From the NCBI RefSeq assembly GCF_004792415.1, contig NZ_CP038853.1, positions 992,001 through 1,056,000 of the forward strand: a DNA stretch of 64,000 bases. The letters run 5' to 3'. The notes below the pieces were generated by a model, which had not been told where the DNA came from, made no database searches, and was given only the letters and a program-made list of their open reading frames with translations. Positions 1 through 64,000 of the stretch are shown one piece after another; positions within the stretch are counted from its first letter, which is position 1, and the number at the start of each line of letters is the position of its first letter. This DNA comes from Pantoea vagans. GTDB lineage: Bacteria; Pseudomonadota; Gammaproteobacteria; Enterobacterales; Enterobacteriaceae. The position numbers and the translations under genes are program-made.

Positions 1-480
1 ACGCTTTGAATTCTTCATGATACGTGCTTTGTCTAACTGCCATTCGCGGTCTTTGATATCGTCGCGTTTGTCGTGCTCTTTCTTACCGCGTGCGACACCA
101 ATCTTCAGTTTGCACCAGGCATTCTTCCAGTACAGCGACAGTGCCACGATGGTGTAGCCTTCGCGGTTAACGCGGCCATACAGGGAGTCGAGTTCACGTT
201 GCTTCAGCAGCAGCTTACGGCTGCGCGTCGGGTCACAGACCACGTGGCTGGAGGCAACGGCTAAGGGTTGAAAGGTTGAACCGAACAGAAAGGCTTCGCC
301 ATCGCGCAGCAGAATATAGCTGTCGCTGATGTTGGCTTTACCGGCACGAAGTGACTTAACTTCCCATCCTTGTAACGACAATCCCGCTTCATACTCCTCT
401 TCAATGAAGTACTCGTGGCGGGCGCGTTTGTTCATGGCAACAGTGGCAGAACCGGGTTTGTGTGCTTTTTTCTTTGTCAT
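1..480 (-). CDS. smpB: SsrA-binding protein SmpB (stop codon outside window)
   Basis: SmpB binds tmRNA (SsrA) and delivers it to stalled ribosomes for trans-translation. The minus-strand reading frame begins [13 protein letters not shown] at 480 and runs without a stop to base 1, giving exactly 160 codons ending ARIMKNSKR. This equals the usual enterobacterial length, so only the stop codon should be missing. The conserved core [17 protein letters not shown] and the basic C-terminal tail that enters the decoding site ([15 protein letters not shown]) are visible. ssrA normally lies just downstream, which would be left of the window. It is divergent from ratA across a 158-bp gap. Confidence 0.97.
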
Positions 481-638
481 AGTGCGGCGTATTTTACATC
501 ACTTAGTCGGTTATCGCATCCCCAGTCCAGCGGGGCAGCAGGAAACGGGATATTCTAGCACACCCTCACTCGGGGACATTTTTGTTTAATCGCTGAAAAT
601 GCTATTATTCAGCGGTTTTGTGATGAACAGGAACCATT

Positions 639-1073
639 ATGGCTCAGATTAGTCGTTCGGCGCTGGTCCCGTTTAGTGCCGGGCAGATGTACCAACTTGT
701 AAATGACGTGGATGCCTATCCGCAATTCCTGCCGGGTTGTACCGGAAGCCGCGTGCTGGATGCGTCTGATAATCAGATGACGGCATCCGTGGATGTGTCG
801 AAAGCGGGCATCAGCAAAACGTTTACCACCCGCAACACCCTGACGGATAACCAGAGCATCCATATGCAACTGGTTGATGGGCCGTTCCGCAAGCTGACCG
901 GCGGCTGGACGTTCGTCTCGCTGGGCGATGACGCCTGTAAGGTTGAGTTAAGCCTGGAGTTCGAATTCACCAACATGCTGGTAGAGATGGCCTTTGGTCG
1001 TATCTTTAAAGAGTTAGCCAACAGCATGGTGCAGGCCTTCACTCAGCGTGCCAAAGAGGTTTATCGTGCCTGA
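639..1073 (+). CDS. ratA: Ribosome association toxin / START-like protein RatA
   Basis: A 144-residue member of the polyketide cyclase/START-like (COQ10-related) family. In E. coli RatA is described as binding 50S subunits and blocking 70S assembly; related proteins bind ubiquinone, so the physiological role is debated. The protein begins [16 protein letters not shown] and keeps the family segment [14 protein letters not shown] near residues 22-35. The start has an AGGAA Shine-Dalgarno about 6 bases upstream. ratB overlaps its end by 8 bases, indicating a two-gene unit. Confidence 0.93.
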
Positions 1074-1359
1074 TATCTCCGTCGAGGTGGTCTATGCCTT
1101 GCCTGAAAAGCAGTATCAGCTTTACGTGAAAGTGGAGCAGGGCAGCACGGTAGAGCAGGCCATCCTGAAGTCAGGATTGCTGGAACTACGTCGGGAGATT
1201 GACCTCGCCAGCAACAAAGTCGGCGTCTACAGTCGACCAGTGAAGCTGGATGATGTGGTTCAGGAGGGCGATCGTATCGAGATCTATCGTCCGCTGATTG
1301 CCGATCCAAAAGAGCTGCGTCGTCAGCGCGCAGAGCGAGCGGCAGAAAGCAAAAAATAA
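1066..1359 (+). CDS. ratB: RnfH-family protein RatB
   Basis: Small ubiquitin-like-fold protein of the RnfH family (97 residues), paired with ratA in enterobacteria; its function is not well defined. I place the start at GTG 1066 because an AGAGG ribosome-binding site lies 6 bases upstream and the protein then matches the family N-terminus ([16 protein letters not shown]) and usual length. An upstream in-frame GTG at 1048 would add six residues inside ratA and has no comparable site. The conserved C-terminal [16 protein letters not shown] is present. The start codon lies inside the last codons of ratA, so translation is probably coupled. Confidence 0.92.
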
Positions 1360-1394
1360 GTCGTTATATCGCCGGAATCAGCGGATAACAGGCA

Positions 1395-1422
1395 TAAAAA
1401 AGGCGCTCAATGCGCCTTTTTT
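1395..1422. terminator. Bidirectional terminator between ratB and bamE
   Basis: A perfect hairpin (GGCGC, loop TCAAT, GCGCC) is flanked by six A on the left and six T on the right, so it can end transcription from both convergent sides. Confidence 0.9.
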
Positions 1423-1450
1423 GCTGTCTTTAAAACGGTCTGTCGTGAAA

Positions 1451-1798
1451 TCAGTCGTTGTTCTTAGACAGATTCTGCTTGTTATCGATGTTGGTCAGAA
1501 CACCGTTGCCATCAAAGGTCAGCGTCAGCGTCTGCTGCTTCACGCTCTCATGGCCTGGCTCCTGACGGAAAACGTAATACCAGACGTTGCTGCCAAACGG
1601 ATCTTTCATCATCGGCGTACCGAGCGTGTAAGCCACCTGCTGCTGTGTCATACCGGTATGGATCTTGGCCACATCGTTGGCAACCAGATAGTTACCCTGG
1701 TTGATATCAGGACGATAGACCACGCGCTCTAAGGTGGAACATCCGGCGGTCATCATCAACATTACCACTGCCGCGGCAGTCAGCGTTTTACAGCGCAT
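1451..1798 (-). CDS. bamE: Outer membrane assembly lipoprotein BamE
   Basis: BamE (SmpA) is a small lipoprotein of the BAM complex that inserts beta-barrel proteins in the outer membrane, stabilising the BamA-BamD contact. The 115-residue product has a lipoprotein signal peptide ending TAGC (lipidated Cys20). It also has the SmpA/OmlA core with [18 protein letters not shown] around residues 60-77. An AAGGAA site precedes the start. It lies downstream of recN in the same orientation with a 186-bp gap, so it probably has its own promoter. Confidence 0.96.
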
Positions 1799-1984
1799 CT
1801 ATACATTCCTTTTCCGGGGCCAAACGCCTTTAACAGGCGGCTTTCTTGCCATCAAAATCTGAACTCTGCCTGCGGCAGGCTTTATTACTCTGACAACATA
1901 AGTGCCGATGATAATAAACCTTTTCGCCGTTGGAAACCTCTGCAGAGCAAGCATATGACCACGGTACGTTAAAAAAGTGCGCTG

Positions 1985-3646
1985 CTATGCGGCTAAAAGT
2001 TCTTTTGCGTTGGCCAGGGTATTGCGTGTCACCTCGCTGCCGCCGAGCAGTCGCGCCAGTTCCTGCAGACGCGCTCGCTTATCCAGCGGCTGCATATGGG
2101 TTTCGGTCATCGCGCCATCGGTCTCTTTGCTGACATAGAAGTGCTGATGTCCGCAACCGGCAACCTGAGGCAGGTGGGTGACACACATGACCTGGGTCGA
2201 TTCACCCAACTGACGCAGCAGTTTACCGACGACGGCAGCGGTCGGGCCGCTGATCCCGACATCCACTTCATCGAAAATCATCGCCGGGGTTTCCATTTTC
2301 TTCGCGGTGATTACCTGAATCGCCAGCGCGATACGTGACAGTTCACCGCCCGAAGCGACTTTGCCTAACGGCTGCAGTGGCTGACCTGGGTTGGTGGTCA
2401 CCTGGAAATCGACGCGGCTCGCGCCATCTGCCGTCAGCTGATCCGGATTAAAGGTCAGCGCGATTTTAAACTGGCCGTGTGGCATTGAGAGCAGATGCAT
2501 ACTCTGCGTAATCAGCTGCTGCAGTTCATCGGCAAAGTGGCTGCGCTGCTGATGCAGCTGCTCTGCACTTTGCAGTGCCGCCTGGTAATGTTCACCCACC
2601 AGCGATTGCAGGCTTTCCTGATCGCTTTCGTGCTGTGACAGTAGCTCCGCTTCCGCCAGCAGTTGCTGATGCAGTTCAGGCAGTGCTTCTGGCGTGACGT
2701 GATGCTTACGCGCCAGCGCAATCTGGCGGGAAATACGCTTTTCCAGTTCGTACAGGCGATTAGGGTCCAGATCAAGGCTGTCGCAGTAGTGACGCAGTTC
2801 GTCGCTGGCTTCGCTCAGCTGAATCGCCGCCTCTTCCAGCAGGTTATGAACGCCGTTCAGTTTCTCATCCAGCGAGGTCAGTTCTGAAATCATCTCACGC
2901 GCAGTGTAGAGCAGGCTGTTGAGATTATTGTCATCGCTGTCTGCTAACAGCTGCAGCGCCTGCTGGCTGGTCGACAGCAGCTGTCCGCTGTTGGCCAGGC
3001 GCTTATACTCTTCGTCAATCTGCTCATATTCGCCCTGCTGCGGTGCGAACTCGTTCAGCTCTTTCAACTGATACTGCAACAGCTCGCGGCGTGATTCGCG
3101 CTCCTGCGCCTGCTGCTGATGCAGCGCGAGGGTGCGACAGCTCTGGTGCCAGGTCTGATAACTGGCGCGCATTTGCTGCAGGAGATCGTCGTGACCGGCA
3201 TAGGCATCCAGCAGATGCTTCTGATGATCGGGTTTGAGCAGAAGCTGATGGGCATGCTGACCGTGGATCTGGATAAGCAGCTGGCCCAGATCGCGCAGCT
3301 GAGAAAGTGGCACCGCCGTGCCATTGATAAAGCCACGGGAACGACCATCAGCGCTGATCACCCGACGCAGCAGACACTCGTTACCGTCGTCGAGTTGATT
3401 ATCCATCAGCCAGCGCTGAGCAGAAGGGGAGGACTTAAGCTGGAAGCGGGCGCAGAGGTCGGCCCGGCTGGCACCCTGACGCACCATGTCAGCATCGGCA
3501 CGGCCGCCCAGACATAATCCCAGCGCATCAATCGCGATAGACTTACCGGCACCGGTTTCACCAGTGATTGCTGTCATGCCGCGTTGGAAATCAATGTCGA
3601 GCTCACGAACGATAGCGAAATTACTGATGGTCAGTTGGGCCAGCAT
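1985..3646 (-). CDS. recN: DNA repair ATPase RecN
   Basis: SMC-like ATPase that promotes cohesion of broken chromosomes during RecA-dependent double-strand break repair. With the start at the second in-frame Met ([10 protein letters not shown]) the protein has 553 residues, the E. coli length. AGGTGA lies 4 bases upstream, while the earlier ATG at 3670 would add eight residues and sits by the operator. Walker A GETGAGKS is at residues 29-36. A long coiled-coil middle section follows. The ABC signature [13 protein letters not shown] and Walker [13 protein letters not shown] are near the C-terminus. Two LexA-like boxes upstream predict SOS induction. nadK lies immediately upstream. Confidence 0.97.
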
Positions 3647-3672
3647 AGGTTCACCTGTACGAATAAACACAT

Positions 3673-3710
3673 ATGGTTTTTCATACAGTATAAACTGGTT
3701 TTTTATCCAG
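3673..3710 (-). promoter_or_regulatory. Two LexA (SOS) boxes of recN
   Basis: Bases 3695-3710 read CTG-N10-CAG exactly, flanked by A and T as in the LexA consensus. Bases 3673-3688 read ATG-N10-CAG, one mismatch from consensus. Both sit within 65 bases upstream of recN, the same multi-operator arrangement known for E. coli recN. This predicts tight SOS repression. Confidence 0.85.
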
Positions 3711-3730
3711 TAAAGAGGTGAGACCGGTTT

Positions 3731-4609
3731 TCAGAACAATTTTTTTGACCAGCCCAGCTTTGAACTCAGCGTATTGAAATAGCTATAGTTTTTAGGATGA
3801 ATTAAATCAAGATGGCCAGCACTGCGCCGAATCAGTACATCCTCACCTTCCTGAATTGGCAACGCGATCTGGCTGTCACAGCTGATTTCCAGGTCGCTGC
3901 GACGTGAAGAAAAGCGCAGACGAATGGTACTGCTGCTGTTAATGACCAGTGGCCGCGCTGACAGCGTATGCGGGAACATCGGCACCAGCACAATCGCTTC
4001 GAGTGATGGCGTCAGAATCGGTCCACCCGCAGAGAGGGAATAGGCGGTAGAGCCAGTGGGGGTCGAAATAATCAGTCCATCAGAGCGCTGGGAAAAGGCG
4101 AACACTTCATCAATGTAGACCTCAAATTCGATCATGTGCGCGACTTTACCGGGATGCAGCACCACTTCGTTGATGGCGGAGCCAATACGCGGTGAGCAGT
4201 CAGATTTGCACACCTGCGCTTCCAGCAGAAAGCGGCTCTCGACGAAATAGTTACCCTGAAGCACCTCATCCAGCTGTTGCTGCGCATTGTCGGGGTCAAG
4301 GTCGGTGAGAAAACCGAGGTTACCGCGGTTAATCCCAATCACTTTAATGTCATAGCGCGCCAGCACCCGCGCGGCGCCCAGCATGTTACCGTCACCGCCC
4401 ACGACGACCGCTAAATCAGCCTGCTGACCAATCTCCGCCAGCGTGCCGGTCTGCACGTCGTGAAGCGACAGCTCCTGCGCAATCTGCTTCTCAACGATCA
4501 CTTGATAACCTTTGGCTGTCAGCCAGCGCCAGAGCATCTCATGCGTGGTTAACGCGGTGGGATGGCGCGGATGACCCACGATACCAATGCAGTTAAAGTG
4601 TTTGTTCAT
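3731..4609 (-). CDS. nadK: NAD kinase
   Basis: Phosphorylates NAD+ to NADP+ using ATP. From the start [14 protein letters not shown] the product is 292 residues, the E. coli length; the upstream extension to 4696 is not family-like. The catalytic GGDGNML motif has Asp73, and the NAD-binding region [20 protein letters not shown] is present. It is divergent from grpE, as in E. coli, and 84 bases upstream of recN. The recN SOS boxes lie between the two genes. Confidence 0.97.
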
Positions 4610-4660
4610 CTGGTCGGTGTTCCTTATAAGCCAAAACGGCAAGGCAATGTGATAGGTTCC

Positions 4661-4688
4661 CTTGAATCCGTCATACCAATCCCCATAA
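4661..4688 (+). promoter_or_regulatory. Sigma-32 heat-shock promoter of grpE
   Basis: CTTGAA (4661-4666), a 14-base spacer and CCCCATAA (4681-4688) match the RpoH consensus (CTTGAA, 13-15, CCCCATnT) almost perfectly, 44 bases before the grpE start. Confidence 0.88.
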
Positions 4689-4731
4689 TAAGCCAACCAG
4701 CGAAATGAATGTGCAAAACGCGGAGAAATTC

Positions 4732-5313
4732 ATGAGTAGTAAAGAACAGAACACCCCAAACGAGCAAGTCTCAGACGAAATTCAGCAGGATCAGCAGCAA
4801 CCTCAGGAAGCGGAGACAGCAGCAGAGGTGGATCCGCGTGATGAGCGTATTGCTCAGCTCGAAGCTGAATTAGCGCAGTCGCAGACCGGTGTACGCGATG
4901 CCCAACTGCGTGCGCAAGCTGAGGTTGAAAACATTCGTCGTCGTGCCGAGATGGACGTTGAGAAGGCGCACAAGTTTGCGCTGGAGAAGTTTGCCAATGA
5001 ACTGCTCCCGGTCATCGACAGCCTGGAACGTGCGCTGGAAGTGGCCAATAAAGAGGACCCACAGCTGGCATCCATGATCGAAGGGATTGAACTGACGCTG
5101 AAGGGCCTGCTCGGTGCCGTGCGTAAGTTCGGTGTTGAAGTGGTCGGCGAAACCGGCGTGCCATTCAACCCTGAAGTCCATCAGGCGATGTCGATGATGG
5201 AGTCTGAAGAATTTGAACCTAACCATGTCATGCTGGTGATGCAGCGTGGCTATACGCTGAATGGCCGCCTGCTGCGCCCGGCGATGGTTGCGGTTTCTAA
5301 AGCTAAAAGCTGA
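4732..5313 (+). CDS. grpE: Nucleotide exchange factor GrpE
   Basis: Cochaperone that releases ADP from DnaK in the DnaK-DnaJ-GrpE folding cycle. I start it at [10 protein letters not shown] (193 residues), which matches the E. coli N-terminus and has GGAG 6 bases upstream. Nine codons of in-frame extension precede it. An acidic, Gln-rich disordered N-terminus is followed by the long dimerising helix (about residues 40-90, heptad-like) and the C-terminal beta domain ending [22 protein letters not shown] clear sigma-32 promoter drives it. Confidence 0.97.
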
Positions 5314-5333
5314 TTCAACGCCTGAATCCTGTT

Positions 5334-5361
5334 ACACGGCCGCGCACTGACGCGGCCGTGT
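5334..5361. terminator. Hairpin between convergent grpE and ung
   Basis: An 11-bp perfect inverted repeat (ACACGGCCGCG, loop CACTGA, CGCGGCCGTGT) is followed on the plus strand by a short T-rich stretch. It most likely terminates grpE, and possibly ung from the other side. Confidence 0.75.
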
Positions 5362-5372
5362 GCATTTGGGCG

Positions 5373-6053
5373 CTATTCAGGCAAGACCGGCGTCCAGTCC
5401 ACCGGCTTTTTACCGGCAGCGCTCAGCAGTTCATTAGTCGTTGAGAAGTGTTTGCTGCCGAAAAATCCACGGTGCGCGGAGAGCGGCGAGGGATGCGGCG
5501 CCTGCAGCACATGATGGCGCTTGCGATCGATAATGCTGCCTTTCTTCTGCGCATGTGAGCCCCACAGCAGGAAAATCACCCCTTCACAGTGCTGGTTAAT
5601 CGCCGCAATCACGTTGTCCGTAAAGGTCTCCCAGCCAAATCGCGCATGGGAATGGGCTTTACCCGCCTCCACCGTTAACACCGTGTTCAGCAACATCACC
5701 CCCTGTTTTGCCCAGCTCTCAAGAAAGCCGTGATCGGGTTTTTGGAAGCCGGGAATATCCTGCATCAGCTCTTTATAGATATTCTGCAGTGAGGGCGGTA
5801 CCTGAACGCCCGGCAGCACCGAGAAAGCCAGCCCGTGCGCCTGATTCGGCCCGTGATAGGGATCCTGCCCCAGAATCACAACGTTGACGTCACCGAGTTC
5901 CGTCAGGCGAAACGCATTGAACACATCTTTCTGCGGTGGATAGACGGTTATGCCCGCGGCGCGTTCATCGGCGACCTGCTTCAGCGTCTCAATAAAATAG
6001 GGTTTCTCTTTCTCTTCAGCCAGCACATCGTGCCAGGTCAGCTTTTCAGCCAT
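5373..6053 (-). CDS. ung: Uracil-DNA glycosylase
   Basis: Excises uracil from DNA to start base excision repair. The product has 226 residues. The water-activating motif GQDPYH has Asp64, and the leucine-loop motif [11 protein letters not shown] has His187, the same numbers as in E. coli Ung. LLNTVLTVE is also conserved. It is convergent with grpE here, a different neighbour from E. coli, where grpE and ung are far apart. Confidence 0.97.
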
Positions 6054-6206
6054 GTTTAACTCCCTTAACGTTAGTGGAGTAAGCTTAGCCGTTCCTGCCG
6101 CTGACCTGAAGGCAAAAATAATTTGAAAAATAAAAATTATTTTTAGCTGGCAGGCATTTTGAGATCAATGGGTTAGCTAAAAAGCGCGCTGAATGGCTGA
6201 TTAATA

Positions 6207-6248
6207 TTGATACAGGTCAAGGCTGTGTCGAATGAACGATGGTATACC
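6207..6248 (+). promoter_or_regulatory. FNR-type promoter of grcA
   Basis: TTGAT-ACAG-GTCAA at 6207-6220 differs from the FNR consensus (TTGAT-N4-ATCAA) at one base. A -10-like TATACC at 6243-6248 puts the predicted start near 6255, so the site is centred about -41.5, the classical activating position. E. coli yfiD is known to be FNR-activated. Confidence 0.75.
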
Positions 6249-6295
6249 GGGGCCTCAAATTTGATTTATTCACGTATTATCCGGGAGACGCAATC

Positions 6296-6679
6296 ATGAT
6301 CACTGGTATCCAGATCACTCAAACTAACAATTCACAACTTCTGAACTCCTTCTGGCTGCTGGATGAAGAGAAAGCTGAAGCGCGTTGCCTGTGTGCAAAA
6401 GCGGGCTATGAAGAAGATCAGGTTGTCGCCATCAGCGAACTGGGCGAATTCGCTTACCGTGAAGTGCCGGTTGAAATCAAACCGCAGGTGCGCGTTGAAG
6501 GCGGACAGCATCTGAACGTCAACGTTCTGCGTCGCGAAACACTGGAAGATGCGGTAAAACATCCTGAAAACTACCCGCAGCTGACCATTCGTGTTTCAGG
6601 CTATGCCGTGCGTTTTAACTCACTGACGCCTGAGCAGCAGCGCGATGTGATCACCCGTACCTTTACCGAAAGTCTGTAA
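6296..6679 (+). CDS. grcA: Autonomous glycyl radical cofactor GrcA
   Basis: GrcA (YfiD) resembles the C-terminus of pyruvate formate-lyase and can replace that domain when PflB is damaged by oxygen. Starting at MITGIQIT gives 127 residues, the E. coli length; the longer reading frame begins upstream of the predicted transcript start. The glycyl radical motif RVSGYAVRF places the radical glycine at Gly102. [21 protein letters not shown] is family-typical. An FNR site upstream fits expression at low oxygen. Confidence 0.97.
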
Positions 6680-6850
6680 GCCGCCTGAATTATCGGGCGC
6701 TGAAAATTAGCGCAAAGCACACACAGCAATTTTTATTAGTATTATGAAAGAGATAAGCAGTTAATTACCCGGCATGCGGATGCCAGTGTTGTGAAGAAAG
6801 GGCACTGGCAGAAAAAACATTCTGAAAAGGCCGTAACTGATTATCAGATA

Positions 6851-6882
6851 AAAAAAATCGCCTCCTGTGAGGCGATTTTTTT
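6851..6882. terminator. Bidirectional terminator between grcA and srmB
   Basis: Seven A, the stem ATCGCCTC, a CTGT loop, GAGGCGAT and seven T form a textbook two-way terminator between convergent genes. Confidence 0.92.
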
Positions 6883-6896
6883 ATGCGTGTGATGTT

Positions 6897-8225
6897 TTAT
6901 TCCGCATTCTCGTTAGCTGGCGTAGTGCCGCTTGCCTTGCGGCGTTTGCCGACGTTTTTGGCATCACGATGGCGTTTTTTCACGCGCGGTTTTTCTGTTT
7001 CGCTCGCTTTCTTCTCGGCACGCTTTGCCAGCACCTTTTTCGACGGTTTACCCGTGGTTTTAGCACCAGGCGCACGCGTTTCAGGGCGCAGCTCATCAAT
7101 CACACGCGCTTTGATCGGCTCGTTCACGTAGCGTGTGATTTTGCCCAGCAGCACGAAGTCATGCGCTTCAACCAGCGAAATGGCTATGCCTTTACGCCCC
7201 GCACGACCGGTACGACCGATGCGGTGCAGATAGGTGTCGGCGGTACGCGGCATGTCATAGTTGAAAACGTGACTGACATCTTCAACATCGATGCCGCGCG
7301 CGGCGATATCCGTTGCTACCAGCACGTTAACGCGGCCTTCACTCAGACGTTTGATCGCTTCGTTACGCTTGGCCTGCACCATTTCGCCTTCAAGATAGCT
7401 GCTACGAATCCCCGCTTCGTGCAGCCAGCTCACCAGTTCATGAAGACGTTCACGCTTACGTACGAACACAATGCTGCGCGTTACATCCGGCTGCTTCAGC
7501 AGATGAATCAGTAATTTGGTTTTATGCTGCAGGTCATCCGCGCGGTAGTACCACTGCTGGATCTTTTTGCGCTCGCGACGGCTCGGATCCGCTTCCAGTT
7601 CAACCGGTTCGTTCAGCAGACGCTCGGCGAAGTCACGGATATTGTCGCCTTCCAGGGTGGCGGAAAACAGCATGGTTTGCTTGCGCCAGCGCGTTTCAGC
7701 CGCGATGGTTTCGATATCCTGAGCAAAGCCCATATCAAGCATGCGGTCCGCTTCATCCAGCACCAGGGTTTCTACGGCGCGGCAGTCAAAGTTCTCTTCT
7801 TTGATGTACTGCAGCAGACGGCCGGTGGTCGCGACCACGATGTCCTGATTTTCGCTGAAGACTTCGGCATGGTTCATGTAAGCCACGCCGCCAGTAATCG
7901 TGGCGATGTCCAGATGCGTATGTTTCGCCAGCTCACGCGCATGATCGGCAACCTGCATCGCCAGTTCACGGGTCGGGGTCACAATCAGGATGCGTGGCGG
8001 CCCGGATTTCTTGCGCGGAAAATCAAGCAGGTGCTGCAGCGCCGGTAACAGATACGCGGCGGTTTTCCCGGTTCCTGTAGGTGCCGAACCCAGAACGTCA
8101 CGGCCCTCCAGCGCGGGCGGAATTGCAGCGGCCTGGATCACTGTTGGGCGCGTAAAGCCTTTTTCCTGCAACGCTTGTAGCAGGCTTTCGTCGAGTTCGA
8201 GTTCGGAAAATGTGGTTACTGTCAT
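6897..8225 (-). CDS. srmB: DEAD-box RNA helicase SrmB
   Basis: ATP-dependent RNA helicase that helps early assembly of the 50S ribosomal subunit. The 442-residue protein has the ordered DEAD-box motifs: Q motif (GFTRPTVIQ), motif I (APTGTGKT), PTRELA, TGG, the DEAD box in VLDEADRMLDMGF, SAT, then ATDIAARGIDV and HRIGRTGRAG in the second RecA domain. A basic tail rich in Lys and Arg from about residue 385 is typical of SrmB and likely binds RNA. It is transcribed alone and convergent with grcA. Confidence 0.95.
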   Translation of the reverse strand: MTVTTFSELELDESLLQALQEKGFTRPTVIQAAAIPPALEGRDVLGSAPTGTGKTAAYLLPALQHLLDFPRKKSGPPRILIVTPTRELAMQVADHARELAKHTHLDIATITGGVAYMNHAEVFSENQDIVVATTGRLLQYIKEENFDCRAVETLVLDEADRMLDMGFAQDIETIAAETRWRKQTMLFSATLEGDNIRDFAERLLNEPVELEADPSRRERKKIQQWYYRADDLQHKTKLLIHLLKQPDVTRSIVFVRKRERLHELVSWLHEAGIRSSYLEGEMVQAKRNEAIKRLSEGRVNVLVATDIAARGIDVEDVSHVFNYDMPRTADTYLHRIGRTGRAGRKGIAISLVEAHDFVLLGKITRYVNEPIKARVIDELRPETRAPGAKTTGKPSKKVLAKRAEKKASETEKPRVKKRHRDAKNVGKRRKASGTTPANENAE

Positions 8226-8389
8226 GGTCTACCTCAGTTTGGGGCACTGATTATAGACAGATCAGACTGAATCTTCATCTGTTAATCCGTTTCCGCTGCG
8301 CCTGGGGTTGTCTGCTGCGTGAATTCCCACTGTCGTCACGTTACACTCATGCGCTGCCGTGCGGCAGGAAAAAACGATGGTAGTGACGA

Positions 8390-9139
8390 ATGATGCAGGA
8401 TAAGCCGCGTGAACGGCCTCAGTTAAACAAGAACGGATTTACCTTTAAACAATTTTTTGTTGCCCACGATCGCTGTGCGATGAAAGTGGGCACCGATGCC
8501 ATTTTGCTTGGTGCCTGGGCGCCGGTCGCCGGAGTCAGACGCATTCTGGATATTGGCAGCGGCAGCGGGTTAATCGCGCTGATGCTAGCGCAGCGCACGC
8601 CGTCACAGGTCCAAATCGATGCGGTGGAGTTAGAACGTGAAGCCGCACAGCAGGCGCAGCAGAATGTGCAGCAGTCACCGTGGCCTGAACGTATTCAGGT
8701 TCATCAGCAGGATATCGCCAGCTGGTCTGAACAGTGCGATAAACGTTACTCGCTAATTGTCAGCAATCCCCCTTATTTCGCGCCGGGCGTAGCCTGTTCT
8801 ACCGTGGCACGGGACAATGCACGCGCAACGGCCTCGCTCGATCATCAGACGCTGTTACGCAGTGCAGCCTTATTAATTGAAGAAGAGGGGATGTTCTGCG
8901 TGGTGCTGCCCGTCGATATTGGGCAGACGTTTATCACCCTGGCGCAGGCTGATGGCTGGCATCTTCGTTTCCGGCTAGACGTGGCGGAATATGCTCATCG
9001 TCCGCCGCACCGCGTCGTACTGGGTCTGTCGCCGCAGGCTGGGGAAACGCTGCTGGAGCGTCTCGCAATCCGCGCACCAGACACCCGCTATTCCGATGAG
9101 TGGTGTAGCCTGACGCAGGACTTTTACCTCTTCATGTAA
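8390..9139 (+). CDS. trmN6: tRNA1(Val) (adenine(37)-N6)-methyltransferase
   Basis: YfiC/TrmN6 makes m6A37 in tRNA1(Val) using S-adenosylmethionine. The 249-residue product contains the SAM-binding motif [15 protein letters not shown] (about residues 53-67) and the N6-adenine methyltransferase signature NPPY. The N-terminal [21 protein letters not shown] is family-typical. Two adjacent ATGs (8390, 8393) could each serve as start. Its last 16 bases overlap the end of convergent nadB. Confidence 0.93.
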
Positions 9140-10743
9140 CCCGGCGGGGTCAGAATAGTCGGCAGCGCTTCTGGCAGTAAGTCTGGATAGTCACGGATAT
9201 AGTGCAGGCCGCGACTCTCTTTTCGCTCCAGCGCGCAGCGCACCATCAGGTCAGCGACCTGCACCAGATTCCGCAGCTCCAGCAGATTATTGGAGAGGCG
9301 GAAGTGGTGATAATATTCATCGATTTCCTGCTGAAGCAGGTTGATGCGACGCAGCGCCCGTTCCAGCCGCCGGGTGGTGCGGACGATTCCCATATAATCC
9401 CACATGAATAACCGCAGCTCGTGCCAGTTATGCTGGATTACTACGCGTTCATCGGCGTCATCGACCTGACTCTCATCCCATGCAGGGAGGGCAGTGACGG
9501 CTTCAATGCCGGGCAGGGTACGCATCAGCTCCTCTGACGCGGACCAGCCATACACCAGACACTCCAGCAGCGAATTGGAGGCCATGCGGTTAGCGCCATG
9601 CAGGCCGGTATAACTCACTTCACCAATGGCATACAGGCCACTAACATCGGTCTGACCGTGCTGATCGACGACGACGCCACCGCAGGTGTAATGCGCGGCG
9701 GGCACGATCGGAATCGGCTCTTTGGTCAGGTCAAAGCCAAAGGTCAGCAACTTCTCATAGATCATCGGGAAGTGCGCGCGCACAAACTCTTCAGGCTGGT
9801 GGCTGATATCCAGATACATACAGTCCACACCCAGCCTTTTCATCTCGTGATCGATAGCGCGGGCAACAATATCGCGCGGGGCCAGTTCGGCGCGCTCATC
9901 GAAATCGGGCATAAAACGGCTGCCATCGGGACGTAACAGCCAGGCACCTTCTCCGCGTAACGCTTCGGTTAACAGGAAATTCTGCGCCTGAGGATGAAAC
10001 AGGCAGGTCGGATGAAACTGGTTAAATTCCAGATTGGCTACCCGGCAACCCGCGCGCCACGCCATCGCGATGCCATCACCCGAGGCGATGTCAGGGTTAG
10101 TAGTATATTGATAGACTTTGGCGGCACCGCCGGTTGCAACGACGACGGCCCGCGCCCGACAGGTTTCGACCTGCTCGCGATTACGATTCCAGATCCACGC
10201 ACCCACCACCCGGCGTGGGCCAGGCAGGCCGATTTTATCTGAAAGAATCAGATCGACCGCGTTGGTGCGCTCCAGAATCCGGATGTTAGGATGGCTCAAT
10301 GCCTGGCTCACCAGCGTGGTTTCTACTGCGTGGCCGGTGGCGTCAGCACTGTGCAGAATGCGGCGATGACTGTGGCCGCCTTCGCGCGTCAGGTGATAAC
10401 GCATGTCACCCGCCGCCTGCGGATCGAGATCAAACGCAACGCCGTTGTCGATTAGCCACTGCACGCAATGCCGGGCATTACTGGCAATAAACGACACGGC
10501 CTCACGGTCGCATAATCCCGCGCCGGCAATCAGCGTGTCTTCGATGTGCGACTCGATGCTGTCCGTCTCATCAAAGACCGCAGCAATACCGCCCTGCGCA
10601 TAAAGGGTTGACCCTTCATTGACCTGCGCTTTACTGAGAACGGTCACCTGATACTGTTTTGCCAGCCGTAACGCCAGCGACAGTCCAGCCGCACCGCTGC
10701 CCACAATCAACACATCACACTGATAATCCGGGTTTGCATTCAT
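9124..10743 (-). CDS. nadB: L-aspartate oxidase
   Basis: FAD enzyme that oxidises L-aspartate to iminoaspartate, the first step of de novo NAD synthesis (with quinolinate synthase NadA). Dinucleotide-binding motif GSGAAG lies at residues 15-20; [10 protein letters not shown] and [11 protein letters not shown] are family hallmarks. I start at the second of two tandem ATGs (10746, 10743) because [11 protein letters not shown] aligns directly with E. coli. The TTG at 10767 would place coding sequence through the NadR operator. No strong Shine-Dalgarno is visible. Length 539 residues is normal. Confidence 0.95.
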
Positions 10744-10748
10744 CATAA

Positions 10749-10766
10749 TGTTTAATTTACTAAACA
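10749..10766 (-). promoter_or_regulatory. NadR operator at nadB
   Basis: TGTTTA-N6-TAAACA, a perfect palindrome matching the NadR box, ends 2 bases before the first nadB ATG (10746). NadR would repress nadB when NAD is plentiful. The rest of the 10.77-11.05 kb gap holds no gene I can support; the next element is the sigma-E promoter. Confidence 0.87.
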
Positions 10767-11050
10767 AGACCAGGCCTGAGCATAAGCTTAACAGGGAGTT
10801 CTGTGAAGTATTTTAAACATCAGATGCGCGCGTTAATCTGACAATTATCTAAAGTCACCTATAATCAGTAAGTTAAAAACATACCGCTTCAGCCGTGGTT
10901 TTTTATAGCAAACTTATTAAACCTAAAGGATTTAATGATGAAAAAGCTGTTGTCATAGGTTACTCTGCCTGCGATTTACGCTCCTGACACTGAACGAAAA
11001 CGAACAACCTGTGTTATCTCCATCGGAGCGGTAAATATCACGGCGGGAAG

Positions 11051-11078
11051 TGAACTTCGCACCACATCACAACTCTAA
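11051..11078 (+). promoter_or_regulatory. Sigma-E autoregulatory promoter of rpoE
   Basis: TGAACTT (11051-11057), 16 bases and TCTAA (11074-11078) match the sigma-E consensus (GGAACTT, 15-16, TCnnA) and the E. coli rpoE P2 layout. The predicted start is near 11084, leaving a roughly 75-base leader before rpoE. Confidence 0.85.
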
Positions 11079-11098
11079 GCGCATGCTTGCTCAGAAAC

Positions 11099-11161
11099 AT
11101 GAGATGTGCTGGCAGTTACTTTATGCATATGAAAAATTTGGGGAGACATTACCTCGGATGA
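11099..11161 (+). CDS. Possible RseD-like leader peptide of rpoE
   Basis: A 20-codon frame starting ATG at 11099 ends KNLGRHYLG with a TGA that overlaps the rpoE ATG (ATGA). E. coli has a leader, RseD, whose end as I recall it (GLGRLYLG) is similar and whose stop overlaps rpoE in the same way. The frame is closed by a stop at 11051-11053, so it cannot be as long as the roughly 51-residue E. coli RseD. The Shine-Dalgarno is poor. The conserved end and coupled stop/start are the support. Confidence 0.4.
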   Translation: MRCAGSYFMHMKNLGRHYLG

Positions 11162-11733
11162 GCGAGCAGTTAACGGATCAGGTCCTTGTCGAGCGGGTTC
11201 AGAAGGGAGATCAAAAAGCGTTCAACTTACTGGTGATTCGTTACCAGCATAAAGTGGCGAGTTTGGTTTCACGCTATGTTCCCTCGGGCGACGTACCTGA
11301 TGTAGTACAGGAATCGTTTATTAAAGCGTATCGCGCACTGGACTCTTTCCGGGGCGATAGCGCGTTTTATACCTGGCTGTACCGCATTGCGGTAAACACA
11401 GCGAAAAATTACCTGGTTGCTCAGGGGCGTCGTCCGCCATCCAGCGATGTGGATGCGATTGACGCAGAAAATTTCGAAAGTGCGGGTGCATTAAAAGAAA
11501 TTTCGAACCCTGAGAACTTAATGTTGTCTGACGAATTGAAACAAATTGTCTTTCGTACCATCGAGGCGCTACCCGAGGACTTGCGTATGGCAATCACCCT
11601 CAGGGAACTGGACGGTCTGAGTTATGAAGAGATCGCCGTCATTATGGATTGCCCGGTAGGCACTGTTCGATCACGTATCTTTCGTGCGCGAGAGGCCATT
11701 GATAACAAAGTTCAACCGCTTATCCAACGTTAG
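11158..11733 (+). CDS. rpoE: RNA polymerase sigma-E factor
   Basis: Extracytoplasmic-function sigma factor for the envelope stress response. Start MSEQLTDQVLVERVQ gives 191 residues, identical in length to E. coli; an in-frame extension back to 11050 would run through the promoter. Region 2 (FNLLVIRYQHKVASLVSRY, then DSAFYTWLYRIAVNTAKN) and region 4 (LSYEEIAVIMDCPVGTVRSR) are nearly identical to E. coli. GGGGAG lies 12 bases upstream. It leads the rpoE-rseA-rseB-rseC operon. Confidence 0.98.
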   Translation: MSEQLTDQVLVERVQKGDQKAFNLLVIRYQHKVASLVSRYVPSGDVPDVVQESFIKAYRALDSFRGDSAFYTWLYRIAVNTAKNYLVAQGRRPPSSDVDAIDAENFESAGALKEISNPENLMLSDELKQIVFRTIEALPEDLRMAITLRELDGLSYEEIAVIMDCPVGTVRSRIFRAREAIDNKVQPLIQR

Positions 11734-11763
11734 TGATAACGGCTACTGGAAGGGTACATAGGC

Positions 11764-12417
11764 ATGCAGAAAGAAAAACTTTCCGCTTTAATGGATGGTG
11801 AGACCTTAGATAACGAGCTGTTTTCCGCCTTGTCTAAGGATGCAGAACTACAGAAAAGCTGGGCGAGCTATCATCTTATTCGCGATACCATGCGCGGTGA
11901 TGTGGGCGATGTCCTGCATTTTGATATCTCTGCGCGCGTCGCTGCTGCTATCGAAAAAGAACCGTTGCGTACGATTACCACGCTGATCCCTGAAGCTCAG
12001 CCAGAACCTTCCCGCTGGGAAAAAATGCCGTTCTGGAAAAAAGCGCGCCCGTGGGCTGCGCAACTGACTCAGGTGGGCGTAGCTGCCTGTGTGTCACTGG
12101 CCGTGATCGTGGGTGTTCAGCACTACAATCAGCCGCAGGGTAGCGCCACGCAGACCTCTGACTCTCCGGTGTTTAATACGCTGCCGATGATGGGTAAAGC
12201 TTCACCGGTGAGCCTGGGTGTGCCATCCGATGCCTTTGACACCAACAGCTCAAATCAGCAGGTTCAGGATCAGCGTCGTCGCGTGAACGCCATGCTGCAG
12301 GACTATGAACTGCAACGTCGTCTGCATGCTGATCAGCTGCAGTTTGAAACCGATGCGCCAAAACAGGCGCAGGTTGATGTTCCCGGAAACCAGTCATTAG
12401 GACAGCAGCAGCAGTAA
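11764..12417 (+). CDS. rseA: Anti-sigma-E factor RseA
   Basis: Inner-membrane anti-sigma factor that holds RpoE until DegS and RseP cleave it during envelope stress. The cytoplasmic N-terminal domain (MQKEKLSALMDGETLDNEL) binds sigma-E; a single membrane segment spans about residues 101-119 (LTQVGVAACVSLAVIVGV). The periplasmic part, Gln-rich at the end, binds RseB. Length 217 residues. It follows rpoE by 30 bases and its TAA shares one base with the rseB ATG. Confidence 0.96.
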   Translation: MQKEKLSALMDGETLDNELFSALSKDAELQKSWASYHLIRDTMRGDVGDVLHFDISARVAAAIEKEPLRTITTLIPEAQPEPSRWEKMPFWKKARPWAAQLTQVGVAACVSLAVIVGVQHYNQPQGSATQTSDSPVFNTLPMMGKASPVSLGVPSDAFDTNSSNQQVQDQRRRVNAMLQDYELQRRLHADQLQFETDAPKQAQVDVPGNQSLGQQQQ

Positions 12418-13373
12418 TGAAGCCGTTTTGGTATGCTGTTAGCCTGCTGACAGGCAGCCTGTTGTGGTCATCTGCCGCCCCGGCGCAAACTACTGCGTCC
12501 GGGGCGCTATTGCAGCAGATGGAGCAGGCAAGTCAGAACCTTAACTACGAATTTGCCTATATCAACGTCTCGCGCATCGGCATTGAATCGCTGCGTTATC
12601 GTCATGCTGTGATCGATAACCGGATATTCGCGCAGCTGTTGCAGATGGACGGGCCACGTCGGGAAGTGATTCAGCGTGGCAACGATATCAGCTACTTCGA
12701 ACCCGGCCTCGATCCTTTCTCGCTTCCTGGCAATCACATTATCGACGCTTTGCCGTCGGTGATTTTTGCTGATTTCACCAAACTCGCCACTGCCTACGAT
12801 TTTATTACCGTGGGTCGCTCGCGCATTGCCGATCAGATGTGTGATGTGTTGCGCATTGTGTCACGCGATGGCACGCGCTACAGCTATGTGGTCTGGCTGG
12901 ATGTGGATACCAAGCTGCCGCTGCGCATCGACCTGCTCGATCGTGATGGTGAAACGCTGGAGCAGTTCCGCGTCATCAGCTTTGCGGTGGATGACGGAGT
13001 ACGCAATCTGATGCAGGGGCTGGAGAAAGCGAATCTGCCACCGTCACTGTCCGTACCGAAAGGGGACGCGGTTACCGTCGCCTGGCAGCCAGGCTGGATA
13101 CCCGCAGGCATGTCGCTGGTGTCGCAGAATCGTCGCACGCTGCCGGGGCTGAACAAAAATATTGAGTCGAAGCTCTACAGCGATGGTCTGTTTAGTTTCG
13201 CGATCAACGTGACGCCAGCTGATAAAAGCAGCACAACCCAGACATTGCGCACTGGGCGTCGTACGGTCCAGACCGTTGTGCGCAATAATAACGAAATTGC
13301 GGTGATCGGCGAATTACCGCCCTCAACCGCAAAACGTATTGCGGACAGCATCGACCTGGGGTCACAAAAATGA
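12417..13373 (+). CDS. rseB: Sigma-E regulatory protein RseB
   Basis: Periplasmic protein that binds RseA and protects it from DegS, and that senses off-pathway lipopolysaccharide. The 318-residue product has a Sec signal peptide ending about APAQ (residues 21-24), then the MucB/RseB N-terminal domain and a smaller C-terminal domain. It overlaps rseA by one base and rseC by four (ATGA), so the three are translationally linked. Confidence 0.96.
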   Translation: MKPFWYAVSLLTGSLLWSSAAPAQTTASGALLQQMEQASQNLNYEFAYINVSRIGIESLRYRHAVIDNRIFAQLLQMDGPRREVIQRGNDISYFEPGLDPFSLPGNHIIDALPSVIFADFTKLATAYDFITVGRSRIADQMCDVLRIVSRDGTRYSYVVWLDVDTKLPLRIDLLDRDGETLEQFRVISFAVDDGVRNLMQGLEKANLPPSLSVPKGDAVTVAWQPGWIPAGMSLVSQNRRTLPGLNKNIESKLYSDGLFSFAINVTPADKSSTTQTLRTGRRTVQTVVRNNNEIAVIGELPPSTAKRIADSIDLGSQK

Positions 13374-13834
13374 TGAGAGAATGGGCCACCGTGGTGGCAT
13401 GGCAGGATGGCATTGCCACACTGCACACCGAAGCAAAAACGTCCTGCAACAGCTGCCAGGCACGCAAAGGCTGTGGCAGCCATATGCTGAACAAACTCGG
13501 TCCGAAGAATGCTCACGTGATGCAGATTGCCAGCAGCAAGCCGCTGCAGCCGGGACAGCGCATTGAGTTAGGCATCAAAGAGAGCAGCCTGCTGGGTTCA
13601 GCGCTGCTGGTCTACATGACGCCGCTGTTTGGCCTGTTCGTGGTTGCTGGCCTGTTTCAGTCGCTGTTCAGCAGCGATCTGGCGGCCGCCTGTGGCGCAC
13701 TGCTGGGTGGCATCGGCGGCTTTATTGTCGCGAAAGGCGTTTCAATGAAATTTGGCGATCGCGAAGCCTTTCAGCCGGTCATTCTGAACATTGCCCTCCC
13801 TCCCGATGCGCTGCGTGTTGAAAGCGAAGCGTAA
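13370..13834 (+). CDS. rseC: SoxR-reducing system protein RseC
   Basis: Inner-membrane protein of 154 residues, linked to the sigma-E operon and to reduction of SoxR together with the Rsx complex. The N-terminal cysteine cluster (CNSCQARKGCG, residues 26-36) and two membrane segments (about 77-97 and 103-124) are visible. The start MMREWATVV aligns with E. coli MIKEW; the ATG overlaps the rseB stop. Confidence 0.93.
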   Translation: MMREWATVVAWQDGIATLHTEAKTSCNSCQARKGCGSHMLNKLGPKNAHVMQIASSKPLQPGQRIELGIKESSLLGSALLVYMTPLFGLFVVAGLFQSLFSSDLAAACGALLGGIGGFIVAKGVSMKFGDREAFQPVILNIALPPDALRVESEA

Positions 13835-13843
13835 TGTACGTCC

Positions 13844-13866
13844 AGGCCGCGCATCCCGCGGCCTTT
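13844..13866 (+). terminator. Probable terminator after rseC
   Basis: AGGCCGCG, loop CATCC, CGCGGCCT then TTG: a strong 8-bp stem with a short T-tract, 10 bases past rseC. It may terminate only partially. Confidence 0.55.
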
Positions 13867-14052
13867 GTCCGTTCTGCCTTGCGCAGATATCTGTTTCGCT
13901 TCCACCACGTTCCATTCTTTTATGCGCGGCGTTAACAGTGTAATATGCGTCGTCATTAATGAGGCTGACAGGATTGTGGGTAAAGAGCGATCTTCCTGAA
14001 TGTGTCTGTGCTCAGATTTTCAACTGAATTTTAAGCGAAGATATCCCTATAA

Positions 14053-15852
14053 ATGAAGCACATAAGAAATTTCTCCATCATCGCTCATATCGACCATGGT
14101 AAATCTACGCTCTCTGACCGCCTTATTCAGATCTGCGGTGGCCTCTCTGACCGTGAAATGGCTGCGCAGGTTCTTGACTCTATGGATCTGGAGCGTGAGC
14201 GTGGCATTACTATCAAAGCACAGAGCGTCACACTCGATTACCACGCGAAAGACGGCGAAACTTACCAGCTCAATTTCATCGATACTCCGGGCCACGTAGA
14301 CTTCTCTTATGAAGTTTCCCGCTCACTGGCTGCCTGCGAAGGTGCATTGCTGGTGGTGGATGCGGGTCAGGGTGTTGAAGCGCAGACACTGGCGAACTGC
14401 TACACCGCGATGGAGATGGATCTGGAAGTAGTGCCGGTTCTGAACAAAATTGACCTGCCGGCCGCCGATCCCGATCGCGCTGCGCAGGAGATTGAAGATA
14501 TTGTCGGCATCGATGCGGCTGATGCGGTGCGCTGCTCCGCTAAAACCGGCGTCGGCGTTCCGGACGTGCTGGAACGCTTAGTGCGCGATATTCCGCCGCC
14601 GGAAGGCGATCCGGAAGGCCCGCTGCAGGCGCTGATTATCGATTCCTGGTTTGATAACTACCTGGGCGTTGTCTCGCTGGTGCGTGTGAAAAACGGCACC
14701 ATGCGTAAAGGTGACAAGATCAAAGTCCTCAGCACCGGCCAGGTCTATAACGCTGACCGCCTGGGTATCTTTACCCCGAAACGTGTCGATCGTAATGAAC
14801 TGAACTGCGGTGAAGTCGGCTGGCTGGTCTGCGCCATTAAAGATATTCTCGGCGCACCGGTGGGGGATACCCTGACCACCGCACGCAACCCGGCAGACAA
14901 AGCGCTGCCAGGCTTTAAAAAAGTGAAACCGCAGGTTTATGCCGGTCTGTTCCCGATCAGCTCTGACGACTATGAAGCGTTCCGTGATGCGCTCGGCAAG
15001 CTGAGCCTGAACGATGCCTCGCTGTTCTATGAGCCAGAAAGCTCAACGGCGCTGGGCTTTGGTTTCCGTTGTGGCTTCCTCGGTCTGCTGCACATGGAAA
15101 TCATCCAGGAGCGTCTGGAGCGCGAATACGACCTCGATCTGATTACCACTGCACCGACGGTAGTGTATGAAGTCGTGACCACCGGCGGCGAAATTGTTCA
15201 TGTCGACAGCCCATCCAAGCTGCCGCCACTGAATAACATCGAAGAACTGCGTGAGCCGATCGCGGAATGTCATATGCTGCTGCCGCAGGAGTATCTGGGC
15301 AACGTCATCACGCTCTGTATTGAGAAGCGTGGCGTGCAGACCAACATGGTTTACCACGGTAATCAGGTTGCACTGACGTATGAAATTCCGATGGCAGAAG
15401 TGGTCCTCGACTTCTTTGACCGTCTGAAATCCACCTCGCGCGGTTATGCCTCGCTGGATTACAACTTCAAACGTTTCCAGCCTTCAGACATGGTGCGTGT
15501 CGATGTACTGATTAACTCTGAACGTGTGGATGCGCTGGCGCTGATTACTCACCGCGACAATGCGCCTTATCGCGGCCGCGATCTGGTTGAGAAAATGAAA
15601 GAGCTCATCCCGCGTCAGCAGTTTGATATTGCGATTCAGGCTGCGATTGGTAACCACATTATTGCTCGCTCAACGGTTAAACAGCTGCGTAAAAACGTTC
15701 TCGCCAAGTGTTATGGCGGTGACGTCAGTCGTAAGAAGAAACTGTTGCAGAAACAGAAAGATGGTAAGAAGCGTATGAAGCAGGTTGGTAACGTTGAGCT
15801 GCCACAGGAAGCGTTCCTCGCCATTCTGCATGTCGGTAAGGACAGCAAATAA
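14053..15852 (+). CDS. lepA: Elongation factor 4 (LepA)
   Basis: Ribosome-dependent GTPase of the EF-G family implicated in translation initiation and ribosome assembly. All 599 residues match the E. coli length. P-loop AHIDHGKS is at residues 11-18, followed by DTPGH, NKID and the LepA-specific C-terminal domain ending [20 protein letters not shown]. It heads an operon with lepB, whose start is 10 bases after the lepA stop. Confidence 0.98.
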
Positions 15853-15861
15853 GGATTTCCA

Positions 15862-16836
15862 ATGGCTAATATGTTCGCCCTGATTCTGGCGATAGCGACG
15901 CTGATTACTGGCATCGTCTGGGTAATTGATCGTTTCAAATGGGCACCGGAGCGTCGCGCGAAACAGGCGGCGGCACAAGCCCAGACCGGTAACGCACTTG
16001 ACAGCAAAACGCTGGCGAAAGTCTCTTCACAGCCAGGCTGGGTTGAGACCACCGCCTCCGTGTTCCCGGTGCTGGCCGTGGTTTTCATCGTGCGTTCGTT
16101 TATTTACGAACCGTTCCAGATTCCCTCTGGCTCGATGATGCCAACACTGCTGATTGGTGACTTTATCCTGGTAGAGAAATTCGCCTACGGCATCAAGGAT
16201 CCGATCACCCAGACCACGCTGATCCCAACCGGTCAGCCGAAGCGCGGCGACATTGCGGTATTTAAATACCCGAAAGATCCGAGCCTGGACTACATTAAGC
16301 GCGTTATTGGCCTGCCAGGCGATAAAGTCATCTATGATCCTTACAGCAAAACGCTGACGGTGAAACCGACCTGTGGTGATGATAAAGCCTGCGACACAGC
16401 GTTAGCAGTGACTTACACCGACGTTGAGCCAAGCAACTTTATCCAGACCTTTAGCGGCTTTGATGGCAACGAAACCGGCAACGGTTTTTATCAGGTGCCA
16501 CAGGGTGATACCCTGCGCGGTGGTCTGCGCCTGGGAACCCGCAAAGAGACAATTGGCAACGTGACGCATGACATTCTGCTGGTTAACGAAGCGCAGAGTC
16601 AGGCGGGCATGTATTATCAGCAGCCGGGTCAGCCGCAGGCGAGCTGGGTCGTGCCGAAAGGGCAATACTTCATGATGGGCGACAACCGTGATAACAGCGC
16701 CGACAGCCGCTACTGGGGCTTTGTCCCTGAGCGTAATCTGGTCGGCAAAGCGGTCGCTATCTGGATGAGCTTTGAGAAACAAGAAGGTCAGTGGCCAACC
16801 GGCGTGCGATTCAGTCGCATCGGCGGTATCCACTAA
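15862..16836 (+). CDS. lepB: Signal peptidase I
   Basis: Membrane-bound peptidase that removes Sec and Tat signal peptides. The 324-residue protein has two N-terminal membrane segments (about 2-22 and 62-79). The catalytic Ser91 is in PSGSMMPT and Lys146 in DYIKRVIGLPGD, the same numbers as in E. coli. The GDNRDNSADSRYWGFV box is near the C-terminus. Confidence 0.97.
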   Translation: MANMFALILAIATLITGIVWVIDRFKWAPERRAKQAAAQAQTGNALDSKTLAKVSSQPGWVETTASVFPVLAVVFIVRSFIYEPFQIPSGSMMPTLLIGDFILVEKFAYGIKDPITQTTLIPTGQPKRGDIAVFKYPKDPSLDYIKRVIGLPGDKVIYDPYSKTLTVKPTCGDDKACDTALAVTYTDVEPSNFIQTFSGFDGNETGNGFYQVPQGDTLRGGLRLGTRKETIGNVTHDILLVNEAQSQAGMYYQQPGQPQASWVVPKGQYFMMGDNRDNSADSRYWGFVPERNLVGKAVAIWMSFEKQEGQWPTGVRFSRIGGIH

Positions 16837-16853
16837 TAATTTTGTCTGATTAA

Positions 16854-17648
<795 letters not shown>

Positions 17649-17792
17649 GTCTGTCGGGGTGACAGTGCCGGACCGGCGCTGAATCAATCACCCTCTCACA
17701 GCTCTATCCCGGCGTCAGAAGACGCTGAATGACACATGACTCAAATAGCACTCTACGGCGCCGCATCAGGCGCTGAACAATTCAGGACTCGA

Positions 17793-18698
17793 ATGAGCGA
17801 AAACGTTACTTATTGCGGCTTTGTCGCGATTGTTGGCCGACCGAACGTCGGTAAATCCACCTTACTGAACCAGTTGCTGGGGCAGAAGGTGTCGATCACC
17901 TCGCGTAAGCCGCAAACCACGCGCCACCGCATCATGGGCATTCATACTGAGGGCAACTATCAGGCGATTTACGTCGATACCCCCGGACTGCACATGGAAG
18001 AGAAGCGCGCCATTAACCGTCTGATGAACCGTGCAGCCAGCAGTTCCATTGGCGACGTTGAGCTGGTGATCTTCGTCGTTGAAGGTACCCGCTGGACGCC
18101 AGATGATGAGATGGTGTTAAACAAACTGCGCGACAACAAAGTGCCGGTTGTGCTGGCTGTGAATAAAGTCGACAACATCCAGGATAAAACCATTCTGCTG
18201 CCGCATCTGCAGTTCCTGAGCCAGCAGATGAACTTCCTTGATATCGTGCCAATCTCTGCGGAGAGCGGCAAAAACGTCGATACCATTGCGGCGATTACCC
18301 GCAAGCATCTGCCGCAGGCCGATCATCACTTCCCGGAAGATTACATCACCGATCGCTCTCAGCGTTTCATGGCGTCAGAGATGATCCGTGAAAAACTGAT
18401 GCGTTTCCTGGGCGCTGAACTGCCTTACTCGGTCACCGTGGAGATTGAGCGCTTCGTGACCAACGAACGCGGCGGTTACGACATTCATGGTCTGATTCTG
18501 GTCGAGCGCGAAGGGCAGAAGAAGATGGTGATTGGCAACAAAGGTGCCAAAATCAAAGTCATCGGAACAGAAGCGCGCAGGGACATGGAAGAGATGTTCG
18601 AAGCGAAAGTGCATCTCGAACTGTGGGTGAAAGTGAAATCCGGCTGGGCAGATGACGAACGAGCGCTGCGTAGCCTGGGTTATACAGACGAGCTCTGA
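17793..18698 (+). CDS. era: GTPase Era
   Basis: Essential GTPase that binds the 3' end of 16S rRNA during 30S assembly. Start [15 protein letters not shown] gives 301 residues, the E. coli length, with AGGA 5-6 bases upstream; an ATG at 17736 would add 19 residues without a ribosome-binding site. G1 GRPNVGKS is at residues 15-22, with DTPG, NKVD and a C-terminal KH domain ([13 protein letters not shown]). In E. coli the rnc stop overlaps the era start; here 144 bases separate them. Confidence 0.96.
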
Positions 18699-18702
18699 TT
18701 CA

Positions 18703-19431
18703 ATGGAAGGCTGGCAACGCGCCTTTGTGCTGCATAGTCGTCCCTATAGCGAAACCAGCCTGCTGCTCGACCTGTTCAGCGAAAACGAAGGGCGGGTTCG
18801 GGTGCTGGCCAAGGGCGCACGCTCGCGGCGCTCCCAGCTGAAAGGTGCGTTACAGCCTTTTACCCCGCTGCTGGTTCGCTGGAGCGGGCGTGGGGACGTT
18901 AAAACCCTGCGCAACGCCGAAGCGGTGTCGCTGGCTTTACCGCTCAGCGGCATTACGCTCTACTGCGGTCTCTACGTCAATGAGCTGGTCTCTCGCGTAC
19001 TGCAGCCGGAATCGCCCTTCCAGGAACTCTTCTTCGACTATCTCAACTGCCTTCAGGCATTAGCCTCAACGCACGGCAAGCCCGAACCGGCCCTGCGCCG
19101 TTTTGAACTGGCGCTGCTCGGTCACCTGGGCTACGGCGTCGACTTCCTGCATTGCGCTGGTAGCGGCGAGCCGGTCAGCGACGACATGACGTACAGTTAC
19201 CGTGAAGAGCGCGGTTTTATCGCCAGTCTGGTGGTTAATCAGCGCAGCTTTACTGGCCGTGAGTTGCACGCCCTGTGCGAACGTGAGTTTCCCGATGCCG
19301 ACACACTGCGCGCCGCGAAGCGGTTTACCCGTATTGCCCTGAAGCCCTACCTGGGTGGCAAGCCGCTGAAAAGTCAGGAGCTGTTCCGCCAGTTTATCCC
19401 GAAGAAAAAGCCCGAACAGACAGATGAATAG
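18703..19431 (+). CDS. recO: DNA repair protein RecO
   Basis: RecFOR recombination mediator that loads RecA onto SSB-coated DNA and anneals strands. Start [17 protein letters not shown] at 18703 gives 242 residues, the E. coli length. The N-terminal OB fold holds the basic segment [18 protein letters not shown], followed by the helical C-terminal domain. It begins 4 bases after the era stop, so the two are almost certainly cotranslated. Confidence 0.95.
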
Positions 19432-19503
19432 CGCAGGGTGTACTGACGGTTTATAGTTGCGCGGTACACTCAACATCACGATGGAAAAGAAGTGAGGATG
19501 GTT

Positions 19504-20234
19504 ATGGCTGAGTTGCTGTTAGGCGTCAATATCGATCACATTGCCACGGTGCGTAACGCCCGTGGGACAAACTATCCCGACCCGGTGCAGGCGGCGTTCA
19601 TCGCCGAGCAGGCAGGCGCAGACGGCATTACGGTGCACCTGCGCGAAGATCGCCGTCACATTACCGACCGCGACGTACGTATTCTGCGGGACACCATCCA
19701 GACGCGCATGAATCTGGAGATGGCGGTCACCGATGAGATGATCGGCATCGCCTGTGATATCCAGCCCCATTTCTGCTGTCTGGTGCCGGAAAAGCGTCAG
19801 GAAGTGACCACGGAAGGCGGACTGGATGTGGCAGGGCAGCAGGAGAAGATGAACGCGGCCGTAAGACTGCTGCGTGACGCGGGCATTCTGGTTTCACTGT
19901 TTATTGATGCCGACCACCGCCAGATCGAAGCGGCCGTTGCCACGGGTGCGCCTTACATCGAAATTCACACCGGCGCTTATGCCGAGGCACCCGAGGGACG
20001 TGCGCGTGACGCAGAGCTGGCACGCATTCGCCATGCCGCGACCTTTGCCGCCAGCCTGGGGCTGAAGGTGAATGCCGGTCACGGTCTGACCTATCACAAC
20101 GTGCTGCCGATTGCGGCGCTGCCGGAAATGCATGAGCTGAATATCGGCCATGCGATTATCGGCCGTGCGGTGATGAGTGGCCTGCCGGATGCGGTCAAAG
20201 AGATGAAGCAACTGCTGCGTGAAGCCCGCCGCTG

Positions 20235-20235
<1 letters not shown>
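19504..20235 (+). CDS. pdxJ: Pyridoxine 5'-phosphate synthase
   Basis: Condenses 1-deoxyxylulose 5-phosphate with 3-amino-2-oxopropyl phosphate to make pyridoxine 5'-phosphate. Start [20 protein letters not shown] gives 243 residues as in E. coli; MRMV would be an extra four residues. Conserved segments [35 protein letters not shown] and [11 protein letters not shown] are intact. Its TGA shares one base with the acpS ATG. Confidence 0.97.
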
Positions 20236-20860
<625 letters not shown>

Positions 20861-20915
20861 TTATCCCACCTGGTAACAACAGAAAAAACGCGGGTATTAT
20901 ACGCGCTGCCACTGA

Positions 20916-21755
20916 TCAGACCAGCTTTTTCACCAGCGCTTCGCTGTGACGGATATGACTCGACGCGCGTTCCGGATCGTTTTGCACCAGCGCCATAAAC
21001 AGCAAATCGGTCAGGGCCAGTTGCGCCGTAGTGGAAGAGATCGCCGCGCTGCGGGTGCTCTGCTCTTCCGCCACCGTGTAGAGACAGTAGCTGGCACTCT
21101 GTTGCAGGGTGTTCGGCGTAAAGCCGGTAAATGCCACCACATCGGCCCCAACCTGAACCGCTTCCTGCGCCGCCAGATTAATCTCGCGCCGTTCCCCGGT
21201 GTAGGAGATAGCGAGCAGCACATCGCCTGGCCCCATCGCCTGCACGCTGGCCAGCAGGGCATGCATGTCCTGTTCCGCCACCGCATTGATACCAATCTTC
21301 ATCAGCTTCCAGGAGAAGTCCTTTGCCACCAGGCCCGATGCGCCGATGCCGACCAGTAAAATACGCCGGGCATTTTTCAGCAGCTGTAACACATCGTTGA
21401 GCTTCTCTTCGCTATTAATATCCAGCGTGGCGCGGATCGCCGAGAGCTTTTCGGTCAGCAGCTTTTCCCCCACCATTTTAAGCGGATCGTCGCTGAGAAT
21501 ATGGTTATGCACGGTAATGGCATCCTTGTCCGCCAGTGACTCACTCAGAGCCAGCTTAAGCGCCGGAAAGCCTTTATATCCCAGCTTCTGAGCAAATTTC
21601 ACCACGCTCGACTGGCTGACGCCCGACTCTTCCGCCAGCTTTTGCGAACTCAGGTGACGTGCCCGATCGGGTTGCGACAGTAAAAAATCCGCCAGCCGAC
21701 GCTCGTTCAATGCCAGACGTGGATAAAGCTGGCGAATGCGCAGCAATGAACTCAT
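20916..21755 (-). CDS. yfhH: RpiR-family transcriptional regulator YfhH
   Basis: An N-terminal RpiR-type helix-turn-helix (about residues 1-77, LAEESGVSQSSVVKFAQKLGY) is joined to a C-terminal SIS sugar-phosphate domain (about 120-260). E. coli YfhH has no assigned target. I start at ATG 21755 (279 residues), with GAGGA 6 bases upstream, rather than the TTG two codons earlier. No sugar metabolic gene is adjacent, so its ligand cannot be guessed. pgpC is divergent. Confidence 0.85.
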   Translation of the reverse strand: MSSLLRIRQLYPRLALNERRLADFLLSQPDRARHLSSQKLAEESGVSQSSVVKFAQKLGYKGFPALKLALSESLADKDAITVHNHILSDDPLKMVGEKLLTEKLSAIRATLDINSEEKLNDVLQLLKNARRILLVGIGASGLVAKDFSWKLMKIGINAVAEQDMHALLASVQAMGPGDVLLAISYTGERREINLAAQEAVQVGADVVAFTGFTPNTLQQSASYCLYTVAEEQSTRSAAISSTTAQLALTDLLFMALVQNDPERASSHIRHSEALVKKLV

Positions 21756-21910
21756 GCCCAATCCTCGTAATTCAGGGATAATCAGTGAAGAATAAACTAT
21801 TCATTGGGCATTGTAGTCATCGGAATTAAAAATGACCGTCATCGCCGTACCGCCTGATGATGGCTACACTACTCTTTATCATCCCGGAATCAGCCGTTAA
21901 GGAGAGTTGT

Positions 21911-22549
21911 TTGACCAGGGGAACACAACGTCGCATCGTATTTTTCGACCTCGATGGCACTTTGCATCAGCAGGACATGTTCGGCACCTTTATGCGCTAT
22001 CTGCTGCGTCGCCGCCCGCTTAATCTGCTGCTGGTGGTGCCGTTACTGCCGGTGGTGGGCATCGGTCTGCTGTTTAAAGGCCGCGCGGCACGCTGGCCCA
22101 TGAGCCTGCTGCTCTGGTCAATTACCTTTGGCCGCTCCGAGCAGACATTGCTGCGCCTCGAAGCCGAGTTTGCCCAGTGGTTTCGCCTGCGCGTAAAGGC
22201 CTTTCCGGTGGTGCAGCAGCGCCTGACGGATTACCTCGGCAGTGATGACGCTGACGTCTGGCTGATCACCGGATCGCCACAGTCGCTGGTGGAGCAGGTC
22301 TATTACGACTCCGCGTTTCTGCCACGCGTGAAGCTGATTGCCAGTCAGATGCGTCGTGGCTGGGGCGGGCGTGTGCTGGCGATGCGCTGCCTCGGTCATG
22401 AGAAAGTGGCCCAGCTTGAAGAGAAAATCGGCACGCCGTTACAGCTCTACAGTGGCTACAGCGACAGCAAACAGGACAACCCGTTACTGTTCTTCTGTCA
22501 GCATCGCTGGCGTGTAACCCCGGCGGGTGAACTACAACAGCTGGAATAA
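21911..22549 (+). CDS. pgpC: Phosphatidylglycerophosphatase C
   Basis: HAD-family phosphatase (YfhB) that dephosphorylates phosphatidylglycerol phosphate in phospholipid synthesis. Start is TTG at 21911, with AGGAG 6 bases upstream; this gives 212 residues and aligns with the E. coli N-terminus just before the motif. HAD motif I is FFDLDGT with Asp13 and Asp15; ITGSPQSLVE is motif II and YSGYSDSKQDNPLL motif III. A hydrophobic stretch near 37-58 is the likely membrane segment. Confidence 0.92.
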   Translation: MTRGTQRRIVFFDLDGTLHQQDMFGTFMRYLLRRRPLNLLLVVPLLPVVGIGLLFKGRAARWPMSLLLWSITFGRSEQTLLRLEAEFAQWFRLRVKAFPVVQQRLTDYLGSDDADVWLITGSPQSLVEQVYYDSAFLPRVKLIASQMRRGWGGRVLAMRCLGHEKVAQLEEKIGTPLQLYSGYSDSKQDNPLLFFCQHRWRVTPAGELQQLE

Positions 22550-22579
22550 GTTTCGACACGCTCGCAGAGATCGCTATAA

Positions 22580-24558
<1,979 letters not shown>

Positions 24559-24641
24559 ATAGTTATCTCTCGCTGGCTCTAAGGCCTCTGTCTTTTAAAG
24601 GCAGTATTTATCTTCTTTGAACTCCCAGAGCGAGGGGCATT

Positions 24642-24728
24642 TTGCGCAACAAAATCACACTGAGCAACTTTTATAGCAGCTTTTGCGCAAAATTCAGGCA
24701 AATCCGGGTTGCCAAAAATTGTGCGCAA
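24642..24728. repeat. Three TTGCGCAA-like motifs at about 40-base spacing upstream of purL
   Basis: TTGCGCAA at 24642-24649 and 24683-24690 and GTGCGCAA at 24721-24728 lie 41 and 38 bases apart in the mltF/purL divergent region. The third forms part of the PurR box. The role of the other two is unknown. Confidence 0.45.
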
Positions 24729-24761
24729 ACGGTTTCGTCGCGAGGTCGCTTTCTCTATAAT
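24723..24761 (+). promoter_or_regulatory. PurR box and -10 of purL
   Basis: Bases 24723-24738 (GCGCAAACGGTTTCGT) match the PurR operator consensus and resemble the E. coli purL box closely. A perfect TATAAT at 24756-24761 follows 17 bases downstream, so the box covers the -35 region and bound PurR would block transcription. Confidence 0.85.
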
Positions 24762-24825
24762 ACGCCCCGTTTTCCCTGTTGCGCCCAATCAAGCGTCGCC
24801 CGGCGCCCTGACGAGAGACTTATTA

Positions 24826-27800
24826 ATGGAAATTCTGCGTGGTTCGCCCGCCCTGTCGGCATTTCGTGTAAACAAACTGCTGACCCGCTTTCAGGACGCT
24901 CATCTGCCGGTGAGTGATATTTACGCTGAGTACATCCATTTTGCTGATGTCAGTACGCCTTTAACCGCTGACGAACAGAGCCGCCTGCAACGCCTGCTGA
25001 AGTATGGTCCCTCTCTCGCTGAACATGCCCCACAGGGACGTCTGCTGCTGGTGACACCACGTCCCGGCACCATTTCGCCCTGGTCATCCAAAGCCACCGA
25101 CATTGCTCATAACTGCGGCCTGCCGCAGGTACGCCGTCTGGAACGCGGTCTGGCCTTTTATGTGCAGGCTCCGCAACTGACGGAAGCGCAGTGGCAGACG
25201 CTGGGCACACTGCTGCACGATAGGATGATGGAGACGGTCTATAGCGATCTGGCGCAGGCTGAGCAGCTGTTTGCGCACCATACGCCGCAGCCGGTGAAGA
25301 GCGTCGATCTGCTGGGTGAGGGCCGTCAGGCGCTGGTTCAGGCAAATATCTCACTGGGTCTGGCGCTGGCAGACGATGAAATTGACTACCTGGTGGCGGC
25401 ATTTACCGCGCTGGGCCGCAATCCCAACGACATTGAACTCTATATGTTTGCGCAGGCGAACTCTGAGCACTGTCGTCACAAGATCTTCAACGCCGACTGG
25501 ATTATCGACGGCGAGAAACAGCCGAAGTCGCTGTTTAAGATGATCAAAAACACCATGGAGCAGACGCCGGACTTCGTGCTCTCTGCTTATAAAGATAACG
25601 CCGCCGTGATGGAAGGGTCAGAAGTCGGCCGCTTCTTTGCTGACGCCGGCGAGAGCGAGTACCGCTGGCATCAGGAAGCCGCGCACATCCTGATGAAGGT
25701 GGAGACGCATAACCATCCAACGGCCATCTCGCCGTGGCCAGGCGCCGCGACCGGTTCCGGTGGTGAGATCCGTGATGAAGGCGCAACCGGACGCGGCTCC
25801 AAGCCCAAAGCGGGCCTGGTTGGATTCTCGGTTTCTAACCTGCGCATCCCTGGCTTTGAACAGCCGTGGGAAGAGGATTTCGGCAAACCGGCGCGCATCG
25901 TCAGCGCGCTGGAAATCATGACCGACGGCCCCTTGGGCGGCGCTGCGTTTAACAATGAATTTGGTCGTCCGGCACTGAATGGCTATTTCCGTACCTATGA
26001 AGAGCAGGTCACCAGCCACAACGGCACCGAGCTGCGCGGCTATCACAAGCCGATTATGCTGGCGGGCGGCATCGGTAACATCCGTGCCGATCACGTGCAG
26101 AAAGGCGAAATCACCGTCGGCGCGAAGCTGGTGGTGCTGGGTGGACCGGCTATGAACATTGGCCTGGGCGGCGGCGCGGCATCATCTATGGCCTCGGGCC
26201 AGTCTGATGCCGATCTCGACTTCGCCTCGGTTCAGCGTGATAACCCGGAAATGGAACGCCGTTGCCAGGAAGTGATCGACCGCTGCTGGCAGCTGGGCGA
26301 TGAGAACCCGATTCTGTTTATTCACGACGTAGGCGCGGGCGGCCTTTCCAACGCCATGCCGGAGCTGGTCAGCGATGGTGGCCGCGGTGGCCGGTTTAAC
26401 CTGCGTGACATCCTGAGTGACGAGCCAGGCATGAGCCCGCTGGAAGTCTGGTGTAACGAATCACAGGAACGTTATGTGATGGCCGTCGCGCCCGATCAGC
26501 TCGCGCAGTTTGAGGCGATCTGCCAGCGCGAACGTGCTCCGTTCGCGGTGATTGGTGAAGCGACCGAAGAACTGCACCTGAGCCTGGAAGATAGTCATTT
26601 CGATAATAAGCCAATCGACATGCCGCTTGACGTGCTGCTGGGCAAAACGCCGAAGATGACGCGTGATGTGGTGACACAGCAGGCACAGGGTACTGAACTG
26701 CAGCGCGACGGCATTACGCTGGTCGATGCGGTGAATCGCGTGCTGCATCTGCCTGCCGTAGCGGAGAAAACCTTCCTGATCACCATCGGTGACCGCAGCG
26801 TGACCGGCATGGTAGCGCGCGATCAGATGGTCGGCCCGTGGCAGATCCCGGTTGCCAACTGTGCGGTGACCACCGCCAGTCTCGACAGCTACCACGGCGA
26901 AGCCTTTGCCCTGGGCGAACGTTCACCGGTTGCGCTGCTGGACTTCGCGGCGTCGGGTCGTCTGGCGGTGGGTGAAGCACTGACTAACCTGGCGGCCACG
27001 CAGATTGGTTCGCTGAAGCGCGTGAAACTCTCGGCTAACTGGATGTCTGCAGCCGGCCATCCGGGCGAAGATGCCGGTTTATATGCGGCGGTGAAAGCGG
27101 TCGGCGAAGAGCTTTGCCCGGCGCTGGGGATCACTATCCCGGTCGGTAAAGATTCGATGTCGATGAAAACCCGCTGGCAGGAAGGCACCGAACAGCGAGA
27201 GATGACCTCACCGCTGTCGCTGGTGATTACCGCGTTTGCCCGCGTCGAAGATGTTCGTCGTACCGTCACGCCACAGCTGCAGGCCGATCAGGATAACCTG
27301 CTGCTGCTGATTGACCTGGGCAACGGCGCGAATACGCTGGGTGCAACCGCGCTGTCGCAGGTCTATCGTCAGCTCGGCGATAAACCTGCCGACGTGCGTA
27401 ATGCCACACAGCTGGCGGGCTTCTTCAATGCGATTCAGGCGCTGGTGGCTGAGCAGAAACTGCTGGCCTACCACGACCGCTCCGACGGCGGTCTGCTGGT
27501 GACCTTGGCCGAAATGGCGTTTGCCGGTCACTGCGGTATCGACGTTGATATCGCCTCGCTGGGCAACGATGCGCTGGCTGCTCTGTTTACCGAAGAGCTG
27601 GGTGCGGTGATCCAGATCAATGCCGCCGATCGCGCGGTGGTTGAGCAGATCCTGGCGGATCACGGCCTTGCCGCCTCGACGCATCTGCTGGGCAGCGCAC
27701 AGCCGGGCGATCGCTTTGTGATCCGTGCCGGTGACAGCGCGGTTTACAGCGAAAGCCGTACCACGCTGCGCACCTGGTGGGCGGAAACCACCTGGCAGAT

Positions 27801-28713
27801 GCAGCGCCTGCGCGACAACCCGGCGTGTGCCGATCAGGAACATGAAGCGAAGAAGAACGACAGTGACCCTGGCCTGAACGTGAATCTGACCTTTAATCCG
27901 CAGGAAGATGTGGCGGCGCCGATGATCGCTACGGGCGCACGTCCACGCGTCGCGGTGCTGCGTGAGCAGGGCGTGAACTCCCACGTCGAGATGGCCGCTG
28001 CCTTTGACCGGGCCGGTTTCACCGCCATTGACGTTCACATGAGCGATCTGCTGGCCGGACGTCGCGGTCTGGAAGAGTTCCAGGCGCTGGTTGCCTGTGG
28101 CGGCTTCTCTTACGGTGATGTGCTGGGTGCCGGTGAGGGCTGGGCGAAATCGATTCTGTTCAACCCGCGCGTGCGTGACGAGTTCGAAACCTTCTTCCAT
28201 CGTCCACAAACCCTGGCGCTGGGCGTCTGCAACGGTTGCCAGATGATGTCGAATCTGCGCGAATTGATCCCGGGCAGCGATCTCTGGCCGCGCTTCGTGC
28301 GTAACCAGTCTGAGCGCTTTGAAGCACGCTTCAGCCTGGTCGAAGTGGCCGCCAGTCCGTCACTGCTGCTGGACGGCATGGCCGGTTCGCATATGCCTAT
28401 CGCGGTTTCGCACGGTGAAGGCTTTGTCGAAGTCCGTGATGCGACGCATCTGGCAGCGCTGGAGTCGAAAGGGCTGGTGGCACTGCGCTTTGTCGATAAC
28501 TTCGGCAAGGTGACAGAAACCTATCCGGCTAACCCAAATGGTTCTCCTAACGGCATCACCGCCGTGACCAATGAAAGTGGCCGCGTCACCATTATGATGC
28601 CGCATCCGGAGCGCGTGTTCCGTACCGTCAGTAACTCCTGGCATCCAGCTGAGTGGGGCGAAGACAGTCCGTGGATGCGCATTTTCCGCAATGCGCGCAG
28701 ACAGCTGGGTTAA
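24826..28713 (+). CDS. purL: Phosphoribosylformylglycinamidine synthase
   Basis: FGAM synthase, the fourth step of purine synthesis, with fused ammonia-channel halves. Start [13 protein letters not shown] at 24826 gives 1295 residues as in E. coli; the in-frame extension lies across the promoter. Visible parts are the N-terminal PurS-like domain, the two AIR-synthase-like ATP domains ([30 protein letters not shown]) and a class I glutaminase domain. Its nucleophile is Cys1135 ([11 protein letters not shown]), with a His in the C-terminal MPHPERVF. PurR controls the promoter. Confidence 0.98.
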
Positions 28714-28729
28714 TTTAATCCACTGAAAT

Positions 28730-28764
28730 GAACAGGAGGCCAGCGTGCCTCCTGTTCTTTTTTT
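28730..28764 (+). terminator. Terminator of purL
   Basis: An 11-bp perfect stem (GAACAGGAGGC, loop CAGCGT, GCCTCCTGTTC) followed by seven T, starting 17 bases after purL. Confidence 0.93.
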
Positions 28765-28771
28765 GCGCCGC

Positions 28772-28885
28772 TGTTGGCAAATGGCGACAACAGGGTCGTT
28801 GCACTGTCGCTGTATGGCGACATTTATCTCGTTGATTTTTAATGTGTGCTTATCAGACTGGTTTTAGTGTCGCCTTACGGAGACA
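28772..28885 (+). promoter_or_regulatory. Three GlrR activator sites upstream of glmY
   Basis: GlrR recognises TGTC-N10-GACA. Two perfect copies occur at 28805-28822 and 28868-28885, and one with a single mismatch (TGTT) at 28772-28789. Their position 110-225 bases before the start suits enhancer binding for sigma-54. A possible IHF-like site (TTGATT at 28832-28837) lies between them but is a poor match. Confidence 0.8.
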
Positions 28886-28970
28886 GGCAGCCTGTGCTGA
28901 TATAAGATTTTTCGCGACAGTCAGCGGGCGGGCCTGCTCAATTTGCTGAAAAATATAATGATTTATTTTC

Positions 28971-28991
28971 TGGCATGGAACTTGCTATACT
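28971..28991 (+). promoter_or_regulatory. Overlapping sigma-54 and sigma-70 promoters of glmY
   Basis: TGGCATG-N4-TTGCT (28971-28986) has GG and GC 12 bases apart as sigma-54 requires. TATACT at 28986-28991 can act as a sigma-70 -10. Both point to a start at about 28997, the shared-start arrangement known for E. coli glmY. Confidence 0.82.
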
Positions 28992-28996
28992 CATGC

Positions 28997-29209
28997 AGCT
29001 GCTCATTCACCTGTTTATGATTGCCCCGCTTAGCGGATAAGAGCTCATAAAGTCCGAATGACGCACCAAACGGAGCCTGCCGTCCACCTGACCGATAATC
29101 GCTTGCGTTATCAAACACCGGACGTAACGTTGAGTAAGGCTCCACCCATTCTTACGCGATGCACTACGCGTCGTGCCAGCGGCAGGCCATTGAGCCTGCC
29201 GTTTTCTTT
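28997..29209 (+). ncRNA. glmY: GlmY small regulatory RNA
   Basis: GlmY sequesters the adaptor RapZ and so protects GlmZ, raising GlmS synthesis when glucosamine-6-phosphate is low. Evidence is position (between purL and glrK as in E. coli), the 5' segment CTCATTCACC, the segments GAATGACGCA and GTTGAGTAAGG that I recall from E. coli GlmY, and a dedicated promoter. A terminator follows at 29180-29210. The predicted primary transcript is about 213 bases, somewhat longer than the 184 of E. coli. The exact 3' end is inferred from the T-tract. Confidence 0.85.
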
Positions 29210-29210
29210 T
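29180..29210 (+). terminator. Terminator of glmY
   Basis: CGGCAGGC, loop CATTGA, GCCTGCCG followed by TTTTCTTTT. It separates glmY from glrK, 67 bases further on. Confidence 0.88.
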
Positions 29211-29276
29211 GTTCCCCTTTCTTCCGCTGACAGAGTCCGCTAGCATCCAGACAGCGAATCTTAAGGAAGCGGCTGC

Positions 29277-30704
29277 GTGAAAAAATGGCGTTTATTTCCC
29301 CGTTCTCTGCGTCAGCTGGTGCTGATGGCGTTTGTCCTGGTGCTGCTGCCCCTGCTGGTACTGGCCTGGCAGGCGTGGGAAAGTCTCTCTGCATTAAGCG
29401 AACAGGCTGCGGACACCAACCGCAATACCTTTACCGATGTACGCAGAAGTGAGGCGATGGCGCGAACGGCGGTTGAGCTGGAGCGTAGCTATCGCCAGTA
29501 CTGCGTGCTGGATGATGCCTCGCTGGCGCGCCTCTATCAGACTCAGCATACCCGCTACAGTCAGATGCTGAGCTCACACAGCGCGAGCCTGCCCGAACTG
29601 CCCGCATTCCAGACCTTACAGGCGACGCTGCCGCTGCTGACGCCACTGAAATGTGACAATGGCAATCCGGTGCCAGTTGCCGCAGAGGCGCTGGATCGCT
29701 TTTCTGCGACCAATGCGCAGATGGTGCAGGACACGCGCGAGGTGGTCTTTTCGCGTGGCTTACAGTTGCAGCGCGAAATTGCCGATCGCGGCCAGTTTTT
29801 TGGCTGGCAGGCGCTGATTCTGTTTATCATCAGTCTGGCACTGATGACGCTGTTTACCGGCATGATTATCGGTCCGGTTAAGCGCATTGAGCGGATGATC
29901 AACCGGCTTGGCGAAGGGCGGGCACTGGGTAACAGCGGGACATTTCGCGGTCCGCGCGAATTGCGATCGCTGGGACAACGCATCGTCTGGCTCAGCGAGC
30001 GGCTTCAGTGGCTGGAATCGCAGCGTCATGAATTTCTTCGCCATCTCTCTCACGAGCTGAAAACGCCGCTGGCCAGCCTGCGTGAAGGCACGGAACTGCT
30101 GGCGGACGAAGTCGCCGGGTCGCTGAATGCCGATCAAAAAGAGGTAGTCACTATCCTCGACAGCAGCAGCCGCCATCTGCAGCAGCTGATTGAACAGCTG
30201 CTCGATTACAACCGCAAACTGGCGGATGGCCCGATCGCGCTGGAGCCGGTCAGCGTGGCGGAGATAGTGGAAGACGTCGTTAACGCACATGCGCTCTCGG
30301 CGCGCGCCAAACTGATGCAGACGGTCGTCGATCTTAAGGTCAGTCACTGCCTTGCAGAACCGATGTTACTGATGCGGGTCATCGATAACCTCTATTCGAA
30401 CGCCGTGAACTACGGCAGCGAATCCGGTACCATCTGGCTTCGCAGTCAGCAGCAGGGCGATCGGGTCTGGATTGAGGTCGCGAATAGTGGCTCGCCGATC
30501 CCGCCGGAAGAGCAGGCGATGATTTTCGAACCGTTCTACCAGGGCAGCCAGCAGCGTAAAGGGCCGGTGAAAGGCAGCGGACTGGGATTGAGTATCGCTA
30601 AAGATTGCCTGCGCCGGATGCAGGGCGACCTGACGCTGGTCTCCTGCGAGCAGGCTGACGTCTGTTTTCGAATTGAACTTAACACCACAGCCGGGAAAGT
30701 CTGA
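29277..30704 (+). CDS. glrK: Sensor histidine kinase GlrK (QseE)
   Basis: Membrane sensor kinase of the GlrK/GlrR system that controls glmY and, in some species, virulence genes. The 475-residue protein starts at GTG 29277 (AAGGAAG upstream). It has membrane segments at about 13-33 and 175-197, a periplasmic sensor region between them and a HAMP-like linker. Phospho-acceptor His259 is in HLSHELKTPLASL, followed by an ATPase domain with the N box (DNLYSNAVNYG) and GSGLGLSIAKD. It lies directly downstream of glmY, its own regulon member. Confidence 0.95.
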   Translation: MKKWRLFPRSLRQLVLMAFVLVLLPLLVLAWQAWESLSALSEQAADTNRNTFTDVRRSEAMARTAVELERSYRQYCVLDDASLARLYQTQHTRYSQMLSSHSASLPELPAFQTLQATLPLLTPLKCDNGNPVPVAAEALDRFSATNAQMVQDTREVVFSRGLQLQREIADRGQFFGWQALILFIISLALMTLFTGMIIGPVKRIERMINRLGEGRALGNSGTFRGPRELRSLGQRIVWLSERLQWLESQRHEFLRHLSHELKTPLASLREGTELLADEVAGSLNADQKEVVTILDSSSRHLQQLIEQLLDYNRKLADGPIALEPVSVAEIVEDVVNAHALSARAKLMQTVVDLKVSHCLAEPMLLMRVIDNLYSNAVNYGSESGTIWLRSQQQGDRVWIEVANSGSPIPPEEQAMIFEPFYQGSQQRKGPVKGSGLGLSIAKDCLRRMQGDLTLVSCEQADVCFRIELNTTAGKV

Positions 30705-30707
30705 CTG

Positions 30708-31376
30708 ATGAAATATTTACCCGCTTTGCTGTTGAGCACGCTGACTACGCTGCTCCTCAGCGGATGTACGACCTCCCCGGCCACCTCCTCTTTGCCGTCA
30801 GGCCATCAGGTGGCGGAACCCGAGGTCAGAATCGCTGATTACCTGGCGACCCGCTGCAGTGACCTGTGGCCGATAGAAAATAGTACGGCGCTGGGTAACA
30901 CCCTCTACTGGATGCGGGCGATCGACTGTGCCGAACGTCTTTCTCCCGCGGAGGCCCGTGCCGAAGCCCATCGCTGGCCGGCTGAAAACTGGTCGCGCGC
31001 CTTCAAGCAGGGCGTACTGATGTCCAACGGCAACGTGACGCCTGTTGAACGTCGTCGCTATGTTGAAACCCTGGATCGCTACAGCAGCGATTTTCCGCAG
31101 TCCGTGCGCCCGCTGATTCAGCTGTGGCGCAGTAATCAGACCGCGCAGCTTGACCTCAGTGAAGCGCGCACCCGTTATGCCCATCTGCAGCAGAGCAGTG
31201 ATACGCAGCTGGAGGCGATACGCCAGCAGATGGTGAAACAGCAGCAGCAGCTCAGCGACACGCAGCATAAGCTGGAGCGGCTGACTGACATTGAGCGCCA
31301 GCTTTCATCACGCAAAGCCCCGGATGTGTCTGACAGCGGTCACGGCACGGCACTGCCGCAGGATGAGGAGCAATGA
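30708..31376 (+). CDS. qseG: Outer membrane lipoprotein QseG
   Basis: A 222-residue lipoprotein encoded between glrK and glrR, reported to interact with the sensor kinase. The signal peptide ends LLLSGC, with lipidated Cys20. A helical stretch rich in Gln and Glu at about 145-200 (QLEAIRQQMVKQQQQLSDTQ) looks like a coiled coil. It starts 3 bases after glrK; its stop overlaps the glrR start. Confidence 0.92.
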   Translation: MKYLPALLLSTLTTLLLSGCTTSPATSSLPSGHQVAEPEVRIADYLATRCSDLWPIENSTALGNTLYWMRAIDCAERLSPAEARAEAHRWPAENWSRAFKQGVLMSNGNVTPVERRRYVETLDRYSSDFPQSVRPLIQLWRSNQTAQLDLSEARTRYAHLQQSSDTQLEAIRQQMVKQQQQLSDTQHKLERLTDIERQLSSRKAPDVSDSGHGTALPQDEEQ

Positions 31377-32710
31377 TGGTGAGACAAGCGGCAAAATTGC
31401 TGCTGGTGGATGACGATCCCAGCCTGCTGAAGCTGCTGGGCATGCGTCTTCGCAGCGAAGGATATCAGGTCACCACCGCGGCCAGCGGACCTGAAGCGTT
31501 GCGTCTGCTACAGAAAGAGAAAATCGAGCTGGTGATCAGCGATCTGCGGATGGATGAAATGGACGGTCTGGCGCTGTTTGGCGAAATCCAGAAGCGTCAC
31601 ACCGGTCTGCCGGTGATTATCCTGACGGCGCACGGCTCCATTCCGGACGCGGTCTCTGCCACGCAGCAGGGCGTCTTCAGCTTCCTGACCAAACCGGTGG
31701 ACAAAGATGCGCTCTATAAAGCGATTGATGAGGCGCTGGCACAGCAGGCGCCGGTCAGCGATGACCGCTGGCGCGAAGCGATTGTCACCCGCAGCCCGCT
31801 GATGTTGAAGCTGCTGGAGCAGGCGCACATGGTGGCGCAGTCCGACTTCAGCGTGCTGATTAACGGTCAGAGCGGCACCGGTAAAGAGATGCTGGCGCAG
31901 GCAATTCACGCCGCCAGCCCGCGTAACGGCAAGCCGTTTGTCGCCATTAACTGTGGCGCACTGCCTGAGCAACTGCTGGAATCAGAGCTGTTCGGTCACG
32001 CTAAAGGGGCGTTTACCGGTGCGGTCAGTGCCCGTGACGGTTTGTTTAAAACCGCGGGCGGCGGCACGCTGTTCCTGGATGAGATTGGCGATATGCCGCA
32101 ACCGCTGCAGGTGAAATTGCTGCGGGTGCTGCAGGAGCGTAAGGTCAGGCCGCTGGGCAGCGATCACGATATTGAGATCGACGTGCGCATCATTTCAGCT
32201 ACCCATCGCGATCTGCCAAAGGCGATGGAGAAGAAGGAATTCCGTGAGGATCTCTTCTATCGTCTGAATGTGGTGAACCTGAAGATTCCGGCGCTGCATC
32301 AGCGCACCGAAGATATCCCGCTGCTGGCTAATCATCTGTTACGTCAGGCGGCAGAACGGCATAAACCGCAGATTCGCAGTTTTTCCGTCGATGCGATGAA
32401 GCGTCTGATGGCGGCCAGCTGGCCAGGCAACGTGCGTCAGCTGGTGAACGTGATTGAGCAGTGCGTGGCACTGAGTTCATCGCCGGTAATTAGCGATGCG
32501 CTGGTGGAGCAGGCCTTAAGCGGCGAAAACAGCGCGTTGCCGACCTTTGCGGAGGCGCGCAATCAGTTTGAGCTGAACTATCTGCGCAAGCTGTTGCAGA
32601 TGACCAAAGGCAATGTGACCAACGCCGCACGTCTGGCCGGGCGTAATCGCACGGAGTTCTATAAGCTGCTGTCCCGGCATGAACTGGACGCCAGTGATTT
32701 CAAAGAGTAG
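31376..32710 (+). CDS. glrR: Sigma-54-dependent response regulator GlrR (QseF)
   Basis: NtrC-type activator with a receiver domain (phospho-acceptor Asp56 in ELVISDLRM), an AAA+ domain and a Fis-type C-terminal helix-turn-helix. In the AAA+ domain, Walker A is GQSGTGKE, the sigma-54-contacting loop is GAFTGA and Walker B is [12 protein letters not shown]. The C-terminus reads [21 protein letters not shown] prefer ATG 31376 over 31373 because AGGAG is then 5 bases upstream and the protein has the E. coli 444 residues. It should bind the three sites before glmY. Confidence 0.96.
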
Positions 32711-32741
32711 CGGGGGAGGCAAAGTGATACCGGGAGGTTGA

Positions 32742-33233
<492 letters not shown>

Positions 33234-33368
33234 TTGTCTTTTTATGCTGGAAAAACCTGGTGAGGTTAGCTGTGAGACAGTATTTATCCGGCTTTTAGCT
33301 GATTTTTCGCTGCCAGATTTATATTGGATTAGCAGCAGTTTGCAACAAGTAGCTGCTTGATTGTGCCT

Positions 33369-33477
33369 GCTCAGGAAACACGGTCAGATCGGAAAGGCGC
33401 TTAAACCGTCCCTGGCCGCTCGGCCCGCGCCGTCCCTGGCGCGGGACGCTTTCCTCTTCTGCCCGTGTTCCCTCCGC
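33369..33477 (+). repeat. Structured inverted-repeat element, short copy (glnB-hmp gap)
   Basis: A 109-base element bounded by imperfect 20-bp terminal inverted repeats (33369-33388 and 33458-33477). A strong central hairpin pairs CCCGCGCC with GGCGCGGG around GTCCCT. The two arms match, in order, the two arms of the longer element at 47751-47938 in reverse orientation, for example TCGGAAAG, CGCTTAA, CCCTGGCCGCTCG and GCGCGGGACGCTTTCCTCTTCTG. The short copy lacks the roughly 80-base centre. It lies between convergent genes. No promoter or terminator of its own is clear. Confidence 0.8.
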
Positions 33478-33516
33478 CTCAAGATGATTCGGTGCTGACA
33501 GACCCATATCGCTGAA

Positions 33517-34701
33517 TCACATCCCTTTGTGCGGACCAAAGAGTTCGTAATGAATGCGTGCATCTGCCACACCGGCATCACGCAGTTGCGCTACCACATG
33601 TTGCATAAAGGGCAGCGGGCCGCAGAGATAAAAGTGGGTGGCTGGTGAGGTGAGACGAGCTGAAAGCGCGGTGATATCCATCAGACCACGCGCATCATAG
33701 CGACCGGCATCTTCAGCGGCGGGATCGCGATACCAGACTTTGCTGACGAAATCGTCGAGCTGCGCGCCAGTGGCACGAACTTCCTCGCCAAACGCGTGCT
33801 GTTTGCCGTTCTCTGCGGCGTGCAGCCAGCTGACCGGCGCATGGTGCTGGCTTGCTGCCAGCGCATGGAGCATCGCCAGCATCGGCGTCTGTCCTACGCC
33901 TGTGGAGATGAGCGCCACCGGTGTGGCAGGATCGACCTCAAGGAAAAAGTCACCGTGCGGCGCGGCGAGCATCAGCTCATCCCCCACCTTGCCATTCTGA
34001 TGCAGCCAGCCGGAGACGGTGCCCTGCGCTTCGCGTTTCACCGCAATCCGGTACGCTTTGCCGTTGCTGAGATGCGTCAGCGAATACTGACGAATCTGGT
34101 GATGTTCGAAGCTGGCAGGCTGTAGGTGTACTGTCAGATACTGACCGGGCTTGAATGCGGCGACCGGGCCGCCATCCACGGGACTGAAGGTAAAGCTTTT
34201 AATCACATCACTCTGCTGCGCAATCGCGCTGATGCGAAACGCCCGGGTGCCGCGCCAGCCGCCGGTTTGCTGCTCCGTGGCCTGATAAATTTCCTCTTCG
34301 CGATTGATGAATACGCTCGCCAGTACGCCGTAGGCCTGGCCCCATGCCGCCAGCGCCTCTTCGCCTGGATCCAGCAGCTCTTTGATGGTTGCCAGCAGAT
34401 TTTCACCGACGATGGCATATTGCGCAGGCTGGATATTCAGGCTGGTATGTTTCTGCGCAATCTTTTCCACTGCAGGCAGCAGCGCCGCCAGATTCTCCAG
34501 ATTCGCGCCATAGGCACAGATGGCGTTGAACAGCGCTTCGCGCTGATCGCCGTTGCGCTGGTTGTTCATGTTGAAAACGTTTTTGAGTTCCGGATGGTGC
34601 GACAGCATGCGGTCATAAAAGTGGGCGGTCAGCTTTGGACCGCAGGCAGCGATGGCAGGCAGGGTCGATTTAACGGTAGCGATGGTGTGGCAATCAAGCA
34701 T
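33517..34701 (-). CDS. hmp: Flavohemoglobin (nitric oxide dioxygenase)
   Basis: Oxidises nitric oxide to nitrate with O2, NADPH and FAD. The 394-residue protein has an N-terminal globin domain (haem ligand His85 in KHTSLNI, Tyr29 in AHFYDRM). A ferredoxin-reductase domain follows with FAD motif RQYSLT and NAD-binding [11 protein letters not shown], ending with the reductase-type CGPLPFM segment. An NsrR box overlaps its promoter region, predicting induction by nitric oxide. It is divergent from glyA. Confidence 0.97.
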
Positions 34702-34720
34702 AGAAGTAGCCTCTCAGATA

Positions 34721-34743
34721 AACATGTATTTTAAATGCATCTT
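34721..34743 (-). promoter_or_regulatory. NsrR operator of hmp
   Basis: Read on the minus strand, the 23 bases begin AAGATGCATTT and end ATACATGTT, an imperfect palindrome nearly identical to the NsrR site of E. coli hmp. It lies 20-42 bases before the hmp start. Confidence 0.82.
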
Positions 34744-34900
34744 ATAGCCGCTTCGTCTGCGGTGTAAATAACCCAATGAACTTTCTGGTTGTCTGAGTGG
34801 CAACTTTTTAGTGCATCATGAAAAACCTTTGTCACAGCCTGAAGAAAAATCGTGGCGTCTGAACGGGATAAAAAGGTGTAAAAATGCCATGCCAGCGGGT

Positions 34901-34916
34901 AGCCAATCGTTTGCGT
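34901..34916 (+). promoter_or_regulatory. PurR box of glyA
   Basis: AGCCAATCGTTTGCGT resembles the PurR operator before E. coli glyA (half-site CGTTTGCGT intact). The 327-base hmp/glyA gap otherwise holds the NsrR site and a GC-rich hairpin near 34970-34985 (CCTTC and GAAGG arms). I could not place confident -35/-10 boxes or MetR sites. Confidence 0.72.
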
Positions 34917-35028
34917 AAAAAGAGGCGGTTCACCCTACCTTCACCTGTTAAAACGGTTTACACTGTGGGCCTTCGCCCCTGAAGGGGGGTAAATACCGTC
35001 AGAAAGTTAGCTGAGTCAGGAGATCCGG

Positions 35029-36282
35029 ATGTTAAAGCGTGATATGAACATTGCCGATTACGATGCCGAGTTGTGGCAGGCAATGGAGCAGGAGACAGTG
35101 CGTCAGGAAGAGCACATTGAACTGATTGCTTCTGAAAACTACACCAGCCCGCGTGTTATGCAGGCGCAGGGTTCTCAGCTCACCAATAAATACGCTGAAG
35201 GCTATCCGGGCAAACGCTACTACGGCGGCTGTGAGTACGTTGATATCGTTGAGCAACTGGCGATCGACCGTGCAAAAGAACTGTTTGGCGCTGATTACGC
35301 TAACGTGCAGCCTCACTCTGGTTCACAGGCTAACTTCGCGGTTTACACCGCGCTGCTGCAGCCGGGCGATACCATCCTCGGGATGAACCTGGCGCACGGT
35401 GGACACCTGACTCACGGATCACCGGTTAACCTCTCCGGCAAACTCTATAACGTAGTGGCTTACGGTATCGATGAGACCGGTAAAATCGACTACGACGAAC
35501 TGGCTGAACTGGCGAAAACCCACAAGCCAAAAATGATCGTTGGCGGATTCTCGGCGTACTCCGGCGTCTGCGACTGGGCGAAAATGCGCGAAATCGCGGA
35601 TAGCGTAGGTGCATGGCTGTTTGTCGATATGGCACACGTTGCTGGCCTGATTGCCGCAGAAGTCTATCCAAGCCCGATTCCACATGCGCACATCGTGACC
35701 TCCACCACCCACAAAACGCTGGCGGGTCCGCGCGGCGGCATCATTCTGGCGAAAAACGGCGACGAAGATTTCTATAAGAAACTGAACTCTGCTGTCTTCC
35801 CTGGCGGCCAGGGCGGTCCACTGATGCACGTTATCGCCGGTAAAGCCGTTGCTTTCAAAGAGGCGATGGAGCCGGAGTTCAAAACCTACCAGCAGCAGGT
35901 GGCAAAAAACGCCAAAGCGATGGTAGAAGTGCTGATCGAGCGTGGCTATGACATCGTGTCTGGCGGCACCCATAACCATCTGTTCCTGATCGATCTGGTG
36001 AGCAAGAACCTGACCGGTAAAGAAGCCGATGCGGCGCTGGGCCGTGCCAACATCACGGTTAACAAGAACAGCGTACCAAACGACCCGAAAAGCCCGTTTG
36101 TGACGTCCGGTATCCGTATCGGTACACCAGCCGTTACCCGTCGTGGCTTCAAAGAAGCAGACGTGCGTGAGCTGGCTGGCTGGATTGCCGATGTGCTGGA
36201 TAACATCAATGACGAAGCAACCATTGAGCGCACCAAGAAGAAAGTGCTGGATATCTGCAGCCGTCTGCCGGTCTACGCTTAA
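35029..36282 (+). CDS. glyA: Serine hydroxymethyltransferase
   Basis: PLP enzyme converting serine and tetrahydrofolate to glycine and 5,10-methylene-tetrahydrofolate, the main one-carbon source. It has 417 residues as in E. coli. Lys229 in [13 protein letters not shown] forms the Schiff base; [19 protein letters not shown] and [18 protein letters not shown] are family signatures. AGGAG lies just upstream of the start. PurR control is predicted and a terminator follows. Confidence 0.98.
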
Positions 36283-36307
36283 TCGCTAACCTGTTGTGAG
36301 ACAGTAT

Positions 36308-36336
36308 AAAAAGGATGGCATCTGCCATCCTTTTTT
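36308..36336 (+). terminator. Terminator of glyA
   Basis: Five A, stem GGATGGC, a short loop, GCCATCC and six T, 26 bases after glyA. Confidence 0.93.
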
Positions 36337-36410
36337 ATTGCCTGTCCCGCGGCGCTCTGCCAGAGTAGCGCCCACTCATGCTGCGAGGCAGCACACTTGC
36401 TGGAGGGAAT

Positions 36411-37559
36411 ATGGCAATCGGCTCCGCCAGATGGCTCGGATTGGGCTACTTCACTTACTTCTTCTGTTACGGCATCTATCTCCCATTCTGGGGCGTGTGG
36501 CTGAAAGGCACCGGCCTGGATGCTGAGAAGATTGGCCTGCTGCTTGGCTGTGGTATGGTCGCGCGCTTCGTCGGTAGTCTGCTTATCGCTTCTCAGGTTA
36601 AGAATCCCGGCCGGTTGATTACGGCGCTGCGTCTGCTGGCGCTGATGACCTGCCTGTTCGCCGCCGGTTTCTGGGTAGGTGAGCAGTGGATGTGGCTGCT
36701 GACTGTGATGATCGGCTTTAACCTCTTTTTCTCGCCGCTGGTGCCGCTCAGTGATGCGCTGGCCGCGACCTGGACACAGCAGATTGGGCTGGCGTACGGG
36801 CCGGTGCGGCTGTGGGGATCGCTGGCCTTTGTGATCAGCTCGGCGTTAACCGGCGTGCTGGTCAGTGCTTACTCCTCTCGGGCTATTCTGCTGCTGCTTT
36901 CCGTTGGTGTCATCGCCATGCTCGCGGGCATGATGCTGAGACCGGCCACCCGGCCACAGGGGCATGAGCGTCAGAGTGCTGCGGGCGGCGGCTGGCAGGA
37001 ATGGCGTGATTTGCTGCGTGAAAATGCAGTATGGCGATTTATGCTTTGCGTAACGCTGCTGCAGGGCGCGCACGCTGCCTATTACGGCTTCAGCGCTATC
37101 TGGTGGCAGGAGAGCGGCTACTCCGCCTCGACGGTGGGTTACCTCTGGTCGCTGGGCGTAGTGGCGGAAATTATCGTATTCGCTCTGAGCAGCCGCCTGT
37201 TCCGCCGCTGGAGCGCGCGTGACCTGCTGCTGCTTTCAGGCATCTGCGCGCTGATCCGCTGGAGCCTGCTGGGAGCCAGCACCGCGTTACCGCTGCTGAT
37301 TATGGCGCAAATCCTTCACTGTGGCAGTTTCACCGTCTGTCATCTGGCGGCGATGCGCTTTATCGCGGCGCGGCAGGGGGCGGAAGTGATCCGGCTGCAG
37401 TCGCTCTATTCCGCGCTGGCGATGGGCGGGGGTATTGCAGTAATGACCATGATTTGCGGCGTGCTGTTCGCGCATCTGCAGGGGCATCTTTTCTGGGTGA
37501 TGGCACTGGTGGCGCTGCCCGCACTGTTCCTGCGTCCCGGCTACGACTCCAGTAAATAA
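36411..37559 (+). CDS. hcaT: HcaT-like major facilitator transporter
   Basis: Twelve-segment MFS protein (382 residues) closely resembling E. coli HcaT, the putative 3-phenylpropionic acid transporter, including WLGLGYFTYFFCYGIYLPFW at the N-terminus and YYGFSAIWWQESGYSAS in the middle. Start MAIGSARW has GGAGGG 5 bases upstream; the earlier ATG at 36378 lacks one. No hca dioxygenase genes are next to it, so the substrate is uncertain; HcaT is often annotated as an orphan. Its end overlaps convergent csiE by 19 bases. Confidence 0.85.
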   Translation: MAIGSARWLGLGYFTYFFCYGIYLPFWGVWLKGTGLDAEKIGLLLGCGMVARFVGSLLIASQVKNPGRLITALRLLALMTCLFAAGFWVGEQWMWLLTVMIGFNLFFSPLVPLSDALAATWTQQIGLAYGPVRLWGSLAFVISSALTGVLVSAYSSRAILLLLSVGVIAMLAGMMLRPATRPQGHERQSAAGGGWQEWRDLLRENAVWRFMLCVTLLQGAHAAYYGFSAIWWQESGYSASTVGYLWSLGVVAEIIVFALSSRLFRRWSARDLLLLSGICALIRWSLLGASTALPLLIMAQILHCGSFTVCHLAAMRFIAARQGAEVIRLQSLYSALAMGGGIAVMTMICGVLFAHLQGHLFWVMALVALPALFLRPGYDSSK

Positions 37560-38809
37560 CGAATGCGCTGCTGATGGTGCAGCGTCAGCGGCAGTTCCGC
37601 ATGCACCAGCGGCGGAGAGAATAAGGGCAGCGAAGTCGGGTAGGGCGAAATGATGATGTCGACATCCCGTGGCGCGCCGTCCCGCTGAAACTGCTTCACG
37701 TCCAGGTAGGAAATATTGACAGGCAGCAGCGTGATCTCCCGGATCTGCTGCTCCACATCCTGCTCCAGGTCGGCGTCGTCGCCGGTCAGGATCAGCACCT
37801 GCTTTTCCTGCAGCGCACTCTCCTGCATCAGCCAGGCACCAAAAATAATGGTGACTAAACTCACCTCTTCCGGCGTAAAAGTAATGTTGTAGTGCTGCTC
37901 AAAAGGCTGCAGGGCCTGCTGAGTGGTGCGCAGCAGGCGAGGATAGAGGCGGCTGACATCCAGTGCGACGCTGTTGTCGATACCGATAGTAAAGTGAGTG
38001 CGATCGAGCGCCTGCGCCAGATGCGGATAGAGCTGGTGCAGCAGTTCGTCGCGGTCAGCAAAGGTGATTTCGGCGCAGGCTTCAAAGTCATTGATCAGTT
38101 GCTGCGTCGCGTTCATCAACTGCTGCTCAGCAGGATGGGTAATTGCGTCCACGACCGGCGTATGAATCTGGCTGAACAGCAGCGTCCAGAAGTCGGTTTC
38201 ACTGACGTGCGGGGCGAGATGGCAGCGTTTTCGCCAGTGATGTATCACATCTTCGGCGGCCTGCCGCTCAGGCTTCTGCTGCAGCCAGAGAGACTGCGCC
38301 TCACTGAACAGCACCGGCTGACGCTGGCACAAGCCATACTTCATAAATATCTGCAGAAAAAGCCGGTCGCGTTCGCTGAAATCACGCTTCAGACGCAGGC
38401 TGCAGTGCTGAATCAGCGCCTGTAAATTGGTCTCATCCCACAACGCTTTTTCAATCTTCATGACCTTCAGGCGCTGGCGCAGCGGCGTGGCAAAATGCTG
38501 GCAGACAAAGTCCTGCGATAAACGCAGACTGCGTCGCAGGTTGTGCAACAGACAAAGGCGCCGGTCCAGCTCTGTACCATGAAGACGAAAGCTGCCATCC
38601 ACCATCTGGTGTAATTCCAGCTGGTGATATCGCTGTATCTCAAGGCCTACATCCGCGATATCCTGTCGGGCAACGGCAGAATCGATGCCATTCAGCTGGC
38701 AGATTTTTTCGAGCGTAAGCACGGGTGCGGGCAGAAACAGCAACAATAAAAGATGGCACTGACGCTGTGAACGGGTGAAGAGTGGTGCCAAAGGGGTAGC
38801 AGAACTCAT
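37541..38809 (-). CDS. csiE: Stationary-phase-inducible protein CsiE
   Basis: CsiE-like protein of 422 residues. The family combines an N-terminal winged-helix-like region with PTS-regulation-type (PRD) domains in the middle (about residues 150-330) and a C-terminal EIIB-like part. E. coli csiE is induced in stationary phase (sigma-S, CRP); its target is unknown. The start could be ATG 38809 or TTG 38812; a weak GGAA site fits either. It is convergent with hcaT as in E. coli. Confidence 0.85.
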   Translation of the reverse strand: MSSATPLAPLFTRSQRQCHLLLLLFLPAPVLTLEKICQLNGIDSAVARQDIADVGLEIQRYHQLELHQMVDGSFRLHGTELDRRLCLLHNLRRSLRLSQDFVCQHFATPLRQRLKVMKIEKALWDETNLQALIQHCSLRLKRDFSERDRLFLQIFMKYGLCQRQPVLFSEAQSLWLQQKPERQAAEDVIHHWRKRCHLAPHVSETDFWTLLFSQIHTPVVDAITHPAEQQLMNATQQLINDFEACAEITFADRDELLHQLYPHLAQALDRTHFTIGIDNSVALDVSRLYPRLLRTTQQALQPFEQHYNITFTPEEVSLVTIIFGAWLMQESALQEKQVLILTGDDADLEQDVEQQIREITLLPVNISYLDVKQFQRDGAPRDVDIIISPYPTSLPLFSPPLVHAELPLTLHHQQRIRYLLES

Positions 38810-38946
38810 CAATCAGATTTCCAGCAGGCTATTTTGAGCTAAGCGTAGTCAACCCGGTCAGCGCCCGCGCGGTTTACGCGGTTTATTTGCCGGAGGTTTA
38901 AGGCGGGTCACAAAATTTTGTTACTTATAGATTCTTTTCATCAGGA

Positions 38947-38963
38947 ACGTTACTTTATAACAT
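38947..38963 (+). promoter_or_regulatory. Putative Zur box upstream of zevA
   Basis: ACGTTACTTTATAACAT resembles the core of the enterobacterial Zur operator (ATGTTATAnTATAACAT) at about 13 of 16 defined positions. It ends one base before the zevA ATG. A Zur site would make zevAB derepressed in low zinc. Confidence 0.5.
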
Positions 38964-38964
38964 T

Positions 38965-39591
38965 ATGAAATGCGCACTCTTTGCCTTACTGATGGTATTA
39001 AGTCCGGCTCTGCTGGCCCATCCTCACAGCTTCATCGACATGAAAACCGAGCTGGTGGTGCAGGGTGACACCTTTACCGGATTGAAGATGACCTGGACTA
39101 TGGATGAGATCACCTCCGCCGACCTGCTGTATGACGCGGGCGAGGCGAAGCCAGGCAGCGTGGTGTGGAAAAAGCTGGCGGCGGGCGTGATGGCGAACGT
39201 ACTGGGCCAGCACTACTTTTCTGAAATCTGGCACAACCAACAGCGGGTAAAGTTTTTGAATCTGCCAACGGAATATAATCTGTCACGTAGCGGTCACAAA
39301 GCGGTGCTGGAATTTGTTCTGCCACTGGCGGAACCCCCGACGCTGGCCGGGCAGCGCTTTGAGATCCTGACCTTCGATCCCACTTACTTCGTCGATATGT
39401 TCTATGACAATCCCGGCGCGTTAACGCTGCCGCCGGCGTTGCAGACCCGCTGTAAATTTGCGCTCAATACGCCAAAACCCAATGACTCTCTGAAGCAGTA
39501 TGCGCTGTCGCTGGATAAAGCCGATGCGCCTGCGGAGGAGATGGATTTAGGTCGCCAGTTCGCACAAACGGTGGTACTGACATGTCAGTAA
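38965..39591 (+). CDS. zevA: DUF1007 periplasmic protein, ZevA-like zinc uptake component
   Basis: A 208-residue DUF1007-family protein with a Sec signal peptide cleaved after LLA (residue 18), exposing a mature N-terminus HPHSF that could bind metal. DUF1007 proteins are encoded next to NicO/RcnA-type permeases; in Haemophilus influenzae the pair ZevAB imports zinc. Conserved features include the acidic TWTMDEITSADLLYD and TFDPTYFVDMFYD. No good Shine-Dalgarno precedes the ATG. It overlaps zevB by ten bases. Metal specificity is inferred from family and the possible Zur box. Confidence 0.75.
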   Translation: MKCALFALLMVLSPALLAHPHSFIDMKTELVVQGDTFTGLKMTWTMDEITSADLLYDAGEAKPGSVVWKKLAAGVMANVLGQHYFSEIWHNQQRVKFLNLPTEYNLSRSGHKAVLEFVLPLAEPPTLAGQRFEILTFDPTYFVDMFYDNPGALTLPPALQTRCKFALNTPKPNDSLKQYALSLDKADAPAEEMDLGRQFAQTVVLTCQ

Positions 39592-40556
39592 TCTCCGCAC
39601 CCCTGCGGGCTTCCCGGCTCTGGCCGCTGTGGTTACTGGCGGGACTCTTCATCGGCGGCGCATTGCTGGTCTGGCTTTACTGGTCGCAGATTCTGCTGCA
39701 GAGCGTGTTGTGGCAGAAAGATCTGCACCGGCAGATGACCCAGCTGTTACAACGGGTGGCGGAGCAGCCCAACAAGGCTGGCCTCTCGCTGGTGATATTC
39801 AGCCTGCTCTATGGCGTGCTGCACGCGCTGGGACCGGGCCACGGCAAAGTGGTGATCGCGACCTTTCTGGCGACTCATCCTGCAAAAGTGAAAACCAGTA
39901 TCAGGCTGACGCTACTCGCCTCGCTGTTGCAGGGTTCGGTGGCGATTGGGCTGGTGACGGTGATGCTGGTGGTGCTGAAAACCTCGTCGCGCCAGCTGCA
40001 TCTCAGCAGTTTCTGGCTGGAGAGGGGCAGTTATCTGCTGGTGATTGGGCTGGGCGTGATGATCGGGTATCGGGCGCTGCGTTCACTGTGGCGGGCATTG
40101 CGTCCAGCTCCGGTATTTCGTGCCTTCCGGCCCCACCACGAGCATGATGAGCATTGCGGCTGCGGACATGCGCATCTGCCGACGCCGCAGCAGATGAGTG
40201 GCAATGTCAGCTGGAAAACCCAGCTGCTGGTGGTGGTGTCGATGGGATTACGTCCCTGTTCCGGCGCGATTATGATGCTGCTGTTTGCCAAAGTGATTGG
40301 CGTTTATGGCTGGGGCATTCTCTCTGCTGCCGTGATGGCGGTCGGCACGGCGCTGACCATTTCGGCGATTGGCCTGCTGGTGCAGCAGGCGCGTTCAGTG
40401 GCGCAACGGCTGGCACAGCCTGGTGCAGTCTCAGGCATCTCGCGACTATTGATGCCAACGCTGGCTTTAACCGGCAGCCTGATTTTAATTGTGGCAGGTA
40501 TCGTCTTATGGCAGTCAGCACAGCTGACGGCAGGTGGCGGAATTCGACCTTTCTGA
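39582..40556 (+). CDS. zevB: NicO/RcnA-family metal permease, ZevB-like
   Basis: Polytopic inner-membrane protein (324 residues, about six or seven segments) of the nickel/cobalt/zinc NicO family. It shows the family motif HALGPGHGK (residues 81-89), a His/Cys-rich cytoplasmic loop HHEHDEHCGCGHAH (185-198) and GLRPCSGAIMMLLFA. The start lies inside the last codons of zevA, so the two are coupled. RcnA-type efflux is the alternative, but fusion to a DUF1007 periplasmic partner favours ZevAB-type uptake. Confidence 0.78.
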   Translation: MSVISAPLRASRLWPLWLLAGLFIGGALLVWLYWSQILLQSVLWQKDLHRQMTQLLQRVAEQPNKAGLSLVIFSLLYGVLHALGPGHGKVVIATFLATHPAKVKTSIRLTLLASLLQGSVAIGLVTVMLVVLKTSSRQLHLSSFWLERGSYLLVIGLGVMIGYRALRSLWRALRPAPVFRAFRPHHEHDEHCGCGHAHLPTPQQMSGNVSWKTQLLVVVSMGLRPCSGAIMMLLFAKVIGVYGWGILSAAVMAVGTALTISAIGLLVQQARSVAQRLAQPGAVSGISRLLMPTLALTGSLILIVAGIVLWQSAQLTAGGGIRPF

Positions 40557-40567
40557 CTATAAACGCA

Positions 40568-40586
40568 GCGGGAATAAAATTCCCGC
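40568..40586 (+). terminator. Hairpin after zevB
   Basis: GCGGGAA, loop TAAAA, TTCCCGC. The stem is good but no T-tract follows, so termination is uncertain. The rest of the 204-base gap to the next gene shows no clear signal. Confidence 0.4.
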
Positions 40587-40760
40587 GGTTATGCTTACCT
40601 CGCTAATTATCTCTTAATTCATCTCTTTATTTTTTTCTCTGGGCAGTTTAGTGGAGAAATGACTATTCCCTGTCTACGCTGTTAATACCAAAACGGCATT
40701 CCGCCGTCGGGATGATAAAAGATCAGAACAGCTTTCTGTTTATTGCGAGGAGTATATTTC

Positions 40761-41774
40761 ATGGCTGATACCCGTATTAATAATGGCTACACCGAAACGC
40801 TGGCGACCGGGCCGGCAGGACTACCGTTAAAACGTATTTCCTGGAGCGCGGTGTTTGCCGGTGTTATTTGTGTATTAATCGTTCATATCATTCTGACGCT
40901 GCTGGGAACCGCCATTGGTGCTACCACCATTGATCCGATGAAAGAACAGAATCCGCTGGACGGCCTTGGTACTGGCGCGCTGGTCTGGACAGCCATTGAA
41001 ATGCTGGTCGCGATGGCGGCGGGTAGTTATGTTGCCGGTCGACTGGCACAGCGTGAAGGCGCACTGCACGGTTTACTGATGTTTGGCCTTAGCACAATTT
41101 TCACTATTTACCTGGCAATTGCGCTGGCAACCAGCGTATTAGGTGGCGCGATGAATATTGTGGGTTCAGGCTTCCAGGCACTGGGTAGTGGTATTTCCGC
41201 CGCTGCGCCTTCGGTCACTCAAATGGCAAAAGAAAAGCTGCAGGAAAATAATATTAATTTAGACAACCTGCAGAACGAACTTGAAACCACATTACGCCAG
41301 ACCGGTAAGCCGGAATTACAGCCAGAGAATCTGAAGCAGGACGCAAATAAAGAAGCGCAGAATGCGGAAAACCAGGCTAACAACACCGCGAACCATCCGC
41401 AGACAGCCGATACCGATCTGACCAACTGGGTAAAAGGTGTGATGGATCGTCATTCAGATACCCTGCAGGCAGCCGATCGTGACGCACTGAAAAATATCAT
41501 CAAAGCGCGCACCGGTAAAAGCGATGAGGAAGTGGATCAGATCGTTGCGAAAACCGAGCAGAGCTATCAGCAGGCCGTTCAGAAGTATAATGAACTGAAA
41601 CAGCAGGCTGAGCAGAAAGCACGTGAAGCGGGTGAAAAAGCCGCTGCTGCGACTGCTAAAGCGAGCTGGTATGCCCTGATTCTGCTGATCATCGAAGCCG
41701 TACTGGCTGGTGTGATGGGTATGGTGGGTCGTCGTACTCAGCCCCGTCAGGTGCTGGCACACGAACGTCGTTAA
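40761..41774 (+). CDS. Uncharacterised membrane protein with coiled-coil loop
   Basis: I do not recognise this 337-residue protein by function. It has a hydrophilic N-terminus and hydrophobic segments at about 29-54, 72-93 and 101-129. A long polar region (about 155-300) rich in Asn, Gln, Lys and Ala has strong helical coiled-coil character (QQAVQKYNELKQQAEQKARE). A final membrane segment at about 302-322 is followed by a basic tail. The start at 40761 has GAGGAG upstream. Topology suggests an inner-membrane protein with a large helical loop. It is a single gene between zevB and suhB. Confidence 0.8.
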   Translation: MADTRINNGYTETLATGPAGLPLKRISWSAVFAGVICVLIVHIILTLLGTAIGATTIDPMKEQNPLDGLGTGALVWTAIEMLVAMAAGSYVAGRLAQREGALHGLLMFGLSTIFTIYLAIALATSVLGGAMNIVGSGFQALGSGISAAAPSVTQMAKEKLQENNINLDNLQNELETTLRQTGKPELQPENLKQDANKEAQNAENQANNTANHPQTADTDLTNWVKGVMDRHSDTLQAADRDALKNIIKARTGKSDEEVDQIVAKTEQSYQQAVQKYNELKQQAEQKAREAGEKAAAATAKASWYALILLIIEAVLAGVMGMVGRRTQPRQVLAHERR

Positions 41775-41796
41775 TCATCACTGATTCGCAGGCAAT

Positions 41797-41825
41797 AAAA
41801 AAGGCGGCTGATAAGCCGCCTTTTT
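41797..41825. terminator. Bidirectional terminator between the membrane protein gene and suhB
   Basis: Six A, GGCGGC, loop TGATAA, GCCGCC, five T. It serves both convergent genes. Confidence 0.92.
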
Positions 41826-41837
41826 CTGTACTGAAAC

Positions 41838-42641
41838 TCAGCGTTTTAACGCTTCGCTCAGTTCATCACGCATGTTCGACAGCATCGCTTTCACCACGCG
41901 CGGGTTACCCGCGACAAGGTTACCTGACAGCAGATAGCCGTGGTTACCGGTGAAGTCAGTGACCAGACCGCCCGCTTCACGAACCAGCAGTTCACCCGCC
42001 GCGAAATCCCACGGCTTCAGGCCAATCTCAAAGTAGCCATCTACGCGACCCGCAGCCACATAGGCCAGATCCAGCGCAGCAGAACCGGTGCGACGGAAGT
42101 CAGCGCACTGGGTGAAGAGTTTGGTCAGGATGTTCATGTAAGCAGGCGCGTGCTGCTTCATTTTGAACGGGAAGCCCGTTGCCAGCACGGTGCCATCCAG
42201 ATCGCGGGCAATGCTGCCACGCAGACGATAGCCATTCAGCTGAGCGCCCTGGCCACGTGAAGAGGTGAACAGTTCATTGCGCATTGGATCGTAAACGACG
42301 GCGACTTCAGTGCGGCCTTTGATGCGCACAGCGATAGAAACAGCAAAGTGGGGCAGACGTTTGATGAAGTTGGAGGTGCCATCCAGCGGATCGATAACCC
42401 ATTGAACATCCTGATCTTCGCCCGCCAGTTCACCGCTTTCTTCAGTGATGATGGTATGTTTCGGGTAAGATTTACGAATAATTTCGATAATCAGGCGTTC
42501 TGCTTCGCGGTCAACATTGGTTACGAAGTCGTTGCTGCCTTTCTGGCTGGCTTCGACGGCGTCCGGGGTTTCATAATATTTGGCAATTAAATTTCCGGCC
42601 TTGCGCGCTGCGCGCACGGCAATGTTGAGCATTGGATGCAT
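41838..42641 (-). CDS. suhB: Inositol monophosphatase family protein SuhB
   Basis: Mg-dependent inositol-1-phosphatase fold that also acts in rRNA antitermination complexes with NusA. The 267 residues equal the E. coli length. Metal-site motifs are ITEESGE, WVIDPLDGTSNF and KPWDFAAGELLVREAGG. It is divergent from trmJ, as in E. coli. Confidence 0.97.
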   Translation of the reverse strand: MHPMLNIAVRAARKAGNLIAKYYETPDAVEASQKGSNDFVTNVDREAERLIIEIIRKSYPKHTIITEESGELAGEDQDVQWVIDPLDGTSNFIKRLPHFAVSIAVRIKGRTEVAVVYDPMRNELFTSSRGQGAQLNGYRLRGSIARDLDGTVLATGFPFKMKQHAPAYMNILTKLFTQCADFRRTGSAALDLAYVAAGRVDGYFEIGLKPWDFAAGELLVREAGGLVTDFTGNHGYLLSGNLVAGNPRVVKAMLSNMRDELSEALKR

Positions 42642-42773
42642 CGGTATCTCTCGCTGGATGTTAAAGAACGGGGAAAACGGCGCGGAGTATAGCAGCGTGT
42701 TCGGTAAATGTCCTGCTTTATGTTACGATTCTCTCCACTGATTTTACTGACCCGTTTCTGAGTATCCCTAATC

Positions 42774-43526
42774 ATGTTGCAAAATATTCGTATCGTGCTG
42801 GTCGAGACTTCTCACACCGGTAACATGGGCTCCGTTGCGCGCGCCATGAAAACCATGGGCTTAACCAACCTCTATCTGGTTAATCCGCTGGTCAAACCCG
42901 ACTCACAGGCGATCTCGCTGGCCGCCGGTGCCAGTGACGTTATCGGCGACGCAAAAATCGTCGATTCACTGGATGAGGCAATCGCCGGATGCAGTCTGGT
43001 GGTCGGCACCAGCGCACGTTCACGTTCGCTGCCCTGGCCGATGCTGGATGCACGTGAATGCGGCGTAAAAAGTGTGGAAGAGGGCCAGCAGGCACCGGTC
43101 GCACTGGTGTTTGGTCGTGAGCGCGTTGGCCTGACCAACGAAGAGTTGCAGAAGTGTCATTATCACGTCGCGATTCAGGCTAACCCGGAGTACAGCTCGC
43201 TGAACCTGGCGATGGCAGTACAGATTATCGCCTATGAAGTGCGCATGGCATGGTTACAGTCGCAGGAGCAGGCCAGCCCGCCGCCGAAGTTTGAAGAATC
43301 GCCTTATCCGCTGGTGGATGACCTTGAGCGCTTTTATCAGCATATGGAACAGATGATGCTGAACAGCGGCTTTATCCGTGAAGCCAATCCAGGCCAGGTG
43401 ATGAGCAAACTGCGTCGTCTTTATACCCGTGCCCGTCCGGAACGTGATGAACTGAACATCCTGCGCGGTATGCTTTCGTCGTTTGAAAAGCGAAAAAACG
43501 AGAAAAAAGAAGCAGATAATAGTTGA
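42774..43526 (+). CDS. trmJ: tRNA (cytidine/uridine-2'-O-)-methyltransferase TrmJ
   Basis: SPOUT-family enzyme that methylates the ribose of nucleotide 32 in several tRNAs. The N-terminal SPOUT domain (about residues 1-160) shows [33 protein letters not shown] and the knot loop [16 protein letters not shown]-terminal helical extension ends in a Lys/Glu-rich tail. It has 250 residues. Its last three codons (AAT AGT TGA) form the beginning of the first IscR-type box upstream of iscR. Confidence 0.96.
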
Positions 43527-43593
43527 GTAAATTACCTGGTTAAATACCTGACTAATTTACCAGGTTAAATAGTTGACCAATTTACTCGGGAAT
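43518..43593 (+). promoter_or_regulatory. Three tandem 25-bp IscR type-1 boxes (iscR promoter)
   Basis: Three imperfect direct copies start at 43518, 43543 and 43568, each beginning AATA(G/C)(T/C)TGA and containing AATTTAC or AAATTAC then CTGG, CAGG or CTCGG. They fit the IscR type-1 consensus. The third copy holds a TTGACC -35, with a weak -10 (CAGACT) 17 bases on, so bound [2Fe-2S]-IscR would block the promoter. Confidence 0.82.
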
Positions 43594-43656
43594 GTCAGAC
43601 TTCATGGCATCTGTTGCTAATCCTCCGATAACCGGACGCTATTGAGGTCGTACGCT

Positions 43657-44154
43657 ATGAGACTGACATCCAAAGGACGTTATGCCGTTACTGCAATGCT
43701 GGACGTTGCCCTTCACTCCCATGAAGGTCCGGTCCCGCTGGCTGATATTTCAGAACGTCAGGGCATTTCGCTCTCCTATCTGGAGCAGTTATTCTCCCGA
43801 CTGCGTAAAAACGACCTGGTTTCCAGCGTTCGTGGCCCGGGTGGCGGTTATCTGCTGGGTAAAGCGTCAGACACCATCTCTGTCGGCGAAGTGATTACTG
43901 CGGTTGATGAGTCGGTTGATGCCACCAAATGCCAGGGCAAAGAAGGCTGCCAGGGCGGCGAGCGTTGTCTGACTCACGTGCTGTGGCGCGATCTGAGCGT
44001 GCGTATCAGTGACTTCCTGAACAATATTACGCTGGCTGAGCTGGTGAATAATCAGGAGATTCTGGATGTGGCCGATCGTCAGAATGCGATCGATAATCGT
44101 CGCTTCCAGAGCCCGCGTTCGCAGGAAATTAACGTCAACCAGCGCGCATCGTAA
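43657..44154 (+). CDS. iscR: Iron-sulfur cluster regulator IscR
   Basis: Rrf2-family [2Fe-2S] regulator that represses isc with its cluster and, without it, activates suf. Start [11 protein letters not shown] gives 165 residues; five upstream codons are excluded. The winged helix ([20 protein letters not shown]) is nearly identical to E. coli. Ligands Cys92, Cys98, Cys104 and His107 ([17 protein letters not shown]) are intact, so the protein should be functional. It is normally the first gene of iscRSUA-hscBA-fdx-iscX. Confidence 0.97.
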
Positions 44155-44242
44155 TCCCCGCTGTTGCGGCCCTTACTGCTAACGCGGTCAGGGCCGAATC
44201 TGCTATAAAGACGTATGATTTTCTATACGGAGCTGTAGCGCA

Positions 44243-45403
44243 ATGAAATTACCGATTTACCTGGATTATGCCGCCACCACGCCGGCCGATCCGCGTGTGG
44301 CCAGCAAAATGATGCAGTTTCTGACGCTGGATGGCACGTTCGGTAATCCGGCTTCGCGATCGCACCGTTTTGGCTGGCAGTCTGAAGAAGCGGTCGATGT
44401 TGCCCGCAATCAGATTGCCGAACTGGTCAACGCCGATCCGCGCGAAATCGTCTTTACCTCTGGCGCCACCGAATCCGATAACCTCGCGATTAAAGGCGCA
44501 GCCCACGCCCATCAGGCGCGCGGCAAACATATCATCACCAGCCAGACGGAACACAAAGCGGTGCTCGACAGCTGTCAGCAGCTGGAGCGCGAAGGTTTTG
44601 ATGTCACGTATCTGACGCCGGCAGCTAACGGCATTGTCTCGCCTGAACAGCTGCGTGCGGCGCTGCGCGATGACACCATTCTGGTTACTCTCATGCACGT
44701 CAATAATGAAACCGGCGTGGTTCAGGATATCGCCGCCTTTGGCGAACTCTGCCGCGAGCGTGAGATTCTGTTTCATGTGGATGCGACCCAGAGCGTCGGT
44801 AAGTTGCCCATCGACCTCAGCCAGTTACCGGTCGATTTGATGTCATTTTCGGCCCACAAACTCTATGGTCCGAAAGGCATCGGTGCACTCTATGTGCGGC
44901 GTAAACCGCGCGTGCAGATTGCTGCGCAAATCCACGGCGGCGGGCATGAACGCGGGATGCGCTCCGGCACCCTGCCGGTGCATCAGATTGTCGGCATGGG
45001 CGAGGCCTATCGTATCGCGACAGAAGAGCGCGAAACTGAGATGGCGCGTCTGCAGGCGCTGCGCGATCGTCTGTGGCAGGGTATCAGCGTATTGCCGGAT
45101 GTGACACTCAATGGCGATCCGCATCAGCGTGCGCCGAACATTCTTAACATCAGTTTCGCTGACGTTGAGGGTGAATCCCTGATCATGGCGCTGAAAGATC
45201 TGGCGCTCTCTTCCGGCTCGGCCTGTACCTCTGCCAGCCTGGAGCCTTCCTATGTTTTACGCGCGCTGGGCGTAAGTGAGGAGCTGGCGCACAGTTCGCT
45301 GCGCTTCTCGCTGGGACGCTTCACGACCGAAGAAGAGATCGACTACGCCATTGCCCTGGTGCAGAAGTCGGTGACCCGGCTGCGGGCCTTAATGAAATCC
45401 TGA
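44243..45403 (+). CDS. iscS: Cysteine desulfurase IscS, C-terminally shortened
   Basis: PLP enzyme that takes sulfur from cysteine and passes it on as a persulfide. It has Lys206 ([10 protein letters not shown]), His104 and the catalytic Cys328 ([14 protein letters not shown]), all at E. coli positions, so catalysis should be intact. The protein has 386 residues instead of 404. It follows E. coli through about residue 382, then ends LMKS; the usual tail (SPLWEMYKQGVDL and the terminal WAHH) is missing in every frame. That tail is known to contribute to IscU binding. The gene after it is pepB, not iscU. TusA/ThiI sulfur transfer likely remains. Confidence 0.93.
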
Positions 45404-45562
45404 TACCCGGTCATAATCCGGAAACTGCGCCAATATGGGCGCTTCGCTGGCAACGTCCGGCGGAATCTGTTATCAGGTCTCTGTGAAATACATTTAACAT
45501 CTTATTAAAGCCGTCATAACAATCAGGCTGGATGAAACAGATAACGATTACGGAGCTTTTCG

Positions 45563-46849
45563 ATGACCACACAACCCATGAACATTACGCTTAGCAGCCA
45601 GCCCGCCGATGCGCGCTGGGGCGAAAAAGCGATTCTGAGCAGCAACGACAGCGGCATGACGCTGCATCTCACCGGCGCGGATGCGCTGAATACTATTCAG
45701 CGTGCGGCGCACAAAATCGACAGCCAGGGCATCCGCCACGTGGCGCTGACCGGCGAAGGCTGGCACCTGGAGCAGTGCTGGGCATTCTGGCAGGGCTTCC
45801 GTGGCCCGAAAGGCCAGCGCCAGGTTGAGTGGCCAGCGCTGGGCGAACATGAGCAGGCGGAGTTTGATCGCCGTCTGAAAATCATCGACTGGGTCCGCAA
45901 CGTGATTAACCTGCCTGCAGAAGACCTGGGGCCGGAACAGCTGGCGCATACTGCCGTCGATCTGATCAGTGAAGTGGGCGGCAGCGCTGTGAGCTATCGC
46001 ATTACCAAAGGCGACGATCTGCGCGTTCAGGGCTATATGGGCCTGCACACGGTGGGACGGGGTTCAAATCGCCCGCCGGTTTACCTGGCGCTCGACTACA
46101 ACCCAACCGGCGATGAGAATGCACCGGTCTACGCCTGTCTGGTCGGTAAAGGCATCACCTTTGATACCGGCGGCTACAGCCTGAAGCAGAGCAGCTTCAT
46201 GGACTCAATGAAGTCTGACATGGGCGGCGCGGCGACCGTTACTGGCGCACTGGCAATGGCGATTTCGCGTGGCCTGAACAAGCGCGTCAAACTCTACCTC
46301 TGCTGTGCCGATAACATGGTCAGCAGTAACGCCTTCAAGCTTGGCGACATCATTCGCTATCGCAACGGCAAATCGGTGGAAGTCATGAACACCGATGCGG
46401 AAGGTCGCCTTGTCCTGGCCGACGGTTTAATCGACGCCAGCGAGCAGAACCCGACGCTGATCATCGATGCTGCCACGCTGACCGGCGCGGCTAAAACGGC
46501 GCTGGGCAACGACTATCATGCGCTGTTTACCTTTGATGATGTGATGGCGCAGTCGCTGATGGGCAGCGCGGTAAGTGAGAACGAGCCTTTCTGGCGCCTG
46601 CCGCTGGCTGAATTCCATCGCAGCCATCTGCCGTCTAACTTCGCCGATCTCAATAACATCGCCAGCCCGTCTCATGCGGCAGGCGCCAGCAGTGCAGCAG
46701 CGTTCCTGTCCCACTTCGTGAGCAACTATCAGCAGGGCTGGCTGCACATCGACTGTTCCGCCACCTATCGCAAAGGGGCGGTTGATCAATGGGCGGCGGG
46801 TGCAACAGGTCTTGGCGTGCGAACCATCGCTAATCTGCTACTGAAATAA
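45563..46849 (+). CDS. pepB: Peptidase B (M17 leucyl aminopeptidase family)
   Basis: Broad-specificity metallo-aminopeptidase, 428 residues. The M17 signature [13 protein letters not shown] and metal-binding [15 protein letters not shown] and [10 protein letters not shown] segments are intact. GGAG lies 7 bases before the ATG. In E. coli pepB follows iscX; here it follows iscS after 159 bases, so the whole iscU-to-iscX block is missing from between. Confidence 0.96.
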
Positions 46850-46895
46850 GAAGGGCTCAGCGGTGGCAGATGCCGCCGCTGTTCAGAGGGAAACT

Positions 46896-47660
46896 ATGAA
46901 CCGTCTTGAAGAGGTGCTGAAGCTGGCAGCCACCGAGCCTGCCCATCGGCCCGAATTTTTTCAACTGCTGCTGGAGTCTGATGTCTTTGTTCCAGGCGAA
47001 AGCACTACGCAACAGCTTGATGCCAGCACGCCCGTTGATCTGCAGCACTGGGAAAAAGAGGATGGCAGCAGCATCATTCCTTTTTTCACGTCTGAAGAGG
47101 CGATGAGTGAAGCGGTGAGCGGTGAGCAGTCCTGGCTGCGTCTGCCGGTCCGGACGCTGTTTGAGATTACACGTGGCGAGACGCTGTTTCTCAATCCCAA
47201 ACTGCCTTCCGGTAAAGAGTTTACTGCAGCCGAAATCACCCATCTGCTGGCTGAAGAGGGCAGTGCGCTAAGCCAGCAAACCGTGCTGGAAGGAGGACAG
47301 TCCCTGCTGCTCTCTGAAGTGGCCGAGCCGCCTGCGCAGATGATCGATTCGCTGACGCAGCTGTTCAGTAAGCATAAACAGGTGCGCCGGGCGTTTATCG
47401 CCAGCATTCGTGAGCGGGCAGACGAAGCGCCCAATCTGCTGATTGGTATTGAAGCAGACAGCAACATTGAGGCGATTATTCAGGCGGCGGGCAGTGTGGC
47501 AACGGACACGCTGCCGGACGATGCACCGATTGATATCTGTGAAGTCACGCTGCAGGACCGTGGCATCAGCCACTTCTTTACCGCCCACATCACGCCATTT
47601 TATGAGCGTCGCTGGGGCAGTTTCCTGCGTGACTTCAAGGGCAGTGAGCGGATTATCTGA
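46896..47660 (+). CDS. sseB: SseB family protein
   Basis: Cytoplasmic protein of 254 residues with an N-terminal SseB domain and C-terminal domain, long known as an enhanced-serine-sensitivity gene; its biochemical role is unknown. It should not be confused with the Salmonella SPI-2 translocon protein of the same name. Start MNRLEEVLKLAATEPAHRP has AGAGGGAA 6 bases upstream. Conserved segments are DLQHWEKEDG, LSEVAEPPAQMIDSL and PNLLIGIEAD. It follows pepB by 46 bases. Confidence 0.92.
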   Translation: MNRLEEVLKLAATEPAHRPEFFQLLLESDVFVPGESTTQQLDASTPVDLQHWEKEDGSSIIPFFTSEEAMSEAVSGEQSWLRLPVRTLFEITRGETLFLNPKLPSGKEFTAAEITHLLAEEGSALSQQTVLEGGQSLLLSEVAEPPAQMIDSLTQLFSKHKQVRRAFIASIRERADEAPNLLIGIEADSNIEAIIQAAGSVATDTLPDDAPIDICEVTLQDRGISHFFTAHITPFYERRWGSFLRDFKGSERII

Positions 47661-47666
47661 CGCACT

Positions 47667-47699
47667 AAAAAAACAGGCGGCTCATAGGTCGCCTCAGAC
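47667..47699 (-). terminator. Terminator, left copy of a duplicated hairpin
   Basis: Read on the minus strand: AGGCGAC, CTATGA, GCCGCCT then GTTTTTTT; one mismatch in the stem. It nearly repeats the hairpin at 47976-48010 (shared core CAGGCGGCTCATAGG) and lies 6 bases after sseB. Confidence 0.65.
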
Positions 47700-47750
47700 A
47701 GTTGATAATCCCGAATCAGAGTGAATCTGGCCGCAACGAATAAGCTTAAC

Positions 47751-47938
47751 GCGCAGGGCACAGGGTCAGAAGAGGAAAGCGTCCCGCGCCATGGACAAAA
47801 ATGCCGGGAGTGTTTTTGAACAACGCGAAGCGTTGGCCCGGCTACGGGCGCACCTCAGGGATGAGGTGCGTAATCGCGCGGGACGAGCGGCCAGGGATTG
47901 GCTTAAGCGACTTTCCGATCTGACCCTGTTTCCTGTGC
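47751..47938 (-). repeat. Structured inverted-repeat element, long copy (sseB-sseA gap)
   Basis: A 188-base element with imperfect 20-bp terminal inverted repeats (47751-47770 and 47919-47938; ACAGGGTCAGA core identical). Its arms match the short copy at 33369-33477. The extra centre holds three small hairpins, for example GCACCTCA/TGAGGTGC and AACGC/GCGTT. The flanks from 47700 to 47750 show nothing recognisable. Confidence 0.82.
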
Positions 47939-47975
47939 AGCGTCGGTATTACAGCTGAACGAACCAGGCATTATC

Positions 47976-48010
47976 AAAAAATCAGGCGGCTCATAGGCCG
48001 CCTGTTTTTT
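47976..48010. terminator. Terminator of sseA side, right copy of duplicated hairpin
   Basis: Six A, TCAGGCGGC, TCATAG, GCCGCCT, GTTTTTT: a strong hairpin reaching into the sseA stop codon region. Confidence 0.8.
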
Positions 48011-48851
48011 ATTTCGCTATCGGTAAGTCGTCGCGACTGCCCCATTCGCCCCAGGACCCGTCATACAGCGTGACATCCCGAGCGCCCAGCGCCGTCAGCG
48101 CCAGAATCAATACCACCGCCGTTACGCCAGAGCCACAGCTGGCGACCACCGGCTGGGTAATATCCACGCCCGCGTCAGCAAACAGCCTGCGCAGTTCCGC
48201 TTCCGGCTTCAGTTTTCCCTGCTCAACCAGCGTATTCCACGGCACGTTCAGGCTGTTGGGAATATGTCCGCGATGCAGGCCGGGACGCGGTTCGTCCACT
48301 TCAGCGTTAAAGCGATTAGCGGCACGCGCATCAACAATCTGTGCACCGCCTTCATGACTGATCAGCAGCACGTCCGTCAGGCGTTTAACCCGGCTTTCAT
48401 CTGCGTGCGCTTCAAACTCACCTTCCGGCAGATTCACGTCGCCGGTTGCCAGCGCAAAACCGGCTTCTTTCCAGCCCTGCAAACCACCGGCCAGAATCGA
48501 CACCTGCGCCACGCCAAAGGTCTTCAGCATCCACCAGGCGCGCGGCGCGGAAAAGAGATTGCCCTCGTCATAGACCACCAGATGCTTATCACTGCTCACG
48601 CCCAGCTCGCGCATCGCGACGGCAAAGGTCTCGGCACGCGGCAGCATGTGCGGATAAGGGCTTGTGTGATCGGAGAGCGCTTCAATATCAAAGTAAGGCG
48701 CGTCGGGTAGATGACCTGCCAGATATTCAGCCTGGACATCGCGAACCGCTTCCATTCCGGGTGGCAACAGACGTGCATCCAGCACCTGAAGCCGCTCATC
48801 GTTGTAGTGCTCTTGTAACCAGTCGGCGTACACAAACAGTGGCGTCGTCAT
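48009..48851 (-). CDS. sseA: 3-mercaptopyruvate sulfurtransferase
   Basis: Two-domain rhodanese (280 residues) that transfers sulfur from 3-mercaptopyruvate to thiol acceptors or cyanide. The catalytic loop CGSGVTA, with Cys239, is in the second rhodanese domain. The linker NAEVDEPRPGLHRGHIPNSL and the first-domain VYDEGNLFSAPRAWWML are conserved. Its stop codon TAA lies at the edge of the T-rich terminator. It is convergent with sseB and divergent from yfhM. Confidence 0.95.
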   Translation of the reverse strand: MTTPLFVYADWLQEHYNDERLQVLDARLLPPGMEAVRDVQAEYLAGHLPDAPYFDIEALSDHTSPYPHMLPRAETFAVAMRELGVSSDKHLVVYDEGNLFSAPRAWWMLKTFGVAQVSILAGGLQGWKEAGFALATGDVNLPEGEFEAHADESRVKRLTDVLLISHEGGAQIVDARAANRFNAEVDEPRPGLHRGHIPNSLNVPWNTLVEQGKLKPEAELRRLFADAGVDITQPVVASCGSGVTAVVLILALTALGARDVTLYDGSWGEWGSRDDLPIAK

Positions 48852-48997
48852 AACAACCTCATCTCAGCAATCTGTCATACCAGTGTCAGGGAATGTGCGC
48901 ACCATCTCAAGAGAAGCGTTGATTAAATGCGAGCATTGATATGAAATTGCGTAGCGTAATCAAACGACACTCCCTGCGTCCCGGTGAAGGAACTACC

Positions 48998-51900
48998 ATG
49001 AAGAAACGCACTACCCGGCTGCTGCTCAGCATGCTGATCGGTGGCTCGCTGCTGTCAGCGACCCTGTTACCTGCTTTGCCTCTCCAGGCAGCAGAGGCAC
49101 CTGCAACCAAATATGTCAGCAAGCCGCTGACGATTATCGATCTCTCGGAACTGCAGATCGACGGTGCGGCGGCCCTGGTCTTAACCTTCAGTCAGCCGCT
49201 GGATGACAAACAGGATATCGCGCAGAAAGTCAGGCTGACCGACGACAAACAGGGACGGGTGGATGGCGGCTGGGAGCTTTCTGCTAACCGTAAAACGTTG
49301 CGCTTCCGCCATCCCGAACCGTCGCGCCACTTCACCGTCACGGTGGATGCGGGACTGCGTGCGGCCAGCGGTGAGACGCTCGCCGCCGATTACAGTAAAA
49401 AAATCGCGTCCAGCGATATCCAGCCGATGGTGGGCTTTGCCAGCCGCGGTTCACTGCTGCCGCTGCGTATCACGCAGGGCCTGCCGGTACTGGCGCTGAA
49501 TGTTAACCAGGTCGATGTCGATTTCTTCCGCATAAAAAATGCCGGCCTGGCGGAATTTCTCTCGCAGTGGAATTACGGCAATAACCTCTCCAGCTGGCAG
49601 TCACAGGATCTGCTGAAAAGCAGCCAGCTGGTCTACACTGGTCGCTTTGAGCTTAACCCGGCGCGAAACACCCGTGAAAAACTGCAGCTGCCGATGAGTG
49701 ACATCAAGGCGCTTCAGCAGCCCGGCGTCTATCTGGCCGTCATGAAGCAGGCCGGGACTTATCACTACAGCCAGCCCGCCACACTCTTCACTCTGAGCGA
49801 TATTGGCCTGTCACTGCACCGCTTTCCGACTCAGTTCGAACTCTTCGCCCAGAGTCTGGCAAACGGCCAGCCGCTCTCCGGCGTCAGCGTCAGGTTGCTG
49901 GATGAGAAAGGGCAGGTGCTGCAGAGCGACACCAGTGACAGTACCGGTCATCTGCGCCTGAAAGCGGACGAAAAAGGCAAGCTCCTGCTGGCCGTGCAGG
50001 GTGAACAGACCTCAATGATCGATCTGGCGCGTCCGGCGCTGGATCTGGCGGAGTTTCCGGTAGCCGGGCCGCAGGGCTATGACAAACAGCTGTTTGTCTT
50101 TGGCCCGCGCGATATCTACCGGCCCGGCGAAATCGTCATCGTCAATGCGCTGCTGCGCGATGCCGACGGACGCCCGCTGCCCACCCAGCCGATCAAAGCG
50201 GAGCTGGTGCAGCCTGACGGCCAGGTGATGCGGACCTTTGTCTGGCAGCCAGAAGCGGGACTCTATCAGCAGCGACTGGCACTGCCCGCGTCCGCCATGA
50301 CCGGCGACTGGATGCTGCGGCTCAATACCGGCGATAACCTTAAGCGTGAGTGGAAATTCCACGTTGAGGATTTCCTGCCGGAGCGCATGGCGTTAACCCT
50401 GAAAAATGATCCTCAGCCGCAGCCTGCTGATGCCAGCGTTGAGTTCGGTATTGAAGGACGCTACCTCTATGGCGCGCCAGCTGCCGGGAACACCTTACAG
50501 GGGCAACTCTATCTGCGACCGGCTCGTGAAGCCGTGGCTGCACTACCGGGCTACCAGTTTGGTGACATCACCGAAGAGGGATTAAAGCGCACGCTGGATG
50601 AGGTGGACCTCAAGCTCGATGCCAGCGGTAAAGCGCAGCTTACGGTAGAGAATCAGTGGGATCAGCTGCACTCCCCGCTTAACCTGATCCTGCAGGCCAG
50701 CCTGCTGGAGACCGGCGGTCGACCGGTCACACGTCGCGCTACCCAGGCTATCTGGCCCGCTGACGCCCTGCCGGGTATCCGGCCGTTATTCGGTAATAAG
50801 GCAGTTTATGACTACCGCAGCGACCGCTATCACGACGAGCCTACGGTGCCGGAAGAGAGCCTTGCCGAATTCGACATTGTCTATGCCAACAGTCAGGGCA
50901 GGAAACTGGCGGCAGACAAGCTGGATGTGCGCCTGATCCGTGAGCGCCGTGATTATTACTGGAGCTTCTCTGACAGCGAAGGCTGGCAGTCGCAGTATGG
51001 CGACAAAGATCTGCAGGAAGATGAACGCGCCATCTCAATCCCGGCTGACGGCAGCACCAAAGTCAGCTTCCCGGTCGAGTGGGGCCACTACCGGCTGGAA
51101 GTGCAGGCGGGCGAGAAGATCGTCAGCAGCGTGCGGTTCCAGGCCGGTTATGACTGGCAGGACAACACCAACGGCACGGGCGCATTGCGTCCGGATCAGG
51201 TCAGACTGAAGCTGGATAAAGCGGCTTACCAGCCGGGCGATACCGTGCATCTGCAGGTCGAGTCACCGGCTGCCGGTAAAGGCTACCTGATGGTGGAGTC
51301 GAGCAGCGGCACGCTCTGGTGGCAGCCGCTGACCGTACCAAAGGGCGGCACAACGGTGGATGTGCCGGTGGCTGAGAGCTGGCGGCGTCACGATCTCTAC
51401 TTCAGCGCTATTGTGGTGCGTGATGGCGATAAAGTCAGTGGTGCCACACCCAAACGCGCGGTAGGGCTGTTGCACCTGCCGATGGCGACCGAAGCAAGTC
51501 GCTTAAACCTGACGCTTGCGGCACCCGATAAAATCCGTCCTGAGCAACTCCTGACGGTTAAGGTTCATGCCAGTCGTGACGGCGGTCCGCTGCCAGAAAA
51601 AGTGAATGTGCTGCTGTCAGCCGTGGACAGTGGCGTACTTAGCGTAACGGATTTTAAAACGCCCGATCCGTGGCAGGCTTTCTTTGGCCGTAAACGCTAC
51701 AACGTCGATCAGTACGACGTCTTTGGTCAGCTGATCGAAGGCGGCGGCCGGCTGGCGGCGCTGCGTTTTGGTGGTGATGGCGAAGATGAATCGATGACGC
51801 GCGGCGGTAAAAAGCCGGTGACGCACGTTAATATCGTCGCGCAGCAGTTACAGGCGGTGACGCTGGATAAAGAAGGCAACGGGTCGATTACGCTGCCGAT

Positions 51901-53890
51901 CCCGGCGTTTAACGGTGAACTGCGGCTGATGACGCAGGCCTGGAGCGATGACAGCTTCGGTGCCGCAGAGCGCAAACTGGTGGTCGCGGCACCGCTGATC
52001 AGCGAGCTGGCTACCCCACGTTTCCTTGCCAGCGGCGATACCGCATCCCTGGCGCTGGATCTCACTAACCTGACCGATCTGCCGCAAACCCTGAAGGTTG
52101 ATCTCTCCAGCAGTGGCCTGTTGGATCTGGCCGGTGCTGCCAGTCAGAGTGTGACGCTGGCTAAAGGTGCACGCACCACGTTACAGATTCCGGTTACGGC
52201 GAAAACCGGCTTTGGTGATGGCGAGGTTACCGTACAGATTTCCGGTCTGAACCTGCCGGGTGAGCAGGTGAAGCCCGGCAGACAGCAGTGGAAAATGGGT
52301 GTCAGACCGCCTTATCCGGCGCAGACGCTGAACTTTGATGCCGTAATCAATCCCGATCAGCCCTGGGAGATCGCGGCGGCGGCGCTGACGGGGCTGGATG
52401 CACAAACCCTGAGCGGCCAGCTGACGCTGAGCAATCGTCCGCCGCTGAATATCGCCAGCTATATCAGTGCGCTTTACGCCTATCCCTACGGCTGCCTGGA
52501 ACAGACCAGCAGCGGACTCTGGCCTTCGCTTTACACCAGCCATGCTGAGTTGACCGCCATGGGTATTAAAACCAGCAGCGATGAAGCACGACGGGCCGCC
52601 GTCGACACCGGCATTGCCCGTCTGGCAGGCATGCAGCGCGCCAACGGCAGCTTTGGGCTGTGGGATAAACAGAGTGAAGAGGAGTTCTGGCTGACGCCTT
52701 ATGTGACGGACTTCCTGCTGCGCGCCAGCGAGGCGGGCTATGCGCTGCCGGATAATGTGGTGGAGCGCGCTAATGCCCGGCTACTGCGCTATCTGCAGGA
52801 TCCCTCGCAGATCAGCGGCGGCGGTGATAACAACGCCGCGCTACAGTTCAGCGTACAGGCTTACGCCGGGCTGGTGCTGGCGCGTCAGCAACGTGCCCCG
52901 CTGGGTGCGTTGCGCGCCTTGTATCAGCAACGTGAGAAGGCCCGCTCCGGCCTGGCGCTAATGCAGCTTGGCGTCGCGCTGAAGCTGATGGGCGACGGAC
53001 AGCGTGCACAGCAGGCGATCATGCAGGGTGCCACGCTGACGCGTTCGGACAAAGAGTGGTATGGCGACTACGGCAGTACGGTGCGCGATCAGGGGATGAT
53101 GATTGCGTTGCTGGCGGAAAATAAGCTGCAGCCGGATGTGCAAAACAGTCTGCTGCTGTCGCTGTCTAGGGAGGTCAATGGCAAACGCTGGTTCTCGACT
53201 CAGGAAAATAACGCACTTTATCTGGCAGCTCACACTCTGCAACGTGCGCAGGGCAGCAGCTGGCAGGCGCTATTGTCGGGCAATCCTGAACCGCTGCAGG
53301 GCGATGCGCCACTGAATAAAGGGCTGTCTGCTGACCGCCTGTTACAGGGCTTAGCCATCCGTAATCCGGGCAGTGCGCCGCTGTATGGTCGTCTGGACGT
53401 CACCGGTTATCCGCTGGCCGCCCCGCAGCCGGAGAGCAATGTGCTCGGGATAAAACGTGAATACTTCACCCTGGATGGCAAAGCCGCCGATCTCAGTAAT
53501 CTGCGCAGCGGGGAGTTGCTGGTGGTGCGTCTGACCGTTTCGTCAAAGCGCAGCATCAGCGATGCGCTGGTGGTGGATCTGCTGCCTGCCGGTCTGGAGC
53601 TGGAAAACCAGAATCTGGCCGACAGCAGCGCCAGCCTCGGCGACAGTGCGGATGCGCTGAAAGAGAGCATGGGCGATATGCAGCAGGCTGACATTAAGCA
53701 CATTGAGTTCCGCGACGATCGCTTTGTCGCGGCGCTGGCGGTAGATACTTATCGTCCCGCAACGCTGGTCTATCTGGCGCGGGCGGTCACACCGGGTCGC
53801 TTCCTGATACCGCCGCCGCAGGTCGAGTCGATGTATGTGCCGGAGTGGCGCGCCATCGGCAGTACGCCGTCGCAGTTGCATATTCAGTAA
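48998..53890 (+). CDS. yfhM: Bacterial alpha-2-macroglobulin YfhM, secreted rather than lipidated
   Basis: Very large (1630-residue) periplasmic protease-trapping protein of the alpha-2-macroglobulin family, partner of PbpC. The thioester motif CLEQ is present, with Cys1166 in YPYGCLEQT. MG-type beta domains fill the N-terminal two thirds and the helical thioester domain follows. Start MKKRTTRLLLSMLIGG has AAGGAA upstream; the ATG at 48941 adds 19 unrelated residues. Unlike E. coli YfhM, the signal peptide ends LPLQA-AEA with no lipobox cysteine, so it should be soluble in the periplasm. pbpC begins at the next base. Confidence 0.94.
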   Translation: MKKRTTRLLLSMLIGGSLLSATLLPALPLQAAEAPATKYVSKPLTIIDLSELQIDGAAALVLTFSQPLDDKQDIAQKVRLTDDKQGRVDGGWELSANRKTLRFRHPEPSRHFTVTVDAGLRAASGETLAADYSKKIASSDIQPMVGFASRGSLLPLRITQGLPVLALNVNQVDVDFFRIKNAGLAEFLSQWNYGNNLSSWQSQDLLKSSQLVYTGRFELNPARNTREKLQLPMSDIKALQQPGVYLAVMKQAGTYHYSQPATLFTLSDIGLSLHRFPTQFELFAQSLANGQPLSGVSVRLLDEKGQVLQSDTSDSTGHLRLKADEKGKLLLAVQGEQTSMIDLARPALDLAEFPVAGPQGYDKQLFVFGPRDIYRPGEIVIVNALLRDADGRPLPTQPIKAELVQPDGQVMRTFVWQPEAGLYQQRLALPASAMTGDWMLRLNTGDNLKREWKFHVEDFLPERMALTLKNDPQPQPADASVEFGIEGRYLYGAPAAGNTLQGQLYLRPAREAVAALPGYQFGDITEEGLKRTLDEVDLKLDASGKAQLTVENQWDQLHSPLNLILQASLLETGGRPVTRRATQAIWPADALPGIRPLFGNKAVYDYRSDRYHDEPTVPEESLAEFDIVYANSQGRKLAADKLDVRLIRERRDYYWSFSDSEGWQSQYGDKDLQEDERAISIPADGSTKVSFPVEWGHYRLEVQAGEKIVSSVRFQAGYDWQDNTNGTGALRPDQVRLKLDKAAYQPGDTVHLQVESPAAGKGYLMVESSSGTLWWQPLTVPKGGTTVDVPVAESWRRHDLYFSAIVVRDGDKVSGATPKRAVGLLHLPMATEASRLNLTLAAPDKIRPEQLLTVKVHASRDGGPLPEKVNVLLSAVDSGVLSVTDFKTPDPWQAFFGRKRYNVDQYDVFGQLIEGGGRLAALRFGGDGEDESMTRGGKKPVTHVNIVAQQLQAVTLDKEGNGSITLPIPAFNGELRLMTQAWSDDSFGAAERKLVVAAPLISELATPRFLASGDTASLALDLTNLTDLPQTLKVDLSSSGLLDLAGAASQSVTLAKGARTTLQIPVTAKTGFGDGEVTVQISGLNLPGEQVKPGRQQWKMGVRPPYPAQTLNFDAVINPDQPWEIAAAALTGLDAQTLSGQLTLSNRPPLNIASYISALYAYPYGCLEQTSSGLWPSLYTSHAELTAMGIKTSSDEARRAAVDTGIARLAGMQRANGSFGLWDKQSEEEFWLTPYVTDFLLRASEAGYALPDNVVERANARLLRYLQDPSQISGGGDNNAALQFSVQAYAGLVLARQQRAPLGALRALYQQREKARSGLALMQLGVALKLMGDGQRAQQAIMQGATLTRSDKEWYGDYGSTVRDQGMMIALLAENKLQPDVQNSLLLSLSREVNGKRWFSTQENNALYLAAHTLQRAQGSSWQALLSGNPEPLQGDAPLNKGLSADRLLQGLAIRNPGSAPLYGRLDVTGYPLAAPQPESNVLGIKREYFTLDGKAADLSNLRSGELLVVRLTVSSKRSISDALVVDLLPAGLELENQNLADSSASLGDSADALKESMGDMQQADIKHIEFRDDRFVAALAVDTYRPATLVYLARAVTPGRFLIPPPQVESMYVPEWRAIGSTPSQLHIQ

Positions 53891-56227
53891 GTGACGCGAC
53901 GCGTGTTAAAACCTCGCACCCTTAAAAAGTGGTGGCTCGCGCTGCCGCTTTTTTTTGTGGTGTTATGGCTGGTGACGTGGGGACTGGATCGGCTGTTCCC
54001 GCTGCCGCTTAAACAGGTGCAGCCTGCGCGGGTCATTGTGGCCAGCGATGGCACGCCGCTGTGGCGCTTCGCTGACAGCAAGGGCATCTGGCGCTATCCG
54101 GTTACACCAGAAGAGGTGGCACCGGCCTATCTGCAGGCGCTGCTCACCTACGAAGATCGCTGGTTCTGGTATCACCCCGGCATCAATCCCCTGGCGCTGG
54201 TGCGCGCGGCCTGGCAGGATCTGCGTCATCAGAGTGTGATTTCCGGCGGCAGCACCCTGACCATGCAGGTGGCACGCCTTGTCGACCCGCAACCCCGCAC
54301 GTTGCGGGGCAAGCTGATTCAGGCGTGGCGTGCGCTACAGCTGGAGTGGCATCTTTCCAAACGAGACATCCTGACGCTCTATCTTAATCGTGCGCCCTTT
54401 GGCGGTACGCTGGAAGGGGTGGGCGCGGCAAGCTGGAGCTGGCTGGGCAAAGCCCCGTCACAGCTGACGCCGGGTGAGGCGGCGCTGCTTGCCGTGTTGC
54501 CGCAGGCACCCAGCCGTCTGCGGCCCGATCGCTGGCCGGAGCGGGCGGAAGCCGCTCGCAATAAAGTGCTGGATCGGCTGGCGGAATACCACATCTGGTC
54601 CGCGGAACAGGTGGCGGAAATTCGTCAGGAGCCGGTGTGGCTGCCGCCGCGACAGATGCCGCAGATGGCACCGCTGCTGGCCCGGCGGCTGCTGTCGATC
54701 AGCCGCAGCGATAAGATTGTTTCCACGCTCGATCCTTCACTGCAGCGCGAACTGGAAAGCCTGGCGCTGAACGTTAAAAACCAGCTGCCGCCGCGCACCT
54801 CACTGGCGATGCTGGTGGTGGATCACACCACCATGGCCGTTCGCGGCTATGTCGGCTCGGCCGACTTTACCGATGACAGCCGTTTTGGTCATGTGGATAT
54901 GATCGCCAGCGTGCGCTCGCCAGGTTCGGTGTTAAAACCCTTTATCTATGGCATGGCGCTGGACGAGGGACTGATTCATGCCGAATCGCTGCTGCAGGAT
55001 GTGCCGCGTCGCTTTGGTGATTACCGGCCCGGCAACTTTGACACCGGCTTTCACGGACCGGTCAGCGCCAGCGATGCGCTGGTGCGCTCCCTGAATCTGC
55101 CCGCCGTTCAGCTGCTGGAGGCGCTGGGGCCGAAAAACGTCGCGGCGCGTCTGCGCAATGTGGGTCTGAATTTACGTTTTCCGCCTGGCGCTGAACCCAA
55201 TCTTTCATTGATTCTTGGCGGCACCGGGGCGCGCATGGATGAAATTGTCGCGGCCTACAGCGCCTTTGCCCGCCACGGCAATGCCGCTCAGCTGCGCTGG
55301 ACGCCCGATCAACCGTTGCAGCAGCGACCGCTGCTATCAAAGGAATCAGCGTGGATCATCCGGCGTATCCTGGCCGGGGAAGCGCAGCCCGCAGGCAACG
55401 GCAGCGTACCCGATGTGGTGCCGCTGGCCTGGAAAACCGGCACCAGTTACGGCTATCGCGACGCCTGGTCGGTGGGTATCAATCCCCGCTATCTGATTGG
55501 CGTCTGGGTCGGACGACCTGATGCGACGCCGGTTGCCGGCCAGTTTGGTTTTGCCTCAGCCGTGCCGATCATGAATCAGATTAACAGCGTGCTGATGAGC
55601 CGCCTCGGCAGGCGTGACGTGCCAGGCGATCCGCGTCCGGCTTCGGTCACGGTCGCGACCATCTGCTGGCCTGGTGGTCAGCCGCTGCCCGCCGGAGATG
55701 AAAACTGTCGTCAGCGGCGGCAAAGCTGGGTTGCTTCGGATACGCTGCCGCCAACGCTGCTGGCACCCGGCCAGGAGAGCCTCAGCGGATTACGCCTGAG
55801 TTACTGGCAGAATGCGCAGGGGCTGCGCGTTGCTGCCGACTGTCCCGGCGCTACCCGTCACGAACGGCTGGTCTGGCCGCTGCCGCTGGAAGCCTGGCTG
55901 CCGCCTCAGGAGCGGCGGGCGCAGCGTCTGCCACCTGTTGATATGCACTGTCCACCGTTACAGCAGGGCAGCAGTGCACCGCTGATCGTCACCGGCGTCA
56001 TTGAGGGGCAAATCGTTAAGCCGCTGCCGGGCAGCAGTGCGCTGGCGATCCCGGTCGCGGTGCAGGGCGGGCAGGGTGCGCAGCGCTGGTGGTTCCTGAA
56101 TGGTGAGCCTCTCATAACGCAAAATGCCGCAGAGATGTCGCTGCATCTCGATCATCCGGGCGAGTATCAACTGGTGGTGATAGATGAAGAGGGTCAGCTT
56201 GTCTCGGTCACTTTTAGCCGGGGCTGA
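53891..56227 (+). CDS. pbpC: Penicillin-binding protein 1C
   Basis: Bifunctional-type peptidoglycan synthase of 778 residues. There is one N-terminal membrane segment (about 14-34). The glycosyltransferase domain includes YEDRWFWYHPG and SGGSTLTMQVARL. The transpeptidase domain has Ser346 in SPGSVLKP and KTGTSYGYRD. The C-terminal BiPBP_C domain is present. The start is GTG at 53891, immediately after the yfhM stop; a second GTG at 53903 is possible. Coupling with alpha-2-macroglobulin suggests joint repair and defence of a breached wall. Confidence 0.95.
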   Translation: MTRRVLKPRTLKKWWLALPLFFVVLWLVTWGLDRLFPLPLKQVQPARVIVASDGTPLWRFADSKGIWRYPVTPEEVAPAYLQALLTYEDRWFWYHPGINPLALVRAAWQDLRHQSVISGGSTLTMQVARLVDPQPRTLRGKLIQAWRALQLEWHLSKRDILTLYLNRAPFGGTLEGVGAASWSWLGKAPSQLTPGEAALLAVLPQAPSRLRPDRWPERAEAARNKVLDRLAEYHIWSAEQVAEIRQEPVWLPPRQMPQMAPLLARRLLSISRSDKIVSTLDPSLQRELESLALNVKNQLPPRTSLAMLVVDHTTMAVRGYVGSADFTDDSRFGHVDMIASVRSPGSVLKPFIYGMALDEGLIHAESLLQDVPRRFGDYRPGNFDTGFHGPVSASDALVRSLNLPAVQLLEALGPKNVAARLRNVGLNLRFPPGAEPNLSLILGGTGARMDEIVAAYSAFARHGNAAQLRWTPDQPLQQRPLLSKESAWIIRRILAGEAQPAGNGSVPDVVPLAWKTGTSYGYRDAWSVGINPRYLIGVWVGRPDATPVAGQFGFASAVPIMNQINSVLMSRLGRRDVPGDPRPASVTVATICWPGGQPLPAGDENCRQRRQSWVASDTLPPTLLAPGQESLSGLRLSYWQNAQGLRVAADCPGATRHERLVWPLPLEAWLPPQERRAQRLPPVDMHCPPLQQGSSAPLIVTGVIEGQIVKPLPGSSALAIPVAVQGGQGAQRWWFLNGEPLITQNAAEMSLHLDHPGEYQLVVIDEEGQLVSVTFSRG

Positions 56228-56402
56228 CGCTTTTCTGCGCTAAATCATAACCGTTGCGCTTCTGCTTCGACTCAGATCAAGAATTTTCAACAAATCAGGG
56301 ATCTCTGGTAGGCAATGCCGGACTCAGCCCCTATAATCGGCGCCGTTTATTAACCGGGGCGAACGCCACCGGTTTCTTCAGAACGTCAAGACAGAGGTCA
56401 TC

Positions 56403-56834
56403 ATGGCAATCGAACGTACTTTTTCTATCATCAAGCCAAACGCCGTCGCTAAAAATGTGATTGGTGCTATCTACAACCGTTTTGAAAGCGCAGGCTTCAA
56501 AATCGTTGGCGCAAAAATGCTGCAGCTGAGCAAAGAGCAGGCTGAAGGCTTTTACGCTGAGCACCAGGGCAAGCCATTCTTCGATGGTCTGGTTGAATTC
56601 ATGACCTCTGGCCCGGTTGTTGTTTCCGTGCTGGAAGGTGAAAATGCCGTTCAGCGTCACCGTGACCTGATGGGTGCCACTAACCCGGCAAACGCACTGG
56701 CTGGCACACTGCGTGCTGACTACGCTGACAGCTTCACCGAAAACGCGACCCACGGTTCAGATTCTGCGGAATCTGCTGCCCGCGAAATCGCTTATTTCTT
56801 CGGCGAAAACGAAATCTGCCCACGTACTCGTTAA
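56403..56834 (+). CDS. ndk: Nucleoside diphosphate kinase
   Basis: Transfers the gamma phosphate between nucleoside triphosphates and diphosphates through a phosphohistidine. All 143 residues match the family. The active-site His117 is in NATHGSDS, and [15 protein letters not shown] is the N-terminal signature. GAGG lies 6 bases before the start. It is followed by a strong terminator near 56926. Confidence 0.98.
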
Positions 56835-56925
56835 TCGCCTGGCGATAAACGTTACAGCGGCTTTACAAAAATCTGCGTAGGGGAGGTCACTCTCGCCTGT
56901 TATCAGGCCGCAGATGTTGTACAAT

Positions 56926-56968
56926 ATTGCGCCTTCATTGACATCGCTTAATGAAGGCGCAATTTTTT
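56926..56968 (+). terminator. Strong hairpin between ndk and rlmN
   Basis: A 14-bp perfect stem (ATTGCGCCTTCATT with AATGAAGGCGCAAT), 10-base loop and six T. A possible -10 (TACAAT, 56920-56925) sits directly before it, so it may terminate ndk or act in the rlmN leader. Confidence 0.85.
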
Positions 56969-57020
56969 CACCTATCCCTGAACAGCGCCATAACGTGTAA
57001 CAACGAGGCCAGAGAATATT

Positions 57021-58190
57021 ATGTCCGAACAGATTGTGACGTCCGCGTCCGCATCCCCTATTGTCGTCTCCCCCAAAAGCCAGAAAATCAACCTGCTGGA
57101 TCTCAACCGTCAGCAGATGCGCGAATTCTTCCTGTCGCTGGGTGAAAAGCCGTTCCGTGCCGATCAGGTCATGAAGTGGATTTATCACTACTGCTGCGAT
57201 GACTTCGAGCAGATGACCGACATCAACAAAAAGCTGCGTAACCGGCTGATGGAGCTGACGGAGATCCGCGCGCCAGAAGTGGCGGAAGAGATGCGCTCTA
57301 CCGACGGCACCATCAAATGGGCCATTCGTGTCGGTGACCAACTGGTGGAAACGGTCTATATCCCGGAAGGCGACCGCGCTACGCTCTGTGTTTCGTCACA
57401 GGTGGGGTGTGCGCTGGAGTGTAAATTCTGTTCGACCGCACAGCAGGGCTTTAACCGTAACCTGCGGGTGTCAGAAATTATTGGTCAGGTGTGGCGTGCG
57501 GCGAAAATTGTCGGCGCAGCGAAAATCACCGGCCAGCGTCCTATCACCAACGTGGTGATGATGGGCATGGGCGAGCCGCTGCTCAACCTCAATAACGTGG
57601 TCCCGGCGATGGAAATCATGCTGGATGACTTCGGCTTTGGTCTGTCGAAGCGTCGCGTGACCCTCTCTACTTCGGGTGTCGTTCCTGCGCTGGATAAACT
57701 GGGCGATATGATTGACGTCGCGCTGGCCATTTCCCTGCATGCGCCGAACGATAAGCTGCGCGATGACATCGTGCCGATCAACAAAAAGTACAATATCGAA
57801 ACCTTCCTGGCGGCGGTGAAACGCTACATTGGTAAATCCAACGCCAATCAGGGACGTGTGACCATTGAGTACGTGTTGCTGGATCACGTCAACGACAGCA
57901 CCGACGATGCGCATGAACTTGCCGCATTACTGAAAGAAACACCGTGTAAAATCAACCTGATTCCGTGGAACCCCTTCCCGGGCGCGCCGTATGGCCGTAG
58001 CTCAAACAGCCGCATCGATCGTTTCTCCAAGGTACTGATGGACTATGGTTTTACCACCATCGTGCGTAAAACCCGTGGCGACGATATTGATGCCGCCTGT
58101 GGTCAGTTAGCCGGAGAAGTGATCGACCGTACCAAGCGAACGCTGCGTAAAAAAATGGCGGGTGAAGCCATATCTGTGAAGGCTCTCTAG
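57021..58190 (+). CDS. rlmN: Dual-specificity 23S rRNA/tRNA adenine-C2 methyltransferase RlmN
   Basis: Radical-SAM enzyme that methylates C2 of A2503 in 23S rRNA and A37 in some tRNAs. Cluster motif CALECKFC holds Cys130, 134 and 137. The methyl-carrying Cys lies near the C-terminus in [20 protein letters not shown] and SLHAPND are typical. Length 389 residues, five more than E. coli through a longer N-terminus. It needs a [4Fe-4S] cluster despite the reduced isc locus. Confidence 0.97.
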
Positions 58191-58270
58191 AAGAGTGACA
58201 GAGTGCGTTTCCTGAAGTGATGACGCGTGGCAGGCTGCAGCCTTTCAACGTCAACCGGATGGAAACGATT

Positions 58271-59005
58271 ATGCATAACGGATTACCTGCAGTTTTACTG
58301 GCGCTGTTTGTTGTAAGCGGGTGTGTCAGCCAGCCGTATGAACCCGGCGCTGAAGAGGTGCGTCTGCAGTTAGGGATGCACTATCTGGCCGGTGGAGACT
58401 ATGCCGCAGCTGAGCGAAACTTTCTGCGTGCACAGGCCGCCGCGCCCGAAGACTACCGGGTCTCGCTTGCACTGGCACGGCTGGCACAGCAGCAGGGTAA
58501 TCAGACAGCGGCGCAGGCACGGTTTATACTGGCACAGCAGCAGGCCCCGGATAATGGTTTTGTTGCTAACAATTACGGTGCGTTTCTCTGCGCTTTAAGG
58601 CAGTATGACGAAGCGCATCAACAGTTTAGTCGGGCTGGCGCTGCACCTCAGTTTGATGCACGCAATGACGCGCGTGAACTGGCAGGGTTTTGTTATCTGC
58701 AGGCGGGCGATGTTGCCGCTGCCCGCAGGACGTTACGCCAGGCCCTTGAGGCCGACAGACGCAAAGCGGATTCGCTGCTGTCGGAAGCTGAAAAGCTGAT
58801 GGCAGATAACCAGCTGGCAAAGGTGCAGGTTTTGCTCGACGTTTACCAGCAACAGTTGCCCGAAACGGCACGAAGTCTGGCGTTACACTTACGTTTCGCC
58901 GCGCTACAGGGAAATGCCGCTGACGTTTCACGTTATGGCGACCAGTTAGCGCGACGTTTTCCGCAATCGATACAGTACCAGCGTTATTTAGCTAATGAAT
59001 ACTGA
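58271..59005 (+). CDS. pilW: Type IV pilus biogenesis lipoprotein PilW/PilF-like
   Basis: A 244-residue lipoprotein with signal peptide ending VVSGC (Cys18) and several tetratricopeptide-like repeats ([41 protein letters not shown]). PilW/PilF proteins help secretin assembly in type IV pilus systems. Start is taken at ATG 58271, with GGAA upstream; ATG 58259 would add four residues. The gene overlaps rodZ by 11 bases. No other pilus gene is in view, so its present job is uncertain. Confidence 0.85.
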
Positions 59006-60008
59006 AGCCACTCAAGAAAACTCTGCATTACATTCAACAGGTGAACGCCTGCGTCTGGCCCGTGAGCAGATGGGGCTGACGCAGCAGAACGTCGCTGAGC
59101 GCCTGTGCCTGAAACTCTCTACCGTGCGTGACATTGAGGAGGACAAATCGCCTGCCGATTTAGCCTCTACGTTCCTGCGCGGCTATATTCGCTCTTACGC
59201 GCGTCTGGTGCACATTCCTGAAGAGGAACTGCTGCCAATGATGGCGAAACAGACACCGGTTCGGGCTGCAAAAATCGAACCGATGCAAAGTTTCTCACTG
59301 GGTAAGCGCCGCAAAAAACGCGACGGCTGGCTGATGATTTTCACCTGGCTGGTGGTGTTTGTGGTGGTGGGGCTGACCGGCGCCTGGTGGTGGCAGAATC
59401 ATAAGGCGTCGCAGGATGATCTGGTGCCGATGACCGATCAGAACAGCAGTAGCAGCGACAATGGCCAGTCGATTCCGCTGGGTGAATCCAGCGGTGACAG
59501 CGCGGCACCCGCCGCGCCGGACGAAAGTAATACCACTACCAGTAACAGCGCGGCCAGCACGCCAGCGAGTGCGGCTCCGGCCGCCAGCGCCAGCAATAGC
59601 GCGACTGCCGCACAGCAGGACACCAGCAGCAATGCGGTGGTGTCACCGAGTCAGGCACCTGTGGAAAACACGGCGGCTGCCCCTGCAGCCACCCAGTCCG
59701 TTACCAGCACAGCACCTCAGATGCCAGTAGGCGCAGCCGCAGTCAGTGAGCCGGCTGCTGATCCTAACGCAGTGGTCATGACCTTTAACGCCGACTGTTG
59801 GCTGGAAGTGAGTGATGCGACCGGTAAAAAACTGTTCAGCGGTATTCAGCGCAGTGGTGGTAAACTCAGCCTCGCAGGAACGCCTCCGTATCGTCTGAAA
59901 ATTGGCGCGCCGTCCGCGGTTCAGGTGCAATATCAGAATCAGCCCGTTGATTTAAGCCGTTTTATCCGTAATAACCAGGTTGCTCGCCTGACGTTGGGTG
60001 CGCAATAA
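58995..60008 (+). CDS. rodZ: Cytoskeleton protein RodZ
   Basis: Inner-membrane protein linking MreB filaments to the elongation machinery and so maintaining rod shape. The 337 residues divide into an N-terminal helix-turn-helix (about 13-85, [19 protein letters not shown]) that binds MreB and a basic juxtamembrane stretch (GKRRKKRD). One membrane segment (111-133) is followed by a long low-complexity linker rich in Ala, Ser, Thr and Asn (about 140-255). A C-terminal DUF4115 beta domain ends the protein. It overlaps pilW. Confidence 0.95.
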
Positions 60009-60045
60009 CAGCGTATCGCGTACCGGGCAATTGTGGAGAAGAAAT

Positions 60046-61167
60046 ATGCATAACGAAGCACCCATTATCCGCCGTAAATCCAAACGCATTTACGTCGGCA
60101 AGGTGCCGGTCGGTGACGGCGCGCCAATCGCCGTTCAGTCGATGACCAACACCCGCACCACTGACGTGGAAGCGACGGTAAATCAGATCAAAGCCCTTGA
60201 GCGCGTCGGTGTCGACATCGTGCGTATCTCGGTGCCTACCATGGATGCCGCAGAAGCATTCAGACTGATCAAACAGCAGGTAAACGTGCCGCTGGTTGCA
60301 GATATTCATTTTGACTACCGCATCGCCCTGAAAGTCGCCGAATATGGCGTCGACTGCCTGCGCATCAATCCTGGTAATATCGGGAACAATGAGCGCATCC
60401 GTATGGTGGTCGACTGCGCACGCGACAACAATATTCCGATTCGAATTGGCGTGAACGCCGGTTCGCTGGAAAAAGATCTGCAGGAAAAGTATGGCGAGCC
60501 GACGCCACAGGCGTTGCTGGAATCCGCTATGCGCCATGTCGATCATCTCGACCGCCTTAATTTCGATCAATTCAAAGTCAGCGTTAAAGCGTCTGACGTC
60601 TTCCTCGCGGTTGAATCTTATCGCCTGCTGGCGAAACAGATCGAACAGCCTCTGCATCTCGGCATCACCGAAGCGGGTGGCGCACGTGCGGGCGCGGTGA
60701 AATCGGCGATTGGCCTGGGTCTGCTGCTGTCAGAAGGGATCGGCGATACGCTGCGCATCTCGCTGGCGGCCGATCCGGTTGAAGAAGTGAAAGTCGGTTT
60801 CGATATCCTGAAATCACTGCGCATTCGCTCTCGTGGCATTAACTTTATCGCCTGTCCGACCTGTTCACGTCAGGAATTTGACGTTATCGGTACGGTCAAC
60901 GCGCTGGAGCAGCGTCTGGAAGACCTGATCACCCCAATGGATGTCTCCATTATCGGCTGTGTAGTCAACGGACCCGGCGAAGCGACCCTCTCTACGCTGG
61001 GCGTTACCGGCGGCAGCAAGAAGAGTGGTTTCTACGAAGATGGTGTGCGTCAGCGCGATCGTCTCGACAACAATGACATGATCGATCAGCTGGAAGCGCG
61101 CATTCGTGCTAAAGCGTCGATGCTGGATGCCAGCCGCCGTATTGATGTGCAGCATCTGGAAAAATAA
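60046..61167 (+). CDS. ispG: 4-hydroxy-3-methylbut-2-en-1-yl diphosphate synthase
   Basis: Penultimate enzyme of the MEP isoprenoid pathway, converting MEcPP to HMBPP with a [4Fe-4S] cluster. Start [18 protein letters not shown], with GGAGAAG upstream, gives 373 residues; the extension from 59998 overlaps rodZ and lacks a site. Cluster ligands are Cys270 and Cys273 in ACPTCSRQ and the cysteine in [12 protein letters not shown]. It lies 37 bases after rodZ. Confidence 0.97.
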
Positions 61168-61272
61168 TGGCGTGCGCGGCCTGCGTACGTGACTTTTTTG
61201 ACTGAACCTGTGCGGTTTCATCCTCATAAGGTATGATGCCGGACAGGTTTTTTTGCATTAAGAGATTTTAAC

Positions 61273-62547
61273 GTGGCGAAGAATATTCAGGCAATTCGCG
61301 GGATGAACGACTACCTGCCTGCGGATACTGCCCTCTGGCAACGGATTGAAGGCGTTCTCAAGCAGACGCTGGCGAGCTACGGTTACAGCGAAATTCGCTT
61401 ACCGCTGGTAGAGCAAACCCCACTGTTTAAACGCGCTATCGGTGAAGTCACCGATGTGGTTGAAAAAGAGATGTATACCTTCGATGACCGCAACGGTGAA
61501 AGCCTGACGCTGCGTCCGGAAGGCACGGCTGGCTGCGTACGCGCCGGTATCGAACACGGTTTACTCTACAACCAGGAACAGCGCCTGTGGTACATGGGAC
61601 CGATGTTCCGCTACGAACGTCCGCAGAAAGGTCGCTATCGTCAGTTCTATCAGATCGGTGTGGAAGTGTTTGGTCTGCAGGGACCGGACATCGATGCTGA
61701 ACTGATCATGCTGAATGCCCGCTGGTGGAAAGCCCTGGGTATCTCTGAGCACGTTCGTCTGGAACTCAACTCTATCGGTTCGCTGGAAGCCCGTGCTCAC
61801 TATCGTGACGCGCTGGTCGCCTTTCTTGAACAGCACAAAGACGTGCTGGACGAGGATTGCAAACGCCGCATGTACAGTAACCCGATGCGCGTTCTCGACA
61901 GCAAAAATCCCGATGTTCAGCAGCTGCTGAATGATGCGCCACAGCTTGGCGACTATCTGGATGACGACTCCCGCGAGCATTTCAGCGGCCTGTGTGCCCT
62001 GCTGGATGACGCAGGTATCAGCTACACCGTCAATCAGCGTCTGGTACGCGGCCTGGATTACTACAACCGCACCGTGATTGAGTGGGTTACCGATAGCCTG
62101 GGTTCACAGGGCACGGTGTGTGGCGGCGGTCGCTACGATGGCCTGGTTGAGCAGCTCGGTGGTCGTGCAACGCCTGCCGTAGGTTTCGCCATGGGCATGG
62201 AGCGTCTGGTGCTGCTGGTTCAGGCGGTTAATCCTGAATTTGAACCGACGAGCAATGTGGATGTCTATGTTATCGCTTCAGGTCAGGGCGTGCAGTCTGC
62301 TGCGATGCAGCTGGCTGAGAAATTGCGTGATGAGGCGCCGGAACTGAGGCTGATGACTAACTTTGGCGGCGGCAACTTCAAGAAGCAATTTGCCCGTGCT
62401 GACAAGTGGGGCGCACGCGTTGCCCTGGTGTTAGGCGAAGACGAAGTCAAAGCCGGTCAGGTCGTGATTAAAGATCTGCGCCGTGGCGAGCAGCAAACGC
62501 TGGATCAGGCAGAGGCTGCTGCTGTATTGCGCACGCTGTTACAGTAA
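61273..62547 (+). CDS. hisS: Histidyl-tRNA synthetase
   Basis: Class II aminoacyl-tRNA synthetase for histidine, 424 residues, starting at GTG 61273. Motif 2 ([19 protein letters not shown]), the HisA motif [15 protein letters not shown] and motif 3 ([12 protein letters not shown]) are in order, followed by the anticodon-binding domain. The start has only a weak ribosome-binding site. yfgM follows 39 bases later. Confidence 0.98.
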
Positions 62548-62586
62548 GCGTGACACAGCACCAACCATTGAAAGGAGAGGGATTGC

Positions 62587-63210
62587 GTGGAAGTGTATAG
62601 CAATGAGAACGAGCAGACCGACGCGCTGCGCAACTTTTTTGCCAGTAATGGCAAAGCGTTAGCCATTGGCGTAGTCATCGGCATTGCTGCGCTGGGTGGC
62701 TGGCGTTACTGGAGCAGTCATCAGGATGATACGGCGAAATCCGTGTCCGCGCAGTATCAGCAGCTCACCAGCGCCATGCAGGCGGGTAAACCGGAAACGC
62801 TGGAAGCGGTCAGCCGTTTTGCCAGTGAAAACAGCAATACCTACGGTGCGCTGGCTGCGATGGATCTGGCGAAACAGTATGTTGACGCCGGTCAGCTTGA
62901 TAAGGCCGCGACGCTGCTGCAAAACGGACTGAAAGACACCAAAGATGCCAATCTGCAGGCGGTGATTAACCTGCGCCTGGCACGCATTCAACTGCAACAG
63001 AATCAAGCGGATGCGGCGCTTAAAACCCTTGACGGTGTGAAGGGTGATGGCTGGACAGCCATTGTGGCCGATATTCGTGGCGAAGCGCTGCTGACCAAAG
63101 GTGACAAGCAGGGCGCGCGCGATGCCTGGAGTAAAGGAGTCGAATCTGACGCCTCTCCGGCATTGAAGCAAATGATGCAGATGAAGATGAAGATGAATAA
63201 CTTAAGCTAA
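62587..63210 (+). CDS. yfgM: Ancillary SecYEG translocon subunit YfgM
   Basis: Single-span inner-membrane protein (207 residues) that sits by SecYEG with PpiD and passes clients to periplasmic chaperones. The N-terminus is cytoplasmic, a membrane segment lies at about 24-41 (ALAIGVVIGIAALGGW) and the periplasmic part is TPR-like. Start GTG 62587 has AAGGAGAGG upstream. The end MQMKMKMNNLS has a doubled MK unit compared with E. coli. Confidence 0.95.
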   Translation: MEVYSNENEQTDALRNFFASNGKALAIGVVIGIAALGGWRYWSSHQDDTAKSVSAQYQQLTSAMQAGKPETLEAVSRFASENSNTYGALAAMDLAKQYVDAGQLDKAATLLQNGLKDTKDANLQAVINLRLARIQLQQNQADAALKTLDGVKGDGWTAIVADIRGEALLTKGDKQGARDAWSKGVESDASPALKQMMQMKMKMNNLS

Positions 63211-63229
63211 GCCAGTCAAGAGAGCGCAC

Positions 63230-64000
63230 ATGGAATTACGTAAATACCTGCTGCCAGGACTGATTTCAGTCACTTTGCTCAGCGGTTGTTCGCTGTTTAG
63301 CGGCGAAGAAGATGTAGTAAAAATGGCCCCGTTGCCGAAGGTAGAAAACCAGTTCACGCCACAGAAAGTGTGGAACACCTCGGTAGGCGATGGCGTTGGT
63401 GATTTCTACTCAAATCTGCATCCTGCCTGGCAGGACAACACCGTTTTTGCAGCCGATCGTTTTGGTATTGTCAAAGCGCTGGATGCTGCAGACGGTAAAG
63501 AAAAATGGAAAGTCGATCTCTCTGAGAAAACCGGCTTCTTCTCTAAAAACCGCTCAGCGCTGTTATCAGGCGGCCTGACCGCTGATGGCGATCGGGTTTA
63601 TGTCGGTAGCGAGCGCGGCAAAGTTTATGCCCTGAACAGCAGTGATGGCAGCCTGGCCTGGCAGACCAGCGTCGCAGGTGAAGCGCTGTCTCGTCCTGTC
63701 GTCAGCGATGGCCTGGTACTGGTGCATACCAGCAACGGCATGCTGCAGGGACTGGATCAGAGCAGCGGTGCGGTGAAGTGGAGCGTCAACCTGGATATGC
63801 CAGCGTTGTCTCTGCGCGGTGAATCTGCACCTGCTGTCGCCTTTGGCGGCGCGATTGTCGGTGGCGATAATGGTCGTGTCAGCGCCGTTGTGCTGAACCA
63901 GGGACAGCTGATCTGGCAGCAGCGTATTTCTCAGGTCAGCGGTGCTACTGAGATCGACCGTCTCAATGACGTCGATACCACGCCGGTTATCGTTAATGGC
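63230..64000 (+). CDS. bamB: Outer membrane assembly lipoprotein BamB (truncated by window end)
   Basis: BAM-complex lipoprotein with an eight-bladed PQQ-like beta-propeller. The frame opens at ATG 63230 and stays open for 257 codons to the window edge; E. coli BamB has 392 residues. The signal peptide ends VTLLSGC (Cys20). Propeller repeats such as DRFGIVKALDAADGKEKWKV and GSERGKVYALNSSDGSLAW are clear. It starts 19 bases after yfgM, in the same operon order as E. coli. Confidence 0.96.
   Translation, partial: MELRKYLLPGLISVTLLSGCSLFSGEEDVVKMAPLPKVENQFTPQKVWNTSVGDGVGDFYSNLHPAWQDNTVFAADRFGIVKALDAADGKEKWKVDLSEKTGFFSKNRSALLSGGLTADGDRVYVGSERGKVYALNSSDGSLAWQTSVAGEALSRPVVSDGLVLVHTSNGMLQGLDQSSGAVKWSVNLDMPALSLRGESAPAVAFGGAIVGGDNGRVSAVVLNQGQLIWQQRISQVSGATEIDRLNDVDTTPVIVNG

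What the first reader, a model, noticed from the sequence alone, without database searches (positions are those of the whole stretch)
43518..45562. isc operon reduced to iscR-iscS: iscU, iscA, hscB, hscA, fdx and iscX are absent
iscR, iscS and pepB are adjacent, with only 159 bases between iscS and pepB. In E. coli six more genes lie between them. Catalytic residues of IscS and cluster ligands of IscR are intact, so the deletion looks selected rather than decay. The scaffold, carrier, chaperones and ferredoxin would have to come from elsewhere (Suf, ErpA and NfuA are plausible). Fe-S enzymes RlmN and IspG and IscR itself still need clusters.
Basis: partly seen in the sequence, partly recalled or inferred. 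Interest (0 to 1): 0.75.

Follow-up and report, generated by a model that had tools for sequence, protein, structure and literature searches.

The report
IscS stripped of its iron-sulfur partners
This bacterium has lost its main iron-sulfur cluster assembly line but kept that line's sulfur-releasing enzyme and its regulator, and the kept enzyme has lost surface parts that used to dock the missing partners while keeping those used to modify tRNA.

Summary
Observation correct: trmJ-iscR-iscS-pepB are contiguous, 159 bp between iscS and pepB. The genome has no IscU, HscB, IscX or CyaY but a complete sufABCDSE. The loss is old: 0 of 61 genomes of the genus has an isc-type IscU; six have a NifU-length hit. 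A tree of flanking genes needs six changes of isc state in the order, five forced by well-supported branches. IscS itself changed: its C-terminal IscU-binding tail, kept in 111 of 111 IscU-bearing loci, is truncated or scrambled in 48 of 48 isc-less ones. Other surfaces for lost partners decayed; TusA contacts and the catalytic site did not. In small genomes without TusA, the TusA site decays in turn. Best reading: Suf took over cluster assembly, frataxin went with ISC, IscS survives as sulfur donor for tRNA thiolation and related pathways, IscR as Fe-S sensor. All inferred from sequence; nothing tested at the bench.

The parts
42774..43526 (+). trmJ, left neighbour as in E. coli
   Evidence: 80% identity to E. 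coli TrmJ
43544..43593 (+). two adjacent IscR type-1-like sites in the iscR promoter
   Evidence: scores 20 and 22 against the recalled consensus; best score in 500 random 140-bp stretches of the window was 18. A 36-nt stretch here is identical to the E. coli iscR promoter (by eye)
43657..44154 (+). iscR, C-x5-C-x5-C-x2-H ligands intact
   Evidence: 77% identity to E. coli IscR
44243..45403 (+). iscS, 386 aa: catalytic and TusA-contact residues intact; R112Q, K101Q, K92A, F89A, R225Q, E227A relative to E. coli
   Evidence: aligns to E. coli IscS 1-383 of 404
45392..45403 (+). 3' end of iscS: three codons that differ from E. coli 384-386, then stop; E. coli 387-404 have no counterpart (the start of the IscU-docking helix, 379-383, is kept)
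45404..45562 (+). iscS-pepB junction where iscU-iscA-hscB-hscA-fdx-iscX are absent
   Evidence: no isc relic here at E <= 0.01
45563..46849 (+). pepB, right neighbour as in E. coli
   Evidence: 77% identity
46863..47660 (+). sseB ORF (start codon not settled)

Best explanation
The lineage of this Pantoea lost the ISC assembly module (IscU, IscA, HscB, HscA, Fdx, IscX and the unlinked frataxin CyaY) and makes its Fe-S clusters with SufABCDSE, delivering them through SufA, ErpA and NfuA. IscS was kept because it is also the persulfide donor to TusA (mnm5s2U34 in tRNA, molybdenum cofactor) and to ThiI (s4U8, thiamine). Freed from IscU, Fdx, CyaY, IscX, HscB and ACP, its docking sites for those partners decayed in isc-less lineages: the IscU helix at the C-terminus, the Arg112/Arg116 and Arg223/Arg225 basic patch, Glu309/Glu347. 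The TusA site (Trp45, Glu49, Asp52, Arg55) and the active site stayed fixed. IscR was kept with its type-1 sites, so it can still sense cluster supply, now from Suf. Shown: gene content, repeated loss, residue patterns. Inferred: the sulfur-transfer role, loss of IscU binding, and control of suf by IscR. The roles of TusA and ThiI are established knowledge from E. coli.
For: Module absence in chosen sets: HscB 0 of 38 isc-less vs 26 of 26 isc+ genomes; IscX 0/38 vs 26/26; CyaY 0/38 vs 25/26; SufB/D 38/38 vs 12/26. Carrier-domain genes: three in 20 of 20 isc-less, four in 12 of 12 isc+ suf+ genomes. IscS is 404 aa in 110 and 402 aa in 1 of 111 IscU+ loci and all 111 align to residue 404; a strict tail pattern matches 102 of 111 and 0 of 48 isc-less. 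Shi et al. 2010 (PMC2854127; passages and section 9, part 1, read) place IscU on Arg379-Lys391 among other contacts, cite that IscS without 376-404 does not bind IscU, and show that W45, E49 and D52 mutants lose TusA. Of 261 positions fixed in 57 enteric IscU+ IscS: published ISC-partner residues up to 375 are broken (<80%) at 9 of 16 in isc-less against 0 of 16 in equally diverged non-enteric IscU+ IscS (p 8e-4); other positions 30 of 220 against 29 of 220; TusA/ThiI residues 0 of 9 against 1 of 9. R112 is Arg in 111 of 111 IscU+ and 2 of 37 isc-less. Tail and R112 change in 5 of 5 independent pairs, W45 and E49 in 0 of 5. Reciprocal: small IscU-less genomes have TusA in 26 of 39 with an IscS match, 1 of 11 without (7/11 vs 1/11 at 0.6 Mb or less, p 0.024); W45+E49+D52 all kept in 22 of 26 TusA+ and 3 of 13 TusA- genomes (18/20 vs 3/7 at matched divergence).
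Against: MnmA is present in 61 of 61 genomes tried (60 small ones and the window's), including the 11 without an IscS match, so tRNA 2-thiolation alone does not force IscS retention. 'Without IscS' means no match at E <= 1e-100; a very diverged IscS could be missed. Thirteen small genomes keep IscS without a TusA hit. ThiI was not searched. Among IscU contacts outside the tail only E309 and E347 are clearly relaxed; G310, E311, L313 and S326 are kept, and in the window itself E309, E347, R116 and R223 are intact. IscU core contacts alone gave no significant excess (2 of 7 broken). Five independent pairs cannot reach p 0.05 by sign test. Part of the ISC-partner residue list was assembled after the relaxed positions had been seen.
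Confidence: 0.8

Rival explanations
1. IscS still takes part in Fe-S assembly, handing sulfur to the Suf scaffold beside SufS.
For: Retained iscR-iscS linkage and conserved type-1 sites keep iscS under Fe-S control. S326, needed for IscU-dependent s2C in E. coli (Table 3 of PMC2854127), is kept in 37 of 37.
Against: SufS and SufE are present in this genome, so a second desulfurase is not needed. Several surfaces for Fe-S partners decayed while the TusA surface did not. No call here tests an IscS-Suf contact.
Confidence: 0.11
2. The IscS changes only reflect generally faster or relaxed evolution in these lineages, not loss of partners.
For: Isc-less IscS are more diverse among themselves (mean identity 0.758) than enteric IscU+ (0.896). 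Many fixed positions with no known partner role are also broken.
Against: Non-enteric IscU+ IscS are as diverse (0.771), yet break 0 of 16 partner residues and 3 of 32 with the tail, against 9 of 16 and 23 of 32; at other positions the two groups break equally (29 vs 30 of 220). Eight of nine catalytic or PLP positions are unchanged in 48 of 48, A75 in 46 of 48.
Confidence: 0.06
3. Artefact: assembly gap or misassembly at the junction.
Against: No N in the region; same junction in independent genomes; genus-wide absence of an isc-type IscU.
Confidence: 0.01
4. The isc-less state is ancestral and E. coli-type operons were gained repeatedly.
For: Parsimony counts alone cannot tell gain from loss.
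Against: Aeromonas and other gammaproteobacterial loci have the same operon order beside iscR-iscS. A decayed iscX lies between iscS and pepB in L083 (E 3e-9), with weak traces (E 6e-4 to 8e-3) in L100, L102, L104, L105, L108 and L086.
Confidence: 0.02

Closest known systems
E. coli IscS (PDB 1P3W; complexes 3LVJ-3LVM)
   Same: 80% identity over residues 1-383; catalytic and TusA-contact residues identical; best PDB matches
   Different: No counterpart of E. coli 387-404; R112, K101 and R225 replaced
E. coli iscRSUA-hscBA-fdx-iscX operon
   Same: Position between trmJ and pepB, iscR promoter sites, iscR and iscS
   Different: Six downstream genes missing, and cyaY missing elsewhere
Moranella endobia, endosymbiont of mealybugs (PMC3620526, passages read)
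   Same: Complete suf operon and iscS, without iscU; published in 2013
   Different: A reduced symbiont whose partner Tremblaya encodes iscU; there read as possible complementation. The window is from a full-size genome, and IscS tail loss is not mentioned in the passages seen
SUF-only bacteria with separate desulfurases for tRNA (recalled, Gram-positive)
   Same: Suf as the only complete cluster machinery, a further desulfurase kept for other sulfur uses
   Different: Here the further desulfurase descends from an ISC desulfurase, so the loss of its partner sites can be read in sequence
IscS delta 376-404 deletion mutant of E. coli (cited in PMC2854127)
   Same: Lacks the IscU-binding end; reported not to bind IscU
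   Different: The window's truncation is natural, shared by relatives, ends later (386), and comes with further surface changes

Membership tests
IscS group of cysteine desulfurases | PLP lysine and catalytic residues (H104, D180, Q183, K206, C328) | tested here: met
   identical in 48 of 48 isc-less IscS including the window
IscS group of cysteine desulfurases | C-terminal IscU-docking helix (E. coli 379-391) and tail | tested here: not met
   window keeps 379-383 only and ends at the residue aligned with 386
ISC machinery | IscU scaffold | tested here: not met
   PF01592 absent from the genome
ISC machinery | HscB/HscA chaperones | tested here: not met
   HscB absent genome-wide; HscA absent from the window, not searched genome-wide
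SUF machinery | sufABCDSE | tested here: met
   L123: sufA, sufB, sufC, sufD, sufS, sufE in one run, 66-88% identity to E. coli
IscR regulator | three Cys and one His ligand pattern | tested here: met
   present in the window and in 32 of 32 isc-less loci with a full IscR (window included); 5 of 37 loci had no full IscR in the stretch held
IscR regulator | type-1 sites at its own promoter | tested here: met
   scores 20-22 against a null maximum of 18
IscR regulator | type-2 site at the suf promoter | tested here: inconclusive
   best scores 16-18 in four isc-less suf promoters, within the null range 13-20 (E. coli scores 24); a conserved block lies where E. coli has the site
TusA sulfur relay | TusA present and IscS contact residues conserved | tested here: met
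   one TusA hit in the genome; W45, E49, D52, R55, R220, R237 intact
ThiI sulfur relay | ThiI present | not tested

The most novel reading that the evidence does not exclude
Repeated loss of ISC in enterobacteria is a natural deletion scan of the IscS surface: positions that decay only after the loss mark ISC-only contacts. It bears independently on the 2026 claim that the IscS Arg112/Arg116-ACP contact serves ISC and not tRNA thiolation: ACP must still be in these cells (recalled: essential; not searched), yet nothing there holds Arg112, which is gone in 35 of 37. It also predicts an ISC-only docking surface around Phe89-Tyr90-Lys95-Lys101 and Glu285, of which only Lys101/Lys105 (HscB) and Phe89 (weakly, ThiI) have been tied to a partner in the papers seen.
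Probability: 0.6. Interest if true: 0.72.

Novelty: new variant of a known kind. Interest (0 to 1): 0.62.

Why it matters
The usual picture of enterobacteria is ISC for housekeeping and SUF for stress. Here 115 of 392 sampled genomes of the GTDB family had no PF01592 hit. Of 80 of those looked at further, 25 have 3 Mb or more, and all 38 isc-less genomes tested have SufB/D. The repeated losses separate, within one enzyme, the surface that serves Fe-S assembly from the surface that serves tRNA thiolation, without mutagenesis. That gives testable predictions for contacts still debated (ACP, HscB, frataxin), and shows frataxin absent from all 38 isc-less genomes tested.

Tried and rejected
MnmA as the reason for keeping IscS: MnmA was in 61 of 61 genomes whether or not IscS was there, so that test does not discriminate. 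TusA was used next and does, with genome size as a confounder (checked).

IscR type-2 site at suf: consensus scan not above chance.

A relic of iscX in the window's own junction: none at E <= 0.01; a three-codon resemblance to the end of iscX was seen by eye and not counted.

G141 and G219 were counted as isc-less although PF01592 rings there: their isc locus is trmJ-iscR-iscS-pepB; that the hit is NifU is inferred.

Papers: passages or named sections of PMC2854127, PMC11302665, PMC3750173, PMC5037179, PMC13343975, PMC4440780, PMC11559095, PMC2682760, PMC9035817, PMC3620526 and PMC7042692 were seen, none in full. Searches (open-licence PMC only, listings capped) listed no paper that from its title and start of abstract reports ISC loss in Pantoea or erosion of the IscS tail with loss of IscU; most listed papers were not opened, and subscription journals and bioRxiv were not searched. 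PMC3620526 does report suf plus iscS without iscU in an endosymbiont.

Confidence lowered from 0.82 to 0.80 for the E-value point.
Full report
OBSERVATION. The window holds trmJ (42774-43526), iscR (43657-44154), iscS (44243-45403), pepB (45563-46849) and sseB in that order and strand, with 159 bp between iscS and pepB. E. coli K-12 has iscU, iscA, hscB, hscA, fdx and iscX in that gap; none is in the window. The genome is 4.79 Mb in 3 contigs and rated 100% complete. PF01592 finds no IscU in it, while the same search rings in E. coli. HscB, IscX and the unlinked frataxin CyaY are also absent. A complete sufA-B-C-D-S-E run lies within C1:2264500-2276500 (L123). The genome has three genes with the A-type carrier domain: one at sufA, and two in open frames of 116 and 194 aa, read as ErpA and NfuA by length. 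The window is closest to Pantoea anthophila (97% over 1192 aligned residues of four flanking proteins).

HOW WIDE. In a sample of 392 genomes of the GTDB family, 277 have a PF01592 hit and 115 do not. In the window's genus 0 of 61 genomes has an isc-type IscU; six have a hit in an open frame of 280-319 aa, which by length is NifU. Named relatives without iscU at the locus are Pantoea anthophila, P. stewartii, Pantoea sp. IMH, Erwinia persicina, an uncultured Erwinia, Lonsdalea quercina and an Enterobacterales MAG; Mixta sp. and Erwinia sp. OLFS4 keep iscU-iscA-hscB-hscA-fdx. A tree of SuhB, TrmJ, PepB and SseB (85 rows; 80 rows with a mixture model) needs six changes of isc state, five of them forced by starred branches. 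On the best tree they are the Pantoea/Erwinia clade, G113, G064, Lonsdalea, a clade with G141 and G104, and a clade with G024 and G115. Of 108 rows considered, 23 without both trmJ and pepB could not be placed (17 isc-less, 6 IscU+). Counts of changes cannot tell gain from loss. The operon order is the same in Aeromonas, and a decayed iscX with stops and a deletion lies between iscS and pepB in L083 (E 3e-9), with weak iscX traces at the same place in L100, L102, L104, L105, L108 and L086 (E 6e-4 to 8e-3; no other isc gene gave a trace), so these are best read as losses.

THE MODULE GOES TOGETHER. In 38 isc-less and 26 isc-bearing genomes chosen from the sample: HscB 0 of 38 and 26 of 26; IscX 0 of 38 and 26 of 26; CyaY 0 of 38 and 25 of 26 (Fisher p 6e-17, relatedness ignored); SufB/D 38 of 38 and 12 of 26. 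CyaY is not in the isc operon, so its absence is a further event. Roche et al. 2015 (PMC4440780, section 9 read) reported that all prokaryotes with CyaY also have IscU; the present counts agree. Carrier-domain genes number three in 20 of 20 isc-less and four in 12 of 12 isc+ suf+ genomes, as expected if IscA alone is gone.

IscS CHANGED. With E. coli IscS (404 aa) as query, the match reaches residue 404 in 77 of 80 IscU-bearing genomes. The three exceptions are G141 and G219, whose isc locus lacks iscU, and G096, which has a run of N. It reaches 404 in 1 of the 69 of 80 IscU-less genomes that have an IscS match at E <= 1e-100. At sequence level IscS is 404 aa in 110 and 402 aa in 1 of 111 IscU+ loci, all aligning to residue 404, and 380-406 aa in 48 isc-less loci; a strict tail pattern matches 102 of 111 and 0 of 48 (duplicates are listed under Tried and rejected). 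The one isc-less full-length match, G064, ends in a scrambled tail, and a few others (L019, L111, Lonsdalea) keep parts of it. The window keeps the start of the docking helix (379-383) and ends at 386. Shi et al. 2010 (PMC2854127; passages and section 9, part 1, read) place IscU on residues 309-316, 347, the end of helix 11 and 379-391, and cite loss of IscU binding when 376-404 is removed.

FOOTPRINT. Of 170 positions at least 99% identical in 111 IscU+ IscS, 119 stay at least 95% identical in 37 isc-less IscS (genomes of 2 Mb or more, or named relatives), and 22 fall below 80%: nine in the tail, and R112 (2 of 37), E285, D346, E309, F89, R223, Y123, E347, R225, L333, S324, H350 and S352. R112 and R116 are implicated in binding Fdx (PMC3750173, passages) and ACP (PMC13343975, passages); R223 and R225 in CyaY, IscX and Fdx; the L333A mutant lowers IscU-dependent s2C only (Table 3 of PMC2854127). 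W45, E49, D52 and R55, which contact TusA, are unchanged in 38 of 38 rows; R220 and R237 in 37 of 38; eight of nine catalytic or PLP positions in 48 of 48, A75 in 46 of 48. In the window: R112Q, K101Q, K92A, F89A, R225Q and E227A, with W45, E49, D52, R55, R220, R237, R116, R223, E309 and E347 intact.

CONTROLS. Isc-less IscS are more diverse (mean identity 0.758) than enteric IscU+ (0.896), so non-enteric IscU+ IscS of equal diversity (0.771) were used. Of 261 positions fixed in enteric IscU+: published ISC-partner residues up to 375 break at 9 of 16 in isc-less and 0 of 16 in non-enteric IscU+ (p 8e-4); with the tail 23 of 32 and 3 of 32 (p 5e-7); all other positions 30 of 220 and 29 of 220 (p 1.0); TusA/ThiI residues 0 of 9 and 1 of 9. 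Of 181 positions fixed in non-enteric IscU+, 3 break in enteric IscU+ and 24 in isc-less; within residues 1-375 the partner residues break at 6 of 13 and the others at 9 of 157 (p 2e-4). The partner list comes from published tables, but R112, K101, K105, E227, S326 and L333 were added after the relaxed list had been seen; misses such as K105 and S326 were kept in. A first version with IscU core contacts alone was not significant (2 of 7 broken). On the tree, tail loss and R112 loss go with IscU loss in 5 of 5 independent pairs, K101 in about 4, E309 in about 3, and W45 and E49 in none; five pairs cannot reach p 0.05.

WHY IscS STAYS. In small IscU-less genomes (1.8 Mb or less) TusA is present in 26 of 39 with an IscS match and 1 of 11 without (p 0.001; the one, G132, is rated 8% contaminated), and in 20 of 20 larger isc-less genomes. 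The 11 are among the smallest genomes; at 0.6 Mb or less the counts are 7 of 11 and 1 of 11 (p 0.024). 'Without' means no match at E <= 1e-100. When TusA is lost and IscS stays, its TusA site decays: W45, E49 and D52 all kept in 22 of 26 TusA+ and 3 of 13 TusA- (p 3e-4); at matched divergence 18 of 20 and 3 of 7 (p 0.02). All six TusA residues together do not separate significantly (9 of 26 against 1 of 13, p 0.12). MnmA does not discriminate (61 of 61), so the 13 TusA-less genomes must use IscS otherwise; ThiI was not searched.

IscR. The window IscR keeps its ligands, as do all 32 isc-less loci with a full IscR (window included); five of 37 (L089, L101, L103, L106, L110) show iscS without a full iscR in the stretch held, so the two genes can part. 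Two type-1-like sites precede iscR. A type-2 site at suf could not be shown.

MECHANISM AND LIMITS. The simplest account is takeover by Suf, loss of the whole ISC module including frataxin, and specialisation of IscS to sulfur transfer. No binding or activity was measured. R112 also serves Fdx and IscX, so its loss is not a test of ACP alone; but ACP should still be present (recalled), and it has not held R112 in place, which says that an ACP contact, if any, is not kept outside ISC. The 2026 paper reports that ACP depletion affects ISC-dependent maturation and leaves tRNA thiolation unchanged, which agrees.

NOVELTY. Loss of ISC with retention of SUF is known in general, and suf plus iscS without iscU has been described in the endosymbiont Moranella endobia (PMC3620526, passages). 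The open-licence literature searches made here listed no report of this loss in Pantoea or of IscS tail erosion. I file it as a new variant of a known kind.

Noticed in passing
L065 and L068: Two non-enteric MAG isc operons have iscS followed directly by iscA with no iscU seen in the locus, yet IscS keeps its full tail; IscU probably lies elsewhere in those genomes.
   Followed up: no
G022 (L131): The only one of 26 isc-bearing genomes tested without a CyaY hit.
   Followed up: no
14 of 26 isc-bearing genomes tested lack SufB/D, so single-machinery enterobacteria occur in both directions.
   Followed up: partly
G401, G402, G419, G420, G428, G436: Six genomes of the window's genus have a NifU-length PF01592 hit; whether nif genes surround it was not checked.
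   Followed up: no
G328 against G047 and G181: One genus code holds an isc-bearing 3.6 Mb genome and isc-less genomes of 0.8-0.9 Mb, probably a further separate loss; the small ones could not be put on the tree.
   Followed up: partly
L123, roughly 65-90 bp upstream of sufA; L125-L127: A conserved block (CCCTGCAAAACAAGAGGTTGAA) stands where E. coli has the IscR type-2 site but does not match its consensus above chance.
   Followed up: partly
L083, between iscS and pepB: A decayed iscX with stop codons and an internal deletion is still visible.
   Followed up: yes
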